Source: Methanomassiliicoccaceae archaeon (GTDB taxonomy: Archaea > Thermoplasmatota > Thermoplasmata > Methanomassiliicoccales > Methanomethylophilaceae). From it: DNA of 50,449 nt. Shown one piece after another: positions 1 through 50,449 of the stretch (the stretch's first letter is position 1; each line of letters starts with the position of its first letter). The translations under genes were made by a program, and so were the position numbers. The stretch is from assembly GCA_003550345.1 (NCBI GenBank), contig PUJZ01000022.1, positions 1 to 50,449 of the forward strand, read 5' to 3'. Below the pieces are notes generated by a model. The model was not told where the DNA came from and did not search any database. It worked only from the letters and a program-made list of their open reading frames with translations.

Positions 1-95
1 TCGTCCCAGCCCGCCATGGCGCCGAACGGTATGGCGAAGACTGAGAGGAGCAGCGCCAGCATCACGAAGCCGGAGATAAGTCCTTTCTTGTTCAT
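1..95 (-). CDS. N-terminus of a secreted or membrane protein, cut by the window edge
   Basis: Only the first 31 codons are inside the window. They read MNKKGLISGF, then a run of Leu, Val, Ala and Phe, then AMAGWD, which is a typical signal peptide: positive start, hydrophobic core and a small-residue site near Gly-Ala-Met-Ala. The start is well fixed because GGAGGG lies 8 nt before the ATG at position 95. A TATA-like CTTTATTAA lies further upstream at about 168-180, so the message should have a leader of about 60 nt. What the mature protein does cannot be seen. Confidence 0.7.
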   Translation of the reverse strand, partial: MNKKGLISGFVMLALLLSVFAIPFGAMAGWD

Positions 96-217
96 CAGTA
101 ATTTTCCCTCCTTCTGCCGATACCATGGGTAGCGGCGGACGGGCCGATTGACTGCCCTATTGCATCTCCATTAATAAAGATTATCTTGCCCTGGACTGCA
201 GCCAGGCGAAGAAGGGC

Positions 218-1375
218 TCAGGTAACGATTTCCTCGACTCGCTCCTGCTCTATGGCGCGGCGCACCTCCATCGCCAGCCGGCGCCCGGTGCTCATCTCGG
301 TGCGCCACAGGGCGTTGCCGTAGGGGTGGCCCACGGCCATGTGCACGTTGGTGCCGCCGCCGATGCGCGGGGCCACGTCGTAGATGTAGAAGTTGAGGTC
401 CTTGTCGACGCAGGTCTGCAGGCAGAAGGGGCCGAGCACGCCGGGGGCGTAATGCTTCTCCGCCGCCTTGACATAGAGCTCGGCGAGCTCGAACGCCTTC
501 TCCAGCAACGACTCGCGCAGGGTGGCGGAGTTGTGGCCGCAGACGGTGTACTCGGGCAGCACCCCGTCCTCCTCCAGAGAGGCCTGCTGACCCGCCGGGA
601 GGCGGACGTATCCGTCGAGGGAGCTCTCGAAGCGCCAGTCCACGCCCAGCAGCTCTATCCTCTCCCCCTTCTCCTCCAGGGGGGAGTGGAAGAAATCGAG
701 GTTGAAGACCGGGCCGATGATGTACTGCTCCATGCGGGCGTCCTCGAGGAAGTCCTCATCGATGACGCCCTGGGCGATCAGCTCCTTGCTCTTGAGATGG
801 AACTGCTCCGGGCTGGAGGCGGTGAAGAATCCCCTCTCCAGGGTCTTCACCTTGTGGTGCACCTTGATGATGGTGAGGGAGTCGATGTCCTCCGGGTCCT
901 CCACCTTCTTGGGGTAGGGGAGGCCGGCCTTCTCCAGTATCCAGTAGTAGTCCCTCTCGTCGCCGCGCTCCTCGGAGCGCAGCATGTTCCTGCTGCCGAC
1001 GATCGGCAGGGCGAAGTCCTCCTCCACCGCGTCGATGCCGCAGTAGGAGACGAAGGACCTGTTGGGCACGAAGAGGACGTTCCTCTCGGCCAGGGAGGAC
1101 TGCAATGAGGGCTCCATCAGACGGGAGAAGCGGTCAACCATCTCCACCTCGTCCACCACTCCGCGCAGCAGGCGTCCAGATGCGTCCCGCTGGCTGCGGA
1201 AGTAGTTGGCGAAGGTGCGGTCCCTGCCCTGCTGGCATACAGCCAGCGTGCGGAACCCCTCCGACACCGCCCCGTCGCAGGTGTCGAGGGCGGAGTGGGA
1301 GGCGACCATCCCTATCCTGGCATCGGAGAGGTCGTAGCCCTCCAGGGCGGCAAGTACCTTTTCCCGGTCTATCAT
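218..1375 (-). CDS. purP: PurP, formate-dependent FAICAR synthetase (ATP-grasp)
   Basis: This 385-residue protein matches archaeal PurP, which makes 5-formamidoimidazole-4-carboxamide ribotide from AICAR, formate and ATP in the cytosol, the penultimate step of archaeal purine synthesis. The N-terminal AICAR-binding motif SHSALD is at residues 26-31. The ATP-grasp C-terminus carries YIYDVAPRIGGGTNVHM. Length is normal for the family. It runs the same way as the secreted-protein gene and the MgtE-type gene but has its own gap of 46 nt before it. purF, the first step of the same pathway, is 24 kb away at 25367-26773. Family assignment is confident; function is from family knowledge. Confidence 0.93.
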   Translation of the reverse strand: MIDREKVLAALEGYDLSDARIGMVASHSALDTCDGAVSEGFRTLAVCQQGRDRTFANYFRSQRDASGRLLRGVVDEVEMVDRFSRLMEPSLQSSLAERNVLFVPNRSFVSYCGIDAVEEDFALPIVGSRNMLRSEERGDERDYYWILEKAGLPYPKKVEDPEDIDSLTIIKVHHKVKTLERGFFTASSPEQFHLKSKELIAQGVIDEDFLEDARMEQYIIGPVFNLDFFHSPLEEKGERIELLGVDWRFESSLDGYVRLPAGQQASLEEDGVLPEYTVCGHNSATLRESLLEKAFELAELYVKAAEKHYAPGVLGPFCLQTCVDKDLNFYIYDVAPRIGGGTNVHMAVGHPYGNALWRTEMSTGRRLAMEVRRAIEQERVEEIVT

Positions 1376-1421
1376 GTGAACATCACTGCGGCGTAATCAG
1401 GATGGATATTATAAGTTTGTT

Positions 1422-2657
1422 TCAAAGGCCGAGGAGCACCACGACCATGACGAAGAACACCGTGCCGATGAGGTCCACGCCCGAGGCGGTGAGCGGGATG
1501 CTGTGGTCGTCGGGGTTGAGGCCGTAGCGGTAGGTCATAACCGCGATGTAGTAGGAGAAGATGTTCAGCAAAGTGACGGTGAGGAAGCCGGCGGCCATGG
1601 ATATGATGACCATCATGTCAAGGCCGGGCGAGGTCATCCCAAGGGCCAGCGAGAGAGCGTGCGCCAGCACCGCTATGAGCAGGAATATGCCCATGTAGAA
1701 TATGTAGGTCACCAGGAAGTTCTCGCGGGCTATCCTCCCCGGGACACGCTCCGGCCGCACCACGCCCAGGTGGAGCATGGAGGAGAGGCGCGAGGTGAGT
1801 ATGCCGCCCAGGCCGTTCGCCTCGTTGAGGAAGGTGGGCAGCAGTATCAGCAGGGCCAAGGAGGCGATCAGCGATTCCAGCCTGATCTCCAGTATCAGGC
1901 CGGCGAAGATGTTCATCGTTATGCAGAGCAGCAGCACCGGCGTAGATTGCGTCAGTATGCGCTGTGCCTCACCCCTGTCAGATCGCCTTCTCTTGTAGTA
2001 ATGGGCCATCATGTAGATGCTGGCCACTGTGAATACCACGAATAGGGCGTCGATGGCCAGCTTCGGCCATCCGATCACCAGCCACGCTGCCAGGAACAGC
2101 ATGGGCAGGGTCACGATGTCCCCGGCGGCGGCGATGAGGGGGGCGGTGATGTTGTCAACGTCCCAGTTCCGCTTGTGCCCCTGCTGCGCTATGAGAAGGT
2201 TAAGCAGGAGCAGGAAGAACCCCGCCAATATGCCGCCGAACACCGATATGAAGACGTACTGGGTCAGGCTGATGGCCTTGATGCCGAAGACGAAGGTGGC
2301 TCCCCATGCCAGCAGCCCCATGACGAAGGAGAGGCCCAGGGTGAGGGCGAGGGCGGCCTCCACATTGCTGCGCAGGACAGTCCCTTTACGCAGCGACATC
2401 TCGAAGGTCCCCAGGTGCATCGCGGTTCCCAGGCGGCTGCCCATGGCGCCGAAGATGTTGCCGCGCATGGCCATCGCCGCCGGTATGAGGACGATGAGGC
2501 CGGGCAATGCTTCCAGGAACTCAGCGAGGCTGCTGAGGGTCACACCGGCGATGAGTGCCGCCAGGGCGGAGACGGTGAGGGCGCTGTAGCCCATGGAGAG
2601 CACGCACCGGTACTCGCCATGGAAACACGCCCTCCTCCTCCCCCAGAACACCGACAT
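1422..2657 (-). CDS. MgtE/SLC41-type divalent cation transporter, two repeats
   Basis: A 411-residue polytopic membrane protein with two copies of the MgtE membrane domain. Each copy has its signature: PAAMAMRGNIFGAMGSRLGT in the first half and PTFLNEANGLGGILTSRLSS in the second. It has no cytosolic CBS domains, so it is the SLC41-like form rather than full bacterial MgtE. The likely role is Mg2+ or similar divalent cation movement across the membrane. I placed the start at the ATG at 2657; a GTG lies directly before it. The divergent neighbours are two PhoU-TrkA_C proteins, a pairing that suggests they gate or sense for this transporter (inference). Confidence 0.82.
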   Translation of the reverse strand: MSVFWGRRRACFHGEYRCVLSMGYSALTVSALAALIAGVTLSSLAEFLEALPGLIVLIPAAMAMRGNIFGAMGSRLGTAMHLGTFEMSLRKGTVLRSNVEAALALTLGLSFVMGLLAWGATFVFGIKAISLTQYVFISVFGGILAGFFLLLLNLLIAQQGHKRNWDVDNITAPLIAAAGDIVTLPMLFLAAWLVIGWPKLAIDALFVVFTVASIYMMAHYYKRRRSDRGEAQRILTQSTPVLLLCITMNIFAGLILEIRLESLIASLALLILLPTFLNEANGLGGILTSRLSSMLHLGVVRPERVPGRIARENFLVTYIFYMGIFLLIAVLAHALSLALGMTSPGLDMMVIISMAAGFLTVTLLNIFSYYIAVMTYRYGLNPDDHSIPLTASGVDLIGTVFFVMVVVLLGL

Positions 2658-2746
2658 CACCTCATGCGCTTCCTGTCTGATATCGTCTATCCTATTTATT
2701 TATCTTTGAGTGCTCCAGCACCTCGGCGGCTATTCGCATAAACGAT

Positions 2747-2883
2747 ATATATAGAGATGACCATGGAACTGGTCGGACCCACAAGGTCGGGTACGGTGAG
2801 CCAAGGTTGACCAGCGACAAGGACGACGAACCGCACCGTAGCGGCGGCCGCCGGGGCGAATTCCTGTTCTTAGAGAGGTGCTC
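2747..2883 (+). promoter_or_regulatory. TATA box and long, probably folded 5' leader of the PhoU-TrkA_C pair
   Basis: GATATATATAGAG at 2747-2759 is a strong archaeal TATA box for the rightward genes. Transcription would begin near 2780, leaving a leader of about 100 nt, unusual here because most genes in the window look leaderless. Within it TACGGTG (2792-2798) pairs perfectly with CACCGTA (2834-2840). GAGGTG at 2875-2880 is the ribosome binding site. I do not recognise a known riboswitch class. Confidence 0.55.
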
Positions 2884-3501
2884 ATGATGGAAGGCGAGGT
2901 GCCGGAGTTCCTCGACCTGAGCGTGCGGGAGATACTCACCGAGATGAAGGACATCTCCGAGGTGATGGTCGACCTCGCCTACGCTTCCCTCATGTTCGAC
3001 AGCGAGGACATTGCCCAGAAGGTCTCCGAGCTGGAGGCGGAGATGGACAATCTCAATTACGCCATCAAGATCAAGACGCTGATGGCCGCCCGGACACGCG
3101 AGGACGCAATCCAACTCTCGGGGATGCTGCAGGTTGCCGCCGCCGCGGAATCGATATCCAACGCCGCCGGGGACCTGGTCAAGCTGCAGAGCGTGGACAT
3201 CGAGCGCCGCCCCTTCCTCTCCTTCATGCTCCGCGAGTCGGAGGAGAAGATAAGGATGATCACCGTCTCCGAGAAGTCGGACATGAGCAACCGCACGATC
3301 GGCGACCTGGGGGTGGAGGCGGAGACCGGCATGCGCATCATCGCCATCAAGAGGCGCCAGCGCTGGATATACGACCCTGAGCCGGAGACCAAGCTCAAGG
3401 CGCGGGACACGCTGATTGTCAGAGGGACCAAGGACGGCTACGAGAGGCTGGCGGAGTTCAGCAGCGGCCGAAGCCATTGGCCGGAGCACGAGGAGGGCTG
3501 A
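2884..3501 (+). CDS. PhoU-TrkA_C domain regulatory protein, first of a tandem pair
   Basis: 205 residues. The N-terminal two thirds is a PhoU-like helical domain rich in Glu, Asp and Met (for example REILTEMKDISEVMVDLAY). The C-terminal third is a TrkA_C (RCK_C) ligand-binding domain with IGDLGVEAETGMRIIAIKR and the closing ARDTLIVRGT. Such proteins are thought to sense a small ligand and control cation transport; the ligand is not visible from sequence. The next gene starts 1 nt after this stop and is a paralogue. GAGGTG at 2875-2880 suits the ATG at 2887 at least as well as the one at 2884. Confidence 0.8.
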   Translation: MMEGEVPEFLDLSVREILTEMKDISEVMVDLAYASLMFDSEDIAQKVSELEAEMDNLNYAIKIKTLMAARTREDAIQLSGMLQVAAAAESISNAAGDLVKLQSVDIERRPFLSFMLRESEEKIRMITVSEKSDMSNRTIGDLGVEAETGMRIIAIKRRQRWIYDPEPETKLKARDTLIVRGTKDGYERLAEFSSGRSHWPEHEEG

Positions 3502-3502
3502 G

Positions 3503-4081
3503 ATGCAGGAGATGGAAAGGAAGCTGCTGGAGCTCAAGGACACCTCCGAGCTGATGATGGACCTCGCCTATTCGTCCCTGCTCTACAACAACCACGACAT
3601 CGCCGAGGAGGTCATATTCCTCGAGGGGATGATGGACGAGCTCGGCAACGAGATCCAGAAGATGGTCATCGACCAATCGTCCCAAGGCGGTGACGTGATG
3701 AAATCGCTGGTGGTGCTGCGTCTGCAGATGGCGATGGAGGAGATAGCCGACGCCGCCGCCTCCATCGCCGACGTGGTCCTGCGGGGGGTACCTCAGCACC
3801 CAGTGGTGCAGATGTCCCTGCGGGATGCGGACGTGGTCATATCGCGGGCGGCGGTGGCCGAAGGCTCTGACCTGGCCGGCCGCACGCTAGGCGATGTGAA
3901 GCTCAGCTCCATATCGGGGATGTTCGCCATCGCCATCAAGCGGGGAAAGAAGTACATCTTCGGACCGAGCCGCACCACCCGGGTGGAGGCGGGGGACATG
4001 ATTATCGCCCGCGGCCCCGAGGACGGGGAGAAGTACTTCGCCCAGCTCGCCAGCGGCGATGAGAGGGTGCCCTCGGAGTGA
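3503..4081 (+). CDS. PhoU-TrkA_C domain regulatory protein, second of a tandem pair
   Basis: 192 residues, with the same architecture as the preceding gene: ELKDTSELMMDLAYSSLLYN matches EMKDISEVMVDLAYASLMFD, and GRTLGDVKLSSISGMFAIAIKRGKK is split across the same TrkA_C core. The two probably form a hetero-oligomer (inference). The ATG at 3503 follows the upstream TGA by 1 nt and has GGAGGG ten bases before it, so the pair is translationally linked. The message probably ends at the T8 run just after the stop. Confidence 0.8.
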   Translation: MQEMERKLLELKDTSELMMDLAYSSLLYNNHDIAEEVIFLEGMMDELGNEIQKMVIDQSSQGGDVMKSLVVLRLQMAMEEIADAAASIADVVLRGVPQHPVVQMSLRDADVVISRAAVAEGSDLAGRTLGDVKLSSISGMFAIAIKRGKKYIFGPSRTTRVEAGDMIIARGPEDGEKYFAQLASGDERVPSE

Positions 4082-4089
4082 TTTTTTTT
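4082..4089 (+). terminator. Oligo-T terminator after the PhoU-TrkA_C operon
   Basis: Eight T residues follow the stop codon at once, which is the usual archaeal intrinsic termination signal. It also separates the rightward operon from the converging tRNA-Gln gene. Confidence 0.6.
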
Positions 4090-4095
4090 GAAGAG

Positions 4096-4171
4096 TGGTA
4101 GCCCCGGGCAGATTCGAACTGCCGTCGCAAGATCCAGAGTCTCGCATGATTGACCGCTACACTACGGGGCT
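4096..4171 (-). tRNA. tRNA-Gln (CTG anticodon), CCA encoded
   Basis: The cloverleaf folds cleanly: acceptor AGCCCCG with CGGGGCT, anticodon stem CGAGA/TCTTG with loop CTCTGGA giving anticodon CTG, and T-arm GGCAG-TTCGAAT-CTGCC. Discriminator A and CCA are encoded. There is no intron. Confidence 0.95.
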
Positions 4172-4234
4172 GTCAGGGACCCCGTAAGCGATAATCATTT
4201 TAAAGATTTCTCTCCCCCTGAGGGGGAAGGGGTT

Positions 4235-4858
4235 TCAGAGCAGGGCCTTGATGGCCTCGAATATCTCGCCGATGTCGCCCTTGCCGTCGATGTTGCGCAG
4301 CACCCCCCTCTTCTCATAGAATTCTATGAGGGGGAAGGTGCTCTCGCGGTACACCTTGAGGCGGTTGCGCACCGTCTCCTCGCTGTCATCGCTGCGCTGG
4401 TAGAGCTCACCGCCGCAGCGGTCGCAGACACCCTCCTCGGCGGGGGGCTTGTAGATCAGATGGAACACGGCGTTGCAGTCCGGGCAGCTTCGGCGCTTGG
4501 TGAGCCGGTCCACCAGCTCCTCGTCGTCCACGTCCAGGTTGATGGCGGCGTCGATGCCCGTGATGCTCTCCAGCACCTCGGCCTGCTCCAGGGTGCGGGG
4601 GAAACCGTCCAGGATGTACCCGCCCTCGAGGCTGTCGATCTTCTCCTTCATCAGGCCGATGACCAGCTCGTTCGGAACCAGGAGGCCCTGGTCCATGTAC
4701 TCCTTGGCGCGCTTCCCCAGCTCGGTCTCGTTGCGCACCGCCTCGCGCAGCAGGTCGCCGGTGGAGAGCCTAACGAAACCGAGCTCGTCCTCCATGCGCT
4801 CCGCCTGGGTACCCTTCCCCGACCCGGGGGGGCCGAGGAGCACGATCCTTGCGTCCAT
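4235..4858 (-). CDS. adk: Adenylate kinase, long form with zinc-type LID
   Basis: 207 residues. It converts ATP and AMP to two ADP in the cytosol. The P-loop GPPGSGKGT is at residues 9-17, the AMP-binding STGDLLR and DGFPRT motifs follow, and the LID domain carries four cysteines (C125, C128, C145, C148) in the zinc-binding pattern of bacterial-type enzymes. I chose the ATG at 4858 over the upstream in-frame ATG at 4879 because TTTATTAATT lies about 25 nt before 4858, giving a leaderless message. This is the bacterial-like Adk rather than the archaeal AdkA family. Confidence 0.93.
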   Translation of the reverse strand: MDARIVLLGPPGSGKGTQAERMEDELGFVRLSTGDLLREAVRNETELGKRAKEYMDQGLLVPNELVIGLMKEKIDSLEGGYILDGFPRTLEQAEVLESITGIDAAINLDVDDEELVDRLTKRRSCPDCNAVFHLIYKPPAEEGVCDRCGGELYQRSDDSEETVRNRLKVYRESTFPLIEFYEKRGVLRNIDGKGDIGEIFEAIKALL

Positions 4859-4957
4859 AGGCCGAGGATAAGCCTTCAATTAATAAACCATTTGCCGCCG
4901 GCGCCGGTGGCTCGGATATGTATTTATCCGCTGGCACTAATCGTGGGGCGGATTCTC

Positions 4958-6397
4958 ATGATGGACCAGGACACCGTGGAGAGGATTAGGGCGGTAACCG
5001 GGGAAGAGCGCTGCAGCACCAGCAGGGCGCGCACCTACGCCTACGGCTTCGACGCATCCATATACCGCGGCCAGGCCGACATGGTGGTCCAGCCGCTGAG
5101 CACCGAGGAGGTATCGGCCATCCTGGCCATCGCCAACGAGCGCCGCGTGCCGGTGGTGCCCCGCGGCGGCGGCACCGGCCTCTGCGGGTCCGCCGTGCCC
5201 GTCAAGGGGGGCATAGTGATGGACATGGGGCGCATGGACCGCATCGAGCGCATAAGCGTCAACGACCTGCTCTGCGTGGTGCAGCCCGGAGTGGTCTACG
5301 ACGAGCTCAACCGCGCCCTGGCGCCTCATGGGTTCTTCTTCCCCCCCAGCCCGGGCAGCGGCGAGGCCTGCCAGATCGGAGGCATGGTCGCCCTCAACGC
5401 CAGCGGCATGCGGGCGGTGAAGTACGGTGCCACCCGCGATTACGTGCTGGGGATGACCTTCGTCAAGGCCGACGGCGAGGTCGTGCGCGCCGGGACCGGG
5501 ACGCTGAAGGACTCCTCCGGCTACCAGTTGGCGAGGCTGATGGTGGCCAGCGAGGGCACCTTGGGCGTCATAACCGAGGTCACCCTGAAGGTCTCGCCGC
5601 GTCCCAAGGCCTCAGCGATGGCCCTGGCCGCCTTCGATGGCCCTGAGCGGGCAGGGGAGTTCGTGGCGGCGCTAATCGCCGAGCCCCTGATACCCTCCTC
5701 TCTCGAGCTCATGGACAGCGTCAGCATCGACGCCGTCAACCGGGCCCTCGGCGGACCGCTGCCGGACTGCAACGCCCTCTGCATGGTGGAGGTGGACGGC
5801 GAGCCGGAGATTGTCGTGAAGGAGCTACGCACCGTGGAGGAGGTCGCCAGGCGCAGCGGCGCGGTGAGCGTGGAATCCACCGTTGACCGCGGCCAGATGG
5901 CGTCATGGAGCTCCAGCCGGCAGGCGGTGATGACCTCGCTCTCCTCCTTGAGGCCGGGGTCATCATCGGTCTCGCTGGCGGACGACATGGTCCTGCCGAT
6001 CAGCCGCATACCCGATGCGGTCAAGGCCTACCAGGAGATAGCGGAGCGCCATGGCGTCACCGTCGCCACCTACGGGCATGCCGCCGACGGCAACCTGCAC
6101 ACCAAGATGCTCATCGATACCCGCGACGAGGAGCAGTGGAAGGCCGCCGAGAGGACGGTGCGGGAGATATTCCAAGCGACCTTGGCCCTGGGAGGGTCGG
6201 TGAGCGGAGAGCACGGAGTGGGCATGTCCAAGGCCCCTGACTTCATCATAGAGCGGTCATCGGCGATACCGACGATGGTGGCCATCAAGAAGGCCATGGA
6301 CCCCAACAACATCCTCAATCCCGGCAAGCTGCAGCAATGGGAGTCGCCGGGCATAATCGGCGACCTCCGCTACCCCTGCGACCCGCCGCGGGACTGA
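4958..6397 (+). CDS. FAD-linked oxidase, GlcD / D-lactate dehydrogenase family
   Basis: 479 residues. The N-terminal FAD-binding (PCMH-type) domain contains VVPRGGGTGLCG at about 67-78 and PPSPGSGEACQIGGMVALNA. The C-terminal FAD-oxidase domain has ATYGHAADGNLH, the family signature SGEHGVG and DPNNILNPGK. It probably oxidises a 2-hydroxyacid such as D-lactate or glycolate. No GlcE or GlcF partner is adjacent, and no ferredoxin domain is fused, so the electron acceptor is unknown. The start is the first of two consecutive ATGs, preceded by TATTTATCC about 35 nt upstream; longer upstream reading is the antisense of adk. Confidence 0.88.
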   Translation: MMDQDTVERIRAVTGEERCSTSRARTYAYGFDASIYRGQADMVVQPLSTEEVSAILAIANERRVPVVPRGGGTGLCGSAVPVKGGIVMDMGRMDRIERISVNDLLCVVQPGVVYDELNRALAPHGFFFPPSPGSGEACQIGGMVALNASGMRAVKYGATRDYVLGMTFVKADGEVVRAGTGTLKDSSGYQLARLMVASEGTLGVITEVTLKVSPRPKASAMALAAFDGPERAGEFVAALIAEPLIPSSLELMDSVSIDAVNRALGGPLPDCNALCMVEVDGEPEIVVKELRTVEEVARRSGAVSVESTVDRGQMASWSSSRQAVMTSLSSLRPGSSSVSLADDMVLPISRIPDAVKAYQEIAERHGVTVATYGHAADGNLHTKMLIDTRDEEQWKAAERTVREIFQATLALGGSVSGEHGVGMSKAPDFIIERSSAIPTMVAIKKAMDPNNILNPGKLQQWESPGIIGDLRYPCDPPRD

Positions 6398-6433
6398 GCC
6401 CCCTTATTCTGTTAGGGCGGGGGATGACGAACA

Positions 6434-7081
6434 TCAGAGGCTCATTATGAACAGGTAGAGCCCCGCCCCTGCCGCCAGGGCATAGATCAACGGGTTCCAG
6501 GCCAGGACCTTGGAGCCGTCCAGCGGCGGGAAAGGTATCAGGTTGAACAGCGCCAGTATGAGGTTCACCCGGGCGAGCATCAGCAGTATGAACGCGCCGA
6601 GGCCGTCACCGGCCACCGAAGCGAGGGCCAGGCACAGGGAGCCCACCAAGAGGTTGACCGCCGGGCCGGCGATGCTGATGATGCCGTTCTGCCTCTTGCT
6701 TATCATCCCTTGGATGTAGACCGCGCCGGGAGCGGCGAAGATGAACCCCAGGAAGGCCACCAGCAATGCCAGCATCAGGCCCCGGGGGTACATGCGGTAC
6801 TCCGCCCAGGCGCCGAAGGCCTGGGCGGCGAACTTGTGCCCCAGCTCGTGCAGCACGAACCCGGTGACCACCAGCAGGGCGCAGACCGCCAGCCAGGCCA
6901 CGAAGTTGTCCAGCGCGCCCTCGGCCAACGGCTCGAACCAGCGCACGAAGACGATGGCGAACGCCAAGGTTAGGACGACCACCGATATGCCTATCTCCTT
7001 GATCTCGCGGCGGCTGAAGCGCATGTATGCCATGCCGCCGCTCCGCTTGTAGGGAAGCTCATCGGGGTCGAACATCCTCAT
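6434..7081 (-). CDS. Site-2 protease family (M50) membrane metalloprotease
   Basis: 215 residues with about five membrane segments. The zinc motif HELGH is at residues 78-82, and the third metal ligand is in NLIPFPPLDGSKV near the C-terminus. This is the short core form without PDZ or CBS domains. Such proteins cut transmembrane substrates; the substrate is unknown. I chose the ATG at 7081 because TTAATAAA lies about 24 nt before it; the longer frame would begin with TTG. It converges on the FAD oxidase gene. Confidence 0.88.
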   Translation of the reverse strand: MRMFDPDELPYKRSGGMAYMRFSRREIKEIGISVVVLTLAFAIVFVRWFEPLAEGALDNFVAWLAVCALLVVTGFVLHELGHKFAAQAFGAWAEYRMYPRGLMLALLVAFLGFIFAAPGAVYIQGMISKRQNGIISIAGPAVNLLVGSLCLALASVAGDGLGAFILLMLARVNLILALFNLIPFPPLDGSKVLAWNPLIYALAAGAGLYLFIMSL

Positions 7082-7162
7082 GGCGACCAATCTACGCTTT
7101 ATTAATCATAACGGTCCCACCCGCTTCGAAACCCTAAATAAGGTGAAGGATATCGAATCCCG

Positions 7163-9043
7163 ATGGCGGAGCACAGGTCCCACGGCAAGGAGAGGATGAG
7201 GTGGTGCGACAGCTGCGGCACCCTCCTGCTGGGCCAGCGCTGCTCGGCCTGTGGCGGAGAAGGGCGCGCCTTCGAGCTGAACAGCCCCGGGGACATCAGG
7301 CCGGCGATGGAGGACGGCAGCGCCCTGGTACTCTCCCTCTTCGAGGAGGCGTTCGGGGACGCATCGCCGCTGCGGGGAAGGCAACTGTTCTTCAACAAGG
7401 TCGCCGGCGAGGACCGCTCCGACGAGGTAGTCGCAGGGGGCGCGGTCATCGCCACCCTGCGCTGGAATCTCCTGGAGCGGCGCTACCGCTTGGAGCTGAG
7501 GGCGGAGGGCGCCTCGCTGATTGCCCCTCACGCCAGCTCCAACGTCCTCCGCTGCGGCCGCCTTGGCGGCCATGTGAAAGGTAGGAACCTTTCCGGGGAC
7601 GTCATAAGGGAGGCGGCGGGGGACTTCGTGGAGGGGGACCCCCTGATAGTCATCAGCGGCGGAACGGTTGCCGCCGGCACGGCCCGGGCGCCGGCGGACC
7701 GCATCATGCAGGAGAGGAAGGCGTTCAAGGTGAAGGACGTCGCCTCCTGCGAGTTCGACCTCGGCCCGCCGTCCGGTAGGGGGGAGTTCGTGGCCGCCAA
7801 CCGCGAGCACCTCCGCAAGCTGGAGATGGCCGCCGTGAGCGACCTGCGCTCCATCGTCAAAGGCAAGAACAGGGCGGTAACGGCCTCCTTCTCCGGAGGG
7901 AAGGACTCCCTGGCGGCCTACCTGCTGGCGGAGAGGGCGTTGGGCCCTATCGACCTGATCTTCGTGAACACCGGCCTGGAGTTCCCGGAGACCGTGGAAT
8001 ATGTGCGGCGCTTCGCCTCCGAACGCTCATCGGTGCTTCATGAGCTTGACGCCGGCGACGCGTTCTGGAGGAGCGTCGGGCACTTCGGCCCCCCTGCCAA
8101 GGACTTCCGCTGGTGCTGCAAGAGCTGCAAGCTCGCCCCCCTCACCGAGGGCATATCCATCCTCTATCCTAAGGGCACGATGACCGTTGAGGGCAACCGC
8201 TCCCTAGAATCCTTCTCCCGCGCCGACACCCGCTTCGTGGCGCGCAACCCCTTCGTCCCCAACCAGACGGTGCTCAACCCGATAAGGGCATGGAACGCCG
8301 CCGAGGTATGGGCGTACATCTGGTCGCAGGGCGAGGATTACAACCCGCTCTACGAGCGGGACTACTCTCGCATCGGCTGCTACCTCTGCCCATCGTCCCT
8401 GGGGAGCGACTGGGAGCGCACAGCCGAACTGCATCCGGAGCTGCACCGCGGCTGGGACCGGCATCTCCGCTCCTATGCTAATGAAAAAGGGCTTCCTCCT
8501 GAGTACGTTGACCATGGATTCTGGCGCTGGAAGGCCCATCCGCCGAAGATGCTCCGCCTGGCGGAGGGCCTTGACCTCAAGCTGACGCCGCATGACGCGG
8601 AGAGCGTATCCCTGAGGATGCTAAAGGGCGCATCCCCCTGCGCCGCGGGCGGCCATTCGGCCGAGGCGGTTCTGGAGCTTCCTTTGAGGCGGGAACTGTC
8701 GATGATGAGCCATTCCCTGCGAACCATCGGAGAGGTCCGTTACTCCGAGGAATTTGACATCGCTTTGCTCCGCTACAAAGGGGGGAGCGCCAAGGTATTC
8801 GCCGGGGGGCAGATATCGGTAGTCGCTCCGAAGAAAGAGCTGGCCGAGGAGCTCTTCGACCTCACCGTCAAGGCACTCATCAGGTACCAGATGTGCAACG
8901 AGTGCGGCATATGCGCCAAGGGCTGCCCCCGCGGCGCAATCACCATAGACGGTGGCCTGCGGGTGAGCGATCAATGCGACCGCTGCGGCAGGTGCCTCAA
9001 CTCCTGCGTGGCCGTCCACTACCACGACCGCATACTAGCCTGA
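7163..9043 (+). CDS. PP-loop (PAPS-reductase-like) enzyme with zinc ribbon, PUA-like domain and C-terminal ferredoxin
   Basis: 626 residues with an unusual order of domains. A zinc ribbon has C15, C18, C27 and C30. A PUA-like domain lies at about 135-200. The ATP-pyrophosphatase core has SGGKDS at 244-249, then FVNTGLEFPET, CCKSC at 318-322 and C406/C409. The C-terminus holds two 4Fe-4S motifs: C578, C581, C584, C588 and C605, C608, C611, C615. The COG0175-type core activates a substrate with ATP; the PUA domain suggests RNA as partner and the clusters suggest sulfur or electron transfer, so tRNA thiolation or assimilatory sulfur chemistry are both possible (inference). TATA AAATAAGG about 24 nt upstream makes it leaderless. 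Confidence 0.8.
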   Translation: MAEHRSHGKERMRWCDSCGTLLLGQRCSACGGEGRAFELNSPGDIRPAMEDGSALVLSLFEEAFGDASPLRGRQLFFNKVAGEDRSDEVVAGGAVIATLRWNLLERRYRLELRAEGASLIAPHASSNVLRCGRLGGHVKGRNLSGDVIREAAGDFVEGDPLIVISGGTVAAGTARAPADRIMQERKAFKVKDVASCEFDLGPPSGRGEFVAANREHLRKLEMAAVSDLRSIVKGKNRAVTASFSGGKDSLAAYLLAERALGPIDLIFVNTGLEFPETVEYVRRFASERSSVLHELDAGDAFWRSVGHFGPPAKDFRWCCKSCKLAPLTEGISILYPKGTMTVEGNRSLESFSRADTRFVARNPFVPNQTVLNPIRAWNAAEVWAYIWSQGEDYNPLYERDYSRIGCYLCPSSLGSDWERTAELHPELHRGWDRHLRSYANEKGLPPEYVDHGFWRWKAHPPKMLRLAEGLDLKLTPHDAESVSLRMLKGASPCAAGGHSAEAVLELPLRRELSMMSHSLRTIGEVRYSEEFDIALLRYKGGSAKVFAGGQISVVAPKKELAEELFDLTVKALIRYQMCNECGICAKGCPRGAITIDGGLRVSDQCDRCGRCLNSCVAVHYHDRILA

Positions 9044-9081
9044 GCATCAAAGTTATAAACGGTCTCCCCCTTGCCTCGGGC

Positions 9082-9765
9082 ATGGACCCGGCTATGGCCG
9101 CCGCGGCGGCACTGGGCATCGGACCGGCGTTGGTGCTGATGTACGTGGCCATAAGCCCCTTCACCTACCCCAAGACCGACAAGGCGTTCTTCGAGGACCG
9201 CAAGCTGTTCCTCCTCTTCGCGGTGGGCATGGTGGCGGGCGTGGTTCTTTTCTCGTCCTACACCTGGTTCCCATGGTCCTCTTTGGTCGTCGCCGCAGGC
9301 TACGCCATAGTGCTGGAGCTGGTCAAGCTCATCATCATCAACCTGCCCCGCTTCCAGCGGAAGCTCGACTCGGTCTTCTACGGCACCGCGTTCGGCATAG
9401 GCCTGGGGGCCACCTTCGGCTTCGGCCTGGCCTTCTACACCCTCACCCTCGCCGTGGACCCGGGGATCGCCGATTACGCGCTGATAGCGGTCTTCACCGT
9501 GCAGCAGGTCCTGCTGCACTGCGGCACCGGGGCCACCATCGGCGAGGGGGTCGTCAGAGGCTACCCCTTCGAGTTCCTCGCACAGGCCATCGGCGTCAAC
9601 CTCGCGTTCCAGCTGCTGATGCTGCCGGTCTACGGGGCCGACTACCCATTGGGCTACGCCACCCTCATAGGGGCCACGGCGCTGGTCGCCGTATACTGCT
9701 GGTTCATGATCAAACGCCGCCTGCCTGCGCTGATATCCCAAGCGGTGAAGCAGTACCGGCTCTGA
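9082..9765 (+). CDS. Seven- to eight-span membrane protein, distantly PrsW-like
   Basis: 227 residues, almost entirely membrane segments. The stretch LELVKLIIINLPRF followed by DSVFYGTAFGIGLG recalls the PrsW intramembrane protease family (EExxK followed by a DG-type loop). However, the first Glu of EExxK is Leu here, and I do not see the later Glu and Asp of the family active site, so it may be an inactive relative or unrelated. TTATAAAC lies about 26 nt before the ATG, indicating a leaderless message separate from the upstream enzyme. Confidence 0.55.
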   Translation: MDPAMAAAAALGIGPALVLMYVAISPFTYPKTDKAFFEDRKLFLLFAVGMVAGVVLFSSYTWFPWSSLVVAAGYAIVLELVKLIIINLPRFQRKLDSVFYGTAFGIGLGATFGFGLAFYTLTLAVDPGIADYALIAVFTVQQVLLHCGTGATIGEGVVRGYPFEFLAQAIGVNLAFQLLMLPVYGADYPLGYATLIGATALVAVYCWFMIKRRLPALISQAVKQYRL

Positions 9766-9804
9766 GGAAAAGGTTATCTACCTGGGAACGGGATTGTGAC
9801 CATC

Positions 9805-9954
9805 ATGGGCTTGGGCGCTTGGATCAAGGTCGCGGTATTGGCCTTGCTGATAGTGGGTCTCCTGGGGATAGCCACCTCGCCGATGGTGCATGAGGCGGTC
9901 TGGGCGGGCCTGAGCGAAGTTCTGGACATCGAGTCACTGACGGACGGGCTCTAG
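9805..9954 (+). CDS. 49-residue single-span membrane peptide, paralogue of the next protein's N-terminus
   Basis: The frame runs from ATG at 9805 to TAG at 9952-9954. Its GAWIKVAVLALLIVGLLGIA, then TSPMVHEAVW, aligns without gaps with GAWFKVAILALISVTLLGLA, then TSPVVHQAVW, of the transglutaminase-like protein that begins 97 nt later. The peptide ends where that protein's acidic linker begins. TTATCTA about 28 nt upstream could be its TATA box. It may be a real small membrane protein or a truncated duplicate; the high conservation of both halves argues that the product is still made. Confidence 0.55.
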   Translation: MGLGAWIKVAVLALLIVGLLGIATSPMVHEAVWAGLSEVLDIESLTDGL

Positions 9955-10031
9955 GGTAGCAGCGCTCCGCTTCCTGTTTCAATCCATTGATATCGTGCCC
10001 TCCTCCCATATCGCATCATCATCGCTTAGTG

Positions 10032-10045
10032 CTTAGGAACCTAAG
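10032..10045. promoter_or_regulatory. Palindrome CTTAGG-AA-CCTAAG just before the transglutaminase gene
   Basis: A perfect inverted repeat of 6-bp arms and 2-nt centre ends 5 nt before the ATG at 10051. Its place over the likely transcription or translation start suits an operator. Confidence 0.35.
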
Positions 10046-10050
10046 TTGCG

Positions 10051-11265
10051 ATGGAGTTGCCAAGTCTTAATAGCGGCAATATCTATCGATCCCTGATGAG
10101 CATCGGCGCTTGGTTCAAGGTGGCGATATTGGCATTGATCAGCGTTACGTTGCTTGGCCTTGCCACCTCCCCTGTGGTTCACCAGGCGGTCTGGGAAGGA
10201 ATCAGCGACCTAAGTGGTGTCGACGACCTTCTCGGGAACTTACCTGGCACAGACACCGATGATAACGATGTGCCAGGGTCCCCGGAGGTGGTTTGGAGCA
10301 ATTATATTGACTACAGACTAAACCACATCTTCGTGCTGAACGCCAATGATGATGAGGTGACCGATTTCATGATAACCTTGGTCGGCCCCACCCATCTCGA
10401 TGATTCCTCAGCATCGCCGAAGAAGCTTCAGGACGACGTTTTCATAGATGGGACCATAAGCCCTGAGGAGAAAGTGAATGTCACTTTCATGGATAGGTCC
10501 GGCGGTTTCTGGGTACAATTCTCCCTGGAGGAAGGCGAGATATTCACTGGCGATGACACTATTGAGATCAACATCGTTTACGAGTTCAGGTCCTATTTCG
10601 CATGGTGGCCTGACGCCGATGAAGAGGGCGGCGACATCAGCGATATGCCCTCATGGGCCACAGGCATGTACCTAGGGGACATGACATGGAACCGGTCATA
10701 CGACGACAGCACTGATGTGGGCTACAACTCCTCCCATCCTGAGATTGTTGCTTTGGCCCAGGACATAGTCGGCGACGAGACCAACGCCTACGAGATCGCA
10801 AAGCTGATATTCCTGTGGATGGACGAGAACATCGAATATGATGAGGAGGCAGGCGAATTGAAGACAGTGAGCGAGACCTTGGCGGCGGGAAAGGGCGACT
10901 GCGATGACCAGGCCACCCTGTACATAGCCCTGGCCCGTGCGGCGGGCCTCCCGGCATGGATGCAGATGGGGATGCTCGACACCGGGAACGGCTGGGAGAA
11001 CCATGCTTGGGTGCAGCTCCACATCCCCGGGGTCGGCAACGTCACCATAGATCCGTCCAACGACCAGTTCCTCATCAACTCCCCCAACAGGCTGGCCACT
11101 TACACCGATCAGGGAGTGGCCGGATGGATGTTCGATTTCTACAATCACATCTTATTCTGGACTGTTGGCGATGCCCCCACGTTCCACACAGCGGTGACGC
11201 TGACCATGGATTCCAAAGAGGCGTCGGCGGGCACAGTGACGGTGCCATTCCCTCAGATCGCCTGA
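10051..11265 (+). CDS. Membrane-anchored transglutaminase-like cysteine protease-fold protein
   Basis: 404 residues. One membrane segment (about 21-40) is followed by an acidic linker and an extracellular-looking beta-rich region (80-200). The transglutaminase core has the full triad: C284 in GKGDCDDQATL, H318 in ENHAW and D334 in TIDPSND. Proteins of this kind cut or cross-link peptides at the cell surface; the substrate is not known. An internal ATG at 10096 (MSIGAW) is an alternative start and aligns with the start of the upstream 49-residue paralogue. Codon use is less G/C-biased than in neighbouring genes. The 3' end overlaps the converging zinc-ribbon gene by 13 bp. Confidence 0.8.
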   Translation: MELPSLNSGNIYRSLMSIGAWFKVAILALISVTLLGLATSPVVHQAVWEGISDLSGVDDLLGNLPGTDTDDNDVPGSPEVVWSNYIDYRLNHIFVLNANDDEVTDFMITLVGPTHLDDSSASPKKLQDDVFIDGTISPEEKVNVTFMDRSGGFWVQFSLEEGEIFTGDDTIEINIVYEFRSYFAWWPDADEEGGDISDMPSWATGMYLGDMTWNRSYDDSTDVGYNSSHPEIVALAQDIVGDETNAYEIAKLIFLWMDENIEYDEEAGELKTVSETLAAGKGDCDDQATLYIALARAAGLPAWMQMGMLDTGNGWENHAWVQLHIPGVGNVTIDPSNDQFLINSPNRLATYTDQGVAGWMFDFYNHILFWTVGDAPTFHTAVTLTMDSKEASAGTVTVPFPQIA

Positions 11266-11687
11266 TAGACGCCGGGCCTGGGCTCGTAGACTATGCCCTG
11301 CTCCAGCATGGCCTTGAGCATGGCTTCGGCCTCGTCTGCAAGCAGGTCCTCCAGATCCTTCCGCGAGAAATGCCCCTTCCCCTCGCTGAGGACGCGGGCG
11401 GCGTGCGAGAGCCTCTCCTCCGGGTCGCTTATCGCCTCCAGGCTCCGGGCGAACCCCTGACGCGGGTCCGAATCCTTGGGAGGTGGCGGGGTATCGTCGA
11501 AGAAGCCCTTGGGCGAGTGCAGGGACCACATCGCCTCACGGAGCTCCCCCTGGTCCCGGGAGCGCTTGTGGACCTTCGCCCTCCGGTGGTCCGCCGTCTT
11601 GGAGCATCGGGGGCACCTCGAGCTCGCTGACGAAAGGTCTATGACCCGTGGACTGCCGCAGCCGGAGCACAGTATGACGCCGAACAT
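11253..11687 (-). CDS. Zinc-ribbon protein of the DUF1922/DUF5817 type with a helical C-terminus
   Basis: 144 residues. The N-terminus has a rubredoxin-like zinc ribbon with C7, C10, C25 and C28 (LCSGC and RCPRC). A charged region and a C-terminal segment that looks like a winged helix (FSRKDLEDLLADEAEAMLKAML...GVYQ) follow. It could bind DNA or RNA, but no specific role is known to me. It starts 3 nt after the stop of the arginine decarboxylase gene and is probably co-transcribed. Confidence 0.65.
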   Translation of the reverse strand: MFGVILCSGCGSPRVIDLSSASSRCPRCSKTADHRRAKVHKRSRDQGELREAMWSLHSPKGFFDDTPPPPKDSDPRQGFARSLEAISDPEERLSHAARVLSEGKGHFSRKDLEDLLADEAEAMLKAMLEQGIVYEPRPGVYQAI

Positions 11688-11690
11688 CGC

Positions 11691-12161
11691 TCAGTAATCG
11701 ACGAAGATGAGGGAGGCGATGCAGGCCCCGTAGTTGTCCATCGGTATCCTCATCTCCTTCAGCTCGTAATGGATGTCCATGAGCTCGATCTGGCGGTGCT
11801 TGGCCATCTCCTCCATCTTCCACTCCAGCACCTCCTTGAGGGAGTCCTTGGAGCCATGGAGGTGGCCCTCGGCCACATATCCGCCCTTGCCGTCCTTGCG
11901 GAAGGCGTAGGCTATGCCAGCGGAGATCATCTCGCCCTCGCTGCCGCGCATCTGCGCCAGCACGCTGTGGGTGATGGCCCCCATCGGCAGGGCGTGGGGC
12001 TCTATCTGCTTCGCGCCCTCGGGTATCACCGAGGACACCGAGAGCATGTTCTGCTCACCGATGCCGGCGCGTATCAGGGCGATGTCGAAGGCGTTGAGGT
12101 CCGATATCTCGCTGGTGGCGGCTCCGGAGCATACGAAGAACTTCTTGGGGACCAGGTGCAT
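11691..12161 (-). CDS. pdaD: Pyruvoyl-dependent arginine decarboxylase
   Basis: 156 residues, matching the archaeal PdaD family that turns arginine into agmatine for polyamines and for agmatidine in tRNA-Ile2. The proenzyme cuts itself between two serines to form the pyruvoyl group; by analogy with the Methanocaldococcus jannaschii enzyme this is Ser43-Ser44 in SVSSVIP. LNAFDIALIRAGIG before it and LPMGAITHSVLAQ after it are conserved family blocks, and Glu in VAEGH is the likely proton donor. It heads a two-gene unit with the zinc-ribbon protein. Confidence 0.9.
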   Translation of the reverse strand: MHLVPKKFFVCSGAATSEISDLNAFDIALIRAGIGEQNMLSVSSVIPEGAKQIEPHALPMGAITHSVLAQMRGSEGEMISAGIAYAFRKDGKGGYVAEGHLHGSKDSLKEVLEWKMEEMAKHRQIELMDIHYELKEMRIPMDNYGACIASLIFVDY

Positions 12162-12201
12162 GGGTGGCCTATCTGCATCACCTTTTTCAATTTTTCCCCT
12201 C

Positions 12202-12552
12202 TCAACGCAACCATGCCCGGCCCTCCAGCATGGCCAGGCGCCTCTCCGTCAGCGGCAGCACGAGAATGAGGGCGGCGGCCTGGACGCCTATCCCCGCCAG
12301 CAAAGACCATTCATTCGAACCCAGCCCCGAGTAGACAAGGGCCCCGAGGGCGCCGCCCAGGGCCCCCATCAGAGCCATGCTCTTGCCCGAATGCTTCTGG
12401 GCCTCGGCCCACATCTCCGGGGAGGACATGGACCTCTTGCTGCGGTAGCCGTAGGTTCCGTTCATGCGCGGCGGGAAACGCCACAGCAGGGCGCCCGCCG
12501 GGACAACGGTCAGCGGAATCGCTAGGATGCCGAGTACAAGCAGCTGCTCCAT
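12202..12552 (-). CDS. SdpI-family membrane protein
   Basis: 116 residues with three membrane segments. The loop after the first span, NGTYGYRSKRSMSSPEMWAEA, is the SdpI/YhfL signature (YGYRT-S). Bacterial SdpI gives immunity to a toxin, but most archaeal members have no known role. It starts 4 nt after the stop of the PAC2-family gene and is likely in the same transcript. Confidence 0.75.
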   Translation of the reverse strand: MEQLLVLGILAIPLTVVPAGALLWRFPPRMNGTYGYRSKRSMSSPEMWAEAQKHSGKSMALMGALGGALGALVYSGLGSNEWSLLAGIGVQAAALILVLPLTERRLAMLEGRAWLR

Positions 12553-12556
12553 GCCT

Positions 12557-13306
12557 TCAGCGGTAGAGATGGGAGGTGTCGCTGGAGATGTTGGTACTCT
12601 CCATGGCGCTCTTCATCCTCTTCTCCAGCTCATCGGCCTCCTTTATGAGGGGCTCGGGGTCGAGGTCGAGCTCAGGGAGCATCTTGGCCACCTTCTCCAT
12701 CAGCCGGGCGGCGCCGCGGGCGTCGGGCATGTCCATGCGGGCCGGGCCAAGGAGGGTGAGCACGTTCATCCCCCGCGAGGCGGCCTCGTAGAGCATTATG
12801 CCGGAAAGGCCGCGCACCATCCCCTCCTCCAGGGGCTGGATGCCGTACTTCTCCATCTTCTCCCTCATCTCCTTGGTGCTGCCCACGCCCCATATCGAGC
12901 CCGCCTCCACATCGTTGCTGGCGATCCCCTCCATGGTGACGATGGTGTCGACCTCGTTCTCATTGCACCATTCCAGTATCAGGCGGCTCATGGGGTGGTG
13001 CATCTCCATCTTGGGCATGAACTCGGCGGTTATGACTATGAGGTGCTCGCAGTTCTCGCCGTTCTCATCGCAGAGCCGGTCGCCGCCGTAGATGCGCACC
13101 GGAGGCATGGGGAATCCCTCTTGGACCATCGCATAGGGGGGGAAGTCTGGCGAGCTGATGCCCGCCACCCTCTTCAGGCCCAAGGTGCGGACGATGAAAT
13201 TGGTCGCTATCGAGCTGACCAGGCCTATGCTGGGGAAGCCGACTATGACCAGGGCCTGCTTGCAGTCCACTTTCTCGTAATCCGTTACAACCAAATCTTC
13301 CACCAT
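12557..13306 (-). CDS. PAC2-family protein (proteasome-assembly-chaperone-like)
   Basis: 249 residues. The start VIVGFPSIGLVSSIATNFIV and the middle block TMEGIA...GVGSTKEMREKM and GMVRGLSGIML are typical of archaeal PAC2 proteins (COG2047), homologues of eukaryotic proteasome assembly chaperones. Archaeal roles are unproven. The C-terminal 50 residues are charged and helical. It is transcribed away from the M16 peptidase gene from a shared 63-nt region. Confidence 0.85.
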   Translation of the reverse strand: MVEDLVVTDYEKVDCKQALVIVGFPSIGLVSSIATNFIVRTLGLKRVAGISSPDFPPYAMVQEGFPMPPVRIYGGDRLCDENGENCEHLIVITAEFMPKMEMHHPMSRLILEWCNENEVDTIVTMEGIASNDVEAGSIWGVGSTKEMREKMEKYGIQPLEEGMVRGLSGIMLYEAASRGMNVLTLLGPARMDMPDARGAARLMEKVAKMLPELDLDPEPLIKEADELEKRMKSAMESTNISSDTSHLYR

Positions 13307-13369
13307 CGGTTACACCTCGCTAACGTAGTGTAGGTCAAGCTTATTTATCAATTGCTTCATCACCGCAAC

Positions 13370-14644
13370 GTGAGCGAATACGAGCTGAGTCTGAGAAGGA
13401 CCGCCGGCGGGATTCCGGTGGCGGTGGAGCGCATCCCCGACGCCCAAGTCAGCGGCTATCTCCTGGCGGTGCGCACCGGCTCCCGTGACGAGCCGAAGGC
13501 CCTGATGGGCATATCACATTTGCTGGAGCACGTCGTGTTCCGTGGTACGGAGAACAGGGACAACGTGCGAATAATGCGGGACATCGAGGCTGCCGGCGGA
13601 CAGCTGAACGCCTTCACATCGTCGGAGGTCACCGCCTATTTCGGCGTCACCCTCGACCGCACCGCAGAGGTGGCCAAGGAGCTGGTGGCGGACATCGCCG
13701 TCAACCCTCTGATCCGCCAGGACGACATAGAGCTGGAGAAGATGATAGTCCTGCAGGAGATCAGCATGTGGGAGAACGATCCGGAGTCGTACATCCACAG
13801 CCTCTTCGCCCGCACCCTCTGGGACGGCCACGGACTCGGCCAGAGGGAGGCGGGTGAGGTGGAGACGGTGAAGGCCCTCGGCGAGGAGGAGCTGCGATCC
13901 TATTTCGAGGAGCGCTACCGAGCCCCCGAGATGGCGGTGATCGCCTGCGGCAACGTCGACTGCGAGGACGCCGTCGCCTGGGCGGAGGAGAACTTCGACC
14001 CCCGGGACGGCTCCTCCGCCATCGTGCGGGAGCCGCCGCGCCAGCACGGCGCCGGCCTGCACGTCTTCCCCCGCGACGGTGACCACAGCTACGTGGCCAT
14101 GGGCTTCCCCTCCTACGATGCGTCCCATCCCGACCGTCCGGCGCTGCGGGCGCTGGCCACCCTGCTCGGGGGCGGGGGCAGCTCGCGGCTCTTCCAGAGC
14201 GTACGCGAGGAGAAAGGGCTGGTCTACTCGATATTCAGCACCGTTGACCAGCACTCCGACGGCGGCTCCTTCGCCGCCTGCTTCTCCTCCACCGAGGGGA
14301 ATGTGGCGGAGTCGGTGCGCACGGTGATGTCCGAGCTGCGCCATCTTCTCCGCGAAGGAGTCGAGCAGGAGGAGCTGATGAAGGTCAAGAACATGGTGCG
14401 CGGCAACATGGTCCGCAGCATGGAGTCCACCAGCGCGCGCATGTACCGCCTGGCGCGCAACTACATGCTCAGCGGCGAGGCCGTTCCGTTCTCGGCCGAC
14501 CTGGAGCGCATCGACGCCGTCACCGTTGATGACGTGATTCGCGTCGCCGAGGACCTGCTGCGACCGGAGAGGCTAAACGTCACCGTCTACGGCAAGGAGA
14601 CGCCGGAGCTCATGTCACTCGACCTCTCCACCTTCGACGTCTAG
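13370..14644 (+). CDS. M16-family zinc peptidase (pitrilysin/MPP type)
   Basis: 424 residues. The inverted zinc motif HLLEH is at residues 50-54, with the distal ligand in ELEKMIVLQEI about 80 residues on, so it looks active. The second half (from about residue 215) is the inactive M16_C repeat with GGGGSSRLFQSVREEKGLVYS. I chose the GTG at 13370 because TTTATCA is about 24 nt before it; an in-frame TTG at 13352 overlaps that box. It probably degrades peptides in the cytosol. The last 30 bp overlap the converging hydrogenase-protease gene. It ends with TAG. Confidence 0.88.
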   Translation: MSEYELSLRRTAGGIPVAVERIPDAQVSGYLLAVRTGSRDEPKALMGISHLLEHVVFRGTENRDNVRIMRDIEAAGGQLNAFTSSEVTAYFGVTLDRTAEVAKELVADIAVNPLIRQDDIELEKMIVLQEISMWENDPESYIHSLFARTLWDGHGLGQREAGEVETVKALGEEELRSYFEERYRAPEMAVIACGNVDCEDAVAWAEENFDPRDGSSAIVREPPRQHGAGLHVFPRDGDHSYVAMGFPSYDASHPDRPALRALATLLGGGGSSRLFQSVREEKGLVYSIFSTVDQHSDGGSFAACFSSTEGNVAESVRTVMSELRHLLREGVEQEELMKVKNMVRGNMVRSMESTSARMYRLARNYMLSGEAVPFSADLERIDAVTVDDVIRVAEDLLRPERLNVTVYGKETPELMSLDLSTFDV

Positions 14645-15118
14645 GCCCAAGAGCCGCAGGACCTTCGCCACCGCATCGGGGACCGCCGCCTCCACCGCGG
14701 GGGTCATCTCCTCGCTGACGGTGAGCAGCTCCTCCACCTCCACGGCGATGAAGCGAACCTGCTCCGGCATGCTCTCCGGCTCCAGCTGCCTGCCCAGGTA
14801 CATGGCGGTGGCGAGGTTCACGTCATGCGCTGAAGAATCGGTTATCGTGGGGGCGAAGTCCTCCGGGTCGAAGACCATCACCGTCCCAGGGGGGCGGGCG
14901 CCGCTCTTGATGGCATCGACTATGATCACCCGGCGGTAGCCCATGATCATCGGTATTATGTCCAGGCCGCCGATGGCCTCCTGCCTGGTCTCCACCCCAT
15001 CCAGGCGCATCTCCTCGATGCGGCGCACCACCTCCAGGCCGACGCGGTCGTCGGAGACTATGGGGCTGCCCAGGCCTATGACCAGGACGGTGTCCTTCAG
15101 ACCTTCGCCCATCAGCAT
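14615..15118 (-). CDS. Hydrogenase-maturation-type endopeptidase (HyaD/HycI/FrcD-like)
   Basis: 167 residues. The start VLVIGLGSPIVSDDRVGLEVV carries the conserved Asp after GLGSP, followed by GGLDIIPMIMGYRRVIIVDAI and SSAHDVNLATA, which supply the acidic and His nickel-sensing residues of this family. These enzymes trim the C-terminus of the NiFe hydrogenase large subunit after nickel insertion. No hydrogenase gene is in the window. It is the last gene of a four-gene operon and overlaps the P-II-like gene by 7 nt. Confidence 0.85.
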   Translation of the reverse strand: MLMGEGLKDTVLVIGLGSPIVSDDRVGLEVVRRIEEMRLDGVETRQEAIGGLDIIPMIMGYRRVIIVDAIKSGARPPGTVMVFDPEDFAPTITDSSAHDVNLATAMYLGRQLEPESMPEQVRFIAVEVEELLTVSEEMTPAVEAAVPDAVAKVLRLLGLDVEGGEVE

Positions 15119-15537
15119 TCCTTCTCGTCGGTTTCGGCGGCGTCCTTGCGGGCGGCGTCCTCCTCCTCCTTGTCCACCTGCATGGGGCTGAGGGGGAAGT
15201 AGGTCTCGTCCTCGGGTATCATGTGCACCCTGCCGATGACCTTGTCCAGAGGCAGGACCATGGCGATGCCCTGGCCCGGCTTGTCCAGCTCTGCGGCCTT
15301 GCTTATGGCCACCAGGACCTGGTCGCTCAGGCTTCTTTTCACCGCGGTGATGAGGATCTCCTTCTCAGGCTCTATCCTCATGCCGAGTATGGTCTTCCTC
15401 TCATGCATGCCGATCCCACGCCCGTACATCACGGTGCCGCCTTGCGCACCGGCGTCCACGGACGCCCTCAGCGCCGCCTCTGCCCATCCCTTCTTCACCA
15501 CGGTGATGATCAGGGCCACGTCAGTCTCGCAGTTCAT
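15112..15537 (-). CDS. P-II-like signalling protein
   Basis: 141 residues. The core is GlnB-like: VALIITVVKKGWAEAALRASVDAGAQGGTVMYGRG, then the segment MRIEPEKEILITAVKRS that sits in the P-II beta-sheet. It lacks the uridylylated T-loop tyrosine motif of GlnK, and it has a charged C-terminal tail (KEEEDAARKDAAETDEKEC). It overlaps the DUF1538 gene upstream by 17 nt, so it is probably the regulator of those membrane proteins rather than of ammonium transport (inference). Confidence 0.75.
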   Translation of the reverse strand: MNCETDVALIITVVKKGWAEAALRASVDAGAQGGTVMYGRGIGMHERKTILGMRIEPEKEILITAVKRSLSDQVLVAISKAAELDKPGQGIAMVLPLDKVIGRVHMIPEDETYFPLSPMQVDKEEEDAARKDAAETDEKEC

Positions 15538-16255
15538 CTCTTTCCTCCTTGATTTTCAGCAATGCTCCCAGGCCCGTCACGAACAGTATGGGGGCCAAGG
15601 CTATGAGCGCTATTATTCCGAAGCCGTCGATGATCGGGTTGCCCCCCTCCACGCCGGTGGCTATGCCCACCGCCATGGTCATGATTATCGATACGGCCAT
15701 CGGTCCGGTGGCCACACCTCCGGAGTCGAAGGCGATGGCCACGAAATTTCCCTCCGACTTCCACATAAGAACGAGGACGAGCAGGTAACCGATTATTATG
15801 ATGGTCCTGAAGTCCCATTGGTAGACTATCCTCGCCATCCCCAGGGCGACGAATGCCGCCACGCTTATGGACAGCGTCCATAATATCAGAGTTGAGCTGA
15901 TGTAACCCCCTGAGCTCTTCTCCACCTGTCCGCAGAGCACCCGCACCGCCGGCTCCGCGTAAGTCGCCAGGAATCCCATGAGAAAGCCGAACGCGATTAT
16001 GACCCAGTTGTCGAAGTTCTGCACCAGGAATTCGCCCATCTCCCTGGCTATGGGGATGAATCCGATGAACACGCCTCCGAGGAAGAGCACCATGCCCCCG
16101 CCGGTTATGGCCACGCCGATCAGGATGCGCTTCAGGGTCACCCATGGGTATTTGAGGAAAAGGAACTGGAATATCAGGAAGAAGGCTATTATCGGCAGCA
16201 GCGCCTGCAGCACGTCTATGACCACCTCCAGCATGGACATGTCTGCGTGCGTCAT
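15521..16255 (-). CDS. DUF1538 membrane protein (second subunit gene)
   Basis: 244 residues with about seven membrane segments. The signatures are FGFLMGFLATYAEPAVRVL and NFVAIAFDSGGVATGPMAVS, both typical of DUF1538. Many bacteria carry one long protein with two such repeats; here the repeats are two genes. ATGA overlap with the upstream DUF1538 gene indicates coupled translation and perhaps a heterodimeric carrier. The substrate is not known. Confidence 0.85.
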   Translation of the reverse strand: MTHADMSMLEVVIDVLQALLPIIAFFLIFQFLFLKYPWVTLKRILIGVAITGGGMVLFLGGVFIGFIPIAREMGEFLVQNFDNWVIIAFGFLMGFLATYAEPAVRVLCGQVEKSSGGYISSTLILWTLSISVAAFVALGMARIVYQWDFRTIIIIGYLLVLVLMWKSEGNFVAIAFDSGGVATGPMAVSIIMTMAVGIATGVEGGNPIIDGFGIIALIALAPILFVTGLGALLKIKEERDELRD

Positions 16256-16944
16256 GTCAGGAAAACCCCCATGAGCATCACGCCGATGATGGGGCCTATG
16301 GACGCCAGCCCGATGTAGCCGAAGGTGTTGGACAGGTCCCTACGCTCGGAGAGGACTGCGCTTATGCCCACCCCCAGGGAGAGGATTATCGGCACGGTCA
16401 TAGGCCCGGTGGTAACGCCGCTGGCGTCGAACGAGATAGCCAGGAACTCGTCGGGGGTGAAGAATGAGAGGGCGATGACGATAGCATACCCGACGAGCAG
16501 CAGTTTCTTCGTGGAGACCCCGAAGAGGGTGCGCAGCGCCGCCACCACCATGAAGAAGCCCACGCCCACTCCGATCACGAACATGAGCTGGTTGCGGTCG
16601 AACATCCCTTCGGATACGGACTCGACCAAAGATGCCAGCACCCGGACGTCGGGCTCGGCGATGGTGACCAGGAAGCTGATTATGAACATCACCCCGATCA
16701 CGAAGAGAAGCGAGCCCCTCTGCGGCATCTCCGAGCCCACCGCCTCCCCGATGGGGAGCATGCCCCAGCGCACGCCGAATAGGAACATGGCGAAGCCGGC
16801 CATGACCATGGCCGCAGTGACGATGAATAGCAGCACATCCTCCAGCGGGCTGCCTAGCACGAAGACCTGCATCAGCAGGACAACGAGAATAATGGGCCCG
16901 GTGGCTGTCACCACCTCCTTGATGTCCCCCTTCAAAGTCCCCAT
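16252..16944 (-). CDS. DUF1538 membrane protein (first subunit gene)
   Basis: 230 residues, with the same layout as its neighbour: FIISFLVTIAEPDVRVLASLV and FLAISFDASGVTTGPMTVP. The conserved Glu-Pro-Asp and the AxxFDxxGxxTGP motif lie in membrane segments, as expected for a transport path. It heads the operon DUF1538-DUF1538-P-II-hydrogenase protease. The order resembles bacterial loci where a P-II-like protein follows a DUF1538 transporter. Confidence 0.85.
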   Translation of the reverse strand: MGTLKGDIKEVVTATGPIILVVLLMQVFVLGSPLEDVLLFIVTAAMVMAGFAMFLFGVRWGMLPIGEAVGSEMPQRGSLLFVIGVMFIISFLVTIAEPDVRVLASLVESVSEGMFDRNQLMFVIGVGVGFFMVVAALRTLFGVSTKKLLLVGYAIVIALSFFTPDEFLAISFDASGVTTGPMTVPIILSLGVGISAVLSERRDLSNTFGYIGLASIGPIIGVMLMGVFLT

Positions 16945-17031
16945 CTGCTCGCTATTCTGATGTATGCATCGTTGATAATTCTTTTCTTAGCACGGGAAAG
17001 GCTATATCAGCGTTGATGGCGATGGAAGCCC

Positions 17032-17832
17032 ATGCGCCTGGAGCCGGTGCTGCAACTCAAGGCCGAACAAGGCACGGTCACCGCCCGCCAGCTGGAGGTC
17101 CTGCGCGCCGTTGACGAGGCCGGAAGCATCAACGCCGCCGCCTCGCTGCTCTCAGTGAGGGCGCCGGTGATCTTCCGGCACGTCCGCGCCGCCGAGGAGG
17201 CCGTGGGCGCCAGACTGCTGGGCCGCGCCGGCCGCGGCAGCGAGCTGACCCCCGCCGGCCGCGAGCTCCTCAAAGAGGGGGAGAGCTTATCAAGGAGGCT
17301 CGAGGCGAAGCGCGGCATGATGGTGGCCTGCAGCCCCGTTAGCGAGGAGCTCCTCATGGCATGCATCCCGAAGGTGGACGACTCCATAGGCCTGGTGGTC
17401 AGCGATGATGAGCGCAACGTCCGCTCGCTGCTTGAGGGGAGGGCGGACCTCGTCATACTGGACGACCCGCTGCACCTCCTCGATCTCGAGGAGCACCGCG
17501 CCGTGGAGATCGGCCATATGGACATGGTCCATGTGGACCGCGGCCCCCGCTACGTTCGCTACCGCTTCGGGGCGCAGCGGATAGCCTTCCGCCACCTGGA
17601 CCTGGCCGGGGCGGAGTATGAGGTGGAGGGGGAGCTGCTCTCGGTCAACGAGCTGCTCGATTCTGGCAGGAGCTTCTTCATCGACGAGGTGCTGCTCCTT
17701 CGCCGCGGAGTTAGCATGCAGAGCTCCACCGACCCCCGCCTCCTGCGCCACGCGGTGATGGCGGTCCATGACAGCGACGACCCCCGGGTGGAGGCGCTGC
17801 TGCGCGAGCTCCGTGGGAAGATGGGCGGTTAG
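17032..17832 (+). CDS. LysR/ModE-like regulator with a short effector domain
   Basis: 266 residues. The N-terminal winged helix-turn-helix (about 15-80) reads VTARQLEVLRAVDEAGSINAAA, then FRHVRAAEEAVGARLLGRAGRG and LTPAGRELL, the pattern shared by LysR and ModE. The rest resembles a reduced periplasmic-binding-type domain (LLEGRADLVILDDPLHL). It may sense an oxyanion or redox signal; nothing shows which. GCTATATCAG about 25 nt upstream suggests a leaderless message. Its stop is followed at once by a perfect 20-bp palindrome and then hdrC, so hdrCB is a likely target (inference). It ends with TAG. Confidence 0.75.
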   Translation: MRLEPVLQLKAEQGTVTARQLEVLRAVDEAGSINAAASLLSVRAPVIFRHVRAAEEAVGARLLGRAGRGSELTPAGRELLKEGESLSRRLEAKRGMMVACSPVSEELLMACIPKVDDSIGLVVSDDERNVRSLLEGRADLVILDDPLHLLDLEEHRAVEIGHMDMVHVDRGPRYVRYRFGAQRIAFRHLDLAGAEYEVEGELLSVNELLDSGRSFFIDEVLLLRRGVSMQSSTDPRLLRHAVMAVHDSDDPRVEALLRELRGKMGG

Positions 17833-17852
17833 TATTACCTTATAAGGTAATA
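17833..17852. promoter_or_regulatory. Perfect 20-bp palindrome upstream of hdrC
   Basis: TATTACCTTATAAGGTAATA reads the same on both strands. It begins right after the stop of the LysR-like gene and ends 46 nt before the hdrC ATG, upstream of the hdrC TATA box (TTATATAG at about 17877-17884). That is an activator or repressor position. As RNA it could also form a weak hairpin that ends the regulator's message. Confidence 0.55.
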
Positions 17853-17898
17853 ATAACGCCGTTATCCTTACATGATTATATAGGGCGAGCCCGTTCCC

Positions 17899-18411
17899 AT
17901 GCCGATAAGCATGACCGCTACACCCGATATGGAATTCGTGAACGAGATCATCGCCAACGGCGGTGATACCGTGAACATGTGCTTCCAGTGCGGCACCTGC
18001 ACCGCCAGCTGCCCCTCGGGGAGGCAGACCTCCTTCCGCACCAGGCAGCTGGTGCGTATGGCCCAGCTGGGCATGAAGGACGAGGTCCTGTCGTCCGAGG
18101 AGCTGTGGTACTGCACCACCTGCTACACCTGCACCGAGCGCTGCCCCCGTGACGTCGCCATCGTGGACATCCTCATCGCCATGAGGAACCTCGCTGTCGC
18201 CTCCGGCAACATGTTCGAGGGCCACAAGAAGGTCGCCAAGTCCCTGATGAAGAGCGGCCACACCGTGCCGATCAACGACGAAGTGAAGGCCCAGAGGGCC
18301 GCACTCGGCCTCGCCGAGGTGCCCCCGACCGTACTGGCCAGCGAGAAGGCGAAGAAGGACTTCGACAAGATCCTCGAGGCCACCGGATTCAACAAGACAG
18401 TAGGTGAGTGA
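17899..18411 (+). CDS. hdrC: CoB-CoM heterodisulfide reductase subunit C
   Basis: 170 residues. Two 4Fe-4S motifs are complete: C28, C31, C34, C38 and C72, C75, C78, C82, each in CxxCxxCxxxCP form. HdrC passes electrons from HdrA to HdrB, which reduces the CoM-S-S-CoB heterodisulfide at the end of methanogenesis in the cytosolic HdrABC-Mvh complex. hdrB follows after 2 nt. No hdrA or mvh gene is here, as is common when hdrA is unlinked. The TATA box at about 17877 is only 20 nt from this ATG, so the in-frame ATG at 17911 is a possible start. Confidence 0.93.
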   Translation: MPISMTATPDMEFVNEIIANGGDTVNMCFQCGTCTASCPSGRQTSFRTRQLVRMAQLGMKDEVLSSEELWYCTTCYTCTERCPRDVAIVDILIAMRNLAVASGNMFEGHKKVAKSLMKSGHTVPINDEVKAQRAALGLAEVPPTVLASEKAKKDFDKILEATGFNKTVGE

Positions 18412-18413
18412 AA

Positions 18414-19316
18414 ATGGCAGAGACCAAGAAGAAATCAAAGCCCAAGGCCAAGAGCAAGGCGAAGTCCAAGGCCACGTACGCCTTCTTCCTCGGCTGCATC
18501 GCGCCGTTGAGGTACCCTGGCATAGAGAAGTCCACCCGCGACGTCTGCAACGCTCTGGGCATTGAGCTCGTCGACTTCAACGACGCCAGCTGCTGCCCCG
18601 CCCCCGGCGTCATCCGGTCCTTCGACCGCAAGACCTGGCTGGCGGCCGCCGCCCGCAACCTCGCCCTCGCCGAGAAGCAGGGCGTGAACATCCTGACCAT
18701 CTGCAACGGCTGCTATGGTTCGCTGGCCGATGCCGCCCACGAGCTGAACCACGATGAGGCCCTCCGCAAGGACGTCAACGCCATACTCGCGGAGATCGGG
18801 CTGGAGTACAGCGGCGGGACCGAGGTGAGGCACTTCGCCGACGTGCTGTTCAACGACATCGGCCTGGATGCCATCAAGAAGGCGGTCACCAACCCGCTGG
18901 AGCTCAAGGTCGCCACCTTCTACGGCTGCCACTTCCTCAAGCCCACCGACGTCAAGTACCTTGACGACCCCGAGAACCCCACGATGCTGGACGACATGGT
19001 CGAGGCCACCGGGGCCAGCAGCATGTTCCGCAAGGACAAGATGATGTGCTGCGGGGCCGGAGGAGGCCTGCGCTCCGAGTTCAGCGACTTCGCCATGAAG
19101 TTCACCGAGGAGAACCTCAAGAACATGAAGGACGGCGGAGCAGAGGTCATCGTCGACATCTGTCCGTTCTGCCACCTGCAGTTCGACAGGGGGCAGCAGG
19201 AGCTGAAGGGCTACGACATGCCGGTCCTCCACCTCTCCCAGCTCTATGCGCTGGCGATGGGGATGGACCAGAAGGACCTCGGCCTGGACGCCCACCTGAC
19301 TCCGGTGAAGCTCTGA
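18414..19316 (+). CDS. hdrB: CoB-CoM heterodisulfide reductase subunit B
   Basis: 300 residues. Two CCG domains carry the catalytic non-cubane clusters. The first is C28, C60-C61, C97 and C100, matching the family spacing; the second is in FYGCHF, MMCCGAGGG and DICPFCHLQ. It is the heterodisulfide-reducing subunit. Residues 2-20 are an added tail made mostly of Lys, Ala and Ser (TKKKSKPKAKSKAKSKAT) before the usual start YAFFLGC; typical HdrB begins near that Tyr. The ATG at 18414 follows the hdrC stop by 2 nt. Confidence 0.93.
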   Translation: MAETKKKSKPKAKSKAKSKATYAFFLGCIAPLRYPGIEKSTRDVCNALGIELVDFNDASCCPAPGVIRSFDRKTWLAAAARNLALAEKQGVNILTICNGCYGSLADAAHELNHDEALRKDVNAILAEIGLEYSGGTEVRHFADVLFNDIGLDAIKKAVTNPLELKVATFYGCHFLKPTDVKYLDDPENPTMLDDMVEATGASSMFRKDKMMCCGAGGGLRSEFSDFAMKFTEENLKNMKDGGAEVIVDICPFCHLQFDRGQQELKGYDMPVLHLSQLYALAMGMDQKDLGLDAHLTPVKL

Positions 19317-19330
19317 GGGGCATGCCACGC

Positions 19331-19422
19331 CGCCCGACTGGTGGGCGTCCTCGCGGCCGAAAAGGCCCCGAGGCCCTGCTGCGCGAGTTGGGCGCAGAAA
19401 CCACTTAACATCCTCAATTTTT
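19331..19422 (+). other. Three consecutive hairpins and a T-run after hdrB
   Basis: The 202-nt gap before the eS1 gene holds stem-loops at 19331-19347 (CGCCC/GGGCG), 19350-19372 (CTCGCGGCC/GGCCCCGAG with one C-C mismatch and loop GAAAA) and 19379-19397 (CTGCGC/GCGCAG), then T5 at 19418-19422. This could be a structured 3' end and terminator of the hdr message or a small RNA. The eS1 promoter (TTTTAATATG near 19469) lies further on. Confidence 0.4.
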
Positions 19423-19518
19423 CCTCCCCTGGACGACCAGCGGGAGGGTCTGGACACATTGAAAACCTTTTAATATGAACACATAATCACCAGAACTTGC
19501 TTGAGACGGAGGATCTCG

Positions 19519-20265
19519 ATGGCTGTCAAGAAAGGTAAAGGTGCATCCCGTAAGATAAGGGACAAGTGGAAGTCGAAGGAATGGTACACGCTGCATGCCC
19601 CCCGCATGTTCAACGAGGTTGAGATCGGGGACACGCCCAGCGCCGACCCCGCCTATCTGATGGGTCGCACCGCCGAGGTCACCGTCCACGACCTCACCGG
19701 GGACTTCTCCAAGATGCACATCAAGCTGCGCTTCCAGGTCAACGACGTGCAGGGCAAGGACGCCCACACGGTGTTCGTGGGCCACGACCTCACCAGCGAC
19801 TACGTGAGGAGGCTGACCCGCCGCAAGCGCACCAAGACGGACCACATCGTGGACGTCACCACCAAGGACGGCTTCGTCATGCGCGTCAAGCCGATGAGCG
19901 TCGCCGACCGCCGCATACAGTCCTCCCAGGAATCAGCCATCAGGGTCATCATGGAGGAGACGGTGAAGGCCGCCGCCTCCGAGATGACCGTATCGGAGAT
20001 GGTGAAGAACGTCATCTCCGGAGACATGGCCCGCGATGTCGCCAAGGCCTGCCGTCAGATAGTCCCCATCAAGAGGGTGGAGATAAGCAAGACGGAGATC
20101 CTCCAGGCCGGCGAGGGCATACCCGAGTCCATCGAGCCTCCCGCCGAGGAGGAGCCGGAGGAGGAGTCCCCCGGCCCCGAGGCCGAGGCGGACGCCGAGC
20201 CCGAGGCGGAACCGGAGGCGGAAGCGCCCGAGGAGGCCGCCGAGGAAGAGTCCCCTAAGGACTGA
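19519..20265 (+). CDS. rps3ae: 30S ribosomal protein S3Ae (eS1)
   Basis: 248 residues. KKGKGASRKIRDKWKSKEWYTLHAP at the start and GRTAEVTVHDLTGDFSKMHIKLRF are classic eS1 blocks. It binds the small subunit near the mRNA exit. GGAGGATC ends just before the ATG at 19519, a strong Shine-Dalgarno site that fixes the start; the upstream TTG in frame is not needed. The last 45 residues are an acidic Glu/Pro/Ala repeat tail, longer than in most archaeal eS1 and probably disordered. tRNA-Met follows within 15 nt. Confidence 0.95.
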   Translation: MAVKKGKGASRKIRDKWKSKEWYTLHAPRMFNEVEIGDTPSADPAYLMGRTAEVTVHDLTGDFSKMHIKLRFQVNDVQGKDAHTVFVGHDLTSDYVRRLTRRKRTKTDHIVDVTTKDGFVMRVKPMSVADRRIQSSQESAIRVIMEETVKAAASEMTVSEMVKNVISGDMARDVAKACRQIVPIKRVEISKTEILQAGEGIPESIEPPAEEEPEEESPGPEAEADAEPEAEPEAEAPEEAAEEESPKD

Positions 20266-20280
20266 AACCCCAAACCCCAT

Positions 20281-20385
20281 GCCGGGGTGGCTCAGCCTGG
20301 TGGAGCGTCGGACTCATAGGGTTCAGGTTCTTGGACCTCTTCCAGGGAAATCCGAAGGTCACGGGTTCGAACCCCGTCCCCGGCA
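20281..20385 (+). tRNA. Elongator tRNA-Met (CAT) with a 31-nt intron
   Basis: The arms are acceptor GCCGGGG/CCCCGGC, D-stem GCTC/GAGC, anticodon stem TCGGA/TCCGA and T-arm ACGGG-TTCGAAC-CCCGT. The anticodon CAT is at 20315-20317. Bases 20319-20349 are an intron at the canonical 37/38 site; the bulges TAG and AAA fit a bulge-helix-bulge, and removal gives a 74-nt tRNA. Discriminator is A, and CCA is not encoded. The D- and T-arms match archaeal elongator Met rather than initiator or Ile2. Confidence 0.93.
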
Positions 20386-20446
20386 CTCACTCTCCTCCCC
20401 AATGGTTGCATTTTAATAATCTCACCCTGATTCAACGGACGATTAA

Positions 20447-21628
20447 ATGAGGGTCATAATTTACACCGGCAAGGGCGGGGTGGGGAAGACATCCGTCGCC
20501 GCCGCCACCGCGAGGATGACGGCGAGGATGGGCTACCGCACGATGGTGATGAGCACCGATGCGGCGCACTCCCTCGCCGACTCCCTTGACACCAAGCTGT
20601 CCGGTAACATCCAGACGGTGGAGGAGAACCTCGACGCCATCGAGATCGACGTGCTCTACGAGATGGAGACCAGGTGGAAGGAGCTCGAGAAGTACGTCAG
20701 CGACCTCCTGATGTCCCAAGGCCTCGAATCCCTTTCAGCGAAGGAGCTCGCCGTGCTTCCGGGCATGGAGCTCATGTCGGCGCTGTTCTACCTATGGGAC
20801 TTCAATCTCAACGACAGATACGACGTGGTCATAATGGACACCGCGCCCACCGCCGAGACCCTCAGGCTTCTCAGCTTTCCTGACGTGTCCCGCTGGTACA
20901 TCGACAAGATGTACAACCTCTTCCGCCGCATGATGTACATGGCGCGGCACACCGTCGGCCGCATGGTCGACTTCCCCCTGCCCACCGACGGCTTCCTGAA
21001 CAGCATGCAGAGCATCAGCGACCGGATGATATCCGTCCGCACCCTGATACAGGACCCGGAGAGGACCACCATAAGGCTGGTGGTGAACCCGGAGCGCATG
21101 GTCATCAGCGAGACCAAGCGCGCCTACACCTACATGTGCCTCTACGGCATGACGGTGGAGTGCCTGATACTGAACCGGCTCATCCCCGAGGCGGAGTGCT
21201 CAGGCTACTTCGAGCAGAAGCTGGAGGAGCAGCAGCGCTACGTGAAGATGATCCATGAGGCCTTCGACCCCATGCCCATCCTCAACGCCTACCAGATGCC
21301 AACCGAGCTGGTGGGCCCGGAGAAGCTCGACGAGCTGGCGGAGATGCTCTTCGACGACGAAGACCCCTCCCAGCTGCTTTACACCGACAACCCGATGAAG
21401 TTCTGGGCCGAGGACGGAGCCAACGTGCTCTCCTTGGCTATACCGTTCTCGGAGAGGGGGGAAGTGGAACTTTATAATAAGGAAGGAGATATTCTCATAG
21501 TGCAGGTGGGCAACCACCGGCGGAACATAACGCTGCCGTTGTCCCTGGCCCGTGCTAAGATGCTCGGGGCGGAGCTCAAGGACGGCCGCCTGCAGGTCAG
21601 ATTCGAAAGAGGTGAAACGGATGACTAA
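20447..21628 (+). CDS. ArsA/Get3-family ATPase
   Basis: 393 residues. The P-loop TGKGGVGKTS is at residues 7-16, followed by the switch motif STDAAHSLADSLD and the DTAPTAETLRLLSFP block that defines the ArsA/Get3 family. It has a single ATPase domain, so it resembles Get3 (TRC40) more than two-domain ArsA. Archaeal members may deliver tail-anchored proteins. The C-terminal 85 residues form a small beta-rich domain (GEVELYNKEGDILIVQVG...) similar to the ArsA HSP20-like tail. It overlaps the next gene by 8 nt. Confidence 0.88.
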   Translation: MRVIIYTGKGGVGKTSVAAATARMTARMGYRTMVMSTDAAHSLADSLDTKLSGNIQTVEENLDAIEIDVLYEMETRWKELEKYVSDLLMSQGLESLSAKELAVLPGMELMSALFYLWDFNLNDRYDVVIMDTAPTAETLRLLSFPDVSRWYIDKMYNLFRRMMYMARHTVGRMVDFPLPTDGFLNSMQSISDRMISVRTLIQDPERTTIRLVVNPERMVISETKRAYTYMCLYGMTVECLILNRLIPEAECSGYFEQKLEEQQRYVKMIHEAFDPMPILNAYQMPTELVGPEKLDELAEMLFDDEDPSQLLYTDNPMKFWAEDGANVLSLAIPFSERGEVELYNKEGDILIVQVGNHRRNITLPLSLARAKMLGAELKDGRLQVRFERGETDD

Positions 21629-21947
21629 AGATAAGAAAGAGGAGGAGGCCAAGACTGAGGAGCAGCCCTGCGAGTGCAAAAAATTCGACCACGCCGAAGC
21701 GGCAAAGCAGATGTTCCACGCCTTCACCAGCCGCGAGACCCAGAAGCATTTCATCCGCGCCGGCGTTGAGTTCGCCCTCGCAATCGAGAACATTATGCGG
21801 AGCGTGCCTGTGCCTGACAATGTCCAGAAGGCCAAGGACGCCTCCTCGGACTATGTCGGGTTCGTGATCAAGGAGGCGTTCTGCGCCCACAACCCCTACT
21901 GCGACCACCGCGAAGAGGGCGGTGTCAAGAAGGTGGAGCTAGATTGA
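21621..21947 (+). CDS. Small soluble protein downstream of the ArsA-family ATPase, function unknown
   Basis: 108 residues. The first 20 are charged (KDKKEEEAKTEEQ). The rest is predicted helical, with HAEAAKQMFHAFTSRETQKHFIRAGVEFALAIENIMRSVP. Five residues, CECKK near the start and FCAHNPYCDH near the end, include Cys and His that could bind a metal. AGAGGTG six bases before the ATG marks the start. Its overlap with the ATPase gene suggests a partner or co-chaperone. I do not recognise the family. Confidence 0.7.
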   Translation: MTKDKKEEEAKTEEQPCECKKFDHAEAAKQMFHAFTSRETQKHFIRAGVEFALAIENIMRSVPVPDNVQKAKDASSDYVGFVIKEAFCAHNPYCDHREEGGVKKVELD

Positions 21948-22537
21948 GCCAGGGGCTTAGCGACGAGGACGGCGTCCTGGCAGTGAAGGCGGCGCGGGAG
22001 GCCATGGAGGCCCACGTTGAGCGCCGCGAGCCGGAGGTGGAGCTCACTCCGCATTTCCAGCGGAAAGGGGGGGCCTTCGTCACCATCCACGACCACCCGC
22101 GGAACACCCTCCGCGGATGCATCGGTTTCCCCGAGCCCATGTTCACCCTCGGCGAGTCGATATTGCGCGCCGGGGCCGCGGTCTGCGAGGATCCGCGCTT
22201 CCCTCCGCTCAAGCGCGAGGAGACGGACACGGTCATAGTCGAGGTCAGCGTCCTCAGCGTCCCGGAGCCGATAGAGGCGATGCCTGAGGAACTGCCTGCG
22301 GCGATCGAGATAGGCAGGGACGGCCTCATCCTGGAGAAGGGGCACGCCCGCGGCCTGCTGCTCCCACAGGTGCCAGTGGAATGGGGATGGGACGCGGAGG
22401 AGTACCTGCGCAACCTCTCCCGCAAGGCGGGCCTCGACCCGGAGGGGTGGAGGAACGCGACGATACACCGTTTCCAGAGCGCCATCTTCACCGAGCTGGA
22501 GCCCCGGGGGGACATCGTCCGCCGCGGGGGGCATTGA
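21944..22537 (+). CDS. AMMECR1-domain protein
   Basis: 197 residues. The family block NTLRGCIGF is present, with ILRAGAAVCEDPRFPPL and VEVSVLSVPEPI following, as in archaeal TIGR00296 proteins. The protein is cytosolic and its activity is unproven, though the fold suggests a role in protein or radical-SAM-linked modification alongside Memo-like proteins. The start is TTG at 21944, overlapping the upstream stop by 4 nt with GGTGGAG as a binding site; no nearer ATG gives the family N-terminus. Confidence 0.87.
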   Translation: MSQGLSDEDGVLAVKAAREAMEAHVERREPEVELTPHFQRKGGAFVTIHDHPRNTLRGCIGFPEPMFTLGESILRAGAAVCEDPRFPPLKREETDTVIVEVSVLSVPEPIEAMPEELPAAIEIGRDGLILEKGHARGLLLPQVPVEWGWDAEEYLRNLSRKAGLDPEGWRNATIHRFQSAIFTELEPRGDIVRRGGH

Positions 22538-23796
22538 TGGACCTGGTGCTGGAGGGGAGGCTCTTCATCAACGGGGAGCTGACCCAGGGCTGCGTGGGGA
22601 TCGATGACGGCCGCATAGCGGCGGTGAAGAAGGTCCTCAGAGGCGAACGCAGGATCGACGTAGGCTACCGCATAGTGCTGCCGGCGGCCATGGACCCCCA
22701 CGTGCACTTCCGCCAGCCGGGCATGACGCACAAAGAGGACTTCCACACCGGATCGATGGCGGCCCTGCACGGCGGCGTCACCACCGTCCTTGACATGCCC
22801 AACACCATGCCCCCCACCGACCGTCTGCAGAACCTCAAGGACAAGAAGCGGATGGTGAAGGGCACTTCATTCGTGGACTACGGCTTCTTCGTGTCCACCT
22901 CGCTGCCGAGGCGCCTCGAGGCCATGGCTCCTCATGCCGCCGGCCTGAAGATATTCATGGGCTCCACCACCGGATCCCTGCTGGACAACGACGACCGCAG
23001 CATACATCAGATGCTGCGCAGCGCGGCGGAGCTCAATGTCCCGGTCTCAGTGCACGCCGAGGACGACTCCATGATCTCCGACGGCGAAGCCCGGTCTCTG
23101 AAGGAGCACCTCAAGCTTCGCCCGGCGGAGGCGGAGTTCAATGCCGTGCGCCGCCTGGCCGCATTGGGCGCGGCAGGCGTGAACATCTGCCACGTGACCC
23201 GGGCCGAGGTTCTGGACATCTGCGCCGCCGCCGGCATGAGCAGCGAGGTCAGCCCCCACCATCTTCTCTTGGACATCGGCTGCGTCCTCGGAAGCCACGG
23301 CAAGGTCAACCCTCCACTTCGCCAGCCCCAGGCACGCGAGGCCCTTTTCCGCTCCGCGGCCGTCGGCAAGGCCACGATGATGGGCAGCGACCATGCGCCC
23401 CATCATGTGGACGAGAAGGCGGAGGATTTCGAAATGACACCGTCGGGGGTGCCTGGCGTGGAGACGATGATGCCTCTGATGATGGCGGCGGTCAAGAGGG
23501 GGGAGATGCCCCTCGGCACGCTGGTGGAGATGGCCTGCGCCGCCCCGGCGAGGCGGTTCGGCGTCCCCAAGGGCGTCATCGAGGAGGGCATGATCGCCGA
23601 CCTGGCGGTCTACGACCCGCGGGAGACGGAGACGATAGACGCATCGCGCCTGCACTCCAAGTGCGGATGGTCGCCCTTCGAGGGAAGGGAGGCCATATTC
23701 CCACGGCTGGTGATCATGGGCGGAGAGCTGCAGCTGTCCCGCGGCGATGTATGCGGGGAGACCATAGGGAGGGACATCAAGGATGCCGCGTTTTGA
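22537..23796 (+). CDS. pyrC: Dihydroorotase
   Basis: 419 residues. The zinc motif DPHVHFRQPG has H55 and H57; the carboxylated Lys is in GLKIFMGSTTG, the next His in SVHAEDD and NICHVTRAE, and the catalytic Asp in GSDHAPH. It closes N-carbamoyl-aspartate to dihydroorotate in pyrimidine synthesis. The TTG/TGATG junction means its ATG overlaps the AMMECR1 stop. The next gene overlaps its 3' end by 14 nt, so four to five genes are probably one transcript. Confidence 0.92.
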   Translation: MDLVLEGRLFINGELTQGCVGIDDGRIAAVKKVLRGERRIDVGYRIVLPAAMDPHVHFRQPGMTHKEDFHTGSMAALHGGVTTVLDMPNTMPPTDRLQNLKDKKRMVKGTSFVDYGFFVSTSLPRRLEAMAPHAAGLKIFMGSTTGSLLDNDDRSIHQMLRSAAELNVPVSVHAEDDSMISDGEARSLKEHLKLRPAEAEFNAVRRLAALGAAGVNICHVTRAEVLDICAAAGMSSEVSPHHLLLDIGCVLGSHGKVNPPLRQPQAREALFRSAAVGKATMMGSDHAPHHVDEKAEDFEMTPSGVPGVETMMPLMMAAVKRGEMPLGTLVEMACAAPARRFGVPKGVIEEGMIADLAVYDPRETETIDASRLHSKCGWSPFEGREAIFPRLVIMGGELQLSRGDVCGETIGRDIKDAAF

Positions 23797-24901
23797 CGTC
23801 GAGATGTCCACCCTCAGAGGATGGAGCAGCGACTGCGACGAGCGCTGCGGCCTATGCTGCCTGTGCCAGCCGGAGCTGCTGCCCGAGGAGGCGCCCTACT
23901 TCCGCCGCTACCACTCCAAGTCCCTGGTGCGCAAGAGCCGCCCCCACAAGCACCTCGCCCTGGCGTTGAAGAAGGGCCGCGGCTCCTGCGTCCTCCTGCA
24001 GGACCGCCGCTGCTCGGATTACGGGAACCGGCCCCATTTCTGCCGGATGTTCCCCTTCCATTTCCACGTGGGCGAAAGGCTCTCGGTGGAGCTCGACCTC
24101 TCCTGCCGCGTCGCCTGGGAGGGCGGCGGCGTCCCCGCCGAGGAGGAGGCGGCGCGCCTGGTGGAGAAGAACGAGGACAGGATAGAGGAGACGTTGCGGC
24201 TCTCCCGCAGCGTCTACCAGGAGTTCCGCGCCAACTGCGAAGCAGCGGGTGTCTGGGCCGAGCCGGAGGAGCTGCGTGAGCAGGTTAGGGGGCATATCCG
24301 CTCCTTCAAGGACCTGAGGTTCCTGGGGCAGCTCATGCTCCTGGCCAACGACGACCTCGATTTCTCCCTGGACGAGGTGGACCTCCGGCAGGCCGATTTC
24401 GACCTGGAGGAGCTGGAGGACGCCGCCCGCGAGGCCGCCCTATCCTCCATGGACTCCTCCGACCCGGTGGGCCTGCCCGTTTACTGCGGCCCCGACTGGT
24501 CGTGGAACCTTTACATGTCATCCCCGGAGGGGGTGGAGTGGAAGATCCTCGATGACGACGGCGACCTCCAGCACCGAGGCTTCGCCAGCGCCGAGCAGGT
24601 GGGCCTTCTGCCGCTAACCCCCGAGGGGGAGGAGGAGCTGCTCCGCTACGTCTCCATACTGAATGAGAGGGACAGCATCATGGGGAACGCCTGTCACCTG
24701 GTGGACATGTACGGTTACGCGGACCATCTCTCGAACGCCTATTTCGGTGTGATCGCGGTCGCGGTCATCGACCTGCTGTGGCGGGCCTCCATGCTCTCGC
24801 ACTTCCATGGATACGAGATGGACCGCGAGGGGATGCGGGAGGCAATAATCTTCTATGACATGGACCGCCTGGACGCCCCCACCATCGGCGCGTTCATCTG
24901 A
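23783..24901 (+). CDS. YkgJ-family cysteine-cluster protein with a long C-terminal extension
   Basis: 372 residues. The N-terminal 120 hold the YkgJ/Fe-S oxidoreductase pattern: C18, C22, C25, C26 and C28, then GSCVLLQDRRCSDYGNRPHFC. These cysteines probably bind a metal or Fe-S cluster. The remaining 250 residues are acidic and helical and are not familiar to me (EELEDAAREAALSSMDSSDP). It overlaps pyrC by 14 nt. Role unknown; redox or metal handling is the general guess for the family. Confidence 0.75.
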   Translation: MPRFDVEMSTLRGWSSDCDERCGLCCLCQPELLPEEAPYFRRYHSKSLVRKSRPHKHLALALKKGRGSCVLLQDRRCSDYGNRPHFCRMFPFHFHVGERLSVELDLSCRVAWEGGGVPAEEEAARLVEKNEDRIEETLRLSRSVYQEFRANCEAAGVWAEPEELREQVRGHIRSFKDLRFLGQLMLLANDDLDFSLDEVDLRQADFDLEELEDAAREAALSSMDSSDPVGLPVYCGPDWSWNLYMSSPEGVEWKILDDDGDLQHRGFASAEQVGLLPLTPEGEEELLRYVSILNERDSIMGNACHLVDMYGYADHLSNAYFGVIAVAVIDLLWRASMLSHFHGYEMDREGMREAIIFYDMDRLDAPTIGAFI

Positions 24902-24960
24902 GCCTGGCCTGACCAATAACTACAAATACTCAACTGGGTATCGGCTGAATGGTGACCCAA

Positions 24961-25176
24961 ATGAGGAAACCTTTGTCGGTGCTCAATCAGTCCATAAACA
25001 GCCACGTCATCGTGGAGCTGAAGGCCAGAAGGGAGTACCGCGGGGTCCTGGACGGGTACGACCCCCATATGAACCTCGTGCTCAAGAACGCCGAGGAGCT
25101 GGTGAACGGGGAGTCCGTCAGGAAGATGGACGTCGCCATCGTCCGTGGGGACAACGTCATATACATATCGCCGTGA
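24961..25176 (+). CDS. Sm-like (LSm) archaeal RNA-binding protein
   Basis: 71 residues. Sm motif 1 is [31 protein letters not shown]; Sm motif 2 is [14 protein letters not shown] with the IRG-type tripeptide VRG. Archaeal LSm proteins form rings that bind U-rich RNA and tRNA precursors. The family usually starts at MRKPLSVLN, so I used the ATG at 24961, with GGTGA six bases upstream. TACAAATA about 25 nt before the in-frame ATG at 24949 would make transcription start there, so a four-residue longer form is possible. Confidence 0.92.
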
Positions 25177-25186
25177 GGAGATCAAG

Positions 25187-25354
25187 ATGAGCAAAGGCAC
25201 TCCTTCCCAGGGAAGACACAACAAGCACAAGGTACACATCCCCTGCCGCCGCTGCGGCAAGCATTCATATCACGCCCGCAAAGGCGAGTGCGCCTCCTGC
25301 GGGTACGGCAAGACCGCCAAGATGAGGGACTACTCCTGGGCCAAGACCCATTGA
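25187..25354 (+). CDS. rpl37e: 50S ribosomal protein L37e
   Basis: 55 residues with the zinc ribbon C20, C23, C35 and C38 inside [40 protein letters not shown] is the standard start of eL37. GAGGAGATC ends 5 nt before the ATG. LSm followed by L37e is a gene order seen in many archaea, and purF follows after 12 nt here. Confidence 0.96.
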
Positions 25355-25366
25355 TCCGGTTTTCCC

Positions 25367-26773
<1,407 letters not shown>

Positions 26774-26814
26774 ACATAACCTTTAATTAGAACAACCTGT
26801 TTCCCCGAAACAAC

Positions 26815-26890
26815 GGGCTGGTAGATCAGTTGGAAGATCGCTACCTTGGCATGGTAGAGGCCGCGAGTTCAAATCTCGCCCAGTCCACCA
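26815..26890 (+). tRNA. tRNA-Ala (GGC anticodon), CCA encoded
   Basis: Acceptor GGGCTGG pairs with CCAGTCC and includes the G3-U70 pair that identifies alanine tRNA. The anticodon stem CTACC/GGTAG closes loop TTGGCAT with anticodon GGC. The T-arm is CGAG-type with loop TTCAAAT. CCA is encoded and there is no intron. The converging DUF134 gene ends at the next base. Confidence 0.95.
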
Positions 26891-27262
26891 TTAATCTTCA
26901 CCTTCTAATCTCTCATCTGGTGGGCATTCCTCGGAACGCTTGTGGATGCAGCCTTCGACACGTATGGTCCTTCCGTTGACCAACGCATCTGCCACCTTGC
27001 GCCTGGCCTCATGCAGGTCCTTCCAAAGTGTTCGCCGCGATATTCCGATGGCCTTGGCGGCCTCCTCCTGACCCATCCCTTCAAGGTCCACCAGCCTCAG
27101 GGCCTCCATCTCCTCCGCCTGCAGCATCACAGGTGAATCATCGACAGGTAGAGTATGGCACATAGGTGCATAACAACGGTATCGACCCTGGTCCTTCAGC
27201 ACCATGCCCGACCTAGGTCTTCCACGGCGCTTGCGGCAACAGCTCCTATTCTGCGGGTTCAT
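26891..27262 (-). CDS. DUF134-family helix-turn-helix protein
   Basis: 123 residues. RKRRGRPR near the start and the helix-turn-helix EEMEALRLVDLEGMGQEEAAKAIGISRRTLWKDLHEARRKVADAL (about 50-95) are the hallmarks of DUF134 (COG1342), which is usually found with NifX-like and MinD-ferredoxin genes. Cysteines in SCCRK, RCYAPMC and GCIHKRSEEC could hold a metal or cluster, which would let it sense iron-sulfur status (inference). The ATG at 27262 overlaps the MinD stop (ATGA). It is the last gene of the operon and a candidate for the operator at 29913-29930. Confidence 0.85.
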   Translation of the reverse strand: MNPQNRSCCRKRRGRPRSGMVLKDQGRYRCYAPMCHTLPVDDSPVMLQAEEMEALRLVDLEGMGQEEAAKAIGISRRTLWKDLHEARRKVADALVNGRTIRVEGCIHKRSEECPPDERLEGED

Positions 27263-28122
27263 CTCTCCAGCTCTGCATCTATCAAATCCCAAAGCGTTGA
27301 AAAGGGTTTCGCAGCCTCGCATAAGGTGCGGGTCACAGGCAGACCTTTCCTGACCGCCTCTACCACACCTGGGTCGAAAGGCAGCTTGGCCAGCACCGGT
27401 ATCCCCTCTGCGCAGGCGTACTCCTCTATCTCGGCGGTCAGCCCGTCATCGAGGTCATGGCGGTTGATGATCAGCATCACCCTGGGCCCAAGCTTGCGGC
27501 AGACCGAGACCAGCCTCCTGAGGTCATGGATCGCGGACAGGCTGGGCTCGGTCACCGCCAGCACCGCCTCTGTGCCGCTGATGCTCGATATCAGGGCGCA
27601 GCCGATGCCGGGCGGGCCGTCGATAAGGAGGATCTCCTCGCCGTCATCCAGCTGAACAGCCCTTTTCCTGACCTCGTGCACCAGCAGGCCGGAGGTGCCT
27701 GAGCCTGGTTTCAGCCTTCCATGGGCCATCGGCCCCAGATTGCTATGCGACCGGAATATGCTGCCGCTCGGCCGGGGTTCCATGGTCACCGCGTCATGCG
27801 GGCATACGAACCCGCAGACGCCGCAGCCCTCGCAGCGCATCTCCTCCACCCGTATTCCACCGTTCTCCGATATGGCGTTGAAGGCGCAGCCCTCCACGCA
27901 GATGCCGCATTCCTGGCATAGCGATGGGTCGATGAATGCCAGGTCAAGGCTGAAGAAGGTCTCCTCCCTCATCTTCTCAGCGGGGATGAGGAACTCGAGA
28001 TTGGAGGCCTCCACATCGCAGTCCGCCAGCACCTGGGCGCGTGGATTGACATCCGCGAGGGCGGCGGCCACCATGGTCTTGCCCGCCCCGCCCTTTCCGC
28101 TGACAACGGCGATCTGCCTCAT
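27259..28122 (-). CDS. MinD-superfamily P-loop ATPase with two ferredoxin motifs (copy 2)
   Basis: 287 residues. The deviant Walker A GKGGAGKT is at 9-16. After the Mrp/MinD start, two 4Fe-4S motifs are inserted: CQECGICVEGC and CEGCGVCGFVC. The ATPase then resumes with LLIDGPPGIGC. This is COG1149, thought to load or carry Fe-S or other metal clusters. I chose the ATG at 28122 because GGAGGGAGAA precedes it and the upstream stop overlaps it (ATGA). Confidence 0.88.
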   Translation of the reverse strand: MRQIAVVSGKGGAGKTMVAAALADVNPRAQVLADCDVEASNLEFLIPAEKMREETFFSLDLAFIDPSLCQECGICVEGCAFNAISENGGIRVEEMRCEGCGVCGFVCPHDAVTMEPRPSGSIFRSHSNLGPMAHGRLKPGSGTSGLLVHEVRKRAVQLDDGEEILLIDGPPGIGCALISSISGTEAVLAVTEPSLSAIHDLRRLVSVCRKLGPRVMLIINRHDLDDGLTAEIEEYACAEGIPVLAKLPFDPGVVEAVRKGLPVTRTLCEAAKPFSTLWDLIDAELER

Positions 28123-28970
28123 AATTCTCCCTCCATGGAGTGTATGATGCTGCGGAACAGCCCGATGAATCGCTTGTCCCATCCAGGGATCTCAAGTGAT
28201 ATGAGACCGCCGATGTTCTGCACCGACGCTATGCGCCGGTCGAACGGTATTGTCATGAGCACCGGCAGCCCCCTGGAGGCGCAGAAGTCATTGATCTCCT
28301 CGTCATGGCCATCGCTGCGGTTGATTAACACCCCCGCGGGGATCCCCATCTCCTCCGCCACGCCGGCGGCGAGCTCCAGATCATGTAGGCCGAAGGGCGT
28401 GGACTCGGTGACCAGGAGGCAATAGTCCGCGCCCTCCATGGTCTCTATCACCGGACAGGCGATGCCCGGAGGGGCGTCATATAATGTGAGGGTTGTTCCG
28501 TTGGCCATCTCCTTCGCCTTGTGGATCACCGGCGGCGCTTGGACCTCGCCCTCGTCTAGGATGCCGCTGATGAGCGTGAGGGTGGGCGAATGCCTGTGCG
28601 ACCTCACCGCCCCCACCCGGCGGGGGGCCATCGATATCGCGTCGTTGGGACAGACGATGGCGCATCCGTTGCAGGAGTGGCAGAGCTCGGGGAAGAATGT
28701 GTGGCTACCCTTCATCACGGTGAGGGCGCCGTAACGGCAGAACCTGCCGCAGTCCCCGCAGCCTTGGCATAGGGACATGTCCACCACCGGGTTGGCCACC
28801 GTCACTTCGATCTCGTCGCATTCGGCGGGGAAGAACAGGTGGAGGTTAGGCTCCTCCACGTCGCAGTCAACGACCACGACCGGCTGCGTCTCTGACAGTG
28901 ATTGAGCGAGATTCGCGCAGACAGTGCTCTTTCCGGTGCCGCCCTTGCCGCTGGCTATGGCCAACCTCAT
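28119..28970 (-). CDS. MinD-superfamily P-loop ATPase with two ferredoxin motifs (copy 1)
   Basis: 283 residues. It has the same plan as its downstream neighbour: Walker A GKGGTGKST at 9-17, inserted clusters CQGCGDCGRFC and CHSCNGCAIVC, then LYDAPPGIACPVIET. The two proteins probably form a heterodimer, as tandem COG1149 genes do elsewhere. It begins 9 nt after the NifX-like gene, and all five genes of the operon are overlapping or nearly so. Confidence 0.88.
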   Translation of the reverse strand: MRLAIASGKGGTGKSTVCANLAQSLSETQPVVVVDCDVEEPNLHLFFPAECDEIEVTVANPVVDMSLCQGCGDCGRFCRYGALTVMKGSHTFFPELCHSCNGCAIVCPNDAISMAPRRVGAVRSHRHSPTLTLISGILDEGEVQAPPVIHKAKEMANGTTLTLYDAPPGIACPVIETMEGADYCLLVTESTPFGLHDLELAAGVAEEMGIPAGVLINRSDGHDEEINDFCASRGLPVLMTIPFDRRIASVQNIGGLISLEIPGWDKRFIGLFRSIIHSMEGEL

Positions 28971-28979
28971 GGCTCTACC

Positions 28980-29672
28980 TCAGTTCAGCGGCTCCAGGCC
29001 GCCCTCGAGGTAACGCCTAACGGCATCGGAGACCTTGCCTCCTTCCTTGTAGCTGTAGGCCTTGATCCCGCTGGAGGACATGGCGTCGTTGGCCTTGTCT
29101 CCGAGCTGGCCGGTTATGACCACATCCGCCCCCTGGTCGGCGATGAACTGCACCGCCCGCGGCCCCGCTCCTCCCGAAGCATCGGCGACCGGGTTCTTGA
29201 AATTGGCAGTCCTCCCTGTCTCCAGGTCGAGGATGACGAAGTAGGGGGACCTTCCGAACCGGTCCTCGGCGTCGGCGGTCATCCCTTCGCCCTGAGACGT
29301 GACGCATATGTATCGCCCGCCTCCGTCGATCGGGACCTCTTCGCTGTGGTGGCAGGTGCTATCCCCGGTCTCAAGTGTGCCCGCAGAATGACGGGCGACA
29401 GCATCATCAGCGTCGCCGCCCACTCCCAGTAGCACCTCGATCCCGTTCTGGCGGAAGAGCTCCACCGCCCGCGGCCCCATCCCCCCAGCGATCACCAGGT
29501 TGACATCATGGGCCGCGAGGAACAGGGGGAGCTTGCCCGGCTCATGCCCGGGGCTCTCGAGGAATCCCGCAGGACGGACCTCGCCCTCCTCGTCGTGATA
29601 GAGGGCGTAGCCCTGGCAATGCCCGAAGTGCTCGGACACCATGCCATCGTTGACCGCCACCGCTATCTTCAC
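28980..29672 (-). CDS. Protein with two NifX/NifB-C-type iron-molybdenum cofactor-binding domains
   Basis: 230 residues. Domain 1 (about 1-105) is MKIAVAVNDGMVSEHFGHCQGYALY; domain 2 (about 118-225) is YICVTSQGEGMTADAEDRFGRSPYFVILD. Both contain the GGxGxxAVELF / GAGPRAVQFI helix. Most archaeal members have a single domain, so this is a fused pair. The fold binds metal clusters in nitrogenase assembly, but nitrogenase is not visible here. The start is GTG at 29672, overlapping the previous stop (GTGA). Confidence 0.87.
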   Translation of the reverse strand: MKIAVAVNDGMVSEHFGHCQGYALYHDEEGEVRPAGFLESPGHEPGKLPLFLAAHDVNLVIAGGMGPRAVELFRQNGIEVLLGVGGDADDAVARHSAGTLETGDSTCHHSEEVPIDGGGRYICVTSQGEGMTADAEDRFGRSPYFVILDLETGRTANFKNPVADASGGAGPRAVQFIADQGADVVITGQLGDKANDAMSSSGIKAYSYKEGGKVSDAVRRYLEGGLEPLN

Positions 29673-29887
29673 TCGTCCACCTCTGACCTGTTGTGGAAAA
29701 AACGCGCCCGGCGTCCGCCGCCGAAGCCCCTGCCCCCCCCGCGGGGGCGTCCGCCCTTGCCGAGGCCAAGGGCCGGGCGGCCAGTGTCCTCGTTCCTCTC
29801 TCCCTTCTCATCCTGGGCGCAACGCCCCATCCTGCGGCCGGTCAGCGGCCCCTTCCCTTCTGGTCCTGTTTCGTCTAATCTTGGCAT
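29669..29887 (-). CDS. DUF5320-type small protein, first gene of the MinD/NifX operon
   Basis: 72 residues. MPRLDETGPEGKGPLTGRRMGRC is the DUF5320 signature; the rest is Gly/Arg-rich (GLGKGGRPRGGGRGFGGGRRARF), so it could bind nucleic acid or serve as a flexible partner. The ATG at 29887 begins the family sequence; an in-frame TTG at 29896 adds three residues. Its stop overlaps the NifX-like start. It is the gene closest to the operon promoter. Confidence 0.8.
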   Translation of the reverse strand: MPRLDETGPEGKGPLTGRRMGRCAQDEKGERNEDTGRPALGLGKGGRPRGGGRGFGGGRRARFFHNRSEVDE

Positions 29888-29912
29888 TTTCAACACATCT
29901 TAAGGTTGTTAA

Positions 29913-29946
29913 ATTGCTCATATGTGCAATAGTATTTATATATATG
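29913..29946 (-). promoter_or_regulatory. Promoter and 18-bp operator of the DUF5320-NifX-MinD-MinD-DUF134 operon
   Basis: On the minus strand a strong TATA box (TATATATAAATA) lies at about 29934-29946. Directly after it, ATTGCTCATATGTGCAAT on the plus strand (29913-29930) matches its own reverse complement at 16 of 18 positions. The repeat lies between TATA and the start of transcription, a classical repressor site. Confidence 0.6.
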
Positions 29947-29996
29947 CCAATGCTGCCGTAACTAGACAAACCGCCATGATCACATATGCATAGAGG

Positions 29997-30761
29997 TCAG
30001 GATGGCAGCTCGTTCCTCGTCTCCATCCAAACCGAGTCCATATCGGCCTTTGACATCACATAGCCGTATATGCGCCAGTCGAAAACAGACCCGTCGAGAG
30101 GCATCCATAACGGATCTACCCCTTGGGCGAGGACCATTACTGGTTGCCCGGCGCTAGACCGGGGGGCAAAGCTCCCCAGATCCCCGGGCGGCGTAACCGA
30201 AGCTGTGTACGTGGGCAAATGGCTAGATACCGAGTAGACGTTCATCTCGATCTTGTTGGCGGAGAATGAGGCAACCAGCATGTACCACTGGCCAATATTC
30301 AGAACAGGTGTTGAGGCCGCGCTGTGGAACACGATGTCGTCCTCGGCGCCATCCATGGCGATGAACGCTTCCGGACGCAGTCCGCCAGAATCCATCCTTA
30401 TGCCGTATGATTGGTCTATGTCATTCTCTGATGCCACCCCTTTAATCACCACGCCTCCGTCAATTGACCCCGAGTCCAATTTCAACCAGGTTATGACCGT
30501 TCCTCTGCTCAGCTCAAGGTTCTTGCCGGTGAAAACCGCTTGCGGATCCTCAGTGAGTCCGCCGCTGCGGAATATGGGCGGGAAGGAAGGCGGTTCATCA
30601 GGCTCGGGGAAGCCCCTCTCCTCCTCTTCAAAACTGTCCAGATCGATAATTCCGCTGACCAGCGCCAATAGTGTGCTCGCCAGGACCACGGTTATCGCCA
30701 CCAACAATATGACGCCGATGACCGGAGAAACGGCTCCGCGGTCCGAGATGGGCTTGGGCAC
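29997..30761 (-). CDS. Archaeal type IV pilin-like protein with a LamG/lectin-type domain
   Basis: 254 residues. The N-terminus RGAVSPVIGVILLVAITVVL is an archaeal pilin (class III) signal segment, cut by a prepilin peptidase near Arg-Gly and then assembled through the hydrophobic helix. After an acidic, Pro-rich linker, residues about 65-250 form a jelly-roll of LamG type (ITWLKLDSGS...GQWYMLVASFSANKIEMNVY...FDWRIYGYVMSKADM). It probably sits on the surface and binds a carbohydrate or surface ligand. The start is GTG at 30761, with TTTAAG-type TATA about 29 nt upstream. Base composition is lower in G+C than in nearby genes. Confidence 0.75.
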   Translation of the reverse strand: MPKPISDRGAVSPVIGVILLVAITVVLASTLLALVSGIIDLDSFEEEERGFPEPDEPPSFPPIFRSGGLTEDPQAVFTGKNLELSRGTVITWLKLDSGSIDGGVVIKGVASENDIDQSYGIRMDSGGLRPEAFIAMDGAEDDIVFHSAASTPVLNIGQWYMLVASFSANKIEMNVYSVSSHLPTYTASVTPPGDLGSFAPRSSAGQPVMVLAQGVDPLWMPLDGSVFDWRIYGYVMSKADMDSVWMETRNELPS

Positions 30762-30867
30762 GGTTGATTAATGTGCTCGCCGCTCTTAAACTATTCATAT
30801 TTGCGATCATCGACCGCCTTATAGGTGCAAGAAATCAGTTTAATAGGCAAATCGTGATTTCAGGCGG

Positions 30868-31767
30868 ATGATCGTCGACGCCCATGTCCACCTATGGAAT
30901 CGTAAGATGCTGCCCAACGAGGCGGTCAAGAGGTACCTCGAGCCCTTGCGGGAGATGGAGGAGGCCCTGAAGCCGTTCTTCGATTTCGGATTGGACAGCG
31001 ATTACGTGTTCGACGATTTCTCCATCAGCGCCGAGCAGCTCATGGAGGAGATGGCGGGGAGCGGTGTCGACAAGGCGGTCATCCTGCCCACCGACTTCGA
31101 GCTTCTGAACGACAGCGAGATGGGGAATGAGGAGTACACCGAGATGCTTTTCGAGGAATGCTCCTCATTCGACGAGCTGATCCCCTTCATCTCCGTGGAC
31201 CCCAACCGCGGCGAGGAAGGCCTCAGGATGGTGGAGAGGATGGTGAAACGCTACGCTCCGCTGGGCATAAAGGTCTATCCCGCCACCGGATTCTATCCTG
31301 ACGAAGAGAGGTACCGGGACTATTGGGACCTGGTCGACGACCTTGGACTGGTGGTCCTCTCCCACGCGGGAATGGCATTGGAGCCGCTGGACGAGAAGTA
31401 CTGCCGCCCCTGCTTCTTCCGGGACGTCGCCGAACGGCACCCGGAGATGAAGATAATCATCGCCCACATGGGGGGCAAGTTCCATGACGAGCTGCTGCCG
31501 CTGATGCGGGATTTCCCCAACATATACACAGACTGTTCCGCGCTGCAGGGATGGCTCCCGAAAAGGCCTGACATGGTTCACGAGCGTCTGAGCGCGGTCT
31601 GCCAGGAGTTCCCCGACCGGGCGGTTTTCGGTTCCGACTTCCCCAACTACGAGATCAGGTTCAGCACCCTGCAGTTCATCAATCTTATACGCGAGGGAGA
31701 ATGGGGCAACGGCAGCATAAAGGAGAAGCTGTTGGGCAAGAACATCTCGAGGATGCTCGGCATCTAG
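30868..31767 (+). CDS. Amidohydrolase-family TIM-barrel hydrolase (COG2159)
   Basis: 299 residues. The metal motif is H6 and H8 in DAHVHLW, followed by His in LSHAGM, IIAHMGG and the catalytic Asp in FGSDFPN, the layout of ACMSD-like decarboxylases and hydrolases. The substrate cannot be told. The closest functional guess is hydrolysis or decarboxylation of a small carboxylic acid. It ends with TAG, 20 nt before an oligo-T terminator. Confidence 0.85.
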   Translation: MIVDAHVHLWNRKMLPNEAVKRYLEPLREMEEALKPFFDFGLDSDYVFDDFSISAEQLMEEMAGSGVDKAVILPTDFELLNDSEMGNEEYTEMLFEECSSFDELIPFISVDPNRGEEGLRMVERMVKRYAPLGIKVYPATGFYPDEERYRDYWDLVDDLGLVVLSHAGMALEPLDEKYCRPCFFRDVAERHPEMKIIIAHMGGKFHDELLPLMRDFPNIYTDCSALQGWLPKRPDMVHERLSAVCQEFPDRAVFGSDFPNYEIRFSTLQFINLIREGEWGNGSIKEKLLGKNISRMLGI

Positions 31768-31787
31768 ACGCCCGCCACAAGGCAATG

Positions 31788-31794
31788 TTTTTTT
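31788..31794 (+). terminator. Oligo-T terminator after the amidohydrolase gene
   Basis: A run of seven T residues follows the stop codon by about 20 nt. The next gene, at 31820, has its own TATA-like AATTATATTCC immediately before the start. Confidence 0.5.
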
Positions 31795-31819
31795 AAGCTT
31801 AGATGATAATTATATTCCC

Positions 31820-32443
31820 ATGGATATCAGTCTAGACTCGATTCAATCATACATCCAAGACTTCCATCTGAGCGAGCTGACGGCCTCCCCCGTACCTGAG
31901 GTCATACTCGGTCTAGGGGGTCTCCTGGCGTTCCTCATGGCCTTCCGCTACATGAGGACCGGCGGGGGCCTGGCATACCGCCTGAAAACCTTCCTCGGTG
32001 TTATCGGCGGGCTGGTGATGATGGTGACCGTCTATGCGATGCAGGCGCATGCCACTGGCGAATGGACGGTATTGTCCTTGGCGCTTATGGGGGTCACAGG
32101 CTTCGCCCTGTTCTTCCGGCCCTTCAGGACGATCAATCTGGCAGTGATACTGGCGATATTCGCCGCGGTGGGACTGTACCTCTTCCTCGGCACGCTTACC
32201 GACCCTGCCTGGGAGTTCCTGACCGACGATGTGATCAGGGCGGTCATAGCGCTGGCGGCGGCGGTGATAATATTCACCGCCATGCGCTTCGTCCAGGAGC
32301 TGATAACGTTCGTCAACAAGATCGTCAACGCCTGGCCGGTGCTGCTGATACTCGGTCTGCTCTGCATGGGAGAGGCGGTCGCGATCTACATGGACACCAA
32401 CATATTGGAGCTCTTGGACGAGTACGTGTTGAACAATCTTTAA
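31820..32443 (+). CDS. Membrane protein of unknown function with about six spans
   Basis: 207 residues. After a 25-residue amphipathic start, six hydrophobic segments are visible (for example VILGLGGLLAFLMAF, FLGVIGGLVMMVTVY and VLLILGLLCMGEAVAIY). Few charged residues lie inside the membrane, and I see no transporter or enzyme motif. It is followed at 28 nt by the tRNA-Arg gene. I do not recognise the family. Confidence 0.6.
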   Translation: MDISLDSIQSYIQDFHLSELTASPVPEVILGLGGLLAFLMAFRYMRTGGGLAYRLKTFLGVIGGLVMMVTVYAMQAHATGEWTVLSLALMGVTGFALFFRPFRTINLAVILAIFAAVGLYLFLGTLTDPAWEFLTDDVIRAVIALAAAVIIFTAMRFVQELITFVNKIVNAWPVLLILGLLCMGEAVAIYMDTNILELLDEYVLNNL

Positions 32444-32471
32444 ATCAAATGGACGTAATCGGGACATCTGC

Positions 32472-32568
32472 GGGCCCGTGGCTTAGCCAGGATATAGCGC
32501 TGGCCTTCTAAGCCAGACGCCTCGGGTTCGAAAGTCATAGAGGGCCGAAAATCCCGACGGGCCCGCCA
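32472..32568 (+). tRNA. tRNA-Arg (TCT) with a 19-nt intron in the T-loop
   Basis: Acceptor GGGCCCG/CGGGCCC, anticodon stem CTGGC/GCCAG with loop CTTCTAA (anticodon TCT, bases 32507-32509) and T-stem TCGGG/CCCGA are all intact. The T-loop is interrupted after TTCGAA. A strict bulge-helix-bulge forms: helix TTCG/CGAA, 3-nt bulges AAA (32531-32533) and AAT (32550-32552), and an intron helix GTC/GGC. Cutting after the second base of each bulge removes 32533-32551 and leaves the normal loop TTCGAAT. Discriminator G and CCA are encoded. Mature length is 75 nt without CCA. Confidence 0.93.
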
Positions 32569-32626
32569 TTCGATGGGATAGCTCCATTATCAATGGCTCA
32601 ATCATCGCGGAAATCGAGGAGTACAA

Positions 32627-32734
32627 ATGAAGAGAAGCTCACGAGCCTGGAAGAAGCCTGGGAACCAGAGATGGAAATGGCGCAAGAAGAAGATGCGCCG
32701 CAGGAAGAGGGCGCAGAAGATGCGTAAGAAGTGA
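32627..32734 (+). CDS. rpl41e: 50S ribosomal protein L41e
   Basis: 35 residues, nearly all Lys, Arg, Trp and Met; the core RWKWRKKKMRRRKRAQKMRKK is the eL41 peptide, which sits between ribosomal subunits. Archaeal eL41 is often only about 25 residues and starts at the Arg-Trp-Lys; here the ATG adds about 13 residues (MKRSSRAWKKPGNQ). GAGGAG lies 6 nt before it, which fixes the start. The gene lies between two intron-bearing tRNA genes. Confidence 0.85.
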   Translation: MKRSSRAWKKPGNQRWKWRKKKMRRRKRAQKMRKK

Positions 32735-32745
32735 TCACGCTAAAC

Positions 32746-32915
32746 GGGGGTATAGGGTAACACGGCATCCTCGCGGGCTCCAGTTATCGGGAATGATTGG
32801 AAACGGGTTTGCTGACAGTTGATGAGTAACTGGAGCGATGACCCGTTAATTCATGGAGGGTAGCTCCCCCCATGGTGGAAACCCGCTGATCGGGGTTCAA
32901 ATCCCCGTGCCCCCA
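32746..32915 (+). tRNA. tRNA-Trp (CCA anticodon) with a 97-nt intron
   Basis: Acceptor GGGGGTA/TGCCCCC, anticodon stem GCGGG (32773-32777)/CCCGC (32882-32886) and T-arm CGGGG-TTCAAAT-CCCCG are clear. The anticodon CCA is at 32780-32782. The intron at the canonical 37/38 site spans about 32784-32880, with 3' bulge AAA. It carries a box C/D guide RNA. Discriminator is A; CCA is not encoded. Long guide-bearing introns in tRNA-Trp are known from several euryarchaea. Confidence 0.93.
32793..32841 (+). ncRNA. Box C/D guide RNA inside the tRNA-Trp intron
   Basis: Boxes in order: C-like ATGATTG (32793-32799), D' CTGA (32812-32815), C' TGATGA (32820-32825) and a variant D box ATGA (32838-32841). The guide before D', CGGGTTT, pairs with AAACCCG at the 3' intron/exon border; the fifth base upstream of D' faces C39. 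The guide before D, TAACTGGAG, pairs with CTCCAGTTA across the anticodon and 5' border; the fifth base upstream of the D box faces C34. Position 34 and 39 methylation by this intron is established in Haloferax; here base 39 is C, not U. Confidence 0.75.
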
Positions 32916-33002
32916 CCTTACTCCCCCTTATACAGGGGTCGCGACTTCTTTTTACTCATAGACACAACGTGTCAACTTTGGTTCCGAGTTAAAGAACCAG
33001 CA

Positions 33003-34364
33003 TCAGATCTTCGGAGGGCCGTCGCCGTCGAAGGCCTCCATCATGGATATCACACGGTCCACGTAGCCGGGCATGAAGAACTTCCTCTCCAGGCCCCTGG
33101 CGTTCATGTAGCGGACCTTGCCGAATACCGGCCTCTCCTTCCACGGCCGGTCGTGCTTCCCGAAGCACCAGGCGATGCCGGCATAGCCGTTGGGGTCGCG
33201 GCCGTCCAGCTCGTAACGGTCGTTCAGGTCCACCGCGGCACGGAACGCCTGCTCAGGCGTCTCCGACCATTCGATGATCTTCTTGCCCCAGTACATGCGC
33301 ATGTAGCCGTGCATCTTGCCGGTGGCCAACATCTCCCCCTGGGCCGCATTCCAATAAGGGTCATGGGTCTCCGCCCTTTCCAGTTCCTTGAAGGTGTAGA
33401 GGTGCTCCCTCCTGTCGACCGCATGCTCCCCCAGGGTCTTCGCCGCCCATTCTGGCAGACAACGATAATCATCATAATGGCCATTGTACAGGGTGAAGTT
33501 CACCGCCAGTTCCCGCCGGACTATGAGCTCCTCCAAGAAGGTCTCGGACCCAGGAAGGCCCCAGGCTTCTGCGGCCATCATGACCGGGGATATCTGACCG
33601 AAGTGAAGGTGGGGGGACATGCCCGACTGACCATCGCTGGCCGGCTCATTCCTAGCCTCAGTATAATGTGCCATCCCCTTTTCCAGGAACGAGCGCCATT
33701 TTCTATTAGCTTCGTTCTGCCCCCCTCTTAACGATGCAGCTGGCCTAGGGCCCTCCTCGGGAAGAAACTGTTCGATACTCCCGACCCCGTTCCAGGTATG
33801 TTCATCCCCCCATAGGCCATGGCTTCTGACCTTCGGCTCGGTCCGAACCGCAAAATCAAGCCAATCGGGAATCATGGGCGTTATCTTCCGTCTCAGGGTT
33901 GCCGCCGACCATTCCTCCTTGTCTGAAGCGATCTCAGGAGGCACGACCACGTTGTCCTCCAATTGATGGACCGCGATATCCGTGGATCGAAGTATCTCAT
34001 CATAATCTCGGCGACGGTGTCGAAGATATCCGCAATCCATGATGATCGCTCCTGCGTCCTGGCAATGGGATAGGACCTCCTGCACCGCGTTGCCGATGCG
34101 GACGGACAGGTTGATGCCCCTCTCCTCCAATCCGACGGCGACATCGTCCATTCCATCCAGCATGAACGACACGGACCGGCGGTTAAAATCAGGAGAATCG
34201 GTGTTGATGACGAACAGTACATCCAAGGGCAGATTGCTGTGGTTGGAGACTGATACCGCATGCTCCAGGGCCAGGTTTGAGACCGTGCGTTGAGATGCGT
34301 CCATCCAATAGACGACCCTATCGCCAATCACCGGAGCGTCCCTGACCGCCCGCAATCGGTTCAT
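33003..34364 (-). CDS. phr: Class II CPD photolyase
   Basis: 453 residues. It repairs cyclobutane pyrimidine dimers with light and FAD. The N-terminal Rossmann half (VVYWMDASQRTVSNLALEHAV) and the C-terminal FAD half (MSPHLHFGQISPV, MHGYMRMYWGKKIIEW and NGYAGIAWCFGKHDRPW) match class II enzymes such as that of Methanosarcina. I chose the ATG at 34364 because ATAATTATC lies about 27 nt upstream; a GTG at 34373 adds three residues. The enzyme suggests exposure to light at some point in the lineage's life. Confidence 0.93.
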   Translation of the reverse strand: MNRLRAVRDAPVIGDRVVYWMDASQRTVSNLALEHAVSVSNHSNLPLDVLFVINTDSPDFNRRSVSFMLDGMDDVAVGLEERGINLSVRIGNAVQEVLSHCQDAGAIIMDCGYLRHRRRDYDEILRSTDIAVHQLEDNVVVPPEIASDKEEWSAATLRRKITPMIPDWLDFAVRTEPKVRSHGLWGDEHTWNGVGSIEQFLPEEGPRPAASLRGGQNEANRKWRSFLEKGMAHYTEARNEPASDGQSGMSPHLHFGQISPVMMAAEAWGLPGSETFLEELIVRRELAVNFTLYNGHYDDYRCLPEWAAKTLGEHAVDRREHLYTFKELERAETHDPYWNAAQGEMLATGKMHGYMRMYWGKKIIEWSETPEQAFRAAVDLNDRYELDGRDPNGYAGIAWCFGKHDRPWKERPVFGKVRYMNARGLERKFFMPGYVDRVISMMEAFDGDGPPKI

Positions 34365-34422
34365 ATCGGGCACATGCCCTACTACAATGATAATTATGAC
34401 TAAGGGGGTATGGCCGCATCTT

Positions 34423-34460
34423 CCCCGTTTTTATCGGGGATTCCCTACTTTTCCGGGAAT
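34423..34460. promoter_or_regulatory. Two adjacent stem-loops between divergent photolyase and G3E GTPase genes
   Basis: CCCCG-TTTTTAT-CGGGG at 34423-34439 is followed at once by ATTCCC-nine-GGGAAT at 34440-34460. They lie upstream of the A/T-rich promoter of the G3E gene (ATTATTTAATC near 34492). They may act as DNA binding sites or end a transcript entering from either side. Confidence 0.35.
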
Positions 34461-34524
34461 GTTTATAGTAAGAATTATTATTATACTAGGTAATTATTTA
34501 ATCTCCAGCAATCATTGGTTTACG

Positions 34525-35115
34525 ATGTTCGTAACCTTGCTAGGCGGATTCTTGGGAAGCGGCAAGACGACCATTCTAGTCAAGCTCGCTAAGGCCGCAA
34601 ACAATTCGGGTTTGAGGGTGGCAATAATCGTTAACGAGGCGGGCGAGGTCGGAATCGACGGTGAAAGGATTTCCGTCGAGGGGTATGAGGTGGTCGAAAT
34701 CGCCCAAGGCTGCATCTGCTGCTCTTTGGCTGGGACCCTGAGGGACACGCTGATCGACATCAATCGCGAATTCGAACCTGACCTATTCATACTGGAGCCC
34801 ACTGGACTCGCCCTGCCCGATCAGGTAGACGAGATCATCCGGCTCTCCAGGATAGGGCCGGATGATGTGGTCAAGGTCGGCGTGGTTGATGCATACCGCT
34901 TTGGTCTCCTTTTGAAGAAGAAAAGATCATTCATAGAGAAGCAGCTTTCCAGCTCTGATGTATTAATCATCAACAAATGCGATCTGGTGGATGACTCCGT
35001 GATACAGGAGGCCAGGGTCAATCTGTCCCAGATTTCGCCTGGTACGGAAATATTCGCGACCTCCGCTTTGACGGGAGAGGGGCTGGACGATGTCATCAAG
35101 GGGATATTGCCATGA
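34525..35115 (+). CDS. G3E-family GTPase (CobW/UreG-like), short form
   Basis: 196 residues. Walker A GFLGSGKTT is at 8-16. The metal-binding CxCC is C63, C65 and C66 in QGCICCSL, and the base-specificity motif is NKCD. The usual CobW_C domain is missing; the protein ends just after the GTPase. Family members deliver zinc, nickel or cobalt (cobalamin) to target enzymes. Near two corrinoid-methyltransferase-like genes, a role in loading their metal is attractive but unproven. The ATG follows an A/T-rich promoter by about 30 nt. Its stop overlaps the next start (ATGA). Confidence 0.85.
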   Translation: MFVTLLGGFLGSGKTTILVKLAKAANNSGLRVAIIVNEAGEVGIDGERISVEGYEVVEIAQGCICCSLAGTLRDTLIDINREFEPDLFILEPTGLALPDQVDEIIRLSRIGPDDVVKVGVVDAYRFGLLLKKKRSFIEKQLSSSDVLIINKCDLVDDSVIQEARVNLSQISPGTEIFATSALTGEGLDDVIKGILP

Positions 35116-35501
35116 ACTCTTCTTCAATCGATGAGGCGTCGGCGACCTCATACGGCGTTTCAGGCAAAATCAAATTATGGAATCAGGAATGCAACGAGGC
35201 CATGCGGAATGCCTTGTTGGCCATCTCCGCCGACATCTCTGAGTACGCCGATGGTTTCTTAGGCCATATAAAGACCATACTTAGGTCCCCAAGCGGATGG
35301 GTCGGTATGAATCTAATTGACTCAGACTTGGGAGTTGATGAGAGCGGTACAATGGGTGAAGGGCCCTGTGAGTTCAAGGCCATGGCCGTGGCACTCGATA
35401 TAGACCATGATACACTGGTCAGAATCATGCATTCTAGGCTAGACGGGGTGGAGGGGCTGGTGATAATCGATACGATGCATCATCCGATTGTGCCAGAGTA
35501 A
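35112..35501 (+). CDS. Small protein translationally coupled to the G3E GTPase, function unknown
   Basis: 129 residues. It is alpha/beta in pattern and contains IDSDLGVDESGTMGEGPCEFKAMAVALDIDHDTLVRIMHSRLDGVEGLVIIDTMHH. Cys in GEGPCEF and the closing MHHP could bind a metal. ATGA overlap with the GTPase gene suggests a complex, perhaps supplying the part missing from the short GTPase (inference). I do not recognise the family. Confidence 0.65.
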   Translation: MNSSSIDEASATSYGVSGKIKLWNQECNEAMRNALLAISADISEYADGFLGHIKTILRSPSGWVGMNLIDSDLGVDESGTMGEGPCEFKAMAVALDIDHDTLVRIMHSRLDGVEGLVIIDTMHHPIVPE

Positions 35502-35862
35502 AAACGCCTTTTCATATGGATACGAAGAGTTCAGGTTCCAACCATGGACCGCCATCGCTACAGCCGTTCAGACATAATAGTTGGTAATTACCAGGTATGG
35601 GGCCGTCTCAACGTTTCTGAGAGGTAAAACTGAGTGAAGCAGATGCATAATAGGCCCCCGACCGCACGTTGCTCTAGAAGCAGTGTTCAAATACGACTCA
35701 GGACGGATCCACTAAATAATAAAAATGGGAAAATGGGCGGGAGTGAGATCATAAACGGCCTGTCGTCACCAGTCATTCATGGATCCCGCCCATTCCCTGG
35801 AGTCTGGAGTTTGTTTGGCCCCTTCCTTCACCAGTTTGATTGCTACCGCTCGCCCTTTTGTT
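35502..35862. other. Non-coding gap with a 12-bp palindrome and an 11-bp inverted repeat
   Basis: No convincing gene. TGGTAATTACCA (35582-35593) is a perfect palindrome. AATGGGCGGGA (35733-35743) pairs exactly with TCCCGCCCATT (35784-35794) around a 40-nt centre, between converging genes, so it may be a bidirectional terminator or the trace of a small mobile element. Confidence 0.4.
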
Positions 35863-36918
35863 TCATTGATACATCGATGTGTATTTCAAAGCGGCTTCTT
35901 TGAATGCCTGCATGTTCTCATAGGGTGACGACACCGGGGCGTCGCAGGCGCCTCCCAAAATGTATCCGCCGCCTTTAGCTCCCTGCTCTATGCAGCTCCT
36001 GGCAGCTTCCATGACCTGTTCCACGGTCCCATCCATGGTAACGGTCATCGTCGGGACGTTGCCCATGATCGCACACCTGTCTCCTATCTCCTTTTTGTAA
36101 TATGAGACAGGCACCTGGGAGTCGAAGCTGTAGAAGTCCGCTCCCATGTCCGGGGCCACTTTGCAGGTCTGTCTTGTGTCGCCGCATATGTGCAGCTTGT
36201 AATACACATCATAGTTCGACTTTACAGTGTCTGTGACCTTTTTGTTACCCGGAAGGAAGAATTTGCGGTACGTGGCCTCATCGAGAAGGTCATTGGAGCC
36301 AGTGGGGTCGGCGTTCATCATGGAATGGACTCCGGCCTCAGCATAACGACATGCGACCCCCTCGACCAACGGCACGGTCTTGTCAACGACCTTCCGAACG
36401 AGGTCCTCCTCCAACATAACATCCATCATGAGCTCCTCAACGCCGCGGAAAACCCCTGCCTGGGTGAGCACGCCCCAGAAGCCCGGTTGAATGATGTATT
36501 CGTCCCCCCATGCCTCTCTCGCCAATGTCTGTTTTTCCATCATTCCGCTGTTGATCCACGGCGTCTGCTTCGGGTCCATAACATCGATGGGGATCTCCTT
36601 CGATTCGATGGCCTCGGGGCTGTCGAAAAATTCCGTTTTCGGTGAACAGTGGTTGTCGATGGGCTCCCTGAGCTCGATCCCGCAATCTTTCGTGGGGGCC
36701 TTCAGATCGGTGTTGTAGTAGAAGTCGTCGATGCCGAACTCCATCCATGCGATGCCCGCCTTTGTGGCCAACTTCGGGTCCCACCTCATATCCCCCACAT
36801 TTATGTTGGAATATCTCGCCAGCAATACGCTTGTTGTGAACGCGTCGACACAGACTCTGTCGACAGGTTCACGTGCCAAAGTGGCCTCCAATCTCTCCAA
36901 CCTTGTCATTTCTTTCAT
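35863..36918 (-). CDS. Uroporphyrinogen-decarboxylase-fold protein, corrinoid methyltransferase (MtaA/MtbA) type, copy A
   Basis: 351 residues. The likely zinc site is His and Cys in KLHICGD with the third Cys in ILGGACDAP near the C-terminus, as in methylcobamide:CoM methyltransferases. The family moves methyl groups between a corrinoid protein and CoM or another thiol, but the O-demethylase or uroporphyrinogen decarboxylase roles cannot be excluded. The start at 36918 is fixed by GGAGGAG seven bases upstream; the frame is open further but without a binding site. No MtxB or corrinoid protein is adjacent. It is about 60-65% identical by eye to copy B. Confidence 0.82.
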   Translation of the reverse strand: MKEMTRLERLEATLAREPVDRVCVDAFTTSVLLARYSNINVGDMRWDPKLATKAGIAWMEFGIDDFYYNTDLKAPTKDCGIELREPIDNHCSPKTEFFDSPEAIESKEIPIDVMDPKQTPWINSGMMEKQTLAREAWGDEYIIQPGFWGVLTQAGVFRGVEELMMDVMLEEDLVRKVVDKTVPLVEGVACRYAEAGVHSMMNADPTGSNDLLDEATYRKFFLPGNKKVTDTVKSNYDVYYKLHICGDTRQTCKVAPDMGADFYSFDSQVPVSYYKKEIGDRCAIMGNVPTMTVTMDGTVEQVMEAARSCIEQGAKGGGYILGGACDAPVSSPYENMQAFKEAALKYTSMYQ

Positions 36919-37721
36919 TTTTTCTCCTCCTTTTCTCATAATTAGCCCGTTAATCCTATAATTTTTCATAGGAAATTTAGACAAATTACGACAAAATAGC
37001 TATGTTAGCGTGTATTTAAAATATTTTCTAATATTTTATTTGTCTATATATTGATAGATATTATATTCATATGTATACTTAATAAGCATATTATGTAGTA
37101 TATATTTCATATATATTAGATAATATCGTCATATGTAGTTTTACTATTCCATTGCCAAATTTTTGGTATACGTAGCCATATGTATACCTACAATTATGAT
37201 TTATGTTTACATGATGATTTCATAACAAGGCCGGGCGATGTGCCCGAAGTTCCGTCCTCGGCGATGATAAGGCTTTCCAGAATCAGAGCAGTGCATCTGG
37301 GCGATGGTTTGGATTTTGTGACAAAGCCGGGAGGCGCAGCCTAAGCTAATAAGCTCCTTACGATGGATGATAGTCGTGTTCAGAGGCTTCAATCGATATA
37401 CCATCTGCCGGCGGACACAGCTACAATGTTTGACGGTCCGATGAAGGCAGCACCCCAGTCATTCAATCTCCGGTAAGCACATCCTCGATCCAGCATTGGC
37501 ATGAACTTCTCTCAAGGTTCTTTATTGCTTACAGCGGTCCTAACGGAGTGATACGTCAATCATGTCCGCCAACCAGTAACACAAACGGAAAAAAGTCATT
37601 CAGGGCCAGTTGCCGCCCTGTTCCAAAAGCTCAGCGAACAGATCATCGTCAGCGTCATCAGCGCCGAATCGAATGATGAGGATTAGAAATGAAGCGTTTC
37701 AAGAATGGGATTGGATCGGGT
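36919..37721. other. Long A/T-rich regulatory gap with a 24-bp imperfect palindrome
   Basis: The part from about 36960 to 37210 is very A/T-rich and holds the promoter of copy A. CATATGTATAC occurs at 37068-37078 and again inside a palindrome at 37165-37188 (GGTATACGTA-GCCA-TATGTATACC, one mismatch). The remainder, 37210-37720, is richer in G+C and has only short frames; one 40-codon open stretch ending at 37686 is not recognisable. Confidence 0.5.
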
Positions 37722-38786
37722 TCAATCACGATCGTAACTGTATTTTTCAGCTGCTTCCACTATTGAACGTACGTTCTCGAACGGAGATTCTATGGGAACA
37801 TCGCATGCCCCTCCCAGAATGTAACCGCCGCCCTCCGCTCCCTGTTCTATGCAGGACCTGGCGGCTGAGACGACCTCATCCACATTCTTTATCATGGTCA
37901 CCGTGTTGGTCGGAACGTTCCCCAGTATCACGCATTTGTCCCCGATAGCCTTCTTATAATGGGAAACAGGCACCTGATAGTCGAAGCTGTAGATGTCCGC
38001 GCCTATCTCTGGAGCGACCTGACATGTTTTCGCGGTGTCGCCGCATATGTGAAGTACGTACTTCACGTCATAGTTCTTCTTCACATCATCGACTATTCTT
38101 TTGTTGGAACCGGACAGATATTTCCGATAGGTATCGACATCTATCAGATCCTCTGACCCTGTAGGGTCCGCATTCATTATCGAATGCGAACCCGCATCGC
38201 AGAGTCTGGTTTGAATGCCCCTGATAAAATGCTCGGTCTTTTTGACCAGCTTGTGGACCAGGTCCTCTTCGAGCATCATATCTATCATCAAGGCCTCGAC
38301 CCCTCGCAGCAGACCGGCCTGGGTGATTATCCCCCAAAAACCAGGCTGGATGATGTACTCGTCACCCCATTTCTCCCGGGCCAAACTGACCTTCTCAAAC
38401 ATGCCCTTATTCATCCAGGGCGTTTGTTCAGGCTCCAAGGGATCGATGGGGAAATCATTTGATTCGATGTCTTCCGGGTCCTCAAAGAAAAACCCCTTAG
38501 GGGAGCAATGATGATATTCACGCTCCCTCAGTTCGATCCCGCAATCTTTCGTGGGGGCCATCAATTCAGAGTTGTAGTAGAAATCATCAGCTCCATATTT
38601 CATCCAGGCATGGCCCGCCACAGTAGCTAGCTTGGGATCCCAACGGATATCTGAAACCTGCAGACCTGAATATTTTGAAATCATCAAAGAGGTGGAGAAT
38701 GCCATGACGCAGAGCCTGTCCACTTCCTCCCTAGCTAAAGTGGCATCGAATCTTTCTATTCTCGACATCTCTTTCTCAGGATTCAT
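37722..38786 (-). CDS. Uroporphyrinogen-decarboxylase-fold protein, corrinoid methyltransferase (MtaA/MtbA) type, copy B
   Basis: 354 residues, closely related to copy A throughout: DIRWDPKLATVAGHAWMKYGADDFYYNSELMAPTKDCGIELRE and WGDEYIIQPGFWGIITQAG are almost the same. HxC is in VLHICGD and the last Cys in ILGGACDVP. The two are separated by 800 bp of A/T-rich DNA and have separate promoters, so they may be expressed under different conditions. The ATG at 38786 lacks a ribosome binding site; the ATG at 38768 (MSRIERF) is also possible. Confidence 0.82.
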   Translation of the reverse strand: MNPEKEMSRIERFDATLAREEVDRLCVMAFSTSLMISKYSGLQVSDIRWDPKLATVAGHAWMKYGADDFYYNSELMAPTKDCGIELREREYHHCSPKGFFFEDPEDIESNDFPIDPLEPEQTPWMNKGMFEKVSLAREKWGDEYIIQPGFWGIITQAGLLRGVEALMIDMMLEEDLVHKLVKKTEHFIRGIQTRLCDAGSHSIMNADPTGSEDLIDVDTYRKYLSGSNKRIVDDVKKNYDVKYVLHICGDTAKTCQVAPEIGADIYSFDYQVPVSHYKKAIGDKCVILGNVPTNTVTMIKNVDEVVSAARSCIEQGAEGGGYILGGACDVPIESPFENVRSIVEAAEKYSYDRD

Positions 38787-39022
38787 TAACTATCGATTAG
38801 AATTCTATCACTTAAGCGAATAAAATGGTTTTTGTGATACCGTCACCAATAATAAATATAATTATATTATGATATATCCAAATTTTTCTTACCCGCGACC
38901 ATCAAGACGATAATTGAGGCCCCCATCCGCCATCCTATGTTTCCAATCGATCGATAAAATATTTTTATACTATATAATGAAAATATAAAATATTTATAAA
39001 CGTACCCATATCTAATGGCCTA

Positions 39023-40615
39023 GTGGCGAGTAGATACTTCATCAAGAGGAACGACAACACCTATGCGTATGAGAGCATCTCAGAGCGTGTGCCCGGCAAA
39101 AAAAATCCAGTCACGCATAAAAAATATCTGGGTAAAGTGGATCCAGAAACCGGGGAGATAATACCAAAGCAGACCAGGAACATGCCGAAGAAGCTGATAG
39201 CGAAAGATTACGGGTCCGCCCTGCTGTTGAATCATATACAGAATTCCTTGGGTCTGCGCGAACAGCTGAATGAATCCTTCGACTATCTCGGAGACTGGAT
39301 ACTGGCAATCTCCATGGCCCAGGCGATATCGCCCTCGGAGCTTATGGAATCCAACGCTGTATTGGAGGACTCCTTCATCCCCGAATTCCTCGGATTGAAT
39401 GTTGGATTTGAGCCACAGCTCATATCCGAACTCGTAAATCATGTCGGGAATGACCGCTTCGGCATGGACCTGTTCTTCAAATTGAGAACGGGGAATGAGA
39501 CGATGTACACATTCGACCTGAAATCCGTTTCGAAGAGCAGGCATGTGTTCGGTTGGAACGAATGGGGACTCAATCTAGACAACGAATTGTTCAGGGATTT
39601 GAACGCATGCATCGTTACGGATAAGGACGGACTGCCTTCAATGTTCAATCTGTTCCCCGAGTCATCGCCCTATATCGAAACACTACGCCGCAATTTCGAT
39701 TACATCAGGAGGTATACCCCGGAGGGGTTCCGCCTGGTCATGGATTCCGATGTAGACAGGGCCGACATCATAGTGCCTTTGATAGACAGGAACATCGAGT
39801 TCGTGATGCCCGCCGATGCCAATGCCCGCCCCTTCAAGAAACTCGTGACGCGGGCAGTGTCCAAGATGGGCGAGACCGTGAGGGTGCACAAGGGCCGTGC
39901 CTATAAAGTGGAGGAGCTGAAGCTGGGCGTGGTCATAGAGAAAGAGCTTAATGTGTACCTGACTGAAGGCGATGAGGGTTTCGAGGACGCCGCAAGGATA
40001 ACCGCCTACGTATGTTACGATTCCCTGAAGGCCGCTGAGGAAGAACAGAGGATCATGGTGGAGATAAACGAGATAGAGCGAAGGCTTAACGGCAAGATGT
40101 TCCGCCGCCCAACGTTCGCTTTCAAGGAGGCTGCCGGCAATTATGAGAAGTTCCTGGATTTCTCGCTCGATGAGGACGGCGCCATGATCGTTGAGCGAAA
40201 ACGGAACGCGATCGCATTCGCGGTCAACAGGATCGGAACCTTCATACTTCTGGCGACACCAGGCATCAGCTGGGAGGAGGTCATGATGTCCCTCGAGCTC
40301 CGCCGCCGGATCGAACACCTCTTCAGAGATTACAAGATCGTCATAGACGCAGACCGGATACGTGCCAATGACCTGGTGAGCGCCCGAGGGCAGTTCCTGA
40401 TCAAATTCATCGCCATGATTCTCCGCTCGAAGATGGATAGCGTGCTGCGGTCCTCGGAAATCGATAATGTGTTGGTCGACAATGCTTTACGTTCCTTGGG
40501 CGGCCTGCGCGCCGTCGGCGGCAACGGGACGTGGAGCCTTACCGCGCTGACGGCGCGAAACCAATTGATACTGGAGGCGTTCGGCATCGAACCCCCGAAA
40601 ACAGTAAAATTTTGA
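39023..40615 (+). CDS. DDE transposase of the IS4 superfamily (IS1634-like)
   Basis: 530 residues. The start RYFIKRNDNTYAYESISERV...KYLGKVDPETGEIIPK is common to this archaeal group. The second Asp is in FRLVMDSDVDRADII, and the catalytic Glu in RRRIEHLFRDYKIVIDADRIR, with long beta-strand insert between. The frame is intact from GTG at 39023, so the element may be active. I could not find terminal inverted repeats or a target duplication by eye, so its ends are not set. Codon use is less G/C-rich than in housekeeping genes. Confidence 0.85.
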   Translation: MASRYFIKRNDNTYAYESISERVPGKKNPVTHKKYLGKVDPETGEIIPKQTRNMPKKLIAKDYGSALLLNHIQNSLGLREQLNESFDYLGDWILAISMAQAISPSELMESNAVLEDSFIPEFLGLNVGFEPQLISELVNHVGNDRFGMDLFFKLRTGNETMYTFDLKSVSKSRHVFGWNEWGLNLDNELFRDLNACIVTDKDGLPSMFNLFPESSPYIETLRRNFDYIRRYTPEGFRLVMDSDVDRADIIVPLIDRNIEFVMPADANARPFKKLVTRAVSKMGETVRVHKGRAYKVEELKLGVVIEKELNVYLTEGDEGFEDAARITAYVCYDSLKAAEEEQRIMVEINEIERRLNGKMFRRPTFAFKEAAGNYEKFLDFSLDEDGAMIVERKRNAIAFAVNRIGTFILLATPGISWEEVMMSLELRRRIEHLFRDYKIVIDADRIRANDLVSARGQFLIKFIAMILRSKMDSVLRSSEIDNVLVDNALRSLGGLRAVGGNGTWSLTALTARNQLILEAFGIEPPKTVKF

Positions 40616-41019
40616 TGTTGAAAGAGGGCCCCTGCCCGATCCCGGAACCTCGTTTCCTTCTTACAGCGATCATTGACCATATTCGGATCATCCGTCAATG
40701 GCCTCATGCCTCCCAAGAAGGAGAGATCATTTTTTTTCCAGAATCAGAGAGGGAATGGTCCTCCATTGCGCCGCAATCGACATCCAATCATCGAATCATC
40801 ATCGTCATGCTTTCACGGCCTTCGAACTGTAAGAATGCAGTATCGTCCCCGCTCTGACGGCGTTTAGGCGGTGAATCGATCACCCGCGATTATCACTTTT
40901 GATAATGGCCCGATAGGGTTTTAAACAATAGTTTATAATCACGTGTCCGGAGGGCCCCCGCGGACCTTCTCCAACTTCCCCACCATAAAGATTCTCGGGG
41001 GCCCTCCTTTTCATGCAAT
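40616..41019. other. Gap after the transposase with three inverted repeats; hairpin after cimA
   Basis: No gene is supported. GGTGA-ATCGA-TCACC (about 40870-40884), ATTATCA-CTTT-TGATAAT (40889-40906) and a perfect 12-bp pair GGAGGGCCCCCG (40949-40960) with CGGGGGCCCTCC (40996-41007) follow one another. The last pair lies 12 nt after the cimA stop on the minus strand and could end that message. The right end of the IS element is probably in this gap. Confidence 0.45.
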
Positions 41020-42603
41020 TCAGGCTCCGTTGTACTCCTCCTTCATGAGGATGTACTCCATGGAGTCCACCAGGGCCATCAGGGAGGCCTCGATGATGTT
41101 CTCGGAGACGCCCACCGTGGTCCAGGAGCTGTCGCCGTCGGTGGAGCGTATCAGCACCCTCACCTTGGCGGCGGTCCCGGCCTTCTCGTCGATGACGCGG
41201 ACCTTGTAGTCGGTCAGACGCACATGGTTGAGCTTGGGGAAGAAGCGGGCCAGCGCCTTCCTCAGCGCCTGGTCGAGGGCGTTCACCGGACCGTCGCCGT
41301 CGGAGGCGGTGTGCTCCACGTTGCCGTAGCGGTCGACCACCTTCACCGATGCCTCGGAGGTGAGCTTGGAGCCCATCTGCGAATCGATGAACAGGCGGAA
41401 GCCCTCCAACTCGAACGGTGTCTTCTGCTCCTCGCGGAAGCGGCGCACGAGCAGCTCGAAGCTGGCCTCGGCGCCGTCGAACTGGAAGCCCTGGGACTCC
41501 AGCGCCTTTATGTGCTCGAGGATCGGCTTGCTGTCCTCCCGCTGGTCGTCGATGCCCAGCTCCCTGACCTTCTCCAGTATGCTGCTGCTCCCCGACATCT
41601 CCGATATGAGGAAGCGTCGGCGGTTGCCCACTGTCTGCGGGTCGATGTGCTCGTAGGTGCGCGAGTCCCTGGCCATGGCGCTGACGTGCACCCCGCCCTT
41701 GTGGGCGAAAGCCCTCTCGCCCACGTAGGGCATCCCGGGCTGCGGGAAGAGGTTGCTGATGTCGCCGATGAAGTTGCTGAGCGAGCGCAGCTTTCCGAGG
41801 TCGGGCACGGAGGTCTCCACTCCCATCTTCAGCACCAGATTGGGTATTATGGAGCAGAGGTTGGCGTTGCCGCAACGCTCGCCGATGCCGTTGATGGTGC
41901 CCTGCACCATGGTGGCGCCCATGCGGACGCCGGCGTGGGAGCAGGCTACGGCGAGGTCGGAATCGTTGTGGCAGTGGACCCCGACGGGGACCCCGACCTC
42001 CTCCATCACCTTCTTGGTGGCCTTGGCGACATCGTAGGGCAGCGAGCCTCCGTTGGTGTCGCAGAGGACCACCCATTCGGCGCCGCCGGCCTCGGCGGCC
42101 TTGAGCACCTCCAGCGCATAGCCGGGATTGTCCTTGTAGCCGTCGAAGAAGTGCTCAGCGTCGAATATGACCCTCTTGCCGTTGGAGCGCAGGTGCTCCA
42201 CGCTCTCCCTCACTATCTTGAGGTTCTCCTCCAAGCTCACCTGCAGCGCCTTGTCTACATGCAGGTCCCAGGTCTTGCCGAATATGCAGACCCATTCCGT
42301 GCCGGCGTCGATCAGGGATGCCAGGCCTTCGTCGCGGTCGGCGCTCTTCCTCGCCCTCCGGGTGGAGCCGAAGGCCACCAGCTTGGTGTTCTTCAGATCC
42401 ATGCCCTTGGCGCGTTCGAAGAACTGGTCGTCCTTGGGGTTGGAGGAGGGCCATCCCCCCTCCACGAAATCTATGCCGAACTCGTCCAGCCTTTGCAGGA
42501 TCTCAAGCTTGTCCTCTATCGAGAACGAGACCCCCTCGGTCTGGGCACCGTCCCTGAGGGTGGTGTCGTACAATACAACTCTATTGGCCAATAATGCGAT
42601 CAA
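41020..42603 (-). CDS. cimA: Citramalate synthase (bacterial CimA type)
   Basis: 527 residues. It condenses pyruvate and acetyl-CoA to citramalate for isoleucine synthesis. The TIM barrel has DTTLRDGAQTEGVSFS near the start and HCHND at the metal site; the C-terminal LeuA-dimer regulatory domain begins near residue 400 (EASFELLVRRF) and probably binds isoleucine. It resembles the long CimA of bacteria such as Geobacter and Leptospira. The longest frame begins with TTG (42603); another TTG at 42591 is possible, and no ATG is near. It follows hom by 48 nt and shares its direction. Confidence 0.9.
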   Translation of the reverse strand: MIALLANRVVLYDTTLRDGAQTEGVSFSIEDKLEILQRLDEFGIDFVEGGWPSSNPKDDQFFERAKGMDLKNTKLVAFGSTRRARKSADRDEGLASLIDAGTEWVCIFGKTWDLHVDKALQVSLEENLKIVRESVEHLRSNGKRVIFDAEHFFDGYKDNPGYALEVLKAAEAGGAEWVVLCDTNGGSLPYDVAKATKKVMEEVGVPVGVHCHNDSDLAVACSHAGVRMGATMVQGTINGIGERCGNANLCSIIPNLVLKMGVETSVPDLGKLRSLSNFIGDISNLFPQPGMPYVGERAFAHKGGVHVSAMARDSRTYEHIDPQTVGNRRRFLISEMSGSSSILEKVRELGIDDQREDSKPILEHIKALESQGFQFDGAEASFELLVRRFREEQKTPFELEGFRLFIDSQMGSKLTSEASVKVVDRYGNVEHTASDGDGPVNALDQALRKALARFFPKLNHVRLTDYKVRVIDEKAGTAAKVRVLIRSTDGDSSWTTVGVSENIIEASLMALVDSMEYILMKEEYNGA

Positions 42604-42628
42604 CCCTTGTGAGCTCTAGGCCCTGAGG

Positions 42629-42649
42629 CCCATGGGACTATCCCGTGGG
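42629..42649 (-). promoter_or_regulatory. Hairpin in the hom-cimA gap
   Basis: Arms CCCATGGGA (42629-42637) and TCCCGTGGG (42641-42649) pair at all nine positions with one G-U, around CTA. In the message it lies directly after the hom stop and before cimA, so it may allow partial termination, RNA processing or attenuation. No leader peptide rich in Ile or Thr codons is visible. Confidence 0.4.
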
Positions 42650-42651
42650 TA

Positions 42652-43662
42652 TTATTTATTATTGACGAAGGAACGCATCATCGCCAGGAGATCGCTCAGT
42701 ATGGCCGATGCGGTCTCCGACCTGCCCGCCCCCCGGCCTGAGATGCTGATCGGTCCGGCGAGGTCGGTGTTCACCTGCGCGACGTTCAGGGTGCCGGTGA
42801 CGGAGAGGGGATGCCCCTTGGTCACCAGGCGCGGCGACACCTCCAGCCTTTCGGGGGATATCTCGCCTATCAGCCGTATGCAGTAGTTCTGCTCCGCCGC
42901 CATGGCCACGGCCTCCTCGCTTATCGCCGTGATGCCGGTGACGTCCACGTCCTCGTAGCTGCAGTCTATGCCGAAGACGGAGTTGGCGAGTATCACCACC
43001 TTGCAGGCGGTGTCCACGCCGTTTATGTCGTATCCAGGGTCGGCCTCGGCGTAGCCCAGCTCCTGGGCCTCCTTCAGCGCCTGCTCGAACGGAAGCCCGT
43101 CGTCCATGCGGCTCAGTATGAAGTTGCAGGTGCCGTTCAGGATGCCCATCACCGAGCCGATCTCCTGCCCCATCAGGCTCTCGCGGCAGAGGTTGATGAT
43201 GGGCATCGCACCCCCTACCGAGCCCTCGAAGCGCATCTGCGCGCCGTTCTCCTTGGCCAAGGTGTCGAGCTCCGCGAAAGCGAGCGCAAGCGGCCCTTTG
43301 TTGACGGTTATCACGTGCCTGCCGGCGCCGAGGGCGCTCCGGATGTGGTGCAGGCCCGCCCCGCCGGTCACTATGTCGGTGGGGCTCACCTCAACCAGCA
43401 CATCGTAGTCGATCGACTCCAGGAAGGCGGCGCCGTCCACCAGCGGCTCGTCGCCCACCCTCCCCGTCTCCGCCTTGGCGGCCACCAGCGCCATGGGGTC
43501 GAGGCCCTCCTCGCTGTATATGGCGCTGCTGGAGTCGAAGGCGGCCACGATCCTCGCCTCGGTGCCGAAGGCCTCCCTTATCATCCCCTGCCGCAGGGCG
43601 AGCATCTCGGCGAAACCCTGCCCCACTGTGCCGAACCCCGCGATGGCGATGTCGATGCTCAT
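42652..43662 (-). CDS. hom: Homoserine dehydrogenase
   Basis: 336 residues. The NAD(P) motif GFGTVGQGF is at about 9-17. The family signature is in GILNGTCNFILSRM and AQELGYAEADPGYDINGVDTACKVVILA. It reduces aspartate semialdehyde to homoserine for threonine, methionine and isoleucine. It has no fused ACT domain; instead the gene before it encodes a free ACT-domain protein whose stop overlaps this ATG (ATGA at 43659-43662), so the regulator is probably a separate subunit. Confidence 0.93.
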   Translation of the reverse strand: MSIDIAIAGFGTVGQGFAEMLALRQGMIREAFGTEARIVAAFDSSSAIYSEEGLDPMALVAAKAETGRVGDEPLVDGAAFLESIDYDVLVEVSPTDIVTGGAGLHHIRSALGAGRHVITVNKGPLALAFAELDTLAKENGAQMRFEGSVGGAMPIINLCRESLMGQEIGSVMGILNGTCNFILSRMDDGLPFEQALKEAQELGYAEADPGYDINGVDTACKVVILANSVFGIDCSYEDVDVTGITAISEEAVAMAAEQNYCIRLIGEISPERLEVSPRLVTKGHPLSVTGTLNVAQVNTDLAGPISISGRGAGRSETASAILSDLLAMMRSFVNNK

Positions 43663-44156
43663 TTCCCCAGCCCCCTGACGGCGACGATGCCCTTCTCCCT
43701 GACCATGGAGGCGATCATTTCCTCCGCCTTGCGGAGGTTCTCCTTGTTGGTGAGCTTGGCGTTGATGAGGGCGGTGCGGCTGCCCGACTCCATTACCGAT
43801 GAGTAGCGTATGTCCAGGGCCTCCATTCCCAGCATGTCCTTCACCTCGTCGAGTATCTCCTCGAGACGCGACGGCGACAGGTCCCCGATGAGCAGGTAGT
43901 CGAGCGGGTAGGTCTCCACCACCGAAGCGATGCGGGACACGCGCACGTCGCGGTCCTTCCATATGGCCAGGAGCTTGTCCAGAACCGCGGAGTCGAGAAG
44001 GTCGAAGGTTATGTTGACGCCGATGCGGTCGTTCATGACCTGGTCGCGGTGGTGCACCACGCCCACGATGTTCCCTTCCATTACGGATACAGGCTCCAGC
44101 GCCGCGACCAGTTGGCCGGGGACGTCCTTCACGTAAAGATCGGCGTTCACCCTCAT
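43659..44156 (-). CDS. ACT-domain protein coupled to homoserine dehydrogenase
   Basis: 165 residues. An N-terminal ACT domain (MRVNADLYVKDVPGQLVAALEPVSVMEGNIVGVVHHRD) is followed by a second, less clear ACT-like half with a ligand-binding pattern. It may bind threonine or another end product and control Hom (inference). I used the ATG at 44156 because the TATA box AATAAATAAC near 44190 is too close to the longer frame's start at 44186. Confidence 0.82.
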   Translation of the reverse strand: MRVNADLYVKDVPGQLVAALEPVSVMEGNIVGVVHHRDQVMNDRIGVNITFDLLDSAVLDKLLAIWKDRDVRVSRIASVVETYPLDYLLIGDLSPSRLEEILDEVKDMLGMEALDIRYSSVMESGSRTALINAKLTNKENLRKAEEMIASMVREKGIVAVRGLGK

Positions 44157-44226
44157 CTCTCTCACCAGCGTCCTTTGATGATTCACTTCCTGTTATTTAT
44201 TCCGTTATGCCTGTCGGAGAATAGTA

Positions 44227-44314
44227 TGGCGCCGAGAGGGAGATTTGAACTCCCGAGGGGAAGAACCCCACGAGCTTTCCAGGCTCGCGCCTTACCGGGC
44301 TGGGCTATCTCGGC
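44227..44314 (-). tRNA. tRNA-Ser (GGA anticodon), CCA encoded
   Basis: Acceptor GCCGAGA/TCTCGGC, anticodon stem CGAGC/GCTCG with loop CTGGAAA (anticodon GGA), and a long variable arm GGGGTTCTTCCCC, the class II feature of serine tRNAs. T-arm GGGAG-TTCAAAT-CTCCC. CCA is encoded and no intron is present. Confidence 0.94.
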
Positions 44315-44351
44315 CTGTGGCAGTGAAATTGCTCCTGCAATTAAAACGTTT

Positions 44352-45680
44352 CTAGTCTCCGCGCATGAGGAGAAGCGAGGAGGGCCCCTCCATTATGGCG
44401 CGGCCCAGTATGTCGATGTTTATGCTTTGGCTGTTCCAATTCAGGACGGTCAGGTCGCGGTTCCCGGAGGTGAGCTCGCTGACGAACTCCAAAGTGGGAT
44501 TGCCGATCAGCGGCTCGTCGCTGCAGCGCACCCCGTAGAGCTTGGTGAGCCTCTCCACCAGCCTCTCCTGCTCCCGGGGGTCCACGTAGCCGTAGCGCAG
44601 GACGCGCAGCCGGGCGCGGCTGAGGAAGCCCAGCTTGAAGACCAGTTCGGTGACCGCCGCGCTCCCCGGGTGCTCGTCCAGCACGTTAAGCACCGATTGG
44701 TACGGGTGCCGCCGGCGGCATATCAGCACCGGGGTGCCCACGTCGCGGAGGAAGCGGTAGAGCCTCCATTTGCTGAACCGGCGCCGCTCCCGGTATGAGG
44801 CGGAGGGCCGCAGAGCTATGCAGCAGCCCTTGATCCCCCATTCCTCCAGCAGTGAAGGCAGCGCCTCAAGGTCCAACGACGGCACCGTGAAGGCGTTGAG
44901 CTCCGCCCCTGAGACACGGGCCATCTCCTTGCCCTTCTCCATGAGTGCGGGGTCGGCGGAGACGATGTCCACCCTGGTGTCGAAGATCCTCGCCATGTAC
45001 AGCGACTCGGACATGGTGCTGTTGAGGTCCTCCTCCTCGGCGAGAAGCACGGTGATCGATTCGAAGGGCCGCATACGGCTCTCCTTGCGGACGATGGTGC
45101 GCTGCAGCTCCTTGGAGCGCCACCCTATCGACACGATGATGATGTGGTCGCCGACCTCGATTTTCAGGCCCTCGGCGCGGATGACCGAGCCGTTGCGCAC
45201 CACGCCGACGACGATGGCGTCGAGACCGAAGCCCAGGTCCTCCATCCTCTTGCCGATGTGGGGCGAGTCGGGGAATATGGGTATCTCGATGAGGTCCTTG
45301 GAGCGCGGGGTCAGAGAGGCACGTATCGCCTTGGCGGCGAACTGATGGGGGCATATGACGTCCTCGAAGCCCATGTCGTGAAGCTCGTCCACGCGGGCGG
45401 GGTCCTTGACCTTGACCACCACGTAGCGCAGGCCGCGCCCGCGGGCGGTGAGCGCGATGTTTATGTTGCGTTCGTCCTCATGGGTGGCGGCGACAACCCC
45501 ATCAAGCCCAGGGATGTCGAGATGCTCCTCCTTCCACGGGCCTTCGATGACCCTGTCCTCTCCGAAGAGATCGCGCAGGTTCTCAAGGCGGCGAGGGTTG
45601 GCCTCCACGACAAGGGCTTTGGGGGTGGAGGCCATGAGCTCCTGCCCCATCCTCCCGCCGCCGATGATGAGGAGCCTCAT
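44352..45680 (-). CDS. RCK-type (TrkA_N plus TrkA_C) cytosolic regulator of the adjacent antiporter
   Basis: 442 residues. The TrkA_N Rossmann domain (about 1-115) has IIGGGRMGQELM. A TrkA_C domain follows (about 125-205, IPIFPDSPHIGKRMEDLGFGLDAIVVG). The C-terminal half has a UspA-like pattern (FESITVLLAEEEDLNSTMSESLYMARIFDTRVDIVSAD). The start overlaps the antiporter stop (ATGA at 45677-45680), so it is almost surely the regulator of that transporter, probably responding to NAD(H), ATP or a cyclic dinucleotide. It ends with TAG. Confidence 0.82.
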   Translation of the reverse strand: MRLLIIGGGRMGQELMASTPKALVVEANPRRLENLRDLFGEDRVIEGPWKEEHLDIPGLDGVVAATHEDERNINIALTARGRGLRYVVVKVKDPARVDELHDMGFEDVICPHQFAAKAIRASLTPRSKDLIEIPIFPDSPHIGKRMEDLGFGLDAIVVGVVRNGSVIRAEGLKIEVGDHIIIVSIGWRSKELQRTIVRKESRMRPFESITVLLAEEEDLNSTMSESLYMARIFDTRVDIVSADPALMEKGKEMARVSGAELNAFTVPSLDLEALPSLLEEWGIKGCCIALRPSASYRERRRFSKWRLYRFLRDVGTPVLICRRRHPYQSVLNVLDEHPGSAAVTELVFKLGFLSRARLRVLRYGYVDPREQERLVERLTKLYGVRCSDEPLIGNPTLEFVSELTSGNRDLTVLNWNSQSINIDILGRAIMEGPSSLLLMRGD

Positions 45681-46915
45681 GCGGACTCACCCCCGTCATC
45701 GAGCTCGAAGCTGCGGAAAAGGTAACGGAACAGGATGGGGGTGATAACGGCCAGAACCACCGCCAGAAGGATGAGCAATCCGTACTCGCCCTCATCGAGC
45801 ACGCTGAGGTCGCGGCCGATCTCCGCCCCGGCGATCATCAGGGTGAGGCCGCCGGTCATCAGCACGCCCTGCGACAGGTTGGTCCTGATCCTGTGCCGCG
45901 GGCTGAGCAGGACGAAGGGTAGCACCTTGGCGACGGCGGTTATGATGACCAGCGCCGGCAGCAGGACGAGTATCTCCGGCCGCAGCACGTCGGCGAAGGC
46001 GAAGTTTATGCCGATGGTTATGAAGAAGATGGGAATGAAGAAGCCGTAGCCGATGCCGTTGAGCTTCTCCCCCAGCAGCAGCGAGTCGCGGAAGAGCATG
46101 GATATGGCGGCGCCGGCAAGGAAGGCCCCGAGGACGGTGAGGGCCTTGCTGTCCACCAGCGAGGATATGGCAACGAAGCCGAAGATGACCACCAGCGACG
46201 CCCTGACCCCGAGCTCATGGGGGTCCTTGGAGGAGAAGAAGCGCCTCAGCGTCCCGGGGAAGTACCACATCGCCCAGTTTCCGATGCGGTAGACCACGAT
46301 GAAGAACACCAGGATGGCTATGAAGATGGACACGGCCATCAACGGATAGAGGAGGTCGTCGGAGTTGCTGAGGTCCACGGTTATGGCGTACACGGTCAGC
46401 AGCACCATCGCCGCCACGTCGGCGATGACCGCGTTGACTATCAGCTCCTGCCCCAGCGGCCGCCGGTTCAGCATCATCTCTCGCACCACCGTTAGAACCA
46501 CCGCCAAGGACGTCGTGGCGAGGACGATGGCGAAGAATGCCGCCTCCAGGCCGGCGGAGCTCAGGCGGTTGAGCAGGAGCACCAGCAGGTAGGCGATCGC
46601 CAGGGTCATCACGAAGAACAGAAGCCCCCTGGTCTGTTTTTTGCGGCCCTGGCTCCCGATCCGGACGAAGTCCAGCTCCAGGCCCGAAAGGAACATCAGG
46701 AAGATGAAGCCGATGTGGGCGAGGAAGTCCACCGATGGGTACTCCCCGATGTAGGCCTCGCCGGTCACCTGGTATATGATGAAGAACAGGAGCCCGACGG
46801 CCATACCGGCGACGATCTCCCCCACCACCGCGGGGATGTTGGTCCGCTGCAGCAGCAGCGGCATGAGCAAGGCCAGAGTTACTACTATCAGGAGTATGAA
46901 GTACTCGTTTATCAT
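45677..46915 (-). CDS. CPA2-type cation/proton antiporter (Kef/NapA-like)
   Basis: 412 residues with about twelve membrane segments. Family blocks include IPAVVGEIVAGMAVG in the second span and ALTVLGAFLAGAAISMLFRDS, with DLSNSD in a loop. Such proteins exchange Na+ or K+ for protons. It has no attached TrkA_N domain; that is encoded by the next gene. The ATG at 46915 overlaps the end of the nitrilase gene by 4 nt, so the three genes are one transcript. Confidence 0.88.
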   Translation of the reverse strand: MINEYFILLIVVTLALLMPLLLQRTNIPAVVGEIVAGMAVGLLFFIIYQVTGEAYIGEYPSVDFLAHIGFIFLMFLSGLELDFVRIGSQGRKKQTRGLLFFVMTLAIAYLLVLLLNRLSSAGLEAAFFAIVLATTSLAVVLTVVREMMLNRRPLGQELIVNAVIADVAAMVLLTVYAITVDLSNSDDLLYPLMAVSIFIAILVFFIVVYRIGNWAMWYFPGTLRRFFSSKDPHELGVRASLVVIFGFVAISSLVDSKALTVLGAFLAGAAISMLFRDSLLLGEKLNGIGYGFFIPIFFITIGINFAFADVLRPEILVLLPALVIITAVAKVLPFVLLSPRHRIRTNLSQGVLMTGGLTLMIAGAEIGRDLSVLDEGEYGLLILLAVVLAVITPILFRYLFRSFELDDGGESA

Positions 46916-47700
46916 ACGGCGTTGCCCCAGTCGACGTCGCCGCGATGGTCCCTCAGGGTGGGGCGCCCTTCACGGGCGCGCTCCAGCTCGCTGCGGGACA
47001 GCTCGACCTCCAGAAGGCAGTGCCGCGAGTCGCCGCAGGAGCCCAGCTCATGGCCGATGGGGGACACCGCCCGGGTGCCGCCGAAGTACTGGAACTTGTC
47101 GAGATCGCCGACGTTGTTAACGAACAGCACGTAGCAGGTGTTCTCCACCGCCCTCGCCGGCAACACCCTCTCGAACGGGGTCTGCGAGCGCATCGGCGAG
47201 GCCGAAGCGCATACCAGCACGTCAGCGCCCATGAGCGCGTAGCGCCGGTACAGCTCAGGGAAGAACATGTCGTAGCAGATGGACAGCCCGAAGCGGAATC
47301 CATCGATGTCCACCATGAGGCCGCGGTCGCCGGGGACGAAGGCATCGCCCTCCTCGAACTCTCCGAACTGGGCGAGGTGGATCTTGTCATATCTCTGTTC
47401 ATCGCCGGAAGGCGAGAACACCCATAGGACGTTCTTCAGCGCATCGCCGTCGAGAAGGGCGGCGCCCACCATCAGCCATTTGCCGCTCTCGGAGGAGATG
47501 CGGGACAGCTCGGCGCGCCAGCGCTCGGAGTCATGGGCCACACGCTCCTTGAGGCCTGGGGCGGTGTTGTATCCGCATAGGTAGAGCTCAGGGAAAACCA
47601 CGAGGCTTCCTTCCGCCTCATCCACGGCCGCTCCGATGGCTTCCAGGTTGTCCCCGGAACCGTCGGCGGCGCTCAGAGACTGGACCAGCGTGACTCTCAT
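46912..47700 (-). CDS. Carbon-nitrogen hydrolase (nitrilase superfamily)
   Basis: 262 residues. The catalytic triad is E38 in FPELYLCGY, K106 in YDKIHLAQFGEF and C142 in SICYDMFFPEL. It hydrolyses an amide or nitrile; the omega-amidase or N-carbamoyl amidohydrolase branches are possible, but no substrate is evident. TTAATAAA about 28 nt before the ATG makes it leaderless. Divergent to nadE, whose product can use ammonia; other nitrilase domains supply ammonia to NAD synthetase, but the link here is only by place. Confidence 0.87.
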   Translation of the reverse strand: MRVTLVQSLSAADGSGDNLEAIGAAVDEAEGSLVVFPELYLCGYNTAPGLKERVAHDSERWRAELSRISSESGKWLMVGAALLDGDALKNVLWVFSPSGDEQRYDKIHLAQFGEFEEGDAFVPGDRGLMVDIDGFRFGLSICYDMFFPELYRRYALMGADVLVCASASPMRSQTPFERVLPARAVENTCYVLFVNNVGDLDKFQYFGGTRAVSPIGHELGSCGDSRHCLLEVELSRSELERAREGRPTLRDHRGDVDWGNAV

Positions 47701-47784
47701 CGCTACGACGACGCCATCGCTGTTTATTAATTTTCCTCATATGCGGTCGCAACCTTGAAAAGCGCCCCGGGACTATGGGTTAGC

Positions 47785-48549
47785 ATGAGCGAGGAATCCC
47801 CCCCTCGGACTTTGGAGCGGATACTGGACTTCATCTCCGACACAGTGGAGGAGGCCGGCGCCTCCGGCGTGGCGGTGGGCCTCAGCGGGGGGATCGACTC
47901 CGCCCTTGTCAGCCGTCTGTGCGCGGACGCCCTCGGCGCCGGCAGGGTGGTCAACGTCTACATGCCGTCGGAGGCGTCTCCCGAGGGGGACCGCGAGCTC
48001 ACCGAATCCTATAGCAGGGACATCGGCAGCGATTACCGCGTGGTGCCGATACAGAGGATGGTGGACGCCTTCGATGAGGCCCTGGGACTGAAGGACCGCG
48101 TGGCGAGAGGGAACGTAATGGCCCGCTGCCGCATGACGGTCCTCTACCACTTCGCCCGCGCCGAGGACCTGCTGGTGATGGGCACCGGCAACAAGAGCGA
48201 ACTGCTCATGGGTTATTTCACCAAGCACGGGGACGGCGCCTGCGACGCCCTCCCCATCGGAGGCCTCTACAAGACGCAGGTGTACCGTTTGGCGAGGCAG
48301 CTCTCGCTTCCGGAGTCTGTCCTATCGAGGGAGCCGAGCGCCGACCTGTGGGCGGGGCAGAGCGACGAGGACGAGATGGGGATAAGCTATGAGGATCTGG
48401 ACGTGGTCCTGCAGGGCATAGAGGGAGGGAGGTCAATGGAGGACATCGCCGAAGCCCTGGGGGCCAGCATCACCGATGTGGCGGACATCAAGCAGCGTGT
48501 GGCGGCCAACCGCCACAAGCGCCACCCGCCTCCTATGCCTGGATTCTGA
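47785..48549 (+). CDS. nadE: NAD synthetase (ammonia-dependent type)
   Basis: 254 residues. The PP-loop SGGIDS is at 34-39, with GTGNKSELLMGYFTKHGDGACDALPIGGLYKTQV downstream, the ATP- and deamido-NAD-binding signature. It makes NAD from nicotinic acid adenine dinucleotide, ATP and ammonia. It has no glutaminase domain. The frame is open to TTG at 47755, but the family start fits the ATG at 47785. Confidence 0.92.
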   Translation: MSEESPPRTLERILDFISDTVEEAGASGVAVGLSGGIDSALVSRLCADALGAGRVVNVYMPSEASPEGDRELTESYSRDIGSDYRVVPIQRMVDAFDEALGLKDRVARGNVMARCRMTVLYHFARAEDLLVMGTGNKSELLMGYFTKHGDGACDALPIGGLYKTQVYRLARQLSLPESVLSREPSADLWAGQSDEDEMGISYEDLDVVLQGIEGGRSMEDIAEALGASITDVADIKQRVAANRHKRHPPPMPGF

Positions 48550-48600
48550 GAGGCATTCGGTCAAAAAATATATTAACAGCGGTGCTTTCACCAGTTCCAC

Positions 48601-48676
48601 GCTCCCGTAGTGTAGTGGCCAATCATGAGGGCCTCTCGAGCCTTCGACCCGGGTTCAAATCCCGGCGGGAGCACCA
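48601..48676 (+). tRNA. tRNA-Glu (CTC anticodon), CCA encoded
   Basis: Acceptor GCTCCCG/CGGGAGC, anticodon stem AGGGC/GCCTT with loop CTCTCGA (anticodon CTC) and T-arm CCGGG-TTCAAAT-CCCGG. CCA is encoded. AAAAAATATATTAAC at 48563-48577 is a strong box A about 30 nt upstream. The 261 nt that follow, to the transporter gene, show nothing I can support. Confidence 0.94.
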
Positions 48677-48937
48677 TCTCGCATCTCATCGACACTCTCA
48701 TTTTTGGGCCGTCTTTGCCCCGGGGCACGCCATTTTTCCAAATCTCAGCAATGGTTTCTGTAAAAAAGGGCTTCCGGCCATAGCTACGCTCTACGACGAG
48801 CGCTGCCTAACGTCCGCTGCTAAAGCTCCGTGCCCACAAGCTAAGGCCGGTCGACTGTCCCGAGAAATGAGGTCTGGGCTTAAGGACGCATGAGCGCTGC
48901 TCAGTGTCATGCCTAGCTTTAGCGGATTGTCAAACGC

Positions 48938-49894
48938 TCAGACCGCCGAATAAAACCTCGATTTGATCCGGTGGAGCCCTTTGACCACCAAAATCAGTAT
49001 GGGCAGCTCCAGCACAACCGGTATTATCAGAGCCACCTGGATCAACGGCTCTCCCGGAAAGAGGCCGACCGCCATCGCCAATCCCAGGGGTTAATTCCGG
49101 GCGGTGACGGTGCAGGTCAGCAGGGCGCACTCCCCGTAAGGCAGCCTTGCCCTTAGGCTGGCCAGCTGAGACGCTATGAAGACGACGGCGAAGAACAGCA
49201 GCACAGGCACCAGAAGGACGGTCAAAGGCACGACATTGCCGACTATTACATCGGCCTGGCCGGCGAACATGGAGAATATGATGATTATCAGGGTGCCGGT
49301 CTGCAGGTTCGGCAGTGAGGCGTCCAGGGCGTCATCCCTCCAATCGCTTGAACGGAACTCGGCCATAGCCTTCCGGGTGATCATCGCCAGGATGAAAGGC
49401 AGCAGAATAAAGACCGCCATGGTCTCCAGCAGCTCACCGAGGGCGAACGGAGCTATATGGCCCGCGAAGAGGTACAGGTAAACAGGCAGCAGGATTATCT
49501 GGATCAATAGGTTGACGGGCATAAGCGCCACCCCCATCGGCACGTCCCCCTTCGCCATGTTGGTGAACATCAGGAACCAATCGGTGCAGGGCACGACCAT
49601 GTAAAGAATGAAACCCACGAATATCGCCGGATGCTGAACCAGGAAAACGCTGGCCAGAAGGTATGCCAGCAGGGGAACGAAAACGAAATTCATCAGCAGA
49701 GCGACCTTGAAGAACCTGACGTTGGCGAAGGAACCCCTCAACTGGCTAGGGTCCACGCCGAGCATCAGGCTGTACATCAATAGTATCAGGAACAGGTAGA
49801 CCAAGGACTCGAACAACTCTGTGTGCTCTGGCAGCTCGTAGCCCACCAGCATCCCGATTATTATTGGTATTATGAGCAGCAGGGGCCTGACCAT
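48938..49894 (-). pseudogene. Arsenite permease / bile-acid symporter family protein, interrupted by one in-frame TAA
   Basis: Reading leftward from ATG at 49894, the frame gives ten-span ACR3-like sequence (COG0798), including VVPCTDWFLMFTNMAKGD and GECALLTCTVTARN, then stops at TAA (49091-49093). The same frame goes on for 50 codons as PLGLAMAVGLFPGEP and further membrane sequence to TGA at 48938-48940, precisely the expected last span. Related transporters have ARNSPL here, so TAA probably replaced TCA (Ser) by one base. It is a point-mutated gene, a sequencing error or, less likely, readthrough. The 5' ORF alone would give a 267-residue protein lacking its end. Confidence 0.85.
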
Positions 49895-49941
49895 GTCCGT
49901 ACCGGAAAGCAATGCCTGATCGCTGATGTTTGAGGTATGGC

Positions 49942-49960
49942 TAAACTTATTATTAGTTTA
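49942..49960. promoter_or_regulatory. Inverted repeat TAAACT-N7-AGTTTA over the transporter promoter
   Basis: The arms TAAACT and AGTTTA are exact complements and overlap the TATA-like AATAATAAG of the leftward transporter gene, about 50 nt before its ATG. A regulator of ArsR type could bind here, but none is in the window. Confidence 0.4.
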
Positions 49961-50449
49961 ACGCGGCACTATCCCCAACCCGGATCAATGGACGTAGGAG
50001 AAGGACAACAGTCTGGCTCAATGGAGCTTGGAGGCATAAAGGCCGGTCATGAGAATGTGCTTCAGATATTTTGATGGGAGAAAAAACGCCGTCCTTGGAG
50101 GCGAATCACTTTGCTCATGGCAGGAATATCGGCATCCTCAAATGTGTCGATTAGAATCCGGTAGTATTATGCTGAGCCATACTCTTAATTTTACGATTAG
50201 AGCCTAGGATGGAACCGTTTCCATCCGATCTAACATCCGAGCCCAAGGAAAGATTCACAATCCTCATGGCATGTATGGCTCCCGGCGCACACTGGGGGTT
50301 AACCTGAAGACATACCGGATCAGACGTGTTCCAGATAACAGAAACACTTTTCATCTCGGCGAAAAGTTCACAAGCTTATGACCGCGAAGGACGGCTCCTC
50401 CCACGAAGGCCAAGCTCCTTCAATGGGCCGAGCAGGCCGCCTCAGGGCA
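49961..50449. other. No gene I can support; one 8-bp inverted repeat
   Basis: GGATGGAA (50207-50214) pairs with TTCCATCC (50219-50226) around CCGT. A 67-codon leftward frame at 50151-50354 has no recognisable content or clear ribosome site. A rightward frame beginning with ATG at 50378 is open to the window edge and could be the start of a gene that lies outside. Confidence 0.4.

Follow-up and report, generated by a model that had tools for sequence, protein, structure and literature searches.

A bulge-helix-bulge intron in the T-loop of tRNA-Arg(UCU) in Methanomassiliicoccales

The tRNA-Arg(UCU) gene found at 32472-32568 of the window (the whole stretch of 50,449 nt that was analysed, whose DNA matches Methanomassiliicoccales, Thermoplasmatota) is almost certainly a functional, single-copy gene with an ancestral bulge-helix-bulge (BHB) intron in its T-loop, which, judging from the sequence, would be excised and its exons joined by cleavage and ligation. 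Comparison of orthologous genes indicates that this intron is real and common to the whole order. Its mechanism is ordinary, and its distribution appears to be new.

The tRNA-Arg(UCU) gene and its locus

The features of the locus are the following:

32439..32444, + strand: TATA-like box TTTAAA, about 30 nt upstream of the tRNA
32472..32568, + strand: tRNA-Arg(UCU) gene, 97 nt with the intron included, CCA encoded
32522..32532, + strand: portion of the hBHBh motif contributed by the 5' exon (T-stem TCGGG at 32522-32526, TTCG at 32527-32530, the bases AA of the 5' bulge at 32531-32532)
32533..32551, + strand: 19-nt BHB intron AGTCATAGAGGGCCGAAAA, at T-loop position 59/60
32552..32557, + strand: 3' exon part of the hBHBh motif (T60 and T-stem CCCGA)
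32627..32734, + strand: 35-aa very basic ORF MKRSSRAWKKPGNQRWKWRKKKMRRRKRAQKMRKK, a conserved downstream neighbour, eL41-like by eye only

The gene is laid out as GGGCCCG-TG-GCTT..TAGC-CTGGC CTTCTAA GCCAG-ACGCC-TCGGG TTCGAA[AGTCATAGAGGGCCGAAAA]T CCCGA-CGGGCCC-G-CCA. The initial annotation had placed a 19-nt insert at 32533-32551, at T-loop position 59/60 of a tRNA-Arg(UCU), and all these coordinates hold; the isotype is likewise borne out. The strict hBHBh motif that it had described is reproduced exactly by minimum free energy (MFE) folds, with the same result for the whole precursor and for the T-arm alone: TCGGG/CCCGA, TTCG/CGAA, GTC/GGC and a 6-nt loop, with two bulges of 3 nt each (AAT next to the T-stem and AAA next to GTC/GGC) separated by the 4-bp helix TTCG/CGAA. 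As in the strict hBHBh class, a canonical tRNA is restored if each bulge is cut after base 2. The predicted cuts give the exact T-loop, and the resulting spliced tRNA of 78 nt (75 nt plus the encoded CCA) is identical to the intronless orthologs at 75/78 positions. The folding energy of the T-arm hairpin is no better than that of shuffled sequences (z = -1.08, not significant) and is weak evidence alone; the case for an intron beyond chance is therefore made by a pattern control (the strict T-loop pattern has one match in the 1.4-Mb genome and none in the reversed control), by the conserved site and motif and by the covarying helix pairs described below. Because the insert disrupts the T-arm, the unspliced gene is missed by ARAGORN, which detects the spliced version, and scores only 31.1 bits with the Rfam tRNA model (gathering 29), with the T-arm broken.

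The TATA-like box is present in 95/97 distinct orthologous upstream regions, mostly at about -29 to -38. Searches of Pfam and NCBIfam with the 35-aa ORF gave no match; this same small basic ORF lies 3' of both intron-bearing and intronless orthologs wherever the sequence suffices, with one exception, and this common neighbour identifies both kinds of gene as the same locus. It is scarcely credible that the gene is a disrupted pseudogene and that a different UCU tRNA is in use. The host assembly (G000; 1.40 Mb in 102 contigs) is just 89% complete, which would leave some room for a second gene, but the tRNA inventory of its fetched stretches contains, besides this gene, Arg tRNAs with anticodons CCU, CCG, UCG and GCG and no further UCU gene, so that the other intact tRNA-Arg(UCU) which the initial annotation had named as a possible refutation was not found there. 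Moreover, in a BLAST search of 40 relatives the intron-bearing gene was the sole close match in the single-contig genomes G009 and G015, and the stems, the TATA box and the neighbour are all conserved. Elsewhere in the window, at 20281-20385, a tRNA with anticodon CAT (by eye) contains an intron at the canonical position 37/38; when introns are allowed, ARAGORN misreads this tRNA as Ser(CGA).

Conservation and age of the intron

The gene was found in most of the 40 relatives searched by BLAST. A wider ortholog set was gathered with a pattern of the 5' half only, blind to the T-arm, and yielded about 90 stretches, from named records, that have the gene. Among 83 distinct complete orthologous genes from Methanomassiliicoccales and near relatives, 58 have the 59/60 intron, with an identical insertion site in all of them, and 25 lack it. 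An additional 37/38 intron is present in 21/58 of the former and 2/25 of the latter. The 55 distinct introns are 19-31 nt long, begin with A or T and end in CGAA (53/55) or CGGA (2/55) plus two bases, both of which can pair with TTCG. The bases of helix pairs 1 to 5 do pair in 55, 53, 52, 51 and 51 of the 55 introns, against shuffle maxima of 39, 46, 46, 43 and 46, a covariation test that is inflated by the relatedness of the sequences. Pair 1 is G-C in 35 introns and C-G in 20, with no exception, and most helix positions have several pair types. In the orthologs without an intron, which occupy the same locus, the TTCGAATCC T-loop is unbroken and scar-free. The T-stem TCGGG occurs in 57/58 intron-bearing genes vs. 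11/25 intronless ones (Fisher p = 2e-8, phylogeny ignored), and the T-stem variation of the latter could reflect either a relaxed constraint after intron loss or simply shared descent.

These comparisons also bear on whether the mature tRNA could keep the 19 nt as a hairpin that enlarges its T-loop, a reading that we regard as extremely improbable. The intronless orthologs have at the same locus precisely the T-loop expected from splicing; divergence in the rest of the intron has spared the strict bulges and the 4-bp centre; and the UUCGAAU loop, which the tRNA elbow requires, would be destroyed if the insert stayed.

Within the order, the intron occurs in families f1-f6, always at this site, in agreement with an earlier suggestion that it could serve as a lineage marker, and it is absent in genera g4, g6, g15 and g19. 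On a quick single-protein tree of 30 endonucleases, with several weak forks and 25 genomes scored for presence or absence, this distribution demands a minimum of 4 changes, all of which can be read as losses (in g4, g6, g19 and g15). It is thus best read as an intron that the ancestor of Methanomassiliicoccales already had and that was lost, each time precisely, on four or more occasions. It may even be older than the order, because 59/60 introns are also found in the tRNA-Arg(UCU) of L288 (family f20) and of L337 and L349 (another class). The alternative offered by the initial annotation, a recent gain by lineage-specific insertion at this site, could account for the genera in which the intron is missing, but the presence of the same site across f1-f6, the changes on the tree, all possibly losses, and the introns of L288, L337 and L349 contradict it and make it very unlikely; recent gain was rejected on this phylogenetic distribution.

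Splicing machinery and proposed processing

The host has a single endonuclease gene, coding for 357 aa with two PF02778-PF01974 repeats. The catalytic triad Y281/H296/K327 (Tyr-His-Lys) is invariant in the second, C-terminal repeat. An AlphaFold model of this protein (pLDDT 87) has the M. kandleri fusion 5x89 as its best Foldseek match (0.83), followed by 1rlv (TMt 0.82), 2gjw (0.80) and 2ohc (0.77), that is, a fold like that of the A. fulgidus and T. acidophilum EndA. From its sequence and model, the enzyme is assigned to the alpha-prime-2 type, one chain with a pseudo-catalytic repeat first and a catalytic repeat second. Its structural fit to 4fz2, of the epsilon-2 (ARMAN) type, is poor (TMq 0.56, rmsd 9.6); that type is a three-unit chain with an ARMAN-specific loop and the catalytic unit in the middle, and in the host enzyme the catalytic unit is last. 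The crenarchaeal specific loop, which in A. pernix corresponds to K44-P45-R46 (PMC12397907), is absent: in an alignment with the A. pernix EndA, the query lacks the 10-residue insertion in which these residues lie. The genome also contains an RtcB gene. In the same class, the homodimeric enzyme of Ferroplasma cleaves minimal BHB substrates (PMC8707768); since the host has genes for both its endonuclease and RtcB, the strict T-loop BHB is a plausible substrate.

In the proposed mechanism, U54-U55-C56-G57 of the precursor would pair with the intron CGAA, and these 4 bp would be the centre of the hBHBh motif, which would stand in for the normal T-loop. The homodimeric alpha-prime-2 endonuclease would cleave each of the two 3-nt bulges between its second and third bases and RtcB would join the exons, restoring UUCGAAU, and the T-loop/D-loop elbow would form after splicing. 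Because U54-G57 would be held in the BHB helix and the elbow thereby blocked, splicing probably precedes T-loop modification and the elbow-dependent steps.

Non-canonical introns in other tRNAs and in other archaea

Another example of non-canonical introns in the order is tRNA-Lys(UUU). In families f2-f6, the T-loop of this gene has an insert and its D-loop an intron (AGCTAGGT^...AA^A) in 10/10 checked genomes (loci L354-L360 and L373-L375), whereas in f1, the family of the window, neither is present in 12/12 genomes with a match, which suggests a joint, precise loss of both introns in f1. The fold of the D-loop intron has 4 bp in the centre, a bulge of 3 nt on the 5' side and, at the 3' site, an internal loop; the helix of this intron covaries at some positions. 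ARAGORN found 0/10 of the intron-bearing tRNA-Lys(UUU) genes and 12/12 of the intronless ones. In genome G381 (2.6 Mb), ARAGORN detects neither of the two tRNA-Lys genes (L273 and L274), both of which have non-canonical introns. No tRNA-Lys was found in Methanomassiliicoccus luminyensis, where the gene was guessed to lie in unsequenced DNA (Borrel et al., 2014; PMC4153887); by analogy, cryptic introns may be behind this "missing" tRNA.

Across Thermoplasmata, the strict 59/60 pattern matches 242/400 genomes, with very few matches in the reversed control, and strict patterns miss relaxed introns. The fetched examples yield recognisable tRNAs once spliced, among them Lys(CUU), Lys(UUU), Gln(CUG), Gly(UCC), Asp(GUC) and Arg(UCG). 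ARAGORN isotypes are wrong for genes with extra introns (for example, Lys(UUU) with a D-loop intron is given as Ala, Gln, Ser or Stop), and genes with D-loop introns or long variable arms were named confidently only if read by eye. The statement of the initial annotation that such introns are uncommon in euryarchaeal-type genomes matches the published record, but it is outdated, since 59/60 introns occur in most sampled Thermoplasmata families, in several isotypes and in another class. Families f18, f22, f30, f33, f34 and f35 comprise 97 of the 400 genomes but 2 of the 242 that match, below their own control rate. Their endonucleases are mostly shorter (~240-320 aa), with one recognisable PF01974 repeat, whereas those of the other Thermoplasmata families are mostly ~340-370 aa or more, with two such repeats. 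This correlation between introns and endonuclease length may have its source in one or a few phylogenetic splits.

In other classes of the phylum 59/60 introns are fewer, and some are just 13 nt long. Genome G451 has identical 13-nt T-loop introns in Ala and Leu-type tRNAs (L339, L340), and G465 near-identical ones in two Gly-like tRNAs (L335, L336); a copying of introns between tRNAs is possible in both. Such cases, together with the many isotypes that have introns at 59/60 and with the likeness of U54-R57 in nearly all tRNAs, by which one intron could fit many genes, would also agree with a mobile BHB intron inserted repeatedly at this position instead of being inherited by common descent. 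For tRNA-Arg(UCU) we consider this improbable, as the distribution agrees with inheritance and a small number of losses and neighbouring genera have recognisably similar introns. As a general picture, and with slightly more confidence than doubt, we propose that T-loop 59/60 and D-loop introns are old and widespread in Thermoplasmata, that they are processed by long, two-repeat alpha-prime-2 enzymes that have none of the specific loops presumed necessary, that they are absent where the enzyme is short and without a recognisable N-terminal PF01974 repeat, and that they have sometimes spread between tRNAs.

Position 59/60 is a known intron site in Crenarchaeota, including Thermoproteales (Sugahara, 2008; reviewed in PMC4090602). 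The introns described here resemble those of Thermoproteales in this position, in BHB recognition and in the possibility of several introns per tRNA, but the Thermoproteales hosts have an (alpha-beta)2 endonuclease with the crenarchaeal specific loop, and here there is a single alpha-prime-2 type whose catalytic repeat is without it. With the canonical 37/38 introns of euryarchaea, which coexist with the 59/60 intron in some orthologs of tRNA-Arg(UCU), they share the strict hBHBh and presumably the same enzyme and ligase; the pairing partner differs, being the universal T-loop sequence here and the anticodon loop there. Korarchaeum cryptofilum also combines an alpha2-type enzyme with non-canonical introns and has been considered the only alpha2 archaeon to do so (PMC4033280); the specific loop, however, is reported for its enzyme too, whereas the host enzyme lacks this insertion. 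Finally, the permuted tRNAs of Thermofilum (PMC3218864) have the same 59/60 T-loop junction, but in them the gene halves are inverted, whereas here the gene order is normal, with a 19-nt intron in between.

Reviews tie non-canonical tRNA introns to special-loop endonucleases and state that euryarchaea with alpha4 or alpha2 enzymes have 37/38 introns only (PMC4090602, PMC4033280, PMC12397907), and in one of them these Euryarchaeota are described as carrying a single intron in the canonical place (PMC4090602). Multi-intron tRNAs are listed in two euryarchaea and ARMAN only (PMC4033280), and non-canonical introns have been described in three thermophilic euryarchaeal methanogens (PMC3218864). No prior report of tRNA introns in Methanomassiliicoccales or Thermoplasmatota was found in the open-access literature, and GtRNAdb may list some. 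The tRNA-Arg(UCU) intron belongs to a wider set of archaeal non-canonical introns that has apparently gone unreported. On the practical side, such tRNA genes escape ARAGORN. The reviews are directly contradicted by an order-wide T-loop intron, together with the D- and T-loop introns of tRNA-Lys, in organisms whose alpha-prime-2 enzyme has no such loop, and the system offers a ready assay for what restricts intron position. If the general picture proposed for Thermoplasmata is true, the subunit type of the enzyme would limit the strictness of the motif, and not the position of the intron.
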